From: Paraphysoderma sedebokerense
Lineage: Eukaryota > Blastocladiomycota > Physodermatomycetes > Physodermatales > Physodermataceae
Assembly (NCBI GenBank): GCA_025602915.1
Contig: JAHLJZ010000012.1
Location: forward strand, 310,001 to 374,000
DNA: 64,000 nucleotides
Reading direction: 5' to 3'
A program made the translations under genes and the position numbers. Below are positions 1 to 64,000 of the stretch, one piece after another. The notes below the pieces were generated by a model. That model searched no databases. It worked only from the letters and a program-made list of their open reading frames with translations, and was not told the DNA's origin. How positions within the stretch are numbered: position 1 is the stretch's first letter; each line of letters starts with the position of its first letter.

Positions 1-1320
1 ACGGTTTACCTTCCCTCCTCTCAATTTTCGCTCACTCGAAAACTCAAATGCTACATCTGTCCGCGCTTCTAAGCGTATTCGCAAAGATAACATACCAACA
101 GATGAGCAAATAAAGATAATGGACGAAATAATTGACGTGCTTGATTTGTCCCAGTACAAAGATGATGAGTTCGGAATGTAAGTGGTCTGGAGAATGCTTG
201 ATCCCCTTGAACTAAACTGATTTTTGGCTTTAGGAAGGACAAGTACTATCGTGTCAGCCGTACTTTCAACCCAATGCTCCATCATATAAACACCTGTATC
301 GACGATCGAGCCGTGCGAGTGGCACCAGATTTACCAGATGTCGATCCCCGCCTCAAAAGACAAATGGCACCAATACCGGACATATTTGAACGCTCTCGGC
401 CTTTACTGAAACGGGCTCAGGAAGTATTCGGCGTTACAAAAAGTATGTGACTCATGGACATCATTCATTTTGGCTTATGGTCAGACTAACAAATCTTTCT
501 GTAGCGGAACCAAAGAAGAAAAGAAAAAATAATCAAGAATACACAGATGCCTCGGGAGAAAAACTGGATCGCAGCAAATTATTTGCTGGGTTCGGGGAAT
601 ACTCTAGCGAATCGACCACGGTAACGTCTGCCTTAGACACTCCAGCAAAGATGTGAGACTTAAATATTAACATTATTTCATCAGAGAGTTGTTGGCAATG
701 TCAGCGAGTTGACCCCGTTAGAAGATTTCAACGCCATGTTAAATGATATAACTAGTGATAGAGTCGAAGATGGTATTTTACCCTCATTGCAATCGTCTCT
801 GTGCACCTATGTTCTTTTCATTAAATCTTTACCCGATTTTAAATCTTTCAGCTCTGAAAGGGCTAGGTGAAGTCATAAAGCATGCCGTATCTGATGAGTC
901 GGAGGATATAGTACGGCTTGAACAAGCCTTTCAGTTCTTGAAAGAAATGCGGCGCGCGGCCTTAGAGGTAAAGCTTCATGCTTCCAGTGATTTTCACCTC
1001 TCGAGTTAACATTTATTTTCTCTTCTTCCTTGAATAATTTGTAGAACGAAGCAAGCTTCACCTTCAATACAATCTTCCAAGAAATTAAAACCGTAGCAAA
1101 ACCGAAATTTTGGGATTTGGTTCGAGATCATAATCTTTCACTAATCACCGCGCAAGAAGAAGAAGCTCACATCGGAACTGCCAATATCGATGATACACGG
1201 TTAAACGTGGTCACTGAAGCACAGGCGAAACAGGTTTGTGTTTCCCGCTTTCCACATCAATGAATTTTGCATTATAATGAATTCGTTGTCCTCTTTTTCG
1301 TCTATTAGTTTCTGCTTTGA
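1..1320 (+). CDS. KU80: Ku80 (XRCC5), 3' part of gene
   Basis: Large subunit of the Ku heterodimer, which binds broken DNA ends in the nucleus and starts non-homologous end joining and telomere protection. The gene enters from the left edge. Exons read as 1-177, 234-442, 505-652, 687-772, 852-967, 1045-1233 and 1309-1320. The visible part holds the end of the Ku core (FTFPPL, then LDLSQYKDDEF), an SV40-like nuclear localisation signal PKKKRK at the start of the third exon, and the helical C-terminal domain (VVGNVSELTPLEDF, KGLGEVIKHA, FWDLVRDHNLSLITAQEEE). The protein ends QAKQFLL; the vertebrate extension with the DNA-PKcs-binding motif is absent, as usual in fungi. Its 3' end faces the next gene. 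The identity rests on the C-terminal domain pattern and is secure; the N-terminal half lies outside the window. Confidence 0.93.
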
Positions 1321-1754
1321 GCACATGTACATGCGCTCCTCTTATTTTGATATATTTATATTCATGTGTACACTGTATTGAATAGCAAATATGTATTATA
1401 ATGACTTATGCGCTGTTTCATTGTAACGGATTCTGCACCCAAATTTTGTTCCGTCAAAATCATTCAATCGCCGGTCGCTGTTGCTCTTAGCGTTTTCAAT
1501 TTTGTGTTGATGGGCCGTGCATTTAGAAGAAGAAGGACCGGTTACTCCCCTCCACAGACTAAAGCTAATGTTGAGGAAAAGTCAGACGGCATGAGCATGA
1601 GCCGGAGTTGTAACCTGAGATGCTTCGATGACAGTGAAAGATGCAATATAGTATAATCTGATTCATTACGGAGCGCATATAATCTTTCTGGGATATGTCA
1701 ATCTCTGTACAAATGATATCGCAATAGAATGATATAGTTGCTAATTTGCATTCT
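1321..1754. other. Convergent 3' spacer
   Basis: About 430 bp between the Ku80 stop and the end of the facing gene. Only short frames without coding character or recognisable motifs are seen. Probably 3' UTRs and polyadenylation signals. Confidence 0.6.
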
Positions 1755-2387
1755 CTACAAGAAAACACCCTCTTCTTCATCTACTTCCTGTGTCAGCACA
1801 TGTGACGATTCTGCCATTTTCTCTGCTTCTATCATAGCATTCTTCTCTATTTCCGTATGTGCCAGATTTTCTCCTGCCTGAGGTTCCTTCAAGGTATCTA
1901 ACATACTTGCGCTATCCAACTTCACACCAATTTCCATCAGTCTTTTCTCGCATATTTTCACTTTAACTTTATTATTTACTACTACTGCCTCATTTTCCCT
2001 TATAAATTCATGAAACTCTACTATCTCATCGTTGGATGTGTCTGAACTTTCAGCAATAAATCGTTTCATTTCCTCGTTTGATCTCCACAAATGCTTGATC
2101 GAGTTCACGAGGGCGTCCAGCTCGCCATACACTGATTCCACAGGAAGATTTTGCAGCGAGGTTTGATATTGCATGAAAGCACTTTTTTGAGAGGATGATA
2201 ATGCGGCAGTGGAAGCGGACGTAATAGTTGGAGGAGCCGATAAAACCGATGACGCAGCAGAACTGTTGGTTGAATTCGCAGGACGGGGAGCCCGCCGAAG
2301 AAAATATACTCCGGGCATTATCTCTTCTTCATCCTCAAACCATTTGCTATTATCTGTCGAGGGAGCTGGACTTTCTTCCTTAGTCAT
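1755..2387 (-). CDS. Unknown coiled-coil protein, 210 aa
   Basis: I do not recognise this gene. It reads as one open frame from an ATG at 2387 (PNMTKEESPAPS; the frame runs further upstream, but no other ATG comes before an in-frame stop). It has an acidic N-terminal segment (WFEDEEEIMPGVYFL), an Ala/Ser/Thr-rich linker, and from about residue 90 a helical region with heptad character (ELDALVNSIKHLWRSNEE, then an acidic stretch rich in Glu and Ile). The C-terminus is acidic (EVDEEEGVFL). No membrane segment or signal peptide. It is convergent with Ku80 and divergent from the cysteine synthase. An upstream coding exon cannot be excluded. The balanced composition and lack of stops support a real gene; no function is proposed. 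Confidence 0.6.
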   Translation of the reverse strand: MTKEESPAPSTDNSKWFEDEEEIMPGVYFLRRAPRPANSTNSSAASSVLSAPPTITSASTAALSSSQKSAFMQYQTSLQNLPVESVYGELDALVNSIKHLWRSNEEMKRFIAESSDTSNDEIVEFHEFIRENEAVVVNNKVKVKICEKRLMEIGVKLDSASMLDTLKEPQAGENLAHTEIEKNAMIEAEKMAESSHVLTQEVDEEEGVFL

Positions 2388-2907
2388 ATTGGGAATGGAT
2401 GATTTAAGATTTTTGAGGTTCAATCGGTCGCACTCGAGTCAAGAGGGCGGTCAAGATGGATGGAAGGAAAACAATAAAGAAAATCGACAGGGCAATGTCT
2501 GCGGTATTGTTGTATCGTCCGAAAAGGCTGTGTGGATTGGGGGTTTAGAAATGAATTTGCAGTAGACCCGACAATCTCAACTCTGTAAGCGAGCGGAGGC
2601 CTTCAGCTGGCTCGTGACAATTGCGGCCGCTGATCTGTGCTCATCCACATCCACTCTTGCACCCGACTTCAGATAATTTCATCATGTATGAAAACTTGAC
2701 ATCATTTTACATATATTATCGGCATAAGAATTGACATGATTCTAATTCTCTGATCAAATGTACCACTTTTTGGGAGGACAGAAGAAACGGATCTCGACCA
2801 ACTCGACGATTGTCTGTCCTATTGTTCGGCCACTACGTTTTTTATTCCTCCTGCCCAAGAAATAAAGTCGATAAGTGCTCGAGAGATACAATTCACAAAG
2901 TTATTTA
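2388..2907. promoter_or_regulatory. Divergent intergenic promoter region
   Basis: About 520 bp between two genes read in opposite directions, so it should carry both promoters. It has GC-rich patches (around 2595-2640) and AT-rich stretches; I could not assign a specific factor site. Confidence 0.4.
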
Positions 2908-4588
2908 ATGTCGGCACTAGAGTCCTTGAGAAATTTTAATCTCCCCCCTTCACTTGCAAAATCCGTCCCCTTTTTTTGCTTATCAATAGCCTCGGGCTTT
3001 CTTCTCGTAACATCTCTTACAAAGTCTTATCGGCGTTCTAGGGCCAAAAAAAGGATAAAATCAACGGAAAGAGATGAGGTAATTGCAGACGGCGTTGTAG
3101 GATTGATTGGAAATACTCCCTTGATCAGAATCAAATCATTAAGTGATTATACGGGATGTGAAATACTGGCAAAAGGTATGCCGTTTTGCGCAGGAAAGTA
3201 CTCCAGTTGCCATTTCTGACACTGCATATCCTATTCATTTTAATCACAAAGCTGAATTTTTAAACCCCGGTGGCTCATCCAAAGACCGAGTTGCACTTTC
3301 CATCATTACAACGGCCGAGCAGTCAGGTTTGATAAAACCGCACTGCAACTGTACAATTTTCGAAGGAACTGTTGGATCGACGGGTATCTCGTTAGCTATG
3401 ATTTGTCGAGCAAAAGGATATAATTGCCACATTGTTATGCCAGATGATGTTGCGATCGATAAAGTTCAAATGCTGGAAAGGTTTGGTGCGGTTGTGGAGA
3501 GAGTGAAACCAGTCAGTATCATTGATAAGAACCAATTTGTCAACGTAGCCAAGCGAAGAGCCGAGGAGTATACCGATTATTGGAAAGAAAGGGAAAAGGT
3601 TATGATGAAAGAGAGAGAAGGTCAGAATGGCGTTAATGGATACACTAGCGGGAATTGCCAAAGAAATGGCGATACCGAAGAGTGGTTTACCCCTACTGGA
3701 TTTTTTGCCGATCAATTCGAAAACTTGGCGAATTACCAGATCCATTATGAAACCACCGGACCAGAAATATTCAACCAGACAAAAGGAGAATTAGATGCAT
3801 TCGTCATGGGAGCAGGTAAAACCTACTGACACTTTGTAATCTGGGCTTTAGTATGCCTATAAGAGCTCACCCCTGGTCGCAATTAGGAACTGGAGGAACT
3901 ATTGCCGGAGTCACTCGATACCTGAAAGAACGATTGCCGAACGTCAAGGCAATTCTATGCGATCCCCCAGGCTCCGGGTTGTATCATAAAGTCAAACATA
4001 ACATATTTTATGCACCAACCGAAGCGGAAGGAACGAGGCGTCGCCATCAGGTAAATATTCGTATCTGTTAATTGCTCCATCGTGCGTTTCTCCTTTATTC
4101 GCCACTCATCACTCTTATTCTCATCTATCTCAACTTTTAGATTGATACCATTATCGAAGGGATCGGTATCAACCGTCTGACAAGCAATTTTGAACGCGTT
4201 TGCTCTCCGGCGCCTTCGTCGGTTTCCAATAACTCTCGTTACAGCTACATCGATGATGCTATTCGAGTTACAGATGAAGAAGCGGTAAAAATGTCGAGAT
4301 TTTTATTGTTGAATGATGGTATATTTATTGGTTCTTCCTCGGCGGTAAATTGTGTCGCTGCAGTTAAAGTGGCAAAGAAAATGGGCGAAGGGAAGAGAAT
4401 AGTAACTATCCTGTGTGACGGCGGAGTTAGGCATCTAGGAAAATTTTGGTATGTCGCTTGTGCACTTCATTTACTTGCTCCTCGGAGAGACTAAACTTAA
4501 TGTAAACCCTTCCCGTAGGAACGACGAATTCATTGCGTCCCAAGGAATCAATCCTTCAGCAGCATCATTGGATGAATTCATATCATAA
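2908..4588 (+). CDS. Cysteine synthase 2-like, membrane-anchored PLP enzyme (Cys12/YGR012W type)
   Basis: PLP-dependent beta-family enzyme of the O-acetylserine sulfhydrylase/CBS group. Exons 2908-3175, 3252-3815, 3887-4050, 4141-4448 and 4519-4588 give 457 residues. The start is the ATG of MSALESLRNF, right before a hydrophobic segment (about residues 18-40) followed by a basic stretch RRSRAKKR, which matches the outer-mitochondrial-membrane anchor known for the yeast YGR012W and Aspergillus Cys-12 type. Catalytic features: IGNTPLIRI, the PLP lysine in NPGGSSKDR, the substrate-loop EGTVGSTG, and the phosphate-binding GAGTGGTIAG. The long loop after the KRRAEEYTDYW segment is typical of this subfamily. 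The known role of such proteins is unsettled; cysteine synthase activity was proposed from sequence and should not be assumed. Confidence 0.9.
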
Positions 4589-5075
4589 CAATGGTTAATA
4601 GAACGAGCTTGGGTTATTCTTCAGCCCGCTTCTCTGGTGTTTTTTTTTTCTTCAATGTATTATATTTCTTTTCCGATCGATTAGCCGTCGGAATTTTAAT
4701 TCAAGATTCATTTATTTGTTCGAATATTGGATATTAATAAAAAATATTAGGTTAATTGAGTGTCTCTTTCAAAGCGTTTTTCATTGAAGAAGGGCAGATT
4801 CATCGCCGTATCTGCTCTCAAACTTTTTGAAATGGCTAAAATGTCCCGGGTGCGATCAGTTTGAGCAGTCATTGCAATGCATGAGCAGAATCCGTGAAAA
4901 AAAGAAAGTGCATTGAACCCATATTAGTATTAGACAGCAACATTTCGTTTTATCATTCGGTTGACACACGAAGAGAGTCTTTTCCTACTAAGTTTAAACT
5001 AAATACAAAGTAAACTAAACTGCACTTTCGAAGTTACTATCTAGGACAAAAAACTACTTGTCCGGCTAACTCTTT
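4589..5075. other. Convergent 3' spacer
   Basis: About 490 bp, AT-rich, with AATAAA-like stretches near 4735. No coding frame with any recognisable pattern; probably 3' ends of the two facing genes. Confidence 0.5.
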
Positions 5076-7381
5076 TTAGAATCGGAGTACCATACGCCAT
5101 AACGCTTCATCATGCTTTGTTGGCCTTACTTTTCTGAACCCGAATTTCCCTTCATAAAAGCCAATCATTGTTTCGAGGCACTCAAGGCTAACATGTCTGT
5201 ACTGACTTTCAACAGCTTCTTCGATAACCTTTTCAATCAAGGTTTGACCAATACCATTGCCGCCCCATTGTGCATTTACAGCTAAGTAATTGATATGAAG
5301 ATCCCTTCTAGTCGCAGGGTAATAGTAAATGCAACCAACTACGTCTGGTTCGCAAGCTGGGTCCATAAATCTCAAATTGCCGTAGTCGCAGTTAAATGCT
5401 ACGATTAAAACTTGGTTACTCGTCAGAGTCATTTCGTCTACTATCTCGAGATCCGCGTCTGCAAATCGACGATTAACTAGTCTCAGCGCTTGGTGAAGGA
5501 AGTTTCCAAGATTATGTCTTTCTTCAATAGTAGCGCTCAACATCGCGGTTCGCAATAATTTATTGTCGAGGCGGACAGCAGAAATTGTTCGGCCGCTATA
5601 CAAGGTGACCGGGAAGAAAGCATTCTCTGGGAGCATGCCATAAAGAGAATGGCTGCCTTCACCGGGCAAGACAAGGAATCGATTAAAGAATGATTCAACG
5701 TCGCTCTAACAAGAAGAATTGTGAGAAACCAAGCAAGAAAAGGTATCAATATTAGTACACATGCTTGAAGTTAACTTACTTGTGTAGCTTGAATGTACTT
5801 TTGCCCAGATATCACATCATCGGCATTTTTTGCACTATCTACGATCTCATTCAATCGATCTGATGTCTGAACTCCTTTTTCCGAAACGTCTAATGAAGAA
5901 GTCAGTGTTTCATTCGTTTCAAACAGCTTGGTTGCCGAGTTGTTTGCACTCGCGTCAAGGTTTGTGGTTTGAACTCCTGCTTCAATCAGCAACCTTTCGC
6001 ATGAAACCTTCAAACATTGGGTTCCCATTGCAGCTGACGATGCATTTAACTTATTATCCTTTGGGTGAAAATATTGATGCCGAAGTGTAAGCATGATGGA
6101 AATGGGCAGAATGGCAAGCCCAATCGGACGCCAATGGAAAAATACCTTGGCGCTAACTCCATCAGAATCAACTGACAAGCTTTCGACAGCTAATACACCG
6201 TTGTCATTTCCGTTTGCGTCTTTATCACTTGTTGTGGAAGGCACCTGGAGGAGATAGTGACAGTAACTCGAGTCAGGCGATCTTATGATCGCGAAGTTAT
6301 AGCTGATGAAATTAAAATTACTGATGCGACAGAAGATTTCAATTCGACGGCATTCATTGCCAGGCTTCCCTGTGACTTGAAAACTCTGCAAAGACCCTCA
6401 GCCGAGCTCTATTATGGGTGTGGTCAATATTATCACCAACGGAAATGATTTTGAACTGAACCCGATATACCTCCAACATGTGCTTTCCATCCTTTGATCC
6501 GTTTTCAAAAATTTCTGCACCCATCGCAATGGCAGAGGTAGAGATGTCTTGATTCAATGTTACCCTTGTTTCGCACGGCGAGCTCTATTGAAAATAAAAG
6601 GAAGAATGCTACATAATCTGCCAACAAGTAGATAATTTTTTTTTGGAATGTACCCGGTACCTTTTTTTCGACCGATTTCTCCCCAATATTGCTTTTTGGA
6701 TCCAGTTTAACATTCTTCCATGGAGTCTTTAGTATTGTATGCAAACTTTGTGAGTGAACAGTACGAAAAATATGTGAAGTGGTTAGGAGGATACATACCA
6801 TCAATTTTCCTAACCATTTCTTGCCTGTTGGCTTATTACTCTGACAAGATGCACATTATGTCATTGCCTGAACTCTTAGCAATACAAAAACTATGATTTT
6901 TACCTTTCCATTCTTCGACTTGTCAATTTTGTGCTCCTGGCGTTTGAAGGAAACAGTTCTGTCAGTATTTTGAACACAAATCTCTGACGGAAGCAACAAA
7001 GGTTACTTTAACATCTTGTTTTGGTAGCCAGAACCTATTCTGCTTAGAATCGTTCGCCTTATGAACATGGAATAAAAAAGGAGGGAATGTGAGAACTTTC
7101 GAATGTCGATGTTAATTGAATCTTCAAGGATCTTCAGCACGACAATGGAACTCCCAATATGGGTAATTTTGCATACATCTATTCTCCCAAGTATACTGTC
7201 GAGTACTGAGAAATAAAAGAAAGGAAGGACAGATAACTACCAGCATTTCAGCATGTTCGACATATTCTACTGCAGCAGACTTTTGCAAGTCGGGGACCGT
7301 AATCTCCGGATTGAAAGTCTGCGCTTGAGGTCGGAATAAACCGACAAAAGTCCGTAGGGGTTGGAATATGAGCTGCTTCAT
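5076..7381 (-). CDS. Membrane-associated GNAT-family acetyltransferase, unknown subfamily
   Basis: A multi-exon gene whose last two exons (5771-6391 region and 5076-5700) join in phase over a clean intron (5701-5770). The C-terminal 120 residues form a GNAT fold: DVVGCIYYYP, then INYLAVNAQWGGNGIGQTLI with the acetyl-CoA pyrophosphate loop QWGGNG, then LECLETMIGFYEGKFGFRKV. Upstream lie one transmembrane-like helix (RPIGLAILPISIMLTL), a Thr/Ser-rich linker with two VQT repeats, and small exons near 6549-6590, 6660-6730, 6800-6841 and 6902-6951 carrying Lys-rich segments (HKIDKSKNGK, SNKPTGKKWLGKLM). The first exon is proposed at 7241-7381 (MKQLIFQPLRTF); how it joins the next exon is not resolved. 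The substrate is unknown. The GNAT call is firm; the N-terminal model is tentative. Confidence 0.65.
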
Positions 7382-8724
7382 TACACCAAAAAGACAGCTC
7401 AGTAGCTTTTATGATTTTTAGAAGGTCAGATGAAGGGTGTCTGTCAAAAATGCCGATGATGATTTTCGACCAAAAACGTCTGGTGAAGCGCGTGCTATCG
7501 TGTTCTTGCGAATCACAGGTTTGTTAAATGTTCTTTCATTCCTTGCGCTCTTGCAGTCTTTCTGCGTCCTAGAATTGATTACGCTGCGTGATATAGTGTT
7601 TGAAATTGTCGCGGAGTAATGTACTCATAATAAAAGCTCCAAAAACTGCCCACAGAATGTAGGAATACTGTAGTAGGCTGCCAATGACGGCCATCGGGTT
7701 ATCTCTTATGTGCGGCGCAGTTCTCAACTCGATTACTCAAAATCACTCGCTATAAGGCTACGATAAACATTTCTGTACTCATGTACTGTCCAAATCTGAC
7801 TCGTTGACAACATCTCAGTGGGATCTAACCTACAATGATACCTTCGTCTCAATCCATTGGAAATTTTAAAACTTTAATGTGTGAAACCTTAATCTCCTAA
7901 AATGCTAGCTGCACTTTCTAACTTTCATGCGGTCTCCTGCAATCACTGCAACTTCATATTGTAAGAAAACTGAAAAAGAGGCGGGATCAATTCGCCGAAC
8001 ACTTTAATCCACTACATAGTTATATTTGATTTGCGGGAAGAAGAGGTTAGGAATTTTCTTACAAAAAAATATAAAATATCAGTGCGCACTGCGCAATCGG
8101 ACTGCACATGTTAATGAAAAATTACTAACTAAAAAGAATTGAACTCAATAAACGCATCTTTGATTGTAGTTATAATCTGCGCAAACTATTATCTGCTATC
8201 AAGCCCTGTACTCAATTTATATTTTGCCGCATTGGAAAGGAATCAAACGGCCGATTAATGCTGCTCATACAACTATCGAGCCTGTGAAAATTTGGATTCG
8301 TCAAATCACAAATTCTTGATTCACAACAGTCCGCAGCGAGCCAAGGTAGCCCAAGCAAATACAAAGACCATAAAAATACCCAACATCATGAAGATTGATA
8401 TCCGAAGTTACTCTTGCCACACGGACTCGGCAGACTCTGCGCAACTGTTTAGAAAGCGTTTGAGAAGGCCAAGAAGTAAGCGCGCCATCATTACCAGGGG
8501 AACGCAGTGCGTGATTACATTTATTACAATTAACTGCAGGCAAGGCCAATCAAGGTTTAGATCTCAACTCAACGTTATCAAATGATTGGAAATATGGGCA
8601 GAAACGCTTTAATTCCGCAATATTTACAAATTAACAGAAATCAAGCGGTGGGTAGTTAGGACGGCTGTGGAGTAACTTCCGCGGACGCGCCTCCGCCGTA
8701 TAAAGTACACCGAATTCAGCGAGA
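7382..8724. other. 1.3 kb without a confident gene
   Basis: Several short hydrophobic reading frames occur on the minus strand, among them one starting at an ATG near 7700 (MAVIGSLLQYSYILW, a possible membrane helix) that could splice toward 7425, and two membrane-like stretches between 8320 and 8520 in one frame separated by a TAA. None can be joined into a convincing protein. The right part (8640-8720) is GC-richer, with a TATAAA at 8699-8704, and may be a promoter. Confidence 0.35.
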
Positions 8725-9313
8725 ATGGAAACAAGTTTCTACAGCCTGGTAATTATATGTTTGCTACACCGTAGCATTGCGCGTTTTGTAATCACTTCCT
8801 AATCGATCTTCTTGTGTGTATGATGATATCACCCTGTCTGATAAAGAAGCATGTCTATGTCACTCCACCTACGTCCGCGACATTATGTTCTTTTTTTTAA
8901 TTAGCCAATATAAAGGATCTCATTCAAGTTTTCCCTTTGCTGAACAGGATAGGTCTGATGCACGGTTGCGAAGTGGTGATGTACACGTGACGGATGGAGG
9001 AAGTGAAAACCGAAGCGCCGAAAAAATGAACCATCACTCAACCAACTTACTTCCTACTTCAATTCTTATTTTCATCGGTTTGAGCATCAACAAGCTGTAT
9101 CAGATATAATGACCATGGTCATACTGGCTGGCTATCGGATACATCTTGTTATGTCTTTTCAATCCCGCCGTTGATGATATCTTTGGTAACCCGATCACGC
9201 CTTCAGCCTTCTTGATTTCCTTTATTATAGAGTTGAGATCGTTGGCTATCTACTTTGCACCAAAGGGTTTTGATCTGAGGAGCAAAGGCGAAGCTGAGGC
9301 GGGGAATATCTAA
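8725..9313 (+). CDS. Possible small membrane-protein gene (unresolved exons)
   Basis: A TATA-like box is followed by an ATG at 8725 (METSFYSL) with a GT-AA donor right after it. Downstream, one frame carries a hydrophobic segment (TSILIFIGLSINKLYQ, to 9109), and a second frame from 9115 to the stop at 9313 reads like real protein: WSYWLAIGYILLCLFNP, FLISFIIELRSLAIYFAP, and a charged tail SKGEAEAGNI. A possible intron at 9186-9230 lies within it. No GT-AG path joins the first and second frames, so this is either a gene with an unusual splice, a decayed gene, or chance. No homology is recognised. Confidence 0.3.
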
Positions 9314-10444
9314 GGTCGTTGTATATAATTCTTAGAACGGCCACACTTGAGTATTAAATCTTGTTATTTTATTTATTTATGCATTTATTTTTTGTTACAT
9401 GGTTTCATTATCTGTTTTCTTACTGGTAGTAAAGTATTTTCCTGTTTGGTCTGGTTGCAAAAGGGTAAAGATGATAAAAGACTGAAAGGTTAGACTCGAC
9501 AGAGTCGATGCTATCGTCAAACCTCTAAGAAGTCCTGAACCCTCTTAAATCCAGACCAAATTATTGTGTTACGATTGTTTTGCTATTTTTTCTTTCTTTT
9601 GACGGGGAATATGAGTCGAATGTTGCTTTTATCTCTATCAAAGTCATTCATTTGAAGTCGCATCCGTTTAGTTTTGATTGCGTATTTCACTTTGTTGAGA
9701 TTCCGTCACTCTGGAAGCTCCTTCATCTAGTGCAAGACGAAATGATTATATAATTTAATTCTCAATCAATCTGTCAATCCACTGAATCAAATCATGTTGA
9801 TTAATACATATATGATCGTTTTGCATTTGTAATCGATCCTTTCCCTTGCGATATCTACTTGTGCCAGGGAATGCTGTTAGATGTTTTGTATCATCTAGCT
9901 GATCAAATATCGTTATTTAACTTCTTGTTCTGGGTTCGTTGCATCGCGATGCATCGAGCAGGAATCAATTGCGTATATGCCCTCAGCGTTAACCACTTCG
10001 CATGGTTCCAATTATTATGTTTTGTTTACAAATGTATTGCAAATAAAACTGCTTGTTGAAGCGCAGTGTAGACTTATTACAATCTAATACCTGCTGAGCA
10101 GCATAAGTTAAATTGAATTTGGCCTGGAGTCGAAATTGAATCACGTGCCTCTATTCATTAACGGGTCGCCCTTTGGTCCACTGCTGGCTTGATTGAGCCG
10201 CTTTTAACTTTGTATCTACGAATCCTTGCATCCATCAATCCCGCCATCTCCTCGCACATCCTCCCTATCCTGTGCCGTCCCCGTATCGCATATTCGTAGT
10301 GTGTGTCCCTGCTCATCGATCAGCAGTCCTTTTCTATCCACCGTCCCGTAATTATCACCCTCCGCCTCGTATCTCTTACTGTCCTTTGAGCCACATCAAT
10401 CCAAACTCGAGGTCCATCAATCGTATGGTCCTTATTTTTCGTCA
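9314..10444. other. AT-rich intergenic region upstream of the LUFS gene
   Basis: About 1.1 kb with no coding frame that I believe. It contains one long-range inverted repeat, described separately (9445-9560). The last 250 bp become C-rich (CTCCTCGCACATCCTCCC and similar) and probably hold the promoter and 5' UTR of the following gene. Confidence 0.45.
9445..9560 (+). ncRNA. Candidate structured RNA, C/D-snoRNA-like
   Basis: A perfect 10-bp inverted repeat (TTTGGTCTGG at 9445-9454 with CCAGACCAAA at 9551-9560) encloses a second short stem (GGGT at 9463-9466 with ACCC at 9539-9542). Directly inside the inner stem are a C-box-like ATGATAA (one mismatch to RTGATGA) and, on the other side, a D-box CTGA. 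This is the order expected of a box C/D snoRNA with an extended terminal stem. The strand is inferred from the box order. No guide target was checked, and the mismatch in the C box keeps confidence low. Confidence 0.28.
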
Positions 10445-12924
10445 ATGACGGCCAATCCACAAATGACAAATGGCACCGGGAAGAGAACGTTGCCCCTTGA
10501 GGGAGAAAGAATGTATCCTTTTTGTTAGTGCAGCAGACAGACAATGTCGTGTGTGGTCTCGTAGTTATCTCGGCCCAACTTCTGGCTATTACCTCCGAAT
10601 CAAACAGTTGATGCTATCCTACACTTTTTTCATGTTCCCCGTTGGCATGCATGAGTAACCACTGCGAAAGATTTGTGTTGATGCGAATAGCTTCTCCTTA
10701 TAAGCGTATTTGAATTCCTTAACTTGTAAATTGTATTTTTGCTCACAGGTTGAATATTTACATATACGATTACTTTCTGAAGCGGTCCTACAAAACAGCA
10801 GCCTTAAATTTCTATAACGAAGCGTTATCAAATACCGGGGAAGTAATAGATAATGTTGCGAACTTACCCAAAGTGTCTATTCCGATTGATGCGCCGGATT
10901 GGGGTTTCTTGTATGAATGGTGGGTTGTATTTTGGGAGATATTTAAGAGCAGAACCCCAAGCGACGGGGCATTGCCGAATGCATTGAAGGATGCTAGAGT
11001 TTATGTTGAAGTATGTTTTATGCTATTATGCCCGATCTGTTATTGCAATCTTCAATTGACTTATATGCAAATAGCATCAGAATGCGAAGTTGCAAAAAGA
11101 TAGGGACATGAAAATGTTGCAGCAACAGCAAATCCAGCAGCAACTGCGGATGCAGGCCGTTCAGCAACAACTCCAACAACAGCAACCACATTCTCTGTCT
11201 CACCCTATGCAACCCCCGAGCCAAAATACTCAAATTTCTCAGTTTCAAGCACCTTCTACTCAATCCAATCCACCCACGCCGACGGTGGCGGCCGGTCAAC
11301 CGAATCAGATGAATTCTCTGCAGCACTCACAGAGTCAAGGCTCAGTCACTTCACCCCCGTCAAGTTCAGTGTTTTCTCCTCCGGCACCTTCGCCAAGAAC
11401 TTTAATGGTAAATACAAGCAATGCGCCTTCGACAGGACCGAATTCGGCTCATTCGCAGTCTGGCACCCCGGAGAACATTAACGACACTGCTTCACAGAGT
11501 GCTATTGGTGGAGGACAAACCTCACCAGCTACTGTGAGCAGTAGTCCTTCTGCTGCGCCTCAACAGCTCGTTAACCAGCCCAACGCTCATATAATTCAAC
11601 AAGCCGTCAAAGAACTGAATATAACTAAACCGTTAGAAACACTTACGCAGCAGGAAAAGGTACAGACAAATCTGAAATATTCTATGCTATCTTTCAAATT
11701 TAGCCCCCAAACACTAACATTTGATGCTACCCAATTTTTAGCAAATGCTAATAGCGCATATCCAACGCAAAGCTATGACACCAATGCAGCTGGCACAACA
11801 TCAGCAGCAACAACAGCAACAGCAACAATTAAACTTGACCCCAAGTCCCCAACTAGCTAATCGGCCCCTGGGGGTTCCAAATCCAATCGGTGCTAGGTAA
11901 CCCTTTTGCTTCATTATTATATTACTTGCTTGTCTTGTCTACATACTTACCTGCTTACCTGTACTTCATCTCAGTGCAATGAATCAGATTCATGCAATGC
12001 GACAGCAAGCGGCCACAAATGCCCAGCAGGCTGCAAGAAATGCCATGTCTCCTCCTCCTCAGGTATCCAAGGTTTAATCTTAATATTCCATAAGACAAAC
12101 ACAACTAACGTTCCACTTCCAGCCTGCGCAATTGAACTCTGTCGGTTCGCCACAGCCCTCGTTCCAACAATTGAATGACCAGAGTAATAAAAGACAACGC
12201 AACAATTCTGGCGGCGCTTATACCTCGTCTCCATCCCCTATTCTTCCTCCTGCTCAGCTGAATGCAAACGTGCAACCTGGCATGTCAATGCAAGAAAGTA
12301 CGTAGCCTTTTTGCTTTACTGTAAGTAACGCTGTCCATGCTAACGACATCGTCATAGATAATGCCGTGTTGGCAGCTCAGAATGCTATACAGAATCAGTT
12401 GTTGGCGCAGAAAGGATGGAATGCCGCTCAATTAACTCCTCAGGTTTTTGTCTTGATTTCGATATTTTCTGATGCTGAGATCAAATCTAACTCAATTCTC
12501 TGTTCACCAGCAAATCGCCTTCCTCCAAGCTCAACGGGCTCGGCAACAACAATCGCTCATGCTGCAGAACCGACAAGTCACTATGAATCAGCCTCAGATG
12601 ATGGCTGCTCAAGGTGGAAATCCGGTTCAGACAGCGGCGGGTGGAAACCAGGTTGCAGCTGCAGGAATGCAAATACCTCCGAACATGTCTGAAATGCAGT
12701 ATAGAGAACTGTTAATGAAGCAGCAACTTCAAGCTCAAGCAGCTCAACAGCGTTTTCAGCAGCAGCAAGTGCAGGCACAACAAGCGTTTGTTGCAAATCA
12801 ACAATTAGCAGCTCAAAGGATGTTATTGCAGCAGCAGCAGCAACAGCAACAACAACAGCAACAACAACAACAACAGCAACAACAACAACAACAGCAACAA
12901 CAACAACAACAGCAACAACAACAA

Positions 12925-12980
<56 letters not shown>

Positions 12981-15057
12981 ACAACAACAACAACAACAAC
13001 AACAGGCTCTACAACAACAGATGCAGCAACAGCAACAACAACAGACTCAATGGGGTGACCAGACGGGTCAGAAACGAAAGCTGTCTCCTGAAATGCCGAC
13101 AAACACGATAAGTTCCGGCAATTTGCATCAGCAGCAATCACACCTCAAGCAATCCGTTTCTACATCCGGTGTCCACGCATCGTCTAATCAACAGTCTGTC
13201 GGTATGCAGAATATTGATACCTCTCAAAATCACGCTGTGTCGGCATCGAACGTCCCCTCTGTCACCTCTCCCGGAGCACCTCAAAGCGTTCAAGCTGGAC
13301 AACAATCTCAATTCAACGCACCAAATCTTCAGCAATTAAACACTCCACAACAGCATCAGCAGCATCCTACTTCCTTGCCTCAGAATGAACAAAATCAACC
13401 ACAGCGCACATCTGAAACTAAAACCCAACAACCAGATGAGGAAAATTCCCAGGTTTGTTTATTATCATAAGCCGTCCAAATGTTGAGGCCAAAAAGAATG
13501 ATTTAGTTTTTACTTTTGATAATGCAGGCATCCATGGCAAATACGGCTATTCCAAATGCAGCGACAAATGGGCAGGAAAATTCGATGGATACAGGGTTAG
13601 ACTTAGAGCAACTAATGATGGATAACGACCTCGACATGTTCACTGATATGGGTATGGAGGGCATGGATGTCGATTCGTTTGGAGCGGGTTTATTTGCTGG
13701 TTTGGGTAGCGTTGATGGTATGTTTACCGAAATTCTTCAATCTTTTCCAATAACCATTCTCACAAATCTCTTCATTTTATTATTTCGGAATTGCTCTGAC
13801 TGATGTAACAGAGCCGAAGAGTATTCAACAACAAATCGCATCTGGTCCACTCATAGAGTATTGTTCATTATCGGGACATACGAACAAAGTTAATACGTGC
13901 GATTTTTCATCTGATGGAATTTTATTTGCTACGGCGGGCCATGATAAAAAGGTATACACTTTTTTACGAACTATTTTTGCTATTTTCGTCTAACCTTACC
14001 ACTTTTGATCTCTTGTAGGTATTGATATGGAATACCCTAACCAAAGCATTAGACCGTACCTTAGAAGGACACGCTAGTCAGATTACTAGTGCCAGATTCA
14101 GCAATCATGGCACTACATCCGCCTCAAATTCGATTCGGCTATTGGCGACAGCATCTTACGATAAAACTGTGAGAATATGGAACCTGGCTGGTGATAACGC
14201 GGAATGTCATGGTATCTTGAATGTAGGAAATACGGTTATGAGTGTAGATTTTTGTCAGAATGGTGAGATTTGCTGTAGCTTGGATGCGGAGGGCGAATTA
14301 AAGGTTTGGAACGTCATGACGCGTGTTTGTGAAAGAAGTCTTAAGCTGGTACGTTTATTTTTGGTTGTTGCTCTTACAAGCCTTGTTGGATCTAATTTTT
14401 TTTCCCTCCCGCGATTGCCAGGGTAAGAACCCCAATACCTTTTGCAACAACCCGATTCGTTCCCACCCGTCGCAGCCATGTACTGTTGCGGCTGCAGTCG
14501 GGTCGGACCTTTACATCTTGAACGTCTCTTTATCATCACTAGAGCTCTTACGGGAATTACCAACGTCCCATTCGAAAATCATTCATACAATTGAATGGTC
14601 TCCAGATGGTGCCTACTTGTTAACTGCTTCCGAAGATTCAATCTCAGTATGGGACACCTTGAATTTCAAGGTCATGTATCACCAAGCACACACTACTGGC
14701 AAAATCTCAAGTTGCACTTTCCTACCGCCCTCGTCCGCTTCATCTCATTCTCTTTCCCCAACCTCGCCATTGTCAGCCGCTTCGGATAAGAATTCAGCCA
14801 ACGCAACTACAATGCTGGTCTATGGCGACTACGAGAATATGTTTGTGTGGCAATTTGCAGGCAGCAGTGGTAACAATTTAATCGGCGGCACTGGGAACAA
14901 GCCCGTTCCAATATCTGGTGCCCATCAAGGCGGATATGTGAGTTGTATAACAGCTTGTGTCTTGCCAGCCGATGGAAGTGAAATTGGGGGTAATGTATTC
15001 GTTGGTAGTGTTTGTAGTAGTAAAAATGGGGGTGGTAAGATATGGCAAATGATGTAA
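10445..15057 (+). CDS. LEUNIG-type corepressor: LisH/LUFS, polyQ, WD40
   Basis: Twelve exons (10445-10512, 10749-11010, 11075-11659, 11742-11896, 11975-12062, 12123-12297, 12358-12443, 12511-13452, 13528-13717, 13812-13951, 14019-14348, 14422-15057) give an in-phase 1218-residue protein. Residues about 22-80 form a LUFS domain with a LisH core (LNIYIYDYFLKRSYKTAALN, then DAPDWGFLYEWWVVFWEIF), as in plant LEUNIG, animal SSBP and yeast Flo8. A long Gln/Ser/Pro-rich middle follows, with 59 consecutive Gln codons. The C-terminal third carries WD40 repeats (SGHTNKVNTCDFSSDG, ATASYDKTVRIWNLA, TASEDSISVWDT). LEUNIG proteins act as transcriptional corepressors, with LUFS binding adaptors; that role here is inference. 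Fungal LUFS proteins such as Flo8 lack WD40 repeats, so this plant-like layout is notable. Confidence 0.9.
12829..13005 (+). repeat. CAA/CAG run coding for 59 glutamines
   Basis: An uninterrupted run of CAA and CAG codons within exon 8 of the LUFS-WD40 gene. CAA predominates, with CAG spaced irregularly, and blocks of about 15-18 nt recur, which suggests growth by slippage or unequal exchange. Shorter Gln blocks follow after ALQQQM. Read on the other strand it yields a meaningless poly-Val/Ala frame. Length is likely to differ between strains. Confidence 0.95.
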
Positions 15058-15468
15058 GCGTTCTGTCAGGGAGAACCTTTTTGGTTAATTGGCGGGATGA
15101 AGATAAATGTAAACGGAGTACTTAATGGAGATTTCAGTTGGAGTCGATATTATTTAGATTGATCCAGAAGTGCGGAAGATTTTCGGCTATTGTACAAACA
15201 GAGTCATCAGTGTTTAAAGTTTGGTTCTGATATTTCCTATCGGTCGAGTTTTTCATAATCCAAATGCAGCGTCACAAATTGAAATTCATTTATTTTTGTA
15301 ATAATAACACATTCGTATTGATGCTTAATTAAAATCATCTCTCCTTTACGGTTTTTTGGACGGCGAGCAATCACTCTTTGAAACTCCATGAAAGGAGTGA
15401 TATCCTCCTGATGTAGACATGGTGGGTACCGGTATGTTTGAGGGTAAAACATTCTATTGCTATTTTAT
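15058..15468. other. Convergent 3' spacer
   Basis: About 410 bp between the stops of two facing genes. A 71-codon frame on the minus strand (15237-15452) has no recognisable pattern. Nothing else seen. Confidence 0.5.
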
Positions 15469-17194
15469 TTAGCCTCTGAAAACTAAGCAGACACCATCAT
15501 CGCCTGCCGTCACAACGTTGATTTTTCCAGCGAGATTTCCATTATTCGTTGCCTCAGAGGTATTCACATATTCACCCACGACAAATCCTAAAACCCCATC
15601 CATATGACCTTTCCAAATTTTCACACATTCCCCAGTTCTACCGTCCCAAAGTCTCACAGTTTTATCCTGCGAAGAAGAAACCAGCATTGGAATCTTATTG
15701 TCGTATAAAATCCATTGAATTTTTATAACCGCGTCAGAATGCGTTAATGTATATCTTGGTCGGAAAGTCTGCGTATCAAATGTGGCAATGGTTCCGTCAA
15801 CAGAGCCGAATGAAAGTAACTGCGGAGGTAGAGATGAGGTGGACACCGAGGAAGTCAATGAAGGCGGGAGAAGAGAAAATGATATGGATTCAATGGACTC
15901 CGAGTGTGGGTTAAATTGTGCTAATATCTGAGATTACGAATAAGATAAATCAGGTTAGATAATGCAATAATTACTGAGGAAAAGCAATATAGGCAAGAGC
16001 TTACGTTTCCATTCGCCAAATTCACCAATCTTCCTTCACCATCCACTCCTCCTGTGGCGACCAACGTCCCGCTGCTATTCACCGCGACCGCTGTAATACC
16101 TTCTTGATGCCATCTGCCATTTTCTCGTGTGTACTTTACTAAATGACCAGTCGTTTTGGGATCCCAAATCACAAAACTTGAATCGTCTGAAGCTGATACA
16201 AATTTTTTTCCATCGGGTGTGAATTGACCGGCAGTGACGGCACTAGAATGACCGCCGCTAAAGACTGACATACAAGTGAGAGTGGGAATTGAGTACATCC
16301 ATATGGTGCCATCGTTGGATCCCGCCAATATAACAGGACCCTTGGGATGAAAATTGATCCACTACAAAAGTGGAATTGTTAAAATGTCATACGCTCGGCA
16401 ACATCTGACGAGAGCTCAGAGCGAAATACATACTACAACTTCATCAGGTCCCTCCAAAACTCCGAGAGTTTCACCGGTTTCGGTAAGATACACGCAGATC
16501 TTTCCATCCATTCCACCACTCGCCATATATCTCCCATCATGGCTGAACCCGACAGCGACTACTGAATCTGTATGCCCGGCCAATTTAAACAGCTCTGATC
16601 CACTAGTGACATTCCATAGGTATGAAGTATCATCTTCTCCACCAGACAAGATCAAAGATGGATTCTGCGGATGAATGGCGATGGCGTAGACCGGTTCTAG
16701 GTTAAAATAATATGCTGATTAGGTGCATTGCATTCATCGGCGGATTCGAATATAAATATAAAATAAGTACTGTAATGCTTGAAAAATCCCTGGACACTGT
16801 CATCTTCTAACTCCACCATTTCAGGCATTTCGGATTGCCCTTGTGCCACGTCTTCAATTGCTCCATCCCCGTCAATTCCTGACCCAGAAGCGATTGTTCC
16901 TTCATCTATCGTCATGCTCGTGTCCTCTACTAGCTGATCATTATCATCTTCGTCCATCGGCACATCGCCGTCATTCGGAATATCATATACTTCTTGCACT
17001 TCTTCTTCGCGAATATACGTTGAAGAAGGATCGGCCTCGTCAAGGACTGAGTCTATCTGAGTATGCCAATGCAACTGCTATTAGTAAAATGCATCAAGCT
17101 TCAAGGACGCGAATACCGAAATCAAGCCAATAATGACATGACTATGAAAACGACACCATGTCAAAATAATTACCTGTTGTGTATTTGGATTCAT
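15469..17194 (-). CDS. SQT1: Ribosome assembly WD40 protein Sqt1/AAMP
   Basis: Dedicated chaperone of ribosomal protein uL16 (Rpl10) in yeast, loading it during late 60S assembly; the animal counterpart is AAMP. Five exons (17174-17194, 16771-17056, 16434-16696, 16005-16361, 15469-15927) join in phase to 461 residues. The start is MNPNTQQ at 17194. An acidic N-terminal region (EEEVQEVYDIPNDGD, rich in Asp and Glu) precedes seven or so WD40 repeats: PVYAIAIHPQNPSLILSGGE, LAGHTDSVVAVGFSHDGRYM, GGHSSAVTAGQFTPDGKKF, SSSQDKTVRLWDGRTGE. The acidic tail plus propeller is the Sqt1 layout; the acidic, positively-charged-partner logic fits the known uL16 binding. Divergent from Rad1 across 600 bp. Confidence 0.92.
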
Positions 17195-17822
17195 GCTAGT
17201 ATGTAAACGACAGTTACTGCCTAATCCATTTACTCATTTACGAAGTAAATCCTTGTTTGATCACCATGGACAACCAAGCACATGAGTTGTTGCTATGGCA
17301 GGTAAACAAAGTTTTTCAAAACCCGGAGCGTGTTACCACTGATCTTTATCGTCTCACAAACGTAACAACGGAATCCATAATTACATGTTTTGCTTTTGCT
17401 CTTTGTAAATATGTCCAGACAATTCCGGAGAAAATGCAGTGCGTAAAACACTGGCTCTGATTCCTTCTTGGATCTGAAGAGCGAGCACCTGTCTCTGCAA
17501 CATTTGAATTCACACTCTTGCTATTTTTACTTGTCGCCATGCCACATCTTTTGTTTCAATTATGCTTATGTATCATTTGGTAGTAAATGGTGCATTTGCT
17601 GGTCCATCTTTTAGTTGATATTGCATCTCGTTGCACGCACTCTTCAGACGTTAAGCTGGAGATCACTGGATGTTATTCCTTTCCACTCGTCGAGGCGTGT
17701 CACTTTCTTATACAATTCTTGCACCAACTCATCATATCCACTGACGAGCAGGGAAATGTCCCTTTCTGCGTGACACTCTTTCGATCAATATTTCCCTCTT
17801 TTTCCTCCGCGTTTCCAGTATA
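17195..17822. other. Divergent spacer with short unassigned frames
   Basis: Should hold the promoters of SQT1 and RAD1. It also contains an ATG in good context at 17266 (MDNQAHELLLWQ, followed by a GTAAAC donor) and, on the minus strand near 17665-17790, an open stretch with helical character (GYDELVQELYKKVTRLDEW). Either could be an exon of a small gene, but no full model could be built. Confidence 0.35.
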
Positions 17823-19285
17823 ATGTCCGATATGCTGACGGCCGAATCACAAAGTCCCGCCCTTTTTACAGCAACACTCAGCAATGTCAAGTATTTGGCG
17901 ACTTTATTGCGAACGATTTATTGTAAAGAGGTAGGCTGAACCTTCTATTCCATTCCTATCAACTGCCGACAGAGGCACTCATACAACAGGCCCTACAAAA
18001 CCATAGAAACTGCTGTGTTATGTAACTCCTAATGGGCTCAAGTTCTCAACCGGTGATGCTGTAACCCAAGCCATCTTGTATCTACAAAATTCCATATTCC
18101 GAACCTATACTTTTAATCCACCTCAACCGCTTGAGGCCTCTCAAGACGAGAACGCCTCCTATCAATTCAAAGAAACAGTTTTCTCCGTGGACTTTCAGAC
18201 TCTACTCGATTGTTTGAACATTTTCGGAAATGCTTTCATCAATCCTACAGGTCTACAGGGGCAAACGATTGAGAACATGGCGAACAACCCGTCGAGTACC
18301 CCTTGGAACACATTTTCAAATAAGGAAAAAGACAATGGCGCAACCAATGTGAAAATGAGTATGAAGGATACAGGATCTGCGCTAGAAATAATGTATGTCT
18401 ACCTTACTAGTTTTTGATATTATGCGATGCCCTGGGTGTCAATTTGATTCGATTCCCTTCGTATGATCTTGTACTTATTGTCTATTCATATCTCTATCGA
18501 ACATTCCGCTTGGCGCGTTTGGATGATACGATCAGGTTACAAGAAAACACCACAGTAACCACTTGCAAACTCACATGCTTCGAGCCTGAAGAGTTGCTCG
18601 ATTTCGAATTCTCAAGCCATCCAATTGTACATAAAATCATCATGAAAGTATTTATCGCATACATTTCGTTTTGATCTTGTAGAATGCTCCTGTGTTTCAT
18701 TTCTCACCGGTTGATCATCCTTTGTTTCTTCTTTCATACAGTCAGAGTGGCTGCATCAAGCTTTCACTGAGTTAGATTCGACGTGCGAGTTCATCACAAT
18801 TTCTGTATCACCTCAAAGTCCCTATTTGAAGTTAGCGACATCTGGTGTTGCAGGCACAACTGAAGTAAGTGCTGAATGCCTCGCAATGACATGTGTGATC
18901 TTCAATTTATCAGTTTCGTGTTCATTTCATCCAATCTAGATTTCTTATCCCCCGTCCACAGATGTGATTACCTCCTTCCATTGTACTCATCCAACTACGA
19001 ACCGATACCAGTTTTCATCCTTGGCTCAGTGTCTTAGGGTCTTGGCCATTTCCAGCAAAACTTCAGTTCGTACCAACAGTCGCGGTTTCTTGAGTTTTCA
19101 ATTTATGGTAGTAGTGAGGGAGGGCGAAGTTTGCTTTGTGGAATTTGTGGTATGCTTTTCATCTTCTCTGATTTATTATTTCGTTATGAAGCTTGCGACT
19201 GTCAGTGATATCGGTTGACTTTTTTTGTTTTTCATCTTTAAAATCCACCTAGGTTGCTCCACTCGAAGAGGACGTAGAGGAATGA
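17823..19285 (+). CDS. RAD1: Checkpoint clamp subunit Rad1 (9-1-1 complex)
   Basis: Subunit of the Rad9-Rad1-Hus1 ring, a PCNA-like clamp loaded at damaged DNA to activate the checkpoint kinase. Exons 17823-17930, 18007-18392, 18536-18647, 18742-18864, 18940-19149 and 19253-19285 give 323 residues in phase. Diagnostic stretches: LSNVKYLATLLRTIYCKE, FSVDFQTLLDCLNIFG, the FEPEELLDFEFSSHP strand, SEWLHQAFTELDSTCEF and RTNSRGFLSFQFMV, each close to animal RAD1. The second intron (18393-18535) is longer than its neighbours, and about a dozen residues expected before VTTCKLTCFEPEE are missing, so a small exon (for example within SYDLVLIV near 18455-18480) may have been skipped in this model. Identity is secure. 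Confidence 0.94.
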
Positions 19286-19788
19286 GGTCAGGTATTTATG
19301 ACAACTCAAATCAAAAATATGTTTATTGAATAATATTATCGTCTTTGTTTGAATCATCAGTGTATTTAATTGTAATTTGTTGAATATGAAAACTCGATCA
19401 TAAAGAAACTAGTGTCTATTACTTTCGCACAGATTGTCTCTTGCAAGAGGTGTTGAAAATGACGAATGCGAATGCCATGTTGTGGAAATCATGAGAATAC
19501 ATAATAGTATTTGCTGCATCAGGGAAATGTCTCATATTAACATGTTTGTGTGACGATAAATGCACTTTCGCAATGACTATCCATTCTGAACAACTGTGAC
19601 GTCAGAACACGCTCATGACCGACTGGGGCTCAGCCTACTGCAGTGAATCCCAGAAATGCTCAGCCTTGGTGGTTATAAGAACTACGTTCCTCTCGCTCCG
19701 GTCCACCCATCAAAGACACAACCGCAAATACTTTGTCTATTATCGCACCAACTCATACCTTCCATCTCAATTCTATTACATCATAAAC
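19286..19788. other. Spacer and promoter upstream of the Stf2-like gene
   Basis: About 500 bp between same-strand genes. No gene recognised; probably the 3' end of RAD1 and the promoter of the next gene. Confidence 0.45.
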
Positions 19789-20470
19789 ATGACAAGAACT
19801 CACGAATCGCAATCCCTAAAAGCGCAACAACGAGATCGTCATGTCGCTCGGTATGCTTTTCTAAATCCTTCCATTTAATTCCTTCATTCTATCTTTAATC
19901 CCATAATCTAACATTCATCTCTCTGATCTATCCTCTCACGATTTATCTTCCTCTCCCACCCCACGCCACCGGAACACGCAGTAACGGGTTCTGGAAAAAC
20001 CGACCCGAACTGAAAAAAGGCGGAGCCGGTGGTTCCAATTGGGGTACAATAGGATCCGAAGCTCAGGAACTCGAACCATTCGAGTATAATGAGGAAATTG
20101 AAACTCAACCGGAAGAAACTAGTATTGGTGTCCCGGAAACTGTTAAGGCGTTACATGGGGATGTTCCGAGAGTACAGGTTTGTTGCGCTTTTGTTAACAG
20201 TCTATTCATTTGGGTTTTCGAAATTTATGCTCTTGGTTTTCTGGCGGATATGCTAATAAATTTCACAATGACATTCTTTTCGCGTCCGGCGTTCCTCTTC
20301 CTTCGTGCCTTTCCCGATTGGATGAACAATAGGTGATAGAACCTGAAGTCTTCAACAAAATCAAAAAACAGGTATCAGGGGAAGAAGAATACGAAGAGTT
20401 TGGAGAAGACGAAGGAGAAGGGCAAGTTCAGGGTACTGCTAACGCAGCTGAAGAGAATCTAAATGAGTAA
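19789..20470 (+). CDS. Stf2/Tma10-like small hydrophilic protein
   Basis: Exons 19789-19850, 19982-20177 and 20333-20470 give 131 residues. It opens MTRTHES, like yeast Stf2 and Tma10 (MTRTNKW), and carries the family core NGFWKNRPELKKGG followed by GAGGSNWGTIGSE, which is also shared with the HABP4/PAI-RBP1 group. The rest is acidic (EEEYEEFGEDEGEG) and rich in Glu and Gln, with little hydrophobic content, so it is likely disordered. In yeast Stf2 was first linked to the F1-ATPase inhibitor and later to desiccation tolerance, while Tma10 associates with ribosomes; which of these applies is not visible. The family call is good, the role open. Confidence 0.75.
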
Positions 20471-20781
20471 AATTGAACGATAATGATTTGCATTTTGGTA
20501 TCCTCGAAAATACTCTTGTGAATATCCATTATTATGACCAGTGCCATTATACCAATTGTCGATATTTGATATCAGACGTGTCGCCTGGTTGTCAATAAAA
20601 TCTTGTATATATCATTACTTCAAATAATCACATGCGACTGAAATTCCGGATCATCTCCTAGCACAAACATCCTGGTGGACAGGAGGAGCTTACAGCATCA
20701 GCAAGCAAAATGTTGGTTTTTTTTTAAGAGTCCAATTATTCCATATTCAGAATCTACACGAAATTATGAACAAGATACACA
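20471..20781. other. Convergent 3' spacer
   Basis: About 310 bp between two facing genes, with an AATAAA at 20595-20600. Nothing else seen. Confidence 0.5.
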
Positions 20782-23390
20782 TTACATCAGTGAACTATAC
20801 ATTGACGCATACTGCATCGGTCTAATTGGGGGATGAGGCTAGAAATCAAACGGAAAATTGAGTTGAGCAAACAAAACAATTGCCCGAAGCAAAAGATGTC
20901 AACAGAAACGAACATACCACTGCTTCAAACTGTTTATACTCTAATTTCGTCTCGTGCGAAACTCTAATATAGGCTCCTTTGTTGCCCATTTGATCACTAC
21001 ACAGAAAAATTGAGTCACATCCGAAAAACTAAAGTTACAGTAAAAGGAAAAAAATACCAATAATTCGGCGCCGAAAAGACGGTGACGCATTTTCCATTAT
21101 GCTCTATCACGTATCCCTCTTGTTTGACTTCGTGAGATCGGATAAGTAATTCTAAGCATGCCAAAAAATGATTACCATCAGTTCAAAATTTGTTTTAAAA
21201 AACATATCATCCACAATGGAAGTGTCAACGTACCCAATCCATTTCGTTTCAAGAAATTGTCTGTCACGTCAGGACCGAAACCGAATCCAACACCACGTTT
21301 ACTAGGGCCCCGACCAGGTTCGGGTTGAGGATCCGACCATAATAGTTCACACATCAACCCTTCATTTCCTGGTTGACGGAATCGATCAATTTTACGGATG
21401 TCGTCTAATGTTACATCGTCTCGGGAGAAGAGACCTACAAGAGTCCAGATACAAAGTAACAAAATTAGATTGGGGAACACCGATTAGAGAAAGAATCGCA
21501 AGGGAACCCCACGCACCACCATGAACAACGATGATCTTTTCATTGATTACGTTACACAACGGTATGGCATTAAATAATTCACTAAACACTTTCATGGCTG
21601 TATCTGAATACTTTGCCTTCACCTCACCCTCAAATCCGTAAACTTTGTTCATATCATCAGTTTCATGATTACCACGGGATAGGAAGAAAGCATTGGGATA
21701 TAGCCATTTGAATGCAAGCAGTGTAAGCATAACTTCGACGGAGAATGAACCCCGATCAACAAAATCGCCGTTGAAAAGGTACCTGTTGCAGAAAATCGAT
21801 AAATATCAAGCAGATCACACAAAACACAGATATCCTGGTAGTGAGGCTACTTACATATTCGTGGGGGAGGGTAAACCGTTGAGTTTGAAAATGTTCAATA
21901 AATCATAAAATTGTCCTAAGAAGGCATAGTCAGTGTCAGTTACCACAAAATGAGGCACCGGGTCGACTGAAATTTTACCGTGAACATCACCACAGACTGT
22001 TAATGTAGCACCTTCAGGTACTTTTATTTCAACTAAGGATGACAATTTTTCAAAAATTTCCTTTGTCGCAACCATGATCTGACGTACGAAATGATGAGTA
22101 AACTCCACGTGCGGAAATCTTCATTGGACCATTTTACTAACCTTATAAGCATACTTTTTATGTAGTTTCTTCTGATTGCGGAATGTCTCTATCATCTCTT
22201 CTACAAATTCAAGTGATATTCCCACTTCCGGCAACTTCGGTCCATCATACGAAGGCTCGACAATCATTTCATCTAAATTCCCTAACTTGGCGATGGCACT
22301 CGTGTGCAAATCATCGGCAGCGATTGCATTTTCGAATTCCATTTTCCGCACAACCTTTATGCATTCGTCTACATCAATTAAATACAGGTAAGCCGGCTGA
22401 GAAATAGGTACATTGTGGATTTAGACAATATATTTCATACTGAGTTTTCTCTTTGCATCTGGATCTTGGGGTGCGTACTTGACGACCGCTTTAAAATCTT
22501 TCAACGCCTCTTTAAACTTCATCAAGGCCTATGTACATCAGATCAACCAATTAGAACCAATTCGCTATTTCGAATCCACAAAAAATACAAACCATATTTG
22601 CGGATGCCCTCCTATAATAGGCCTGCCCAGCGAAGTGAACACCACAAACGGGTAAGTCGACATTATATTTAACGGTTATAATTTTCTACGGGAAACTCAA
22701 ACCTTGATGAATGTGGGATCCAATGCAATTGCTTTTTCTGCATCTCTACAATCGTACAAGAAAAGATGGTAACACAAGTAAATCAACTGTCTGATCGTTT
22801 GGCGCGGGCTTCCCACATGCAGTAACAAAAATTCGTACCTTACTGCAAAACCAAAGCCTTCCTGTAATTAAAAATCAATAGAGGACGGAAGAAGAGAATG
22901 TTAATGCCGGCACTAATAGTAAGCCAGAACATTTAAGAAGAATTGCTCCACTCACAGTTTTTATGTAAGCGAACGCTCGGTTGGAATAATACGCTGGATT
23001 ATTAGGATTGATGGCTACGGCTTCGTCATATTTACAGATTGCATCTTCAAATTTTTTGGCTAAAAAATGCAATAACATTGGATGAGAAAAGATAGTACAG
23101 GTTAGACGGTAGATATCGATAGATCATACTAGTCTATGAACCAAATTTCCTTTCATCTACCGAGGATTATAACGAAAAAGGTGAAAGGAGCAGAAGCACA
23201 ATTTCTGAGATCCCGACTACCAATTGAAAAGAAATGACTAGAGTGGATAATTACACAAGAATAACTTGTTAGCTTCTTCTTTTAACGTTTCTGCCTTTTC
23301 TTGATCAGCAGGCGAGACCTGTACGGACAGTTCCTTGATAATGTCGGCAGCTTCAGTAGCAGAGGCGGAGAGAGCGGGTGATCCTGTCAT
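20782..23390 (-). CDS. PPT1: Serine/threonine protein phosphatase 5 (TPR-PP5)
   Basis: Hsp90-associated PPP-family phosphatase (yeast Ppt1). Starting at [14 protein letters not shown] (23390), many short exons encode three TPR motifs ([20 protein letters not shown], then AYIKT with the following exons), the PP5 linker with [11 protein letters not shown], and the PPP catalytic core: metal-binding GDVHGQ (built across an exon join), [17 protein letters not shown], the HGG loop near 21520 and SAPNYCDQMGN near 21070. The last exon, from about 20846, reads [18 protein letters not shown] and ends at 20782, like the human C-terminus after the FTAVPHP segment. In the known enzyme the TPRs inhibit the active site until Hsp90 binds. 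Nearly every intron is under 90 nt. Identity is very secure; a few exon borders are approximate. Confidence 0.95.
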
Positions 23391-23709
23391 GATGAGGAGA
23401 TACTAGAAACGCTATGACAATTATATTAAAGGAGTGATGAAAAGCTGTGTCTTGGAACTTGAAAACAAACAAAAATTATGTGACTCTGATTCCGAACAGG
23501 CTGCGCGGGGATTGTACGACTTTGGCGGCCATTCCTGCTCCAACAATGCTCATCGACAATAATACATACAGCTGAATGTCGATACGGTTTAACTTTTGGA
23601 ACAATATAAGTCTATTCACAAGGAGATTACCCTCTCAATTTTACAAGTACTTGGTTTCATTATTATATACAATTAGCTATTGGATTTAGAGATATCCCAA
23701 ATCTTGTAA
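23391..23709. promoter_or_regulatory. Upstream region of PP5
   Basis: About 320 bp between the PP5 start and the end of the next minus-strand gene. Expected to hold the PP5 promoter; no specific element assigned. Confidence 0.35.
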
Positions 23710-25282
23710 TTACTCGATCACTTTACTTGCCCTCCTTGGGCCCCGATTTGTTTCCGTCCAACTGCAGGGTACCACCAATTTTTCTCGCTTTTCACCTTTT
23801 ACTTTTCCATTTTTTTGCCTTCCTTTTATCAGTGACTCGTCCACCATCCCTATCTTCATGATGAACGGAAAATGGGCAGACCAGTTGAATGGGACAAAAT
23901 ATATCAAGTAACTGGGTATGGTAACCATCGCTAACATCAATTCATATAATACGTATAGCGATGTTGCGTACAGTATGTAACATGAAAGCGCTATCGTTGC
24001 GGCCATTGTTAATGTGAATGCGGCAGCTGAAGTCTGAAGTTTGAGAAACATGGAGTCAGGATGTGCACGTCGAATTTTGGGGATGGGTTGATTATGCACG
24101 CTTGTACGGGATGTCGGGGGGTTAGATTTCCGAGTGTGGAACCCTACAACGTCGACAATCTGTTTGGTTCGTACAGAATTCGACCGCTGGCTATCTTGTC
24201 GATCAGTCATTCTTTGACTGAGTTGTGGTGACGGAGTTCGACTCGGGACATCAGGGGTCGAGTAACCAGAAAGTAATTCCGAGCGAACTGAGGTGAAAGA
24301 TTCGACCGACGGTTGCCGGTGAAGAGAATCAAAGGATGTTGATGGAGATATGGAAGTCATGGGTGGTGATGAAGACAACTGTGGTATATTGGACGACACA
24401 GACGATATCAGTTGTGAGGGTGGGCGAGAGGGTATTGGAATCGGCTCAAGGGCATTTGAACGTGACGATGACCGACACTTTATCACAGTCTCCGTAAATA
24501 GCGAGGGCTCAATACTTCGTATCTGATATTGATTTCAAGATGTGAGTCAAGTTGAATTAGGAATGCGTCAAGGCGTATGCGCGAGAACTTACGAAGGCCG
24601 AATTCACCACACCAACGAAATCAACTGCTAATGACTTCGACATAACCAAAAATCGATCTTCTTTTTCGGGCTCATTCTCGCATTTGACTGATCACAAATA
24701 TAATGACAGAGTCAGTTGGAAACTGTTCAAATCCGTTACCGAAAATTTCCCCAGGCAAACAGCAAAATTACGTACTCATGACTTCTATTTCGCCTCCTTG
24801 AGGGACCAACCCAACGACTGGTCTGACAGAATACCGTTTTGGCGCATTGGTTTTAAATTTATACGCAATTGGGTTCATTGTATCATTTCTTAGTGACATT
24901 TTTACAATCTTAGATTTCGAACGTCGTTCTGACGAAGCTGATAAAGCAGTAGACGAAATGAGACAATGGACGAACACGCCAATCGGTTACGCAAAGTCAG
25001 TTGGAAGCCAGCGAAAAGATAGAGGCAACGGTGAAGTGATGAAGATGGAGGAAAGAATAACAGAACAAAAATCATACAGTCATACGGAATAAACAAAAAT
25101 TATTTCTTTCGTTAGTGGTCGCTCAATTGCTGCGACGGTGCCTTTTTTGAATGACTCTATAGCCGTTCACAAATTTTGACTGCTTATGACTTGGAGTCAC
25201 CAGTGATAAGACACCAATTGGAAAAAATTTCCGTACCATTATGAGTCCATACTAATTCAGAATTTGAAAAACTGAGAGCCAT
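23710..25282 (-). CDS. VAP/Scs2-like MSP-domain ER membrane protein
   Basis: VAP proteins sit in the ER membrane and tether it to other membranes by binding FFAT motifs. Exons 25237-25282, about 24776-24937, 24593-24687 and 23710-24522 join in phase to roughly 371 residues. The first short exon gives MALSFSNSELVWTHN; the next gives the MSP signature IVKMSLRNDTMNPIAYKFKT then NAPKRYSVRPVVG, with the lysine-threonine and VRP positions used for FFAT binding. After the MSP domain comes a long Ser/Thr/Pro-rich linker and a hydrophobic region with two possible helices (AAAFTLTMAATIALSCYILY and LYELMLAMVTIPSYLIYFVP). Unlike typical VAPs, the membrane segment is followed by a basic tail of about 60 residues. 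The first intron is long (about 300 nt), so that join is the least certain. Confidence 0.8.
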
Positions 25283-26620
25283 TTTACTGACAAAAGTCTT
25301 GGTTAAGCGATTCTTACAATTAAACTTGGCTGGTGCTGTAGAAATGACTTTGAAGGTTCGATACGATTGATATTATTATTCCTGGGCAATGTTTTTAGGA
25401 ATGTCTGCTTGAATTTGAGAAATATTTTTAATTGAGTGAGAAATTAAAAAGAATTAGCAAAAAACGAGCTGGCAGTTAAGTTGGGGTCGCGGAGACTAAT
25501 CCGTAATTGACCACATGGAGGAAACCGGAGGAGGAAATGCACAATTACCTAATCGTTTGAATCAGGACAGCCGGCGGGTTGACAGCGATTAATTGTGGGA
25601 GAGGGAAGAGCAGACAACGGAGGGGAGGGAGCAGGAGGTTTAGAGGGGATGGATTGAAAGTTGCCGGCCAAGCCCCGTCGCAAGAATGGGCAGGTCACGG
25701 ACACAGTCAATCGGGAGGAAGGGCATAATGCGCACTCGGCAGGGAGAGTCACACGTTTTCGCTGTGGATGTCATTGGAGAGCAGAGGCATGATATGTCCC
25801 ATGACTCCCAATCATGTTTCGGCGGTGCTTCTTGCTTTTTACGCTCGCTCGCAATTAAATCAGAAAAAACACAACTGCGCACGCCGAGTCTCTTTGAGTG
25901 CTTCTTTGTTTGAGGCCATTTATAATAGCAGCTTCAAATAATCGCAACGCAGCACCCCCCTTATGTCATCTCATTTCAAGTCAATGACGATACGGGTATC
26001 CTTACTACATGGCTATATTATCTAATCCTCATCCCGATGGAATGCAAGTCGGGCTGGAGCGGCTTCATAGTTGATCACAGTGAACTCCTGAGTCCTGACT
26101 GCCCGGCTTGAGATGTGTGAGAGTCATGTCGCACTCCTTCTGGATGTGTTCCAGAAGCGTCATCATTCATTACTCCACTCCTACATTAAATGTAGAAACA
26201 GTGGATTGCTGTTAATTTAGCGACTAATATATTAATACGAATAATTGTGGAACTGTGAGGCAGGAGGGAACGTGTACAATCTCATTTGAGTTCTTCAGAG
26301 TTCACAACATTGGATTCCTACTCAATTGCACTCCTTCTCTGGCCATCACTAATGAGCCCGCTTGATGTATCCAACATTCACGTCGATTTCACACATCACT
26401 TGTCAGACACATTGATACCAATTACGAACACTTGCACAACACCATCAATGACGGTTTTTCAAATAAACGTTCTGTCGCCACTGTCAAATGACCCTGTTCC
26501 GTGTAAAACGTTCACAGAAATAAATTTTCAGACACACAAGTCTCCCTTTTTTGGGAATTTTGGCTTCGTGAATCGTGAATTGTTTCTATTTTGAGTCTTT
26601 GATGTACTCGACATTTCCTT
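25283..26620. other. 1.3 kb spacer without a recognisable gene
   Basis: Short frames on both strands show no known motif and biased composition (Pro/Ser-rich around 25550-25880, hydrophobic around 26290-26590). The part next to 25282 should contain the promoter of the VAP gene. No repeats or RNA genes seen. Confidence 0.4.
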
Positions 26621-27455
26621 CTATTTTCCTACATTCTCCAATTTCATCTGTGAACCCTGTCCTATCTGATTTGGTAGATTATGACTAGACTTATCGAGTG
26701 CGGAATTTCCCTGCGCATCCATGATTTCTTTCATCATATATCTTAGAGTCTTCTCGACAAATAAAGTCATCATTTCGTCTGTCGTTGGGAGCGAATAGGA
26801 AATGAATATTTGATGAGTTGGGTATTTAGTTGCTGGGTGAATCAACGCACCAGCAAAATCAAAAGTTAGTAACAGCAATAGTGGCTTCGAAAGCGGCCCT
26901 AGATAAAATAATGTAGTCACCTAATTTTCGAGCCAAATTCTTTCCTTCGTCATCTATAGTACCACCTATCAGTGCTGTCGCTGATGGGGGGATAGATTCC
27001 TATGAAACGTAGGACAGTTAATATCCGTCTTGGCCAAATAAACGTCGCTTCGACCAACCACAGCATCTCAAGCAAACTAAATATCTAGCTGTGCATACGA
27101 GATCAAGAGATGGATAGACTATGTAAGGATGATACCCACAATCCGTCCTTTCATTCCGACACTCAAATTGTCCATTCTACCGCTTTGATTGCCGATCCAA
27201 ATGATAATGGTTGCGGGCAGGAGATACGTTACTTGGAAATGGATGATGTCAGTGCCATAGGTGGAGGTGCCATTGTATACTGGAAATGGCGATCGCTGAG
27301 TGCAAGTTATAGGTAAAGTGTTGGACATTTTGTAGTGGGTTCGAATTATTAGCAGAGATTTCAAATTTGGTTGAACAGGTTGCAAGGCGGCGCCAAGTAC
27401 CCAAAAGACGGTTAGCTGAGGTTCGTACATGGCCATTTACATCAATTTTTGACAT
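26621..27455 (-). CDS. PSMG4: Proteasome assembly chaperone 4-like (PSMG4)
   Basis: PSMG3-PSMG4 (yeast Dmp1-Dmp2/Irc25-Poc4) help build the 20S alpha ring. Exons: MSKIDVNGHVRTSANRLL from 27455, a second exon ending KGR near 27140, a third (26938-27000 region) and a last one to 26621. The joined protein reads YGTDIIHFQVTYLLPATIII, WIGNQSGRMDNLSVGM, SIPPSATALIGG, then ATKYPTHQIFISYSLPTTDE, closely following human PSMG4 (FHVMRLTDSLFLWVG; QVFVSYNLQNTDSNF). The final 30 residues (after KEIMDAQG) are a low-complexity extension. The donor of the second intron is GTGGGT, chosen because it alone keeps the frame. Small proteins like this diverge fast, but the pattern is distinctive. Confidence 0.82.
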
Positions 27456-27595
27456 GTAGAACTACTTAACAATAATTATGTAATAATTCATACACATTTC
27501 ATATTAGGCAGAATGTCTATGCTCCGAAATCTGCCACAACTACCATTCTCAACGGACGAAGTACATTCAGTATTCCTTCTCTCACACAGGTTCCC
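27456..27595. other. Short intergenic gap
   Basis: 140 bp between two minus-strand genes; must contain the PSMG4 promoter and the end of the VPS2 transcript. Confidence 0.4.
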
Positions 27596-28695
27596 TTAAT
27601 CACCTTTTCTAAGAGCATCCAATCGTGCTTGCAGCGCATCATCATCTGCCCCTCCACCAGCTCCTTCCAGCTGCGCGACTTTATTCGAAGCTGTGACGCC
27701 TGTAGAAGTAGCAAGCGATGTCGTCGGTGCATCAACAAGCTGTGACAGAGTTAACAGATGACCGATAAATGTCAGTAAGGATTGAAAGCATTGTAATAGC
27801 ATTCTCGCCGGTAAACCTGAAGTTCATTTGAAGTGCTAAAATGAACTTCATGAAACTCACCGACTGATCCAACTGTATGCCAATTTCATCCAAAACTTTG
27901 GCCACAATCTCGTCCTCGGCTTCTTCGTCATCTTCACCTTCCATAACATCATCAATAGCATCATTCATCATCTCTTCTTTCATATCCATCATTTCTGATT
28001 CTTTTTCAAAATCCATCATAATTTTCTGTATCTGGGGGAGATTAATCTGTTTATTCATTGATCTCATAGCTTTCGTAACTCCTTTCATCGCTTCTGCCAT
28101 AGCTTGGTTAGATCGGAGCGTCTATAAATGCGTCGAACGTAGGCAATATCACATATTAGTTAGAAGATACTCAATAATCAAAATGCAGATGGTTAAGTAG
28201 GATGTACACAAGAGTAAAGGTTGCATTTACTTGAATTCGCAGGCCTACGGCCTGCAGCTGTGTTCTCATTTGATAAAATTTCTGGACGTATTTCCGCGTT
28301 CGTACCAAATCTTTGGCCATAATTTTGGTGGCATTCTAATTTCCACATCAGAGCAAAAATATCAATATAAATATAATGCCTTTGATTAGTCAAATACTCC
28401 CTCAGAAACTGTGACAGGGCATACTCTAGAGCAATAAGAGTTGTCCTCCCGCAGTCGGTCATAACCATCCGTGTATGAAGTCGAAAGACCCCAGCAATTA
28501 GGATAAAACTCAAGAACAATATCGAACCATTTGACCAGCTTTAGCCGTTTTCTTTATATCCATAATCAATTTTTTCTCTTGTTGCTCTAATTTTTGTTTC
28601 TCACGATCCAAATCTCGAACAGCTTTGTTGAGAGCTCGTTGATGCTGTTTAAGCATTTCAGCGGGAGTTTTCCGCTTTCCGAATAGCATTTCCAT
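27596..28695 (-). CDS. VPS2: ESCRT-III subunit Vps2/CHMP2A
   Basis: ESCRT-III filaments cut membrane necks in endosomal sorting, cytokinesis and repair; Vps2 with Vps24 caps Snf7 polymers and recruits the ATPase Vps4. The gene starts MEMLFGKRKTPAEMLKQHQR at 28695 and has four or more introns. The basic N-terminal helices (ALNKAVRDLDREKQKLEQQE) are followed by AMAEAMKGVTKAMRSMNKQ, a Met/Asp/Glu-rich autoinhibitory part (MMDMKEEMMNDAIDDVMEGE) and a C-terminal MIM1 motif, ALQARLDALRKGD, which binds the MIT domain of Vps4. All hallmark positions for CHMP2A are present, so the protein should be functional. Divergent from the L7Ae-ankyrin gene over only 236 bp. Confidence 0.94.
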
Positions 28696-28931
28696 GTTGT
28701 TTAGAAGGATATGAATTGAATTTGAAGGTTGTGGTGATATTGGTCTCAGATGTAATCTGAGCCTTGTGTCAATGATAGTTATTTGTATTCAGTTTTGAAA
28801 GTAGCTGTTGCGGGAATCGGGAAACCGGCTTGTTCGCGGCCTGGCTTCTCCAACTCTTGAATACAATATAGACATTCCACAACATAAATTATAAGACATT
28901 CATCACAACACATTCGCCCTCGTCCCATTGT
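28696..28931. promoter_or_regulatory. Short bidirectional promoter, VPS2 and L7Ae-ankyrin gene
   Basis: Only 236 bp separate two start codons facing away from each other, so both promoters must share it. No clear TATA box or known factor site recognised. Confidence 0.45.
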
Positions 28932-31900
28932 ATGTCGACTCCGTCCATGTCAAATCGGAAGTCTGCTTCGGAAGATGCGAACACTTCCCTGTCCACGTCT
29001 GAACCGAAGTTATCAAAGAGAGCCTTAAAGCGATTGAAATACAAACCGAAGCCGACAACGTTAGCCGATCTTATAACTTCTCAAATTCAGGTCATTTGAA
29101 GTACTATTAATAGTATGTTTCGTTATATTGACATTGTCCTTTTGCTCTCCATGATTAGGAACAAGTTTCGACGTCAGAACACCAGATTCCGCCGGATCCG
29201 ATTGCCGTATCATCAGCTCAACCGAATCGGACCACTGAAATATCCAGCAATAAAGCCTCACCAAGCACACAACATGCAACTTCTTTGACGGCGGAAAAGG
29301 CCCCGGGAAAATCACAGGTGCTTGGACAAAAAACCAAGTCGGTATGGAACAATTCAGGATCGTCCGGAGTGGCAGCCAATTGTGACATGACTGTCGGAGG
29401 TGACGAGGCAACTCAAAAAGTCAAGAAGAAGCGGAGGCCTCGAAAGAAACCAGCTCAATCAGATCCACAGTGTCGACAGATTAAGTTGACTTTACAGAGG
29501 GCATCGACGTTAGATCCCGGCGAAACTCAAGGGTCTGTGCTGTTCAAAACGATCAAATGGTATGAACTCGTACAAACCCAAACCATATTATGTAGATATT
29601 GCGATCATCTAATCACTCCAAAGTTGGAAGAGACTGTGAAATTACTGCTACATGATTTGTACCGTTTTCAATCACGACAATTTAAACTCAATCCTATCAA
29701 GGTAAAATTTATCATTTCATAGATCCCTATCTCAATTGTAACATCTTCGTTCGTGGGGCCCAATTAGGCAAAATCAAAGAAACGTTATTTCACCGGATTG
29801 AAAGAAATTGCGAAGCTATTAAAGCGGAGGAAAAATCGCGTAAAGGCTGTTATTATGGCAAAGAATATCAACCCCAATGAAGGTTTTATTCAAATTTCAA
29901 TACCATTTACATATTTTTTTATCTATTTTATCTGGAAAGTGACACATTTTATTGTTAGCGGACATAAGAGAACAGCTTCAATTCATTCAACGCGAATGTC
30001 GTGCAAATTCAATACCTATAATATATTCTCTCACTCGTCGTCAAATTGCTAATATTCTTCGACCTTCATCGTCCCCGAATGTCATTTCGTCGAGCGCCCC
30101 AACAAGCGAAAAACATAAAGCAGGAAAATACAAATCGCGTGGACCAAAACGTTCCGTTCTTGTATCCGCACTCGCAATTGTTGACCCGTCCGGTTCGGAA
30201 ATAAATTATCAAAATGCACTATCCGTCGTCGAGACACTTCGCCAAGAGTTTTCCGATCAATTCAGTATGTCTGCAGTTTCAACTCTTCAACACTCTTCAT
30301 CGGGGTTTCAAGTGAACCCACGATTGGAAAATCCAATTTGGATAGCCTGTTACTGGGGCTACGACATTCAAGTCGTTAAATCCTGTGTCATAAATGGTTG
30401 GGATATCAACCAAATTGATTGCATATATGGATACACTCCCTTTGCGGCCGCAATTTTCAATTGTCATGAAACTTTGTGCCTAGATATGTTAGAAGAGTAC
30501 CATAAGAGAATGGATTTGTCTCTGAAATCGTTCGCCGGAGAATCTATCTTCTGGTTGTCCTGTTTCAAAGGCCTTGCAAATTTGACAGAAAAGTTGTTGG
30601 AATTGGTGCCGATGTTGGTGAACACCACGAACGCCGCGAAATTAACACCACTGATGGTTGCCTGCCGAGAAGGTCATGGTGGATGTGTGAAAGCTATACT
30701 CGATTGGGCTCGAACTGAACATAATGGGATGTTACAACCAGATCGAAACTTGGATTGGAACGCGAAAGACCTGAACGGGTATTCTGCGCTGTCATGGTGC
30801 TGTGTAAATGGAGATTTGACCAATTTCGTATCGCTGATGGAATATATCCGACTTGCGTTAAGCTCTGAGCCTTCCGCTGATGTTGAACGAAAGAACGACG
30901 TAGAAATTGTCGCAGCAGTAGATGATTTTCTTCGAAGCTTGATCCTTGAAGAAAGAGACCAGCAACAAAAATCTTTAGCGATTCTGGCAACCGAAAAATG
31001 TCATCTACATATTCTAAAATACTTAGTTGACTTCACGTCGACGAAACCACAGCCTTCCCCCACATCGTCAACTTCCTATAATTCCAAATCCGCTAGCCTA
31101 TCGACAAGTACCGCTTCGAAACGATTAACATCGTCAAAGTCATTCAAGTCGCCAAAGGCGTCAGAAGTATCCGCACAACAGTCAACGCCAAACCTCACAT
31201 ATCTTTTAAGTCGTGATTCACAGAAGAAATCACCAATTCACTACGCGATTCGGAATGGCGATGTCGAAATAGTGAAGTATTTGGTGTGGAATATCAAAAT
31301 TCCGTTATCGCAAGTTAATTCTAATGACAGTGAAAACGGAGAAACTAATAGCCACGAAGCTATGCTAAGTCATTCCGAAATTTTAGAGTCGGTCAAATGG
31401 ATCGAGTCTACTGTTGATGAAGCTGTCAAGAAAGACGACAATATGTGGGTGAGTTGTGTAGGCGATGAGCATCACAATGCAAGTGTTAGAACGAAAGTCG
31501 ATTTGGCGAGTTCAAAGATTGAAGTTGAAAGTGAGCTCTCGGACGATGAAAGTGAAAGTGAGAGTGAAAGTGATGATTCCTCAGACGATAGTGACGAAAG
31601 TAGTGATAGTAGTGATACAAGCAGTAGTGATAGCGAAGATTCGAGTGATAGTTCCTCGAATTCTTCAGAGTCAGATACAAGTAGCGATTCAGACGATTCA
31701 GACACTGATTCAGACTCCGCTTCTGATACTTCAATTCAAATAACTTCCTCTACAAAGTCACCTACATCTTTGTCCTACTCTTCTTCACCAAACCAGCCAT
31801 CAACAAGTCAAGCAGAAACAACCAAATCAACGTCATTAATGATTAAGCTGAATGGAACTCAACAGCCAGCGTCTATGTCAAAACGGTCAGTCGGCACCTC

Positions 31901-32111
31901 AAACACCCAATCCCCATCTACTTCTTCAGTGTCGTCCTCTCCTCAATCATCAGGTCAAGATTCGCGAAAAAATGTTTCTCTTTTGCGTATCAGAAGAATA
32001 TTGCTCAGATGGATAAACGGTAATACTGAGCCAGTGGAACTAAGAATGGGAAAATGGAAGAAAATGAAGTGGAATGAAGCAAAGAAGAATAAGAAATTGT
32101 TCGGTGCATAG
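28932..32111 (+). CDS. SBP2-like L7Ae RNA-binding domain fused to ankyrin repeats
   Basis: Exons 28932-29090, 29159-29701, 29768-29882 and 29959-32111 join in phase to 989 residues. The N-terminal 200 residues are Ser/Lys-rich and contain KKKRRPRKKPAQS. Around residues 215-370 lies an L7Ae-type domain of the SECIS-binding-protein-2 kind: LNPIKAKSKKRYFTGLKEIA, KLLKRRKNRVKAVIMAKNI, then RANSIPIIYSLTRRQIANIL and SVLVSALAIVDPSG, with an added basic loop (EKHKAGKYKSRGPKR). From about residue 390 come ankyrin-like repeats (NPIWIACYWGYDIQ, YGYTPFAAAIFNCHE, TPLMVACREGHGGCVKAILD) and a further one near residue 690 (SPIHYAIRNGDVEIVKYLV). An acidic Ser/Asp run (about 797-867) and a basic tail end the protein. 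SBP2 recodes UGA as selenocysteine in animals; here only RNA binding is a fair inference. Confidence 0.85.
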
Positions 32112-32377
32112 ATCGAAGAATGTCAATGAAGTATAATCTCTGCGGCCTTCGAACCTTACTACAGGTGAATTAAAATGGACAATGCTCATGGCTTTGGCAG
32201 CACCCAACTATAACATCTGCGGTTAATTACATAACTTGGATTGACTTTGGTATAATTTATAGTTTGAGTTCACAGTGTTTAATTCTTTACAAACAGAGAT
32301 ATATACAGGAATGCTGCTGTTGTCGGAATCGGACAATTTTAGGATATATTTCTCTATGACACTCAGAATGGCGTGCA
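32112..32377. other. Convergent 3' spacer
   Basis: 266 bp between facing genes; nothing beyond AT-rich likely 3' UTR sequence. Confidence 0.5.
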
Positions 32378-33637
32378 TTACATCCCATTCAAATATCCCA
32401 TGACACCCATTCCCAGTAAAAACGCAGCGAACAACTGCTGTGTACTTGAAAACCTAAAGTGTCCAACAAACCACTCCACAATATCCCATATCTGTTCTAA
32501 ATATACATCCGATTCATCGGGCTTCCGTAGTTGCTGTGATGACTGAGTTGACGGGGATGGTGAGTGCGACGAGGGCTGCCTTGATGACGGAAAGAATACA
32601 ATGATGCAGCACAGTAGGAAGAATAGGAGAGGGAATATTTTAGAATTTGATCGTGGGGATGCTGTAGTTGATGATTTCTGACGGGATCGTGCAGCTGATC
32701 GAAGTCGGCGGAGTTGAAGGAAGTCGTTGAGTGAGGACACATAGGGTCAAAAAAGCAGCAACAATAAATTAGCTAAATTTGTGTATTGTTTATGATAGAC
32801 GATGTCAACATTTCTAAAGCAATACCTGCAGAAGACCGCCGCCTGACATTCGGACTAGATCGATCTGCTTCGAACCCGTAGTTCACTACAACGACTTTCT
32901 TGGCAACAACTGTATCCGACTCATTCGTCAATTGAATCATGAACTAAGTGATTCGAAAATGTAAAACAGCCGGGAACAAAAATAAAAGGGTTTTGCAGCA
33001 ACGTCAGTCTTCAATTGCTTCAACCAAACCCCGGACTGAAAGGTGAATCGCATACTTTGTCAACTTGACTTTCATTCTCGGGTATCTCAGTTAACGTGAC
33101 GACTCTATTTAGATAAGCATAAGTTATTATTCGCCGATATTCTAAGTGACGTAAGAATGGAATTATACAAAGAGCAATGGAATTAGCCAACTTACACATC
33201 GACATTACTGTTGGATTTTATCTTTCCTTTGGCTGGACGCACAATGAATATAGCAGGCGCAGTAGATAGGATTTTATATGTTAATGTCAAATCAAACTGC
33301 TCATGCCAGACCGGTACCGTTCAATGCGTTTTGTGCGGTTCAATTGAAGAATTGGATAAAGTCAATATACGAGGCCGACAGTGAATATCGCCAAATCGTC
33401 AAGATTTCGAAGAAAGGGCCAATACCGGCTCAGTAAGCAAAGACATACCGGGTTGGAGATGGTCAGGATTTGTTTATGAGTTTCCTAAATTATCCGTTCG
33501 ATCCCAAGTTTTACGTTCACGATGGTAGATGTAAGTGACGAACGGTTTCATGTTTGGGCAAGACCTCCATAACTTACTTCTTCGTGCACATGAAATCGCA
33601 ATTTTGTGGGATGGACTAAGCTAGCAGCTGTCGTCAT
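32378..33637 (-). CDS. Second MSP-domain membrane protein (MOSPD-like)
   Basis: Start MTTAASLVHPTKLRFHVHEE at 33637 with a perfect GTAAGT donor; following short exons give ETHKQILTISNP, then QFDLTLTYKILSTAPAIFIV and RPAKGKIKSNSNVDV, VVTLTEIPENESQ, and a strand FMIQLTNESDTVVAKKVVVV. This is an MSP (major sperm protein) domain of the VAP/MOSPD group. A Ser/Arg-rich link leads to a hydrophobic helix (IFPLLFFLLCCIIVFF) and a second one at the C-terminus (LFAAFLLGMGVMGYL). The lysine-threonine pair that reads FFAT motifs in VAP is replaced by SerThr in ILSTAPAIF, so partners may differ. The exon at 32378-32700 is entered by an intron ending at TCGATCAG; that acceptor is inferred from reading phase. 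Confidence 0.72.
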
Positions 33638-34027
33638 TCGTTGTGCAATCTAAATTGTAGAATGAGATGCGAGGGAATCGCAGGTATCTCCTTGGCATAG
33701 TTGGAAACTCGGAGTTGAACTGTGACATCACCTGAGAGAGTCCCTGGCACAATACGGCAAGCAATAATTACACTCGACTCGGAAAATATTTTAACAATCA
33801 AGAATATGTGCATTTATTAGTCGCTATTTCGCCCATTAAGTCTTTGTACAATGTGGTATTCTATATAAAAAGCAGGCGAAAGTGTTATACAAGTTCGATT
33901 TCCTTTCCGTTCGGATCCATTTGGATTCGAAACGATCGAATAAATCAAAAATTCATTCTACAGTTCGGCCTTTTGTTGCTGCTGTCGGTTGTCATCGGCC
34001 TACTTCAAAAATTATTAATCCGACTAT
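33638..34027. other. Spacer, upstream of the MSP gene
   Basis: 390 bp between two minus-strand genes; the promoter of the MSP gene is expected here. No gene seen. Confidence 0.4.
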
Positions 34028-35234
34028 CTACAACCTTTTCAACCCCCTTTTCTTGGTATCAACTTTCTTTCTTTCTTGCTTCGATTTCTCCGTGTTCAGG
34101 CGCTTCTTCGGTGAACCTGGCTTCATTCCTTCCTTATCTTGAGTTTCGGACTTACTGTTAGCGGTAGCGGATTGCACAACGGGGCTACCGGAACATTTGG
34201 GCGAACACGGGTGACTTGCCGAATTCGGATTAGTGCTAGAACTGGCGTTATCATTTTGTAATTGGAAGACATCTTTGGAGCCTGATGCATGGATAGAGGT
34301 ATAAATCTTGGCATGTTTGGCGTAATCGTCGTATCGTTCCAATAACAATTTTCCTGCTTCTTCATTTAAGGCAGATTCTGGATTCGGAACAATCAGAAGG
34401 CATTTAACGGTCTGAAAAAAAGGCAATTGGGGATTAGTTAAGTAACGGTTGTTTGAAGTATCCCTTGCATGACAGAAACGGGTTTAAACGACAAAAAAGA
34501 GCGTTCGTGAAAGAAAGCAAAGGAATCATACCAAGAGAATATGTGCTATTCCCAGCTCTCTTTTCCAATCCTTCTTCAGAGTATTGACGCAAACTTCTCC
34601 GGTCTTCGCAACATTGGGGTGAAAAATGCGGGTAACAAAGAAACCTATAATCGTAATTTAGCCAATTTAACTATAAGGAGATGCCATCCAAATAGAACCT
34701 ACATTTAGGAGGCGAGCTTGGAAAGTCGGTGCTCAGAACAATCTTCACTCGAAAACATCCGCCATCATAAGGGGTTCCTTCTGTTTGTAGGATGATGTAG
34801 TGGATGGGAGGTAACGAAGGTCAGAAAATGACGTGGAATCGTTGCGTATAAGAGGCAACAAACTCAAATACATACCAGGACCTTGAATGTAGGCTTGAAT
34901 GTCTACTATATTGTCTTCATTGATGATAATTTTGATACCTTCTGGTGGTTCATTTTGAAGTGTGGCTAGTTCTTTGGAGATTCGCTTTAGAACCGCAGGA
35001 GAGATGTTTTCTATATGCCAGTAGAAGATAATCGCAGGATTAGATTTATCTATATGGCGGAGGTTGTCTAAATATTTAAACACAATGGACTGAATACAAA
35101 CCGATTGAAGACTAAATAAATACAATTGAAGTTGTCGATAGTATTGCAGAGTGGACGAAGGGATGGGGAAGGGAGAGAATTGTCAGAGAGCAGACCAGGA
35201 ACATCGACTAATGTACATATCAACTTCATACCAT
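34028..35234 (-). CDS. UBE2S: Ubiquitin-conjugating enzyme E2 S (UBE2S)
   Basis: UBE2S extends K11-linked ubiquitin chains on APC/C substrates during mitosis. Exons carry [54 protein letters not shown], the catalytic segment [20 protein letters not shown] with the active cysteine, [20 protein letters not shown] and a variable linker. The C-terminus is a Lys/Glu-rich helix ending TKKRGLKRL; the human protein ends KKRALRRL, the peptide that docks on the APC/C. The start is uncertain: an ATG at 35234 directly followed by a GTATGA donor can splice in phase to TCCATTGTG near 35098, giving about 30 extra N-terminal residues before the conserved core. It is divergent from the NF-YC gene. Confidence 0.9.
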
Positions 35235-35364
35235 TCTACGGGATCAGACTGGGAACAGGGAAACACTCGAGATGACGATACAAGGAGCGGAATGAACAGA
35301 CACAGTGAAGGAGGAACGACGGATGAAGCAAAAATGCACGACAAGCCGATTCCGCCGTTGGAAG

Positions 35365-35397
35365 TTAAGTCACGTGTTTAGCGACTTAAGTCACGTG
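35365..35397. promoter_or_regulatory. Duplicated TTAAGTCACGTG box
   Basis: The 12-mer TTAAGTCACGTG occurs at 35365-35376 and again at 35386-35397, spaced 21 bp start to start (about two helix turns). Each copy contains a CACGTG E-box in the RTCACGTG form bound by Cbf1/USF-type bHLH proteins. It lies in the 253-bp divergent promoter of UBE2S and the NF-YC gene, 91-123 bp before the NF-YC ATG. Binding by a bHLH factor is inference. Confidence 0.65.
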
Positions 35398-35487
35398 CAT
35401 TAAGGTCAGGGTTTCTTTTGGCCGACCGGGGGACTGAATTCCATTCCACGCTAAATGCAACTGATATAGATAGAACGAGTTAGAGCC

Positions 35488-36901
35488 ATGTCGCAGCAAC
35501 AGCAACAGCAGTATCATCTTCCCCCCGGGGCGATGCCACCCAACATAGATCCCAATGCCGCCGCAATCTCTGCCCAGCACCATAATCAAATGGTTCAAAA
35601 CTTTTGGCAAAATACTCTCCATCAGATGGAACACATGGAAATAGATTTCAAAAACCATCCTCTACCGCTGGCTAGGATAAAGAAAGTCATGAAAAGTGAC
35701 GGCGATGTAAAGGTAAATGTGCTGTCGTTGTTATTTCATCAGTGGACACCGGACAAGCAGCGTCACCTCGCATTTTTCTGTCATTTTGCTCCAATGTAAT
35801 AGTTGGATTCGAATGACTCACGTACAAAATGTCTAACCTATTATTGTTTTGTTGCATTCTTTTGATTTTAAACCAAAGATGATTAGCTCAGAAGTATGTT
35901 GTCCTTTTCGAGTTTTGCAAGCTATCTATGTGGATGAATGCAGTGCTGTGCAATTCGCAATGACGGCAAACCCGCGCAGAGTTTCACTCAAAGAACTAAT
36001 CCTGTTTCTTAGGCACCTCTGATATTTTCAAAAGCATGCGAAATCTTTATAGCAGAATTGACCCTGCGATCGTGGATGGTTGCTGAAGAAAATAAACGAC
36101 GAACTTTGCAAAGAACTGATATCGCACAAGCTATCTCAAAAAGTGATCAATATGATTTTTTGATTGATATTGTGCCTAGAGAAGAGTTGGCCTACAAAAA
36201 GTTCAAGGTGACTTACTGATTTTAAATGCTGGACTCCTTCTGTTATTGATGCTAGAGTCGAAAAGGTTGGGGGTTGCGGTATTAACTTTTGATTTGAATC
36301 TCGTCATAGATGGAAATGAATATGATGGACCCAAACGCCGCATATATGATGGGATTACCACAGTTTGTGCCTGGTCCTCCCCCAGGGATGCCCGTAGACC
36401 CAAATCACCCGGGTTATCAGGTACTCAGTTTTTCTCCATTTCCAAATGTTACACTCAAACAGAGCTGCTCACTCGTGCATATCGAATATGTTCAAATTTG
36501 TAATACTATAGCAACATATCCCACAACCTTATTTTCAGCATCAGCAGTCATCCTCGACGTCGTCTGATCCATCCCAGACACCACAGCAACATCAACAGCA
36601 CCATCATCAGCAGATGCCAACTACTATTGCCGGCTCGACGTCATCTACCTCAACGCCCGATCCCACGAATATCCAGCCACATCCGCAAGCGCATCCTCAA
36701 TCACAGATAGGTACCCCACATCATCAACAGCAGTTTTACCAAGCCCATCCATTATCTTTACCAAACCAGTTCAGTGGTTCACCTTCTAATTTGGCAGCAT
36801 TAAACTCCATGAGTCCGAACATGGCTGTTGGCAGAAGTCCAGGTGGGAAAGGGCCTAAAGTACAGGAGATAAACCGAAGTCCGGAGAACGATGGAGAATA
36901 A
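35488..36901 (+). CDS. HAP5: CCAAT-binding factor subunit NF-YC/Hap5
   Basis: Histone-fold subunit of the CCAAT-binding complex (Hap2/3/5), which controls respiration, iron and redox genes. Exons 35488-35712, 35879-35893, 36013-36207, 36310-36420 and 36539-36901 give 302 residues. After a Gln-rich start, the histone fold reads [68 protein letters not shown] and [20 protein letters not shown], nearly invariant in the family. The C-terminal half is Gln/His/Pro-rich. The second exon is only 15 nt and supplies MISSE, which the fold cannot do without. It is transcribed away from UBE2S from a shared promoter with two CACGTG boxes. Confidence 0.96.
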
Positions 36902-37916
36902 TACTATCATCTAATCGGGTGGGTTGGATTAGGAATAATTAATTGGTATGGACGGACGTTATCATGAATTCAGAAGAGTTCTCGAAGTGCGGTTGTTTGT
37001 ACAGATTTGAGTTATATATACCTGTTAATTTACTTTTGTGACTCTGTAAGTCTTTGTCGGCAGATCAATGCCACAATTATTTGTAGCTGAATTATAAAGG
37101 GAGAGTGATGAGATAGATTACGCCTCAACTTTTCTTTATATAAGTGTACCCGATTTGCAGCTTAAAAACGTCACTCTATTTTCTATCGACAATAACTGAA
37201 TGAACGGTGGCAAATCATTTATATCGGGAACCAGCGCCTTAATTTTTCTTCATGCGACGGAGAGGGGACTCCATATTAATTCCGTAACATCAAATAAGCA
37301 GTCCATTATTTAGGCCCAGCTGATTCATACATTGATTAAGTAGCGACGCCTGCTTATTCATCCACAAAATACTTGAATTGGACATGTGCTAGAGTTCAAT
37401 ATTCCAACATCAACGAAATTAGCTTTAAATTTACATTAATCCTCCAGGTGCATGAATTTTATTAACCTAATTTATATATTTTTATATAGGATTAGTATAT
37501 TCATTATTAGAAAGTCTTCTTTTTATCTTTAAGTAACATTCATAGTAAAATAAATCCTGACACAGAAATTCCATGAGGATATATGAGGAACTAGGATTCT
37601 GAACACGCCAAAATCGATGACAACGTGCATTCAGCATCACCATGGAGCCAAAAGGAGTGTGCTGAAACTAATGACGCTTGGGATGATGCTGAATTTGAAT
37701 GGCGCGCACACGATTTTCCCTAGGACGCCCGATGTCCTCGCACCCTGACCAGTGGTTTGAGCCCACAGTCAACGTTTTTTAAGGACCAACTTCCACATGT
37801 TCTTTAGCCTATTTCTACACTGAGTTCAGAGTTATTTAAACATCGATTTTGCCACCATTCCAATACTTTCTCACATTAATAACACTTTTGTAATAACTCC
37901 TGAACCTCTTGCTGAA
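36902..37916. other. 1 kb intergenic region with one inverted repeat
   Basis: AT-rich with no believable coding frame. One 11-bp perfect inverted repeat is listed separately (37629-37694). The rest probably holds the 3' end of HAP5 and the promoter of the next gene. Confidence 0.45.
37629..37694. repeat. Imperfect hairpin with an 11-bp stem
   Basis: ATTCAGCATCA at 37629-37639 is the exact reverse complement of TGATGCTGAAT at 37684-37694, with a 44-nt loop. It could fold as a hairpin in RNA or be a palindromic protein site. It does not show the paired AUGA/GA quartet of a SECIS element or snoRNA boxes. Confidence 0.5.
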
Positions 37917-38231
37917 ATGCCGCCAACTAAGAAAGTTACTGTCGTTCATACATCTCAGACAAGGCTTAACAAAATTGTCACAGCGAACGGTGCTGTCAGA
38001 GCAGGTGCAACCATTGATCCTCAGCAGCGAGCATCCAGTTATGCAAGTACTGGTTATCGTGGGACCATGTATGTGGCTAAAACCCAAAACATGAAGTATG
38101 CCGAAAACCGTCTCTTTCATACTACGACCTCCAAGCAAGGAAGTATTCCTAGACACAATCAACAATCCAGTTCAAACGTATCGAAGTCCAGCGGGTTCAC
38201 ATATGTGATCAAAGGCAAGAAGTATAAATAG
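37917..38231 (+). CDS. Small basic protein of unknown function, 104 aa
   Basis: An intronless frame starting MPPTKKVTVVHTSQTRLNKI. Composition is basic and polar (many Lys, Thr, Ser, Gln), with a mid part DPQQRASSYASTGYRGTMYV and a C-terminus GFTYVIKGKKYK. No membrane segment, signal peptide or Cys pattern. Not recognised. It is isolated from its neighbours by 1 kb upstream and is convergent with CSN2. Its balanced amino-acid use and clean start argue for a real gene, but homology is needed to be sure. Confidence 0.5.
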   Translation: MPPTKKVTVVHTSQTRLNKIVTANGAVRAGATIDPQQRASSYASTGYRGTMYVAKTQNMKYAENRLFHTTTSKQGSIPRHNQQSSSNVSKSSGFTYVIKGKKYK

Positions 38232-38826
38232 GGCTAATTTCCTGTGAATGTCATGTAGAATAGACAAGAAGGGCATGGAAAGAATAACTGTTCATAATTA
38301 TTAGTGATATTATCTGTACTAATGTTGTCAATAGATTTAAGCAGAACTCAATTTAAAAAGATTGACTGCATCCGTAAGTAATAAGGCGGTCAAAATTGAT
38401 CAGCATATTTCATGAGCGTGTGGTATTGGTGAGTTGATACTAGACTGTGTTGTCCGATCATGCCAGAGGAAAAAGAGCGTACAGCGATGATTTACCTCGA
38501 GACATATGTGAACAATACGACCATTGAATTTACGAGCTCGGGTTAGCGGGGCCACCCAACAGTCCGAGTAGAAAATGTGTTCCACATCAATTTAGCAATC
38601 AAGATATTCACGAGAAGAAAAAGGTTCATTCAATTTAAATTTACACTGGGAGCGTTGTTAAAAATCAAACGCCCATCTTCTACAAATCGTCGAATATTGC
38701 ACACCGCGGTCCAAATGCCTTATCTTCTAAGTGATAGAGATCGAGACATAAACCGTCAATTCGGGAATTTTCATGTTAAAAAGTGACCATAGTTTACTTG
38801 TTCTGTCCTTCAGGTCAGTAACATCC
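38232..38826. other. Convergent spacer
   Basis: About 600 bp between two facing genes. Frames of 60-70 codons occur on both strands, without recognisable features. Confidence 0.45.
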
Positions 38827-41159
38827 TCATGCAACTTTGCCAAATACCGCTTTAGATACTGCTTCCAAATTGGACGCCCATTTTTCAATTGCCTGATATC
38901 GTTTAGAATCCGTCGATCTGGAAAACCAATATTAACCAAACGTAAACAGTGCATGTACAAGTATAAAAATCCACAAGTCGGTTCCAGAATAAATATAAGA
39001 TGAAAAGAAAAAGGAAAATTTAAGCAACATACTCTTTACCGCCAACCTCTAACCGTCCATTCACCTGATCAATCTTTCCTTGAACTTTCCCATCTAGAAT
39101 TAATCCAACTAACAAATCTTCAACTTCCTCAATAGACACGTTCAACTGTTTAGCTACAAACGATACTTCAATTCGAGTGTATGGTTTGATGAGTCGAATT
39201 AAGAATTGAGTTCGAATATTCTTGAGTACAGATGAAATATATGTGCAGATGAATGGGTCGGACATTATAGTTGACTTGTTTTCTGAATGTGTGAAAGGGA
39301 GAGAATTATTTCGTAGCTCATTGAGAAATTCGAAGATATATGTCAATGACGTACCTCGTAGAATCTTTTCAAATTCTTTGATATTCTTAGTTTGATATGC
39401 GTTTACAAGGTTTGTCATGGCAAGGATTTGCGGATCATTTTTGTATCTAAAGAGATGGACTTCAATTTTCTAAACAATATAAAAGAATGGAAATACAGAA
39501 ATATGCATACGGCTTAGTTTCTTGAGAATCAAAGGGATTGATTTGCGATTCTGTCAACATGTTTGCCAACACAAGATACCTAATTCAAAGCATGTTAGAA
39601 TCAATAAAATGCGGTATTGAAGTGAATGACAAAAATATTACTTCAAGACTTGAATACGCTGAGGGCTACCGGCCTCATCATAATTCTTGAATGATTCAAA
39701 GAAGTCTGTTTGTGCTTGGTCCCAAGACTCTAAAAAGAAAGAAGTGACATTGCCGTCAGATTTGATTGTATAGCAGAGAAGGAATCAAGATGAAACTAAC
39801 TCTCTGTCATGTGCATTTTGCCACCACATTCCCGTATCACGCCCATGATGCGAGGATGTGGAATAGCCGATTTGATTGATAGACATTGTTGATATAACTC
39901 CTGTATGTGTGGGTTCAGTGGATATGATTTAGCAAAAGACTTGCCAAGAAATTGCCGAAGAACCTTTAATTTTTTAGTGTTCTTCGTTTCCGTATACATC
40001 TGAATTTCTAAAGCAAAAATTTCCAGTAGATGAGTTCCTTTGCGTTGATCATCTGTGCCGTCTTCTTTCTGGCACGCGAGATGGAGTTGCTTTAGAATCT
40101 AAACGCCGAAAGGAGAAAGTTAGGAACAATTGACGAATCAATCAGAAATAAAATTTGACACCAGCCTTTGTTAACCGTCCATATTCATGCCGATCAAGCC
40201 AAAGCTTTGCTAATTTGAGATTACATTTCATCCATAGACGCTGCGAAAAACGTAAACACTTATATTCGTTTTCGTCATGGATCTATTGAACGAACCAACC
40301 TCGTTTTTCATTTCCTGGAGAGAGGTCAATGTTGTGCTGTAAAATTTTTCCAAGAAAACCATGTCGAGTGAAGATGAAACATAATCCAGAATGTTATTTA
40401 TACTTTTTTCGCTATAATTTTTAGTTACTGCCGATTTGGTGTATTCCAAAAGCGTGCCGTAATGTTTGAGAGCCTGAAAAAGAAGCCGATAAGACTCAAC
40501 CCTTGAAAGAAACAGAAAAAAGATTAAGAATTACCTGGTCAAACTTGTTAAGTTTATATGACAACTTTATCATCTGCTTCAATGCCTTAAAGCCCCTATA
40601 CAGATAACGATAAGTCTGGGTCAATAACTGTCCCCAAAGCAATGCACCCATGAAACGGACAACATACCAATCCCCTTTCTCCTCTTCTGTCTCGACCACA
40701 CTCTCAAACTCTTTGATAGCTTCCTCGGGTTCGTCTTCCTTTCGAGCTGTTATCAACACGGTCAAGTAAGTTAACTACGCCATTCTCAATTATACCTAGT
40801 TCGAAACAAGATACTACAGGATTGGTATACAAACCTTTGGCGTTATAATATTTATTCTCAAGGTCAACATCCGGTTCTTCCTGATCATCATCTTCGTACT
40901 CAAAGTCGAATTCCTCGTCGTCTGTTCGAGGTGAGGTTAACGTGTTTTGAAGTACGTTTGTCAAAGGGCCGAATGTTAATGAGTCGTAAGTCAGCGCAGA
41001 TATCAGAAGTAACATAAGCGCATGGTATCGTTATTTGATTTGTATATATTATAGATAGGTGATGTATCAGTTGAATGGATTACGTATAGCGAGGTCGGTA
41101 AGACCAAATCAAAGTAAGCGAAAGGACATACCGTCCATCATAAAGTCATCGTCGGACAT
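38827..41159 (-). CDS. CSN2: COP9 signalosome subunit 2
   Basis: CSN removes Nedd8 from cullins; CSN2 is the scaffold that grips the cullin-RBX1 part. Beginning [10 protein letters not shown] at 41159, many short exons rebuild a protein close to animal CSN2: an acidic N-terminus ([20 protein letters not shown]), [96 protein letters not shown], the PCI domain ([19 protein letters not shown]) and the C-terminal helix [20 protein letters not shown]. The final exon uses an acceptor after TTTTCCAG and ends at 38827. Introns are mostly 40-80 nt. One of the best-conserved proteins here. Confidence 0.96.
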
Positions 41160-41619
41160 CTTGGATATGCCTTTATATCAGATACAATTGAAAGGGAGGT
41201 AAAAAAATGAGCACGCAGGGAGAGTGCCGTATGTTAAAAGGAGTGTACGAAGAGAGTACGAATACGGAATTCGGCCTCCATTCAAAATAACGTTCAGCCA
41301 CGCTACGCTATCGCTCCCTGCGGCCGCGCATCAGAAATCAAAATACAGTTAAAGGTAAGTGTCGATATTCAACAGTGTTGGTATTACATTTATCCTCTCA
41401 GTTATGACATTCGATCCCTGTTACAGGCCGACAGATATCTGTTCTTTCCTCCCGACATCTATCTTCAATCTGTGCCCGTCGCCAGAGAAGCTAGCTTGAT
41501 GATGTCATACACCTATACCGTAATATAGATGACTTGTTCCCTCTGCAAATATCCCAATCTCCCTCGGACGGTTCAAATTCCAGACTCCTAACAGAAACAA
41601 CCCGGCGGTTGTCGTTAAG
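41160..41619. promoter_or_regulatory. Divergent promoter region, CSN2 and hydrolase
   Basis: 460 bp between two starts facing away from each other, including a GC-rich patch with GCGGCCGC (about 41321-41328). No factor site assigned. Confidence 0.4.
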
Positions 41620-43462
41620 ATGCTCTACTCCTCCTTCTCTAAGCGAATCGTCACATCACCCATTACCCACTGGGTGATGCGTTTATCTTATCACGCTACG
41701 AAGCCAACTTTGATCCGCTTATTATTGCTATCACTTTTCTTGCCGTTTGTCATTTTGCGATTCCTCGTTGTCGATTTCTCCAGCATTGTTCGAAACTTAA
41801 TTTATGTATCCTTTCATCCCTGGGTACTATTTAACGAGAAGTACAGGTTACAAATAATCAAATCATCAGAAGTAGAGAGCGAAGAGGATCGATTCACTAT
41901 GATGGTTTCGCACAATTCGGTCGTCGGTAAGTGCCCGTATACTCGCGCCATTTCTGCTTTTTTTCGCATTAATCGAACCCTGGCTGGGCCTCATTCTTCT
42001 AGATTTTCATCAGAATATCGAAGATTTTCAATTTCAATTATCCGAGTCTGACATACTCCGAATATCAGAGGACGAAATTGAAAGCATTCGTAGAATACCG
42101 AATTATCGGTTTACTTCGAAATATGTGTCGATCCATGACTTAAATGTCCACTACATCGACGTGCTACCGAGTGATTACGGCGTCAGAAGAAATCCCAAGA
42201 AAACAGTATGTTCTTAGTTAGATATGGAGGCTTAATTGCTTAATAATTAATATCATTCGTTTGCAGATGTTGCTAGTTCACGGAAATCCCACTTGGAGCT
42301 ATCTGTATCGAAATGTCATCTCGCATTTCTGTCGGGAAGGGTATCGATGCGTCGCGTTGGACTTTATTGGTTTCGGGGGTTCTGATAAGTTAAGGAAGGT
42401 CGATCATTACTCCTACAGACTTCATATTAGCACCTTGATTCAGTTTGTTGAAAAACTGGGATTGAACGATTTCGTTTTAGTTGCGCATGATTGGGTAATT
42501 CATATTTTTGAACAAAACATTACTTAAGTTGACTTTGTTGACTTTTTCCATTTTTTTACAGGGCGGTAAATACATCAGATTGGATTTAATTACAGACTTG
42601 ACCCACTGAATTTGTGTTTTTTAGGCATGCTAACTGAACTAGCATTAACTTCTGAACGCTTTGCTCGACGGATTTCTCATCTGGTCCTTTGTGATACGAC
42701 ACTTCCTCACTACTCGTTTCCGTCTGAACTTTCGCTAAAACCGTTGTCACTATATCTTCTTTGGGCTGCGTCCAATTCATTTTTTTCCACACACCTCCCT
42801 ACCCCACTCGTTCATCAATACTTATCACCCGGAATCAGTCCTCAAGATTCATTAAATTATACCGTTCCGTACACGACTTCTAAAGAAAAGACAGGCATTG
42901 TCGCCTTAGCTTTCATGGTGCCTTTTTCTACTTTTCATAATCAGTATGTCTACATGTGGCGAAACAGTGCGTTTGGGCGGTTGATGGAATTCGTGTTCCC
43001 TGAATTCAGCAGATTTTTGGACTCTAATTATAATTTGACATTACTGGGCAATAAAGCAAAGAGAAAACTGGCTTTTAAATGGGACAAGCCGACTTTGCTG
43101 ATGTTTGGTGAGGATGATCAAGTAATGGGATCGTTTAAATATCCTTTATCGCTCACGATTAATCGGTTTGTTGATTAATTGTCCTCCTGTCCTTCGTTTA
43201 GTATTTTTCGCGCTAATCAACTGTTCTATTAGGAAGGCGCAACAGTATTCTCTTTCTCCCATTATCATTTCCGGCGCAGGTATCTTCCGACCAATTATAT
43301 TATCATAATCACCTCACATAAGCTGATGTAGCGCTATTATTTTGACTAGGTCATTATCCACAGGAAGATGAGCCGCAGAAATTCAGCGAGGAGATTTTAA
43401 AGTTCCTGAAGGCGACAGAACATGAGGTACACTGCACTTCTCTTTACCTTACCACACCCTAA
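41620..43462 (+). CDS. Membrane-anchored haloalkane-dehalogenase-like alpha/beta hydrolase
   Basis: Exons 41620-41926, 42003-42205, 42267-42494, 42562-42565, 42625-43165, 43233-43279 and 43350-43462 give 480 residues in phase. A hydrophobic helix near residues 30-50 (LIRLLLLSLFLPFVILRFLV) suggests an N-terminal membrane anchor. The catalytic domain has the oxyanion segment VHGNPTWSYLYR (175-178 HGNP), nucleophile Asp245 with the adjacent Trp246 (AHDWGG), acidic FGEDDQ near 412 and His445 in GAGHYPQEDEP. HGNP plus Asp-Trp and the GHxPQED pattern match haloalkane dehalogenase subfamily II and Renilla luciferase relatives. The substrate cannot be told from sequence. The two Gly after Trp depend on a 4-nt exon. 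The C-terminal 11 residues might be replaced by a further exon. Confidence 0.85.
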
Positions 43463-44620
43463 CACATACTCACTATCAGTATTACATGATGTGCGATTGA
43501 ATGAAAAAGTATCGAACTGTTCATAACCAGTTGTCCAAGGGCAGTGCAGTAAAAGAAGAGTAACGCCGTGGTGAGTTGTGATTGAATAATACCTTGTATA
43601 AAAGCTATAAGTTTGAGAAACGTGTTGCGATCTGTAATTAATGTTATTCAAAAACTGTTTGTGGCAGCGCATGTATGTATTGTGAGCAATATATCCTTAT
43701 TCTCTCAAAAACTGTTTTTGGCGTCGTATGTATGTACTGTGAGCAATATTTTCATTCTATCATACTTTCTCGACTGCCTCTGCAATATCAATGGTCATTG
43801 TTGGTGTGACATTTGCCAATTGCTATGCAACCCTTTTCTGCTGACCTCCCGAATCTCAAAGACTGCTGAAAAATCAGGAAAGGTAAAGAGAAAAGAGCTC
43901 ATAACTCCTTAGGCTCTAGACTCAAAATCTACTGGCGTTTACCTGCGTTTACGGCCTGTACTTTGAGAGTTGAGAATTTGAGAAGGTGACTAGGGATTTA
44001 GGGAAGACTCTGAGTCTGGGCTATGATGTTATCCGCAAGTTCATCGCAAGTTCGCAACATCGATGATATGGTTGATAGGGCAGACACTACTGGGAGATTG
44101 GAATCGACGCGAATCACGCGATTACAGGTGAACATTTTGAAGTCAACGGTCCATGACTCCAATTCCATATATATTCAATATTGTACTCTACAGTTAGTAT
44201 ATCGTCTAGACTCTAGACCCAAAAGAGAAAAGAAAACGCGTTCTTTGATGCGACAATTTGTCTCCTATAACTATCATGTACTCTTCCGTAGAATGCCAGT
44301 GACATACTACTTAGTACTTAGTTCCCGGCCGATTGATTCTCATTCTTCAGTTCTCTTCTGTTCTTGTACAAACTACAATGTATACATACGTATTTGCGTC
44401 TCCCGTTCATATGTTCCTAACTTCCTCGGCCTTGATCATCATCCCGCGACTGCGAGGCCGCGAGGAATCGCGAGGCCTGCGACATCCTCACTTAAATTCT
44501 CTCCCTCCCTTCTTCCACTTTATCTTCTCACCATAGCTTTAGCGACGGTAAGTTTCTGAAAAACTATATCCTGAATTAAACATTACCACTGCTTCTAATT
44601 AAATTCCCCGAGCGAACACA
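43463..44620. other. 1.15 kb spacer with a short tandem repeat
   Basis: Frames of 90-180 codons exist but have no recognisable domain and odd composition. It contains a two-copy 57-bp tandem repeat and a GC-rich patch with repeated GCGAGGC/CGCGAGG words near 44450-44485. The right end is the promoter of the four-TM gene. Confidence 0.45.
43649..43760 (+). repeat. Two-copy tandem repeat, period 57 bp
   Basis: CAAAAACTGTTTGTGGC at 43649 recurs as CAAAAACTGTTTTTGGC at 43706, and both copies continue with ATGTATGTA..TGTGAGCAATAT. The copies differ at roughly 10-15 percent of positions, so the duplication is old. Non-coding context; no function evident. Confidence 0.85.
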
Positions 44621-45985
44621 ATGGGCGGCAACACTAAACCAAGCAAAAATAGAACGTATGTATTTCAACATTTTGCTTTGCCTTTACATCATTATCAATT
44701 CGCGTTCTTTGCTTCTCTTTTAAAACATATGTCGTAACGTTTGGCTCTTTATCATTTAATTTGGAACTATTACCATGATGACACTCGATTGGCACGACAA
44801 AATTGAATTTATTTAAATGTAATTGCGACTGAATGAATCGACTAAACGACATAGTTGCTGTTGTTGCATTGACCTTACCGTCGGAATGTATATCATTCTC
44901 GTCTTGAAAACGGTAAATACATTATTTCTTCGCTTGGGAGGTGCATGCCTCACATGGTTTTAGTTCACTGGACCTAGTTTCTTCAAGCATTCAAATTATA
45001 AAAGGAAAAGAACCTAAAATCCTGACTTTTCAATTTCTTTATGTGATTACTGAACTGGTGCTTCTGGATTTTCGTTATTTGATTGAAGGTGGGGGTCATC
45101 GCTTCGATTGGGGTCAGTGCTAACGAAATCTCTGCGAGAGTTGGAACAGGTATGTTCACTGGTCACATTCCTTTATTCATTAACGACTCTTGAATTGTCG
45201 TATTTTCTGGCGTGACCAGAGTGGCTGACAACAACCTTTGCTTTCAACTTTGAAATATATATATTGATATTTCCATTACCTCGTCAAAAAAATAAACATG
45301 GAACTCTAGAAATCCCCAATACGCTCTTTGCAGCTGTTCTGGCAATCTCGTTGATTGATGTTGTATTTCTCGTCTTTGGATGGATTGGCGCACTCAAGGT
45401 ATTTGTCGTCTATTACCCCTCTTCGCGGTTACTTCTTGGTTATTTTGGTAGTGGTCCGATCGTACAAAATCATCCGAGCTTACATCTTTTCTCTAAATAA
45501 TAGAAAAAAGCTCAAGCATTCACTGCATTCTATGTTTATGAGATTCTCTTATTCTTGGCGTTGCTCGGGATACTTGGATATTACGTCTATGCACTCGCTG
45601 TCACCGCCTCATTCTTCTCAGCCCTGGGAGGTAGTCCACTGCTGGCATTGTTTATTGTTCCCGTAGCTGTCATTGGAGTCATTACATTATTATGGGTTCG
45701 TATGGCCCTATGGGTTTCCTTCTATTAATATTACACTTCGCGAGATCGGACCATCAGATCGAAAATTTTAAGGGGAACTGAACTGTTGGGAATATCAAAA
45801 AGATCCAAAGCAGATGAAAAAAAAAACTCTTTTGGAGATAATGTCACTGACTTGCGATTGTTTTTTGTTGGTTGTTTCATCTTCACCATCTTGTACTTGC
45901 CTCTAATTAGGGTTACTTCCTTCGCGTGATTTACGATTTCCGCGCCATGCTCATTGAGGAGGGAGCAAAGCGATCCGCTGTCTAA
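44621..45985 (+). CDS. Small four-helix membrane protein with CCCC cluster
   Basis: Exons 44621-44655, 44855-44912, 45089-45149, 45220-45398, 45504-45695 and 45911-45985 join in phase to 199 residues. The N-terminus MGGNTKPSKNRTCCCCIDL carries a Gly-Gly after Met and four adjacent cysteines at the membrane face, both common lipid-modification contexts. Four hydrophobic helices follow (VGMYIILVLKTVGVIASIGV; NTLFAAVLAISLIDVVFLVF; FYVYEILLFLALLGILGYYV; LLALFIVPVAVIGVITLLWG) and a short cytosolic tail (FRAMLIEEGAKRSAV). The layout resembles small fungal tetraspan proteins, with no catalytic motif. The specific family is not recognised. One donor is GTTCGT, also used in Abp1 here. Confidence 0.75.
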
Positions 45986-46898
45986 ACTTCAACCCGAATG
46001 GTTAATGAGTGTGACGGCTGTTTCTAAAATCGCCGTCAAATGTTTTATTTCTACTTTTGTTAGTCGAAGAATGATGGAGATGCGTTGAATTATTATATTA
46101 GGTTATTATATTGTATAACTGTATCTCGGGTTCCTTTTGTCGCTACACTTAAATATTATTTCTTGTCTCAGACATAGAAATCTATAAATATAAGACTACG
46201 TTTGTTTTGATTACTTCGATTTAAACTCTAGCAGTTTAAGTGTTGTTCGTAGTGCAAATGAGTGAGTTTTTTCAAAAATGTTATTGTTAGCTGTAATGAT
46301 GTCCATACTCCAAAACCATTGATCTTTGCCGTTTAATGTTATTCTTGCTATCCTAAAAGTCTTATTATTAAGATAAATTGACATATAATTAGAATATTAA
46401 CAGTTGGTCTATAAAGCGTCAAATGATGCATTTGGTCCTTTGAGTGTTCGAGACTAATGTCGTTCTTAAGCTTCCGATCCAGGGCACTGCATATTTCGGT
46501 CGTTATATCGTTTGTTCAAATTTATGTTTGTTACTGGCAATGTATAGCACGTTATTCGCCAATCCAGCGCACCGAATGTAAAATATAAACCGTCCAAGGA
46601 TGGGGCAAACGTTGAATTGTATCGCCTATCATTATCAATTTATCACTGGAGTTTTACTCTCACCCGGCGACGCTGCGACAGCCTGCGACAGCCTTTTGCC
46701 AGCTGTCACGTCGCTCAAGAAGGCAACAAGGCAGAGTTAACAGTTGTCGCGACTTAACAGGACGCGTCCTCAGGCCACCACCGACTCCGCACCGAGTCAC
46801 CGACCGACCTAAGGAGAGGCTAGTTACAAATTAGACAAAACCTCCAGCAACAGTTTTATAATTGCCATACTTCGTTGAGCGCACTACGTCATCCGACC
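45986..46898. promoter_or_regulatory. Upstream region of the first reductase
   Basis: About 900 bp without a gene. Around 46665-46810 it is GC-richer, with the word CCTGCGACAG repeated side by side (46680-46700) and several CGAC words, consistent with a promoter and 5' UTR. GATA-type sites expected for iron control were not distinctive. Confidence 0.4.
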
Positions 46899-49800
46899 AT
46901 GGCCGTTCTGGCACCATTCATCCCGGTCTTTGTCCCCCTCGATGTCCAACTCAGTCTTGTTAAGCTCTCTTACGATGCCTCCTCTTGGATTCTTATCCTT
47001 ATTATCATTCTCCTTTTAATTCTATACGGTTTTGTTAAATTGATATTTGAAACTAAAATAGCGTCTGATGCATTCAAGCCCAACCAGCAAGGTATGTCAA
47101 TTGAATTGAAACATTTCCAATGTACAAGTTTCATTAAAATATCTGAATGGTATCTATTTTAGCGGTCGTGAAATTCGTACACCATGCCGTTCATACGAAC
47201 CTTCTCCCAAGATGCCTAATTCCGTACATTACAACATTCAACCTTCCAACAATGAATCTCGCCAGATTCTATTTTATGACATTCGTATTTATAATGATAC
47301 TTTTGTTCTCTTTATCGACCAGTTACGACGTATTGATAGTTTCCGTTGGGGCTAATCGTTTCGGACATATCGCGTTGTCGCTTCTACTACTGACTTATTT
47401 ATTGTCGTCGCGGACAATATCTCCGTTTGTACAGCTACTAAATATTCCTCAATACACTCTCATCGCGCTTCATAAATTCATTGCGACGCTGTTCGTGTTA
47501 ATGGTCACCGTACATTTCAGTATACACACAGGATACTGGGCCTCGTTCAATATGTTGGGGATAAATTATCAGCGTGATATCATCATATTCGGATTAATTG
47601 CGTATATTTGTTTACTTTTGATTTTATTTTCGTCCACCGCGATTGTTCGAAGGAGATTTTACAATTTGTTCTACGGAAGCCACGTATTTCTGTACACGTT
47701 AATAACCTTGTTCGTTCTCCTGCATACACCACACGCTACGAGTTACTTCATCATTGTAATGATATTTCATATTTTCGAAAGAATCATTAGATTTATTCGA
47801 TTGAACGAAACATGTCAGATTGTTGAATTTCAGCAGTGCAAAGATTTAAAAGTCGTCCGAATGAGTGTTAAAGTTGGGACGAATACGGTGGCTGGCGAAG
47901 GTTCACCAGAGGTAGATACTATGATGGTCAAAGTAACCAAACTGTTTGCCAAAGTTGCTACAATGATTCGGTCAAGGATGAGGAAACCGCCTAAACCGGG
48001 TTCATACGCGCATATCATGTTTCCACCGGTTCCGATTACCCATCCTTTCACTATTGTTTCCTACAAAGATTCTACGTTTACGTTCTTTATTAAATCTTCG
48101 ACGTTTACTGAAGCAGAATTGCAGTTAAGGTCAAAGTTAAAAGTGGTATCGGTTGCATCGAACTTACTAAACTCTGATACAGACTGGAAAGTGAATCCGC
48201 TCAAAGTCGGATTTGACGGACCGTTTAGAGAAAATTATCAGTTGAATTTATTCGAGTGTGTAGTTTTAGTTGCCACTGGTATTGGTATTACTCCTTGGAT
48301 TAGTTGGTTGGATTGGTTTGTAGAGCAATGGAACATCAAAGAAAGCAAAGAAGGTGAACCCAATACCCGCAGGGTTAATACAATTAGAGTCATGCTCATT
48401 TGGGTAGTGAAGGATCTGAGTACGTTTCTCTTCTTCTCCTGTCCTTGATAAACTGAAAGCAAGTCTTATTGATTTTAACATTGGTTCTCACATCTGATAT
48501 GTTGCCTTATTATTGTATTTTAATTTCTCAGAAATCCTGGAGTTATGGACACCGCCGTCCCATCCTAATCTCGTTACAGTCATACATGTTACTTCAAATT
48601 CATCCGAGGATGTTCCAGGGGAAGGATTCACACGTCAACGTCCAACTCTGATACCATATCCAGTTCCTGCGGACACCTTGACGTCGGCGAAACCAGTTGA
48701 AACAAATGAAAATACGAAAAATTCTAGTAATGGCGATGAAATCAAACCCACCGAGTCAATTAAGGCGAATGAACCGATCGAAGAGGTCAAGATTGTGGTT
48801 GAGAAAGTCGAAAATCTCAAGCAAGTTGAGCCAGACGGTCGTGGAGAATCAGCCAAACAGGAAACAAATACTCAGACTGTCGACCCCGCCGAGCTCAGTG
48901 CGGTTAATTTGAAAACCAACGATGAAACTCGACCCTCGAAAACCTCTAACGCAAGTCAAACTTCAGCGAGTACTCTTTACAACGCAATTAATTTGACCGA
49001 CGAAGCTCGCCTGATCTTAGACGGAATTAACAGTGACAACGAAGGTAGCCCGGGGCAAGACAAAAAGACAGGGCAGAATGCAGGGGCTACAATTGTCGAC
49101 AATCAAGAAGTTACGCCAACCCCGACATCAGAGAAAAGCAAGAAGCGAGTCAGTTTTATGCTTCCTCCCGAAGCAGAAAGTGTTGAAGATATTGACGACG
49201 ACGGAGATAGTGAAGAAGAAGAAGATTCTGAAGAAGATCAAAGTGACGAGGGTGAGGAAGAGGACACTGCTGAAAACGATGACGAAGGATCACAGAAGGA
49301 AGAAAATTTCGAGAACCCCACTGCTGATGTCAGCCACAAGCCAACAGAGAGGAATCAACTTGATATTGTACATGATGTGACTGTAAAACAGGCTTCAACA
49401 TCTGAAGAATCAACGCGCCAACCAGCAACGTTATTGGCGCCTTCTCTTGCTGCAGATTCCGCCGAACCCCAAAAAATGGACACTCATAACGAAAACATCA
49501 AAGCAAAAGTTGAAGTGACCGAGAATATACATGAAGCAAATGAGGTCAAATCAGTAGTTGTTACGATAGAGAATACAGACAAGATTGACGCTGTGAATAA
49601 GAATGCAGAGAAATCGGTGAAAATAGAAACTGAAGACCATAATACCGAGACAGGACATAAGAATGTGGAAGAGAGCAATGTGAAAGATTCTGGGGAGATA
49701 ACGGGATATGTGAAACGTATCGGGAGACCGAACTTCAACGACGTTATTCAGCAATTGTCGAGAGGAGCAGAAGAAATTGATGGAAGACTAACTATTTTCA

Positions 49801-50017
49801 AAAACAGCAAGAGTGTTGCTATCGGTGGTATGTATTACTTGCACGCAACTATCTGCATGAGATCTTTGAAGTTGACCATTTTCTTACCTACGCTCTTCTT
49901 ATTAAACTGATAGTGTGCGCGCCGTATCCGGTTGTTCATGACCTGCGAGAGGCAGTGTCGACGTTGAGAAATAAGGAAAAGATGTGGTGGGTTGTCACGG
50001 AATCATTTGAAGTCTAA
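46899..50017 (+). CDS. Ferric-reductase-type flavocytochrome with large acidic insertion
   Basis: FRE/NOX-superfamily membrane reductase that moves electrons from NADPH via FAD and two hemes across a membrane. Exons 46899-47091, 47163-48419, 48532-49827 and 49914-50017 give 949 residues. The start MAVLAPFIPVF is in GACCATGG context. Heme ligands: His in LHKFIATLFVLMVTVHF (about 167, 181) and in SHVFLYTLITLFVLLH (about 238, 252), both pairs 14 apart as in FRE proteins. FAD motif THPFTIV and NADPH motif VATGIGITPWISW are present. The C-terminal motif reads CAPYPV where the family has CGP. Between the last two nucleotide-binding strands lies a roughly 380-residue disordered, Glu/Asp-rich insertion with KKRVSF near residue 690, a PP1-docking type motif. 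It pairs with a shorter paralog 500 bp downstream. Confidence 0.9.
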
Positions 50018-50507
50018 TCAGAGCTTTCAAGTTGACTGAATCTACAATTTGAATGCAACCTGACTGGAAGTAGTGAAGTAGACATAGAGGGAGCTATGAG
50101 TGATATGGTCACGCATGCTGATTAGTGCTTTTGTGTGTATATTATTCCATATATTTGGTTATCATAATATAGTTTTTGGTGTATAACCTTGTTGAGAATC
50201 AGAAGTAATGCATCATCGTTATAAAAATAGCCATCTACAGAGTTGTACAGACTTATCCAGTGATGATTATCAAATTTATTTCAGTGGAAGAATGAGATTC
50301 CCTTGACGTGACTGGGAGAATGACGACAAGCGAGATGCTGTCCGACGCGCGCGTTTGATTGGACCGCGCAATGCAGCACGGAAGATGATTGGCCGACGCG
50401 TCCTGATGATGGAAGGGAACAAAAACAATCCACTGCGCTCGCTTACTGTCGCATCCTCTCCGAAATTCCCTCATCCATCTGCACCATCTTTCCGCACGCT
50501 CGTCGCC
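50018..50507. promoter_or_regulatory. Spacer between the two reductase genes
   Basis: 490 bp; should contain the promoter of the second reductase. A GC-rich part (50330-50420) directly precedes the coding region. An in-frame ATG lies upstream at about 50388 but is not matched by the paralog. Confidence 0.4.
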
Positions 50508-52480
50508 ATGTCGTCGGACACTTTGCCTGTAGATGCGAGGAATAGTCTCGTCAAACTCTCCTTCGAAGCCTCCTCCTGGACCCTGGTCGCTATCTTGTTT
50601 GCTACTATTTTCCTATGGGGTGCCTTGAGACCCTTGTATCAACGGCAGCTTGCTAATGGGAATAACGGATTTGGTGAGTACTCATTGCGTACTGTATATG
50701 CAATTTGACAGAATCTCTAAAAGTATTCAACTCCAATAGTATACAAAGTTCTTCACCACGCCATGAACACAAACGTCCTTCCCACTGTCCTGTCTTCCTT
50801 TACATTGTTCAACTTGCCAACATTCACTCTAGCCAAACTGTACTTTTATCTCTTCATTTTCGCTATTGTCGCCGTCTTTTCTTTATCCACAGATTTTTCT
50901 CCCGGTGCAGAATCGTCCTATAATCGATTTGGCCATATCACCTTCTCTCTCCTATTATTCACGTTTACACTTTCTTCACGCTCACTTTCACCTTTCGTCC
51001 ACGTTCTGAAAATTCCACAATACTCTATCCTTTCCCTGCACAAATTCATCTCATTTCTGGCCGTCGTTTGTGTTACCATTCATTTCAGTCTTCACATCTC
51101 TTACTGGAGTTCCCTAGATTTTGTGAGCGATAACCTTGAGCGACCAATCATTCGATACGGACTTACGGCGTACATTTCTTTCCTACTGATTTTGGTGTTA
51201 TCGAGCAACATTGTCCGGAGAAAAGTTTACAAACTGTTCTATGCGAGCCATGTGATTCTTTACACTCTGATCGTTGTCTTTATTTACTTGCATACCGACG
51301 AATTCAAGATATATTTGATTTTGATTGCGATTTTTCATTTCATGGACAGAGCAGCCAGAGGGATGAAGTTACAAAAGCCATCTTGGATTGTGGAAGTCAA
51401 ACAGTATCCCGATTTACAAGTGACAAAACTCGTCGTTCATCATGGTGATATATTGGCTTCTTCGGATCCTTCCGCTGCTGAATCGGTATCGACAGATCCA
51501 AAATCTGGCACAAATCGTGCAGCTCAACCTGGCTCATACGCTCATATCATGTTCCCTCCTGTCCCGGTCACCCATCCTTTTACTATTGCACAATCGACAC
51601 ATACTTCGTCAACGCTTATTGTCAAATCATCGGGAGCCCCAAATTCATTTACTTCAAAACTGTTGAGTATGCAACATGACAAATCAAAACCACTCAAAAT
51701 TGGATTTGAAGGTCCATTTTCTGAAGGTTATAGATTGGATTTATTTGAATCTGTCGTTCTAGTTGCTACCGGAATTGGTATCACTCCATGGATGTCATGG
51801 TTGGAATCATTCGTGCGTCAATGGGAACAGCTGGAAAAAGGCGAAGGAGACGTCAAAACGAAAAAAGTAGTGTTGGTGTGGATCGTCAAAGATCTAAGTA
51901 GGTTTCTTCTCTTTTCGTTCACCCTCTTCCCGTTTGGGTTGAATTGGACATTTTGTATATAATTGTCTGCTAACCTTCCACTTAAACTTGAAATCTTCGC
52001 TTCGCAGATATATTGCAACTCTGGACCCCTCCTTCTCACCCAAATTTAGTCACAATCATCTACACTACCTCCTCTTCATCCTCTAATCCTGGTCCGTCGA
52101 CGCAGGCAACTCCAGAAATTCCGCTTCCACAGATAACAGGTGCCTCAGGTGAGACGCCTTCAGAGCGTCAAGTGTCTCCAAGTTATGTTCATCGAAATGG
52201 AAGACCTAAGATGAACGCAATCGTGGAGGAATTGGCTGTGGATGGGAATGATCGCGGCTTGAATGAAATGGTCAAACCGATAAAGGAAAGTAATAATGTC
52301 GCTGTTGCAGGTATGCGCGCTCTTTCACTTCTTAATTACGTTAGTATCATACTCACGTCCGTTTTCATTTTAGTATGCGCACCGTACCCTGTTTTACACG
52401 ATATGCGTAATGCAGTGTCTACATTGCGAAAGCGAAATGGAAAATTGTGGTGGGTTTTCAGTGAGAGTTTTGAAGTGTAA
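50508..52480 (+). CDS. Ferric-reductase-type flavocytochrome, compact paralog
   Basis: Exons 50508-50673, 50740-51897, 52008-52310 and 52374-52480 give 577 residues. All three introns sit at the same positions and phases as in the upstream gene, showing a tandem duplication. Same parts: LVKLSFEASSW, heme His in LHKFISFLAVVCVTIHF and SHVILYTLIVVFIYLH, THPFTIA for FAD, VATGIGITPWMSW for NADPH, and the CAPYPV ending followed by WWVFSESFEV. The region that holds the acidic insertion in the first copy is here only about 80 residues, Ser/Pro-rich, without RVSF. The start is the ATG that matches the paralog's first helix; an upstream in-frame ATG could add about 40 residues. Likely substrates are ferric iron or oxygen; undecided. 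Confidence 0.92.
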
Positions 52481-52763
52481 ATACATCAATCCTTTTTGGT
52501 ACATATAGCTAATTGTAAACCTCGAAAGTCGGAATGAAATTTGATTCGACAAGTAGACGTAATTGAAATAGATTCATAAGTAGCTGTTAAACAACTTTAT
52601 TGACGACTTAAGTCTTAGTGGTTTAGTACTAGAACCATCAGATGTTTGCATTCGACCCTAGTGCAAAGAAATTTCACGACAATCCACTTACAAGTGCCTA
52701 GATAACTAAAAACTAAGTTTGTCCAGGTACATGTAAAAACAACAGATTACAAATGCACCATTT
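52481..52763. other. Convergent 3' spacer
   Basis: 283 bp between facing genes; nothing seen beyond likely 3' UTRs. Confidence 0.5.
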
Positions 52764-53459
52764 CTACTCTGCTCTTTTCGCCACATCATTTGAATTTTCT
52801 TCTGGAACCACAACTTCAATTTTTCGAATTCTAACAACACTCAACAACTGTCTATGACCTCTTTTAACTCGATAACCCTTTCTTCTTTTCTTCTTAACAA
52901 TTGTCACTTTCGGTCCCTTTGGATTTTCCAACATGATGGCTTCAATGTTATAATAACTCGGCGAAACATACGGGTTACCGCGAAGTGTGTAATCTTTTGA
53001 TCCTATTTCTCGAACTCTATTCAACTGTAGAACGGTACCGGGGGGTAACGGTTCTTTTTTCGATGAAATCATTGTGGTTGAGGGGTCTGCGGAAGAAGAG
53101 GGCTGCGAGGGAGAATTAATTCGATTGAGAACTAGAATATCTTGCGGGGTTACGTGAAGTGGTCGACCTGCGATTTCTAGGATCGCATAAAGTGGGGATT
53201 GAGGAGGCGGGGATGACGAAGAAGGGCTTGACAATGGGGAAATAGAGTGAGATGGTGTAGTCGACAATAAAGATAATAATTGAGAGGCGGTCGTGGTTTC
53301 TGGCGGTGACGTCGTAGATGGTGAGGGTGAACTAGATTCAGAATGAGCCGCAGATGTTGACATGTTGTTACGTTGAATGATATTAGTTGTAAAGGGTATC
53401 CTGAATCGACTATTCAATAAATTTGATCTGACTATTTGCTTCTGATGCGGTGAAGTCAT
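52764..53459 (-). CDS. MRPL21: Mitochondrial ribosomal protein bL21m
   Basis: Large-subunit mitoribosomal protein. From MTSPHQKQIVRSNLLNSRFR (53459) the N-terminus is basic and Ser/Arg-rich, as expected for a mitochondrial targeting sequence, then a long Ser/Pro/Thr linker. The bL21 core: YAILEIAGRPLHVTPQDIL, VLNRI, GTVLQLNRVREIGSKDYTLR, GNPYVSPSYYNIEAIMLENP, GPKVTIVKKKRRKGYRVKRG and HRQLLSVVRIRKIEV, the last two being the rRNA-binding signature. A TCTACAG acceptor just upstream (about 53485) leaves an in-phase extension FRSSRSI, so an additional 5' exon (possibly starting MLPRWSTNFSVLSRQ near 53660) is plausible and would extend the presequence. Confidence 0.92.
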   Translation of the reverse strand: MTSPHQKQIVRSNLLNSRFRIPFTTNIIQRNNMSTSAAHSESSSPSPSTTSPPETTTASQLLSLLSTTPSHSISPLSSPSSSSPPPQSPLYAILEIAGRPLHVTPQDILVLNRINSPSQPSSSADPSTTMISSKKEPLPPGTVLQLNRVREIGSKDYTLRGNPYVSPSYYNIEAIMLENPKGPKVTIVKKKRRKGYRVKRGHRQLLSVVRIRKIEVVVPEENSNDVAKRAE

Positions 53460-54414
53460 GATTGACCGGCTAGATCGAAACTGTAGATTAAATAGAAATT
53501 AATAATCTAGTTCTGTATACAGAAATATTCCAAAAAAGATACGAACATTCAACGGTTGAATCATGTTATATATACTATCATTCAAACCACCTCTGCAAGT
53601 ACAACTCAAATCCGACCTGAACACTTGCCGCGACAGAACCGAAAAATTTGTAGACCATCGTGGCAACAGCATTATCACTATTTCACGATGATTTAGATGA
53701 AACGTAGATAAAAATGCTGCGGTAATAATTGTTCGAATGTTCTCGTTCAGGATGCGCAGGTTCAAAATTTTGAAAAATGTTGATAGACGCACGTGATACG
53801 TTGCCAAGATCAGATTAGTGTATTGTTGATATCACGAAATATCACGAGTACGAGGAATATAAAATCAGTCTGACAGGCACCTAAATATTCTTATTATTTC
53901 ACCATTATCAATGAATGAATGGAACAATAACAGGAAAGTCAATGATTTTATATCTTGTTAGTATAGAATGAGTTGCGATTCAGTGCACCCGAAATTTGTA
54001 TGAACCCTCACTGTTGTTCTGCTCCTGTCCATCTGCGGACCGACTCACTCATTTACAGCAAATAATTGAACTTCGGCGTTACTACTGATTGGGAAATATA
54101 ATTGGATTTAAGACATTAAGATTAAGATGCCCTTATCTATCATGACATGGGGAACTTAATGGAGAATCGATTAAGTAGCTAGGCAACAACTTTGTTCAAA
54201 CAACTTGAAAGAATGTGGAAAGCCATTAGACAAATCTATAAATATACATTACTGTTCCCGCAGTCCCGCAGCGCCGCAGAGATAACAATTTACGTCGACT
54301 TTTAAGGAACAGGTGAAAGGCGTTCAGGCTTAGCCAAGTGGTGAACTGTCCACCATTATCTCTGCCAAACCACCGATTCATATCCAGCTCATATTCAGAC
54401 AACTTCAACCGAAC
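53460..54414. promoter_or_regulatory. Divergent region between bL21m and Abp1
   Basis: About 950 bp that must carry the promoters of two genes facing away; the left 300 bp may also hold a first exon of the bL21m gene. No repeats or RNA genes noticed. Confidence 0.4.
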
Positions 54415-56704
54415 ATGTCGCATCAAATTAACTTCTCCGCCCACGGTCAAGAGATGCAGTCTTATTACCGTCGTATAATGGACGGTGATGAGTCTATTAA
54501 CTGGGTTATATTCGGTTACGACAAGGCCTCGAATGATCTCAAAGTTGCCGAGTCTGGGGATGGTGGGTTGGACGAATTGGTCGAGGAATTTGAGGGTAGC
54601 AAGATACAGTACGCTCTTGTTAGAGTGAAAGATCCTAATTCTGGGTTACCTAAAGTTGTGTTAATTGCATGGGTTCGTATTTCGGTCTCTTATTTCTATC
54701 TGGTTCAGTGGTACCTGCCATTCCGGGAGAAATATTACAAAGTGCTCCGACGCGAGGGTATTCTATCTGCAACCGAAGTTGAGCTAATGTGTTTAATTAT
54801 TACCGTTTTTGCTTGTTATGTTTCTTCATGTTATTCGTGCAGTGTGGACAAGGTGTACCGGTACTTAAGAAGGGTTTATACAGTTCTCATTTGAACGACG
54901 TGTGTTCATATTTGAAAGGCTACAATATTCAAATTAACGCACGATCTGACGACGACATTGATCCAAAGAGTATTATGCGAAAAGTAAAGGATAGTTCCGG
55001 TGCCAAGGTAACTTTCTTTATCGAGTATCCTATATTTAATCTTTATTTACGGATGTCCATTAACACGTTTGCACCAATCTTTTCTTCATCAGTATTCGGT
55101 GCAAGAAGGAAGTAAAGCACACCTTCAGAGTTCTTCAGCTGCCGCCCCTAAGACGACACATACACCTGCACCCGCCCCCTCTTATGCTTCGAAACCATCA
55201 GCACCGGCAACTCAAAAGCCATCTTCCTACACACCCTCCCGACCAAATTATACGCCTCCAGCTGCTACCTCGTCTAGCTTATCATACAAACCACCATCCA
55301 CTGCCGCACCGACAAAACCATCTACATATAAACCGTCCGCTCCGGCTCCCGGTCGAGCAGTACCTACACCTTCTGCCTCCTCCGTCTCCGCCAACAAACC
55401 ATCCTACTTAGCTGCGAATAACAGCAAAAATGCGGAACAAGAAGAGGAAGCAGATCCGTCTCTTGCTGGTCTTTCCCCCTCACAGATTCGCGCAAAGCAG
55501 GCTCGCGAGGCTCGTGAAGCTGAACTCAAACAATTCACTCAACTTAGAAATGCAAAGCAAGATGAAGATGTGAAGCGAGAAGAAGAGAGGAGGGAACAAG
55601 CACATGGTAGAGTTCAACAAGAGAGAATGGAACGAGAGCGTCAAGAAAAAGAGAGGCGTGAACGAGAAGAACGGGAGAAGCAAGCTGAGATGGAAAGACA
55701 AAGAGAAAGAGAAGCGCAGAATCGCAAACGAGAGCAAGAGCGTGTTGAAATGGAGAGACGAAAGAGGGAACAACAAGAGCGGGAAGAAGAAGAACGAAGG
55801 AAACAAGAAGCTGAGGAACAAGACAGAAGAGCACAGGCGGAAGCCGAAGCGGAAGCAGCTAGGGCACAGATGGACAATATGACGCTACAAAGCGAACAGA
55901 CATATACGAATGGAACAGAGGTGACTGCTGTCGCATTGTACGACTATGACGCTGGTATTGTTCGCCATTCTTACACTTCTTTTTAGAAGCTAATTTGAAC
56001 TAAGAATCATGCTATAATTTATTACAGTTGAAGCCAACGAAATGAGTATCCGAGAAGGAGAACTCATCACAAGCATTCAAAAGATGGACGACGGATGGTG
56101 GTTCGGAAGAATTGAAGACAGAGAAGGACTATTCCCTGGTATATTGGCTGTTTCTACCTTCATCTCTTTAACCATTGATTGGGTACACCCTTTCTAACAA
56201 TTTTTCAAATTTCCTTCATCGACATTTACGTTTGAACCAAACAGCAAATTATGGTGCGTTAAAACCTCCACAGACTTCTCTACTTCATCATCAGTTCTTT
56301 TCTGACATTCTTCTACTTCCATTCTATTTTAAACCTCTCCAGTCGAAGAAAAAGCCTACGATCAAAGCATCATCAATGACTACTCTCAATCCGAAACTTC
56401 ATATCCTGATACACTCAACCTATCCCAATCTCAACCACAACAACACCACGAACAAGACCAATCACACTACGATACCTCTCATTACGAGACTTCCACACAA
56501 GAGGGTGACAACTCTACCAACGCTAATTTATTGACTTGTGTCGCGTTGTATGATTTCAGTGCTTCAGAGGAAAACGAAGTCTCGTTTAATGAGGGACAAC
56601 GCATCGTGGAGGTGGATATGGCGAGTGATGATTGGTGGTGTGGGACTGTTGAAGAAACGGGTGCTAGAGGATATTTTCCTAAAACTTATGTTGATGTTGC
56701 CTAA
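54415..56704 (+). CDS. ABP1: Actin-binding protein Abp1/drebrin-like, ADF-H and two SH3
   Basis: Links actin patches to endocytic proteins. Exons 54415-54672, 54843-55007, 55093-55954, 56028-56138, 56245-56253 and 56343-56704 give 588 residues. The ADF-H domain reads WVIFGYDKASNDLKV, VVLIAWCGQGVPVLKKGLYS. It is followed by a Pro/Ser-rich part, then a Glu/Arg-rich coiled coil (about residues 270-430). First SH3: VTAVALYDYDAVEANEMSIR, DDGWWFGRIEDREGLFPANY; second SH3: LTCVALYDFSASEENEVSF, DDWWCGTVEETGARGYFPKT. The FPANYVE end of the first SH3 needs the 9-nt exon at 56245-56253. Yeast Abp1 has one SH3; two are common in other fungi. The first donor is GTTCGT. Confidence 0.95.
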
Positions 56705-57050
56705 GATGATTGCAAGATGAAGATGTGTAACTGAATGAGAGAAAGAAGAGAGAGCGGAGAGAGAAAAAAAAGTGAATAAGTGGAAGTGGACTGTTGATAT
56801 TTTTTGAATTTTATCTTAATCCGTAGGTAGAATTAAAATGACAGTACAAGAGGACAGAGGTGACGGCCAACTAGGAATCGGTATTACAATTATACTTTAA
56901 TTTACACTCTATATAACATCAGTTTTCTGAATAAACAAAAAACATAAAAATCAACAAGGATGGCATAAATCGGTTTGCTCTGTCTCACGAACTTCATTAT
57001 GAATGAATGTATAACACAAGAAATACAGCTGCTCCTTTTTTTCTTTTATA
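56705..57050. other. Convergent 3' spacer
   Basis: 346 bp, AT-rich, with AATAAA at 56931-56936. Nothing coding. Confidence 0.5.
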
Positions 57051-58150
57051 TTATTTTTGTAAAATAACGGCATAGTAGTTTGGCCAAATGCATTCTTGAT
57101 CCAAAAATTTGTGGATCTGATCTTTAATGAATTTTTCTAATTTCGATACGTTTTTTAAAACTTGATGCGTTTTGTCACCTATTGACGATTCGAACGTGAC
57201 GTCTTGAAGAAGACTTTTTGATGACGGTGAAAACAGTTGGGATTATACAAAATGCGGGGGAGCAAAGGAAAAGAAAAGAAAACAAAAAGTGAGTGAATTG
57301 GACGGACGAGGTAAAAGGGTCCAATTTTGGATGCGGAACATGGTAAACATGATGAGTAGGAGAATGACAAGGAATCTGCGAGGTACCTGGTATTACCAGC
57401 TTCATCTTCACTTTCCAAGAAACAAAAATGAATTCTCTCGCCGTTGAGAATCGAGACGACTCCGATTCCGTCGAATTTGCAACCACGAAGAGTCAATTCA
57501 ATCGGTATACTCATAAATTTCGGAGTCGGTTGATTCAAAATCAATTCTGTACTTATTTTCATTGATATATTACCTGTATAAGAGATATGTATATGAAATT
57601 GAATATCGTTGGGTGATTTTTGTAGGGGTAGGGAATGAGAGTGAGGGTGCGCATCAAAATAAGGATTGTGCTGAGATTGGGGAGGTTTAGTGTTGAAGGA
57701 ATCGCTCGAGGATCGATGGTGGCTTTCGTGGTGGTGGGTTCGATGGAAGGAAGAGACGGATGGTATTGATGGAGATTGAGTATTTGAGGTTGTGATGTTT
57801 TCTTGGGACGCTGGTAATGAGTTGGCGCGGGGTTTTAGAGATGCGTGTGTTTGTGAGGATGATCTATGGTGCGGATGAAACTGTTGTTGAAAACGAGTGG
57901 ACGAAAAGGATGAATGAGAGGAGGAGTCTAGGGATTCTGAATCAGATTCTGGTAGATAGAATTCGTCGAATGGATCGGTGATATCCAGGATTTCGATTTC
58001 TGGAGGGATGTCGCCAAAGGAGAGGTCAGAGATCGAGATGTGCCCAATAAAGTCCGGTTTTTCGGCGGCCAGGAATTTGTTGTTGAGAAATGTCTGGGCC
58101 GAGAGAGCGACATCTGCATCTATATTCGCAAAGTTGATGTTGAGCGACAT
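57051..58150 (-). CDS. MDM12: ERMES subunit Mdm12 (SMP domain)
   Basis: Mdm12 bridges Mmm1 (ER) and Mdm34 (mitochondrion) in the ERMES lipid-transfer complex. Two exons, 57397-58150 and 57051-57202, join in phase to 301 residues. The N-terminus MSLNINFANIDADVAL and the segment ISDLSFGDIPPEIEILDITD, PFDEFY are classic Mdm12. A His/Ser-rich loop (about residues 75-180) interrupts the SMP domain, as in other fungi. Then DIQFHIHISYTGNISMKIST and ERIHFCFLESEDEA, and after the intron DVTFESSIGDKTHQVLKNVS, KLEKFIKDQIHKFLDQECIW. The acceptor chosen (TTCTTCAAG) is the only one giving the conserved C-terminal helix; reading through the intron gives an unrelated tail. Confidence 0.93.
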
Positions 58151-59369
58151 ACTGCCTTCTGTTGCAAAGAGCCGGGATGGAAAATTCAGTAGTGTGGGTT
58201 GATTGAACCCGGTCAGTTGGATCTCGTTGTCACGTTCAAGTCACGCATCTACCACCCTGGACGACTCTTGCTGGTAGTCTCGGTGCCAGACTGAAAGCGG
58301 TTTGATAATCAAATTAACATGGAAGGACTCAAGATGAATATCGCCAGGCGAGTGAGTCTTTCAATTGGAACAACGCAAGGTTACGCAAGCTGCCATTCAA
58401 CTATGTGCGGGACGGGAAACACTGTGCTATAGATTCTCCGCGATAATGTGAATTGCAATCACGGAAGTAATATATGTTAGGAATAGATTGACCAAGTTGG
58501 ATGTTTGTATTGGTGCTTATACTGGAAGTTTGTTCCAGCTTTTGTGTAATTTTTGCCTGTCTATCGTTTCTTTGACACCTTTTCGCGTTCTTGGGTCAAT
58601 AAGGTCAATTAAGCAGTCACACCGCAGATTGCCAACCATGGTATTGGTATAACTATAGACTGTAGAGTGGGAGGCGAAATAAAATATTCCGTAATAGAGG
58701 ATAATGTACATGTATAGTGTATAAAGAAAGCGATTTCTCATGGCACATGGCGATAGGCAATATGGTTGGCGGAGATTTCAATAGGGAGTCAGAATGTTGA
58801 CCATCGCGCAGGGCGTGGTTCGGTGGTGCTTTGGTCAGACATGCCACCGGCAGAACCAGGAGATACAGGACAAGGAAGCGTATATGGAATCGTAGATGGA
58901 ATACAGATAGATGGAGTGAGAAGGGGAATAATGGTATCTAGGGCAGAGTGTATGAGAGGATGAGAGAGAGAGTCAAAGGACAGGGAGCAGGAGAGGTTGC
59001 AGGGTTGCCCAGTCGGTGGCCAGCACACAGTGAGCAAGCGAGAGAGGGAATTCCACCCAAGGACTCCCCTTTCTAGTTCTGGTCACCACATACACACAGA
59101 CACACTCCATCCACATACAACACACACTCCCTCTCCGCTGCGATGCATCCTCGGCCATAGCCCTGCATCCCCCTCTCCACACCCACACACACACCCCAAA
59201 ACACCACCTGACTCTCTCCACCCCATCTCTACCATCTCCAACAAGTCAACCCCAGTAAATGATATAATCTAATACATCTCTGCAAAAACATACCCCATCC
59301 AATACTACCCTCATCCTAATCCTCCCTCCAACACTCCCCAACATCCCCCCTCCCTCTCCCCCCTCCAAC
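58151..59369. promoter_or_regulatory. Divergent promoter with CA- and CT-rich 5' leader
   Basis: 1.2 kb between MDM12 and the LIM-RhoGAP gene. From about 59075 to 59368 the plus strand is strongly C-rich, with ACACAC runs and, directly before the ATG, a CCTCCCTCTCCCCCCTCC tract. Such pyrimidine-rich leaders are typical of fungal core promoters and 5' UTRs. No gene seen in 58160-59000. Confidence 0.5.
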
Positions 59370-62300
59370 ATGGACATTACTACCTCAGAACCGCCCTCTC
59401 ATCCTGATGCCATGTCCTCCTCCATCGCAACTACCTCTCCTGCTGCCAATGCTGCAAGCGTCGCCGCTAACCGTTCATGCTCCGCTTGCTCACTGCCCCT
59501 AACCGGTCAATTTGTGCGAGCTTTGGGCGGCACCTATCATTTAAACTGCTTCACTTGTCTGGTACGTGTTTTTAAAATTGGAATCGTTCGTATAGACGGA
59601 AAAAGAAGGAATACAATGAATGCATTAAAAGAGAAATTTGACTATAACAATCACACCCACTAATTACAATATTTGCCAAAATAGGACTGTAATCAAGTGG
59701 TAGCAGCTAAATTCTTTCCATACGAAAACCCTTCAGACGGTAAACAATATCCGCTTTGCGAACGAGACTATTTCAAACGACTTGACCTGATATGTGCGAA
59801 ATGCAACGGTGCATTACGAGGGTCATATATAAACGCTCTCAATAGGAAATACCATGTGGATCACTTTACTTGTTCCGTCTGCCCGACAGTGTTTGGCCCC
59901 AGCGAAAGTTACTATGAACATGACGGTGATGTGTTTTGCCATTACCATTATTCAACTGTACATGCTACAAAGTGTGGTGGTTGTAATGTGGCTATCTTGA
60001 AGCAATTTGTCGAGATAAATAGGAATGGCGTAGAGGAACAGTGGCATCCTGAATGCTACATGATACATAAGGTTTGCAGATTCTTTACACGTCCGAAAAG
60101 AGCAATAAGTGCTAATCGTTACATTTCGTATCCTTCTGAATCGCGACAGTCATGGAATATTCGCCTAGCAGCACCTGAATTCAGCCAGCATTCACAACTC
60201 AACCAAGGTTAGTCAATGTGTACTTTTTGTCGCCCTTGGAATTGAACACTAATCCGTTTGATAATGCTCTTGTCGTGACTATACCATTTTATCATCATCT
60301 TACCTCTGCAACAAATAAAGATTCTGCATCTCGACAGCTGAGTGCCGATACACTGAAAAAGGAGCAAAAAGATATGGAAGAAAAGGTTACACGGATATGG
60401 ACTGTTCTCTCGGCATTCGAGGAATCAGCTGCAGCCTGCATCTCTGATATGTTACTGAACGTTTCAAACGGAATGTACGTGGATGGAGTGAATGAGGCGG
60501 CAAATTTCATTTACCATGTGGAAAAACTGTTTGCAGGGATCGATGTCGTGGAGACACAGCTGGCAAAGTTTGGTGATAAAACTGGTACGTGAGAAGTAGA
60601 TCCTGCTGCGTGCATCTGTGTTGTGACGAAATTAACCGCAATGTTACTCTTCGAATTGACCGACAATACAGGCTTAGTACATACAAAAGAACCTCGCATG
60701 TTGGCCAAGAAAGTCGTTGGATTCTTTTCACTACTGACGCACACACATGACTCGCCGAATAAACGGTTGGGAATCACTCAAGAATTATTGTCGCTTGTGA
60801 CGAGTTTAGCTCATTTACTGAAGATATTGATACGAATAGCGCTGAGCGGGGCGTTAAAATTGGTAATTCATTCTTTCGCATAGAGTCTACTTTTCATGGC
60901 AATAACTCAAAATCTTGTTGACTGCCTTTTTGCGCTCCCGTGTTTCCATCCCATTACACAGGAACGAATCCATAAATACACTCTTGCCATCCATGACTTT
61001 CTTAATACCCTCATGGAAGTCAGTGAATCAGAACGAGACTTCGCCAAGGCAACCAATAGAACCCCCACATCCACACCTCCCAATGTCGCCTCTCACCGAA
61101 CTGCCATTGTCGTTGATACAGATGTCAAATCCGATTTATGTTTTAATTGCCGAAACACGATCGAGGAGGCATGTATTCGATTACCGTCATCATCTCAGAG
61201 ATGGCATTTAAATTGTTTTGTCTGTGCCAAAACTGGTAAAAGTCTGAAGCATGAATATAAGGAGAGTGCCTGGGACTCGAAAGCTCAGGAGGTTCTTAGC
61301 AAAGAATTCAAAGGGGAACGGGATGGTCTAGTCTATGGTTTTGAATATGTCACACAGCTGCAGCAGTACACCTTTCTGTTAAGGGTCGCACTGAAAAGAT
61401 ATTATAGTTTGTTGAGAGCCAAAGGAGGTATGTCGAATGTTTTTGTGCTTTCTCTAAGCAAGATGAACTTGATGTAACCATTTTATCTTTAGAACCTGAC
61501 ATTATGGAATCATCATCTGTTGCTGGCTCAACGGAGAAGTTAGACAAAGACAAAATAGCATCAAATTCCGCAGAGACTTCAGCAGAGGATATAAGCAACG
61601 TTACTAAACTTATGGCCGATCACGGTTTGGATTCCTTTGTAAAGAATCAAAATGACCTGATTTCGAAGCAACGAACCCTCGTAGAACCAGTGATTGCTAG
61701 TTCTGTTCATAATCTGATTGAATCGATTCATGGAGGTCCTGGAGTGACATCTTCGTCACTAAGTTTGGGCCATAAAGAGGATGATCCCTCCTCCCACGAT
61801 ACGGCGAAAGGGCAGCATTACAAAACCAGTGAAACCGATCTTACAAGGTCATCATCCATTCGAAGATCATCTCCGTCACCGTCGAAACCTATCCCTATAT
61901 CCAGTACATCTCCTTCTTCAACGCCACATGCAACGTCCGGCGGGATGGTGCGCCCTATACCATCACCGAATGCCACTTCCCAGTCTGCCGTTTCTCGAGC
62001 GTTAAACCATGACGATTCCTCCAGTGAGTTATCCCCTTCCACGACGAAAAGACCTGTTATCACAGCAGCGGATATCAAACTTCCACTTTCTTCCTCCCCT
62101 AATGATCCGTACCCACCGCAGTCTTCAAATAGTATCACCTTAGCGCCTTCCTCTGTCAAGCAAAGCCCCAAACGCAATACTATCACCGTCAAAACCAAGA
62201 CTTATCTGTCAGAGTTGACTGCTTTGGAATATTTCATGGTCAAACATATGGTGGTCGTTCAATTAGAAAATTTGTTGAAAGATTTCTATACGATTGAGGA

Positions 62301-63647
62301 ATTGATTGATGCGATTGGGAGTACGAAAAAGAATAGCGGTTTTTGGTCACGGTTTTTGAATAGTTTGAAACCTAAGACAAAAACGAATACGAAAGGTTCG
62401 TTCGCACTTTTTTGATTACTTCGATACTCGCCGGTTTGTTTACTGACACAATTGCCCTCCTCCTATTCTGATTGCCTGCTGTCAATTTGGTACAGTTGAA
62501 GGAACATTTGGTGTTCCGCTTGAAATTCTGGTGGAACGGTACGGCGTGAATTCGAGTTTGGGTTCGGGTCCGGGTAGGATTCGAATTCCCAAATTTGTAG
62601 ATGTGGCGATAAATGTGATGAAAAGTTGTGGTATGTTTTTCGCCCTTTCTTCCGTTGTTATTATCTGTCGCACATCATTTGTACTCACCGTTACGTCTTT
62701 GTGATACGTAAAACCAATTCTGCCCCACTTCAGATCTTTACACCGAAGGTATATTTCGAATCAACGGGAACATAAAGAAGCTGAAAATATTAGCGGATGA
62801 ATTAGACACTGATCCTAATAATGTGCAGTTGCAACAAGTGGGGGTCATACAAATTGCGGCATTACTGAAAAAGTTTTTAAGAGAAATGCCGGAACCTTTG
62901 TTGACTTTTAAGTTGCACAAATTGTTTATCGATTCACAACGTTCGTGTCTCTTTATGCTGCCTTTCAGTTTCATGTTTGATGCTAATTTTAGTTATACCG
63001 TGTTGCCAATACAGGAATCGACACGGACGAAACAACCCGTAAAAAAATTCTTCATCTGGCATGTTGTCTCATGCCCAAACCTAATCGGGATTTACTCGAA
63101 GTACTATGTATCTTTTTGCGTCAAGTTTCCACATTTGCGTTACCGGACGATGAAACAAAAGGATCGAAAATGGATTTATATAATTTAGCTACCGTTATTG
63201 CACCTAATATATTATACAGTAAAGCCAAAGAACCTAGTAGGGAGGATAGCATGTTGGCCGTGCAAGTGATTTATTCGATTTTGCTGCTGCAAGATGATTT
63301 TTGGACGGTTTGTATTGAGCTCTTTTCGTAGATTTAGTACACTCCCTAATATTTTTCTTTCTCTTCATTCATAATTTATTACTCGAAATTTGTTTTATTC
63401 GGCTTATGATATACGTTTTCGAAACGCGGATTGGAATACTCAGGTCCCAGAAGATTTAGCTCCGTTCTTAAATGATCAGTCTCTTGCTAATGAACTGAAT
63501 CCAGATTTGGACACCAAAGAAGCGATTCAGAAGGCGCAGGAATTAGTTAAATTGAAGAGATCAAATAGTTCAAGGGACGTTATGGTGACACAGTCGCATG
63601 GGTTAAGAGATAAAGCTAGGACGGCGGTGGTAGAAAATCAAGTGTGA
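59370..63647 (+). CDS. LRG1: LIM-RhoGAP, Lrg1-like
   Basis: GTPase-activating protein of the Lrg1 class, which in yeast switches off Rho1 in cell-wall signalling. Starting MDITTSEPPSHPDAM at 59370, the gene has about ten introns. LIM clusters: CSACSLPL...GTYHLNCFTCLDCN; CAKCNGALRGSYIN, HVDHFTCSVC; CGGCNVAILKQF with WHPECYMIH; and after a helical stretch CFNCRNTIEE with WHLNCFVC. A Ser/Pro-rich linker (61500-62200) follows. The RhoGAP domain spans 62497-63310: GTFGVPLEILVE, the arginine finger in TEGIFRINGNIKK, LLKKFLREMPEPLL, CCLMPKPNRDLLEVLC and NLATVIAPNIL. The last exon (from about 63440) is charged and ends ARTAVVENQV. All catalytic residues are present. The number of LIM units is slightly uncertain because of intron borders around 60070-60210. 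Confidence 0.92.
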
Positions 63648-64000
63648 GTCGACAGAGTATCGATTGGTTGCGTTTAATCTGCGACGCGATTATGAGGTGG
63701 ATGAATAGAAAAAGGGTAGTGGCCTTGTGGTCAATGTAGGAGCAAGAAAAGAAAAACGTCGGCTTCAAATAAGAGTTAGCGAGTTAGGACTTGGAGTGGA
63801 TTAGCAACACAAAGATAGCAAGACACAATGGAGAACTTTTAAAAGTTGTATAGTGTCGATTTTATGCAATTTTAGTTTTTTTTTCTATATTCCTTAGTAT
63901 ATCTCTCGTAATTCATTATAATATAGATATCCATTCCCCGTATAATTGGTTTCTCAGTTTAGACAATTTGTAACGATGACCATTTAGATGCCGGGTCACC
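63648..64000. other. Region after the LIM-RhoGAP gene
   Basis: 353 bp, AT-rich toward the end, no coding frame. Likely 3' UTR and the start of the next spacer, cut by the window edge. Confidence 0.5.

What the first reader, a model, noticed from the sequence alone, without database searches (positions are those of the whole stretch)
28932..32111. SBP2-type L7Ae domain fused to ankyrin repeats in a fungus
The reading frame joins, over four exons in phase, an L7Ae domain whose lead-in (NPIKAKSKKRYFTGLKEIA) matches SECIS-binding protein 2 better than ribosomal L7Ae proteins, with several ankyrin repeats and an acidic Ser/Asp tract. SBP2 is needed for selenocysteine insertion in animals. Yeasts and most fungi lost this pathway, but some early-branching fungi are reported to retain it. 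I know of no described L7Ae-ankyrin fusion. It could be a relic or active selenoprotein factor, or an RNA-binding protein reused for another job.
Basis: partly seen in the sequence, partly recalled or inferred. Interest (0 to 1): 0.82.

Follow-up and report, generated by a model that had tools for sequence, protein, structure and literature searches.

The report
Ankyrin-fused selenocysteine factor in a fungus
An algae-infecting fungus appears to carry the machinery for the rare amino acid selenocysteine, and the protein that should read the selenocysteine signal on its RNAs is built in an unfamiliar way, joined to a row of ankyrin repeats.

Summary
A four-exon gene (28932-32111, +) encodes 989 aa; the second half of its L7Ae domain and its ankyrin repeats share one uninterrupted exon. 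NCBI's model (860 aa, Paraphysoderma sedebokerense, Blastocladiomycota) agrees from M130 on.

The L7Ae domain is SBP2-type: an SBP2 profile gives 63.5 bits, five other L7Ae families at most 5.1, and the SBP2 lead-in with RFQxR is kept. The same genome has tRNA-Sec, SecS, eEFSec, and SPS2 and SelenoH genes with TGA at the Sec site and SECIS-like hairpins behind them. The other L7Ae genes found are the five ordinary ones, so this is the only SBP2 candidate found.

Against: the SID motif was tested and not found, several SBP2-conserved residues differ, Rfam's SECIS model finds nothing, and PSTK could not be tested. Best reading: a divergent SBP2 of a working Sec system, with an ankyrin array of unproven role. 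No other L7Ae-ankyrin protein turned up, and the passages I read name Sec in three other fungal groups only.

The parts
28932..29090 (+). exon 1 (residues 1-53); start codon of my model, not in NCBI's model
   Evidence: the donor GTCATT is unusual
29159..29701 (+). exon 2 (residues 54-234): basic linker and SBP2-type lead-in RYCDHL..LLHDLYRFQSR
29768..29882 (+). exon 3 (residues 235-272 and the first base of 273): start of the L7Ae core, TGLKEIAKLL
29959..32111 (+). exon 4 (residues 273-989, stop included): rest of the L7Ae domain, ankyrin repeats, acidic Ser/Asp tract, basic tail, all in one open frame
29594..30269 (+). SBP2-type L7Ae RNA-binding domain with its lead-in (residues 199-376), split over exons 2-4
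   Evidence: SBP2 profile 63.5 bits for the protein, 61.1 of them from residues 199-304; residues 335-376 alone score 0.9 bits; PDB 7zjw_B E 5.7e-11; model
30054..30143 (+). insert of about 30 residues (305-334) inside the L7Ae domain, not in the SBP2 profile
   Evidence: gap between the two profile stretches, the second of them weak; low-confidence stretch
30324..31301 (+). ankyrin repeat region (about residues 395-720; about seven repeats by eye, with two linker insertions)
   Evidence: Pfam Ank_2 E 3.3e-21, best stretch 480-561; Ank 696-715; borders and number of repeats read by eye
31530..31730 (+). acidic Ser/Asp tract
   Evidence: translation

Best explanation
The gene encodes the SECIS-reading factor (an SBP2-type protein) of a working selenocysteine system in Paraphysoderma sedebokerense. 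Its L7Ae domain would bind the kink-turn of SECIS hairpins in the 3' UTRs of selenoprotein mRNAs (SelenoH, SPS2) and, through the RFQxR lead-in, help the ribosome accept Sec-tRNA brought by eEFSec at UGA. The C-terminal ankyrin array most likely is a protein-docking platform. Its partner is unknown; eEFSec or the ribosome, which the missing SID normally helps to engage, are the obvious candidates. Shown by sequence: the fusion, the SBP2-type domain, the Sec genes in the same genome, and the in-frame TGA codons. Inferred: SECIS binding, the activity, and the role of the ankyrin repeats.
For: Fusion within one exon. SBP2 profile 63.5 bits versus at most 5.1 for five other L7Ae families. Tree of 21 rows puts it with SBP2 at 81/85 support. 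PDB sequence hit SBP2 E 5.7e-11. 23 columns are invariant over the 62 rows of A2, that is this protein and 61 SBP2 hits. The best Foldseek match of 315, and the only one at E <= 0.001, is SBP2 on the ribosome. tRNA-Sec 72.5 bits against a cut-off of 47, anticodon TCA; a published benchmark had no RF01852 false positives in 42 fungal genomes (PMC5330540, passage). SecS, SPS, eEFSec (seven of 16 matches lie together on C8). TGA at the Sec site of SPS2, DLKGUGCK, in both copies. SelenoH ERCNSUSVYK, 171 codons with no other stop. SECIS-like hairpins behind both; the distal SPS2 hairpin keeps its 11-pair helix in the second copy although its 3' arm has changed. The other L7Ae genes found are eS12, Nhp2, eL8, Snu13 and eL30. 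GC of the Sec loci 0.40-0.43, window 0.415.
Confidence: 0.82

Rival explanations
1. An SBP2-derived RNA-binding protein reused for another job (for example a kink-turn binder of other RNAs), while another, unrecognised protein reads SECIS elements.
For: No SID found, changed GGLD and ALG stretches, an insert in the domain, long branch, and a new C-terminal half.
Against: tRNA-Sec, SecS, SPS2, eEFSec and two TGA-containing selenoprotein genes are present, and no other SBP2-like gene was found among the L7Ae matches. Published SBP2s of D. discoideum and P. vivax also have poorly conserved SIDs (PMC2746813, passage).
Confidence: 0.1
2. A relic: the Sec system is decaying and the gene is a leftover.
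For: Small selenoprotein set seen so far (two genes; GPx and MsrB matches carry Cys) and no Rfam SECIS match.
Against: The frames followed to their end are intact: the 989-codon gene and SelenoH; the tRNA is above its cut-off; the distal SPS2 hairpin is kept in two diverged copies. A 722-codon open frame would not be expected to last without use.
Confidence: 0.05
3. An assembly or gene-model artefact joining two genes.
For: NCBI's model has a different start, so the 5' end is unsettled.
Against: L7Ae residues and ankyrin repeats share one uninterrupted exon about 20 codons apart.
Confidence: 0.03

Closest known systems
SECIS-binding protein 2 (SBP2/SECISBP2, SBP2L) of animals
   Same: SBP2-type L7Ae domain with its YC..LL..L.RFQ.R....P.KAK lead-in; occurs with tRNA-Sec, eEFSec, SecS and SPS2 in the same genome
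   Different: no recognisable SID; RNA-binding domain followed by ankyrin repeats and an acidic tail; insert in the domain; GGLD and ALG changed
Sec machinery of early-branching fungi (nine species of Chytridiomycota, Zoopagomycota and Mucoromycota; Mariotti et al. 2019, known here only through passages of PMC11378755, PMC10386755 and PMC12611240)
   Same: Sec machinery in a non-Dikarya fungus; SelenoH is also named for Harpellales (PMC12611240, passage)
   Different: this species is in Blastocladiomycota, which those passages do not list; the SBP2 of those nine species could not be compared
Ribosomal/RNP L7Ae proteins (eL8, eL30, eS12, Snu13, Nhp2)
   Same: L7Ae fold
   Different: profiles score at most 5.1 bits; the genome has its own gene for each
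Ankyrin repeat proteins
   Same: ankyrin repeats (Ank_2 E 3.3e-21)
   Different: none of the six other hits carries an L7Ae domain by its precomputed Pfam list

Membership tests
SBP2 (SECIS-binding protein 2) | SBP2-type L7Ae RNA-binding domain, closer to SBP2 than to other L7Ae families | tested here: met
   63.5 bits against 0.4-5.1 (the other profiles rest on 1-2 sequences each); tree 81/85; PDB E 5.7e-11
SBP2 (SECIS-binding protein 2) | RFQxR motif before the L7Ae core, needed for Sec incorporation and not conserved among L7Ae subgroups (PMC2746813, passage) | tested here: met
   RFQSR at residues 222-226; its F, Q and last R are invariant in the 62 rows of A2
SBP2 (SECIS-binding protein 2) | universal glycine of the L7Ae core followed by the hydrophobic cluster | tested here: met
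   G244 (P0001 G115) invariant in A2; VKAVIMA follows
SBP2 (SECIS-binding protein 2) | Sec incorporation domain (SID) core motif, human K517-R543 | tested here: not met
   SID profile from the SBP2 hits gives -3.0 bits on the N-terminal 198 residues; 507 of 1000 shuffles score higher. Known SBP2s of D. discoideum and P. vivax are also poor here, so the test is weak as an excluder; still, the whole protein is filed as an SBP2-type variant, not a standard SBP2
SBP2 (SECIS-binding protein 2) | binds SECIS and supports Sec incorporation | not testable with these tools
   needs biochemistry
Sec-decoding organism | tRNA-Sec with UCA anticodon | tested here: met
   C2:223324-223409, 72.5 bits, cut-off 47
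Sec-decoding organism | eEFSec, SecS and SPS2 | tested here: met
   the C-terminal part of human eEFSec (439-511, outside the EF1A-like part by recall) is matched at 45% identity, E 7.6e-16. SPS pieces are below the SelD cut-off, matched exon by exon
Sec-decoding organism | PSTK | not tested
   the same request was sent 17 times and never answered
Sec-decoding organism | selenoprotein genes with in-frame UGA | tested here: met
   SPS2 (DLKGUGCK) and SelenoH (ERCNSUSVYK)
Sec-decoding organism | SECIS elements in the 3' UTRs | tested here: inconclusive
   hairpins by own scan in both 3' UTRs, the distal SPS2 one kept in two copies; Rfam SECIS_1 negative
eL8 / Nhp2 / Snu13 / eL30 / eS12 | best profile match among L7Ae families | tested here: not met
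   0.4, 5.1, 1.1, 4.7 and 1.2 bits

The most novel reading that the evidence does not exclude
In this lineage the SBP2 has lost its SID, and a C-terminal ankyrin array has taken over the SID's work of holding eEFSec or the ribosome. This would be a second solution to eukaryotic UGA recoding, in a fungal phylum not listed among Sec users in what I could read.
Probability: 0.25. Interest if true: 0.87.

Novelty: new variant of a known kind. Interest (0 to 1): 0.74.

Why it matters
Fungi were long held to lack selenocysteine, and the passages read here list only nine Sec-using species in three groups. A Blastocladiomycete with the trait would add a fourth group and help place the losses of the trait across fungi. 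An SBP2 without a recognisable SID, fused to ankyrin repeats, would let one ask which SBP2 parts are truly needed for UGA recoding. It is also a checkable case of a protein that is annotated only as hypothetical.

Tried and rejected
SID: phmmer showed a weak co-linear match of the N-terminus (KPTTLADLI against human KPTSLKKII, within a 1.2-bit stretch). A profile with shuffles gave no support, so I dropped it.

Rfam SECIS_1: nothing in the genome at E <= 5 or in L019 and L020. I then used my own scan for TGA - helix - AA or CC - helix - GA (AA only). Background was 1 hit at <= -9.4 kcal/mol in 222,806 bases of other loci (both strands; some of these loci overlap) and 4 in the window's two strands, none at <= -11.6. 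Seven loci (six SPS2, one SelenoH) were left out of that background. SelenoH's 3' UTR has -9.5; 0 of 200 shuffles reach it and 3 of 200 reach -6. SPS2 on C4 has -11.6 and -15.6; of 200 shuffles, 0 reach -11.6 and 1 reaches -9.5. SPS2 on C94 has -5.8 and -10.8; 0 of 200 shuffles reach -9.5. So the proximal SPS2 hairpin is probably not the element.

Selenoprotein batch: GPx (L037, L038, L039) and MsrB (L041) were read as Cys forms. The batch was one joined query, so missing families are not excluded.

First structure model (pLDDT 47.6) gave no fold match. The second (mean pLDDT 51; 77 to 93 over P0001 residues 111-170, and about 80 to 84 over 461-500) was used. Its alignment was made of SBP2 sequences, which leans the result towards SBP2. 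I saw no row described as an ankyrin protein in the 50 rows shown; the L7Ae domain fills most of both lists.

Viral origin: one scan of viral contigs with P0001 found nothing; the scan reaches close relatives only. Algal contamination: judged unlikely from GC; the GC of the algal host was not measured.

Mariotti et al. 2019 is not held, so its SBP2 sequences could not be compared.

Full report
What is there. The window is part of contig C12 of a 27.3-Mb, 195-contig genome. NCBI's label for the matching protein names Paraphysoderma sedebokerense, a Blastocladiomycete of the order Physodermatales. The finding's gene runs 28932-32111 on the + strand. Its four exons join in frame to 989 codons. 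NCBI's hypothetical protein BKA69DRAFT_1173694 (P0001, 860 aa) corresponds to residues 130-989 of this model. So the last two joins are shared, and exon 1, its join and the first 129 residues are my model's alone.

The fusion. Exon 4 lies in a single open frame listed as 722 aa. It carries the second half of the L7Ae domain, then, about 20 codons on, ankyrin repeats, an acidic Ser/Asp tract and a basic tail. Pfam finds Ribosomal_L7Ae (E 5.3e-8) and Ank_2 (E 3.3e-21) in the protein. About seven repeats can be read by eye.

What is different. Of 89 columns at least 95% conserved in the SBP2 rows, 37 are the same here. The GGLD stretch and the ALG of ALGR are changed. About 30 residues are inserted within the domain. 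The SID core motif was not found: the N-terminal 198 residues score -3.0 bits and 507 of 1000 shuffles score higher. The published analysis says the SID is poorly conserved in D. discoideum and P. vivax and encoded by a separate gene in Aedes aegypti, so its absence weakens but does not exclude an SBP2 role.

The Sec system around it. tRNA-Sec: C2:223324-223409, 72.5 bits, anticodon TCA, with two non-standard pairs in the acceptor stem; a second, weaker match is a tRNA-Ser. A published benchmark reports no false positives for this model in 42 fungal genomes (PMC5330540, passage). SecS: 14 pieces on C63, C72 and C153, three of them running across a TAA that I take for an intron without having checked. 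SPS: six pieces on C4 and C94, below the SelD cut-off and matched exon by exon; two run across a TAG, likewise. eEFSec: seven of 16 matches lie together at C8:489562-491593, including the part of human eEFSec from 439 to 511; the other nine lie on seven other contigs, and I take them for other GTPases, unchecked. PSTK: not completed. SPS2 reads DLKGUGCK with TGA in both copies. SelenoH has 171 codons over four exons, with Sec at 89 (ERCNSUSVYK) and no other stop. GC of these loci is 0.40-0.43 against 0.415 for the window, which fits one genome.

SECIS. Rfam's SECIS_1 finds none. My own scan finds a hairpin about 71 nt after the SelenoH stop (GTGAC...AGAC, -9.5) with a long lower helix, and two after SPS2 on C4, at about 169 nt (CTGA, -11.6) and 354 nt (TTGA, -15.6). 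Background is 5 hits at <= -9.4 in about 351 kb scanned and none at <= -11.6. The two SPS2 copies differ downstream of the gene. The distal hairpin keeps its 11-pair helix in the C94 copy (-10.8, now beginning GTGA) although its 3' arm has changed, while the proximal one falls to -5.8. I call the SelenoH and the distal SPS2 hairpins likely SECIS elements, unproven.

Only candidate. The eight L7Ae matches in the genome fall into six genes: eS12, Nhp2, eL8, Snu13, eL30 (read by eye) and this one. Only the best candidates are scored in such searches, so a very divergent second SBP2 is not excluded.

Uniqueness. One search found only P0001 (1 of 688 candidates). In one search, 1260 of 7993 scored proteins passed; of the 120 listed, P0001 alone shows ankyrin domains. 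In one search, 7 of 7994 passed and P0001 alone shows L7Ae. These searches need shared five-residue words, and the rows that name an organism other than P0001 are animals, so fungal and protist SBP2s remain largely unseen.

Literature. Passages of PMC11378755 state that Sec genes were identified in nine fungi of Chytridiomycota, Zoopagomycota and Mucoromycota. PMC10386755 (passage) says seven of the nine are Harpellales. PMC12611240 (passages) reports SelenoH and Sec genes in Zancudomyces. Two papers state that fungi lack Sec (PMC8559351, PMC7988114, passages). Searches: Paraphysoderma with selenocysteine gave 0 papers; SECIS binding protein with ankyrin gave 6, none on this by title; selenoprotein with Blastocladiomycota gave 6, of which I read passages of three. 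The 2019 paper itself is not held. So novelty is judged from passages and listings, not from the primary paper.

Verdict. A divergent, SBP2-type factor fused to ankyrin repeats, in a fungus that very probably decodes UGA as selenocysteine. The ankyrin role is open.

Noticed in passing
genome C1:700719-701234 and upstream (L040): SelenoH gene with in-frame TGA (CNSU), four exons, and a SECIS-like hairpin about 71 nt after the stop.
   Followed up: yes
genome C4 (L019, L021) and C94 (L020, L022): SPS2 with TGA at the Sec site in two copies, identical over the first 2,196 bases compared and diverging downstream of the gene; the distal SECIS-like hairpin is kept in both, the proximal one is not.
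   Followed up: partly
genome C63, C72, C153 (L011-L018): SecS is found three times, perhaps uncollapsed haplotypes or duplicated contigs.
   Followed up: no
genome C33 (L037), C14 (L038, L039), C74 (L041): GPx and MsrB genes carry Cys where human GPX4 and MSRB1 carry Sec.
   Followed up: partly
window 27735-28788, - strand: Divergently placed neighbour is an ESCRT-III (Snf7 family) gene, about 240 bases upstream by eye, so the two may share a promoter region.
   Followed up: partly
window 47147-51962, + strand: Two ferric-reductase-like frames near each other, with a 470-aa frame without a Pfam match between them.
   Followed up: no
window 57179-58240, - strand: MMM1-like frame.
   Followed up: no
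window 28932-29540: NCBI's model starts at M130 in exon 2 and leaves out exon 1; which start is used is unsettled.
   Followed up: partly
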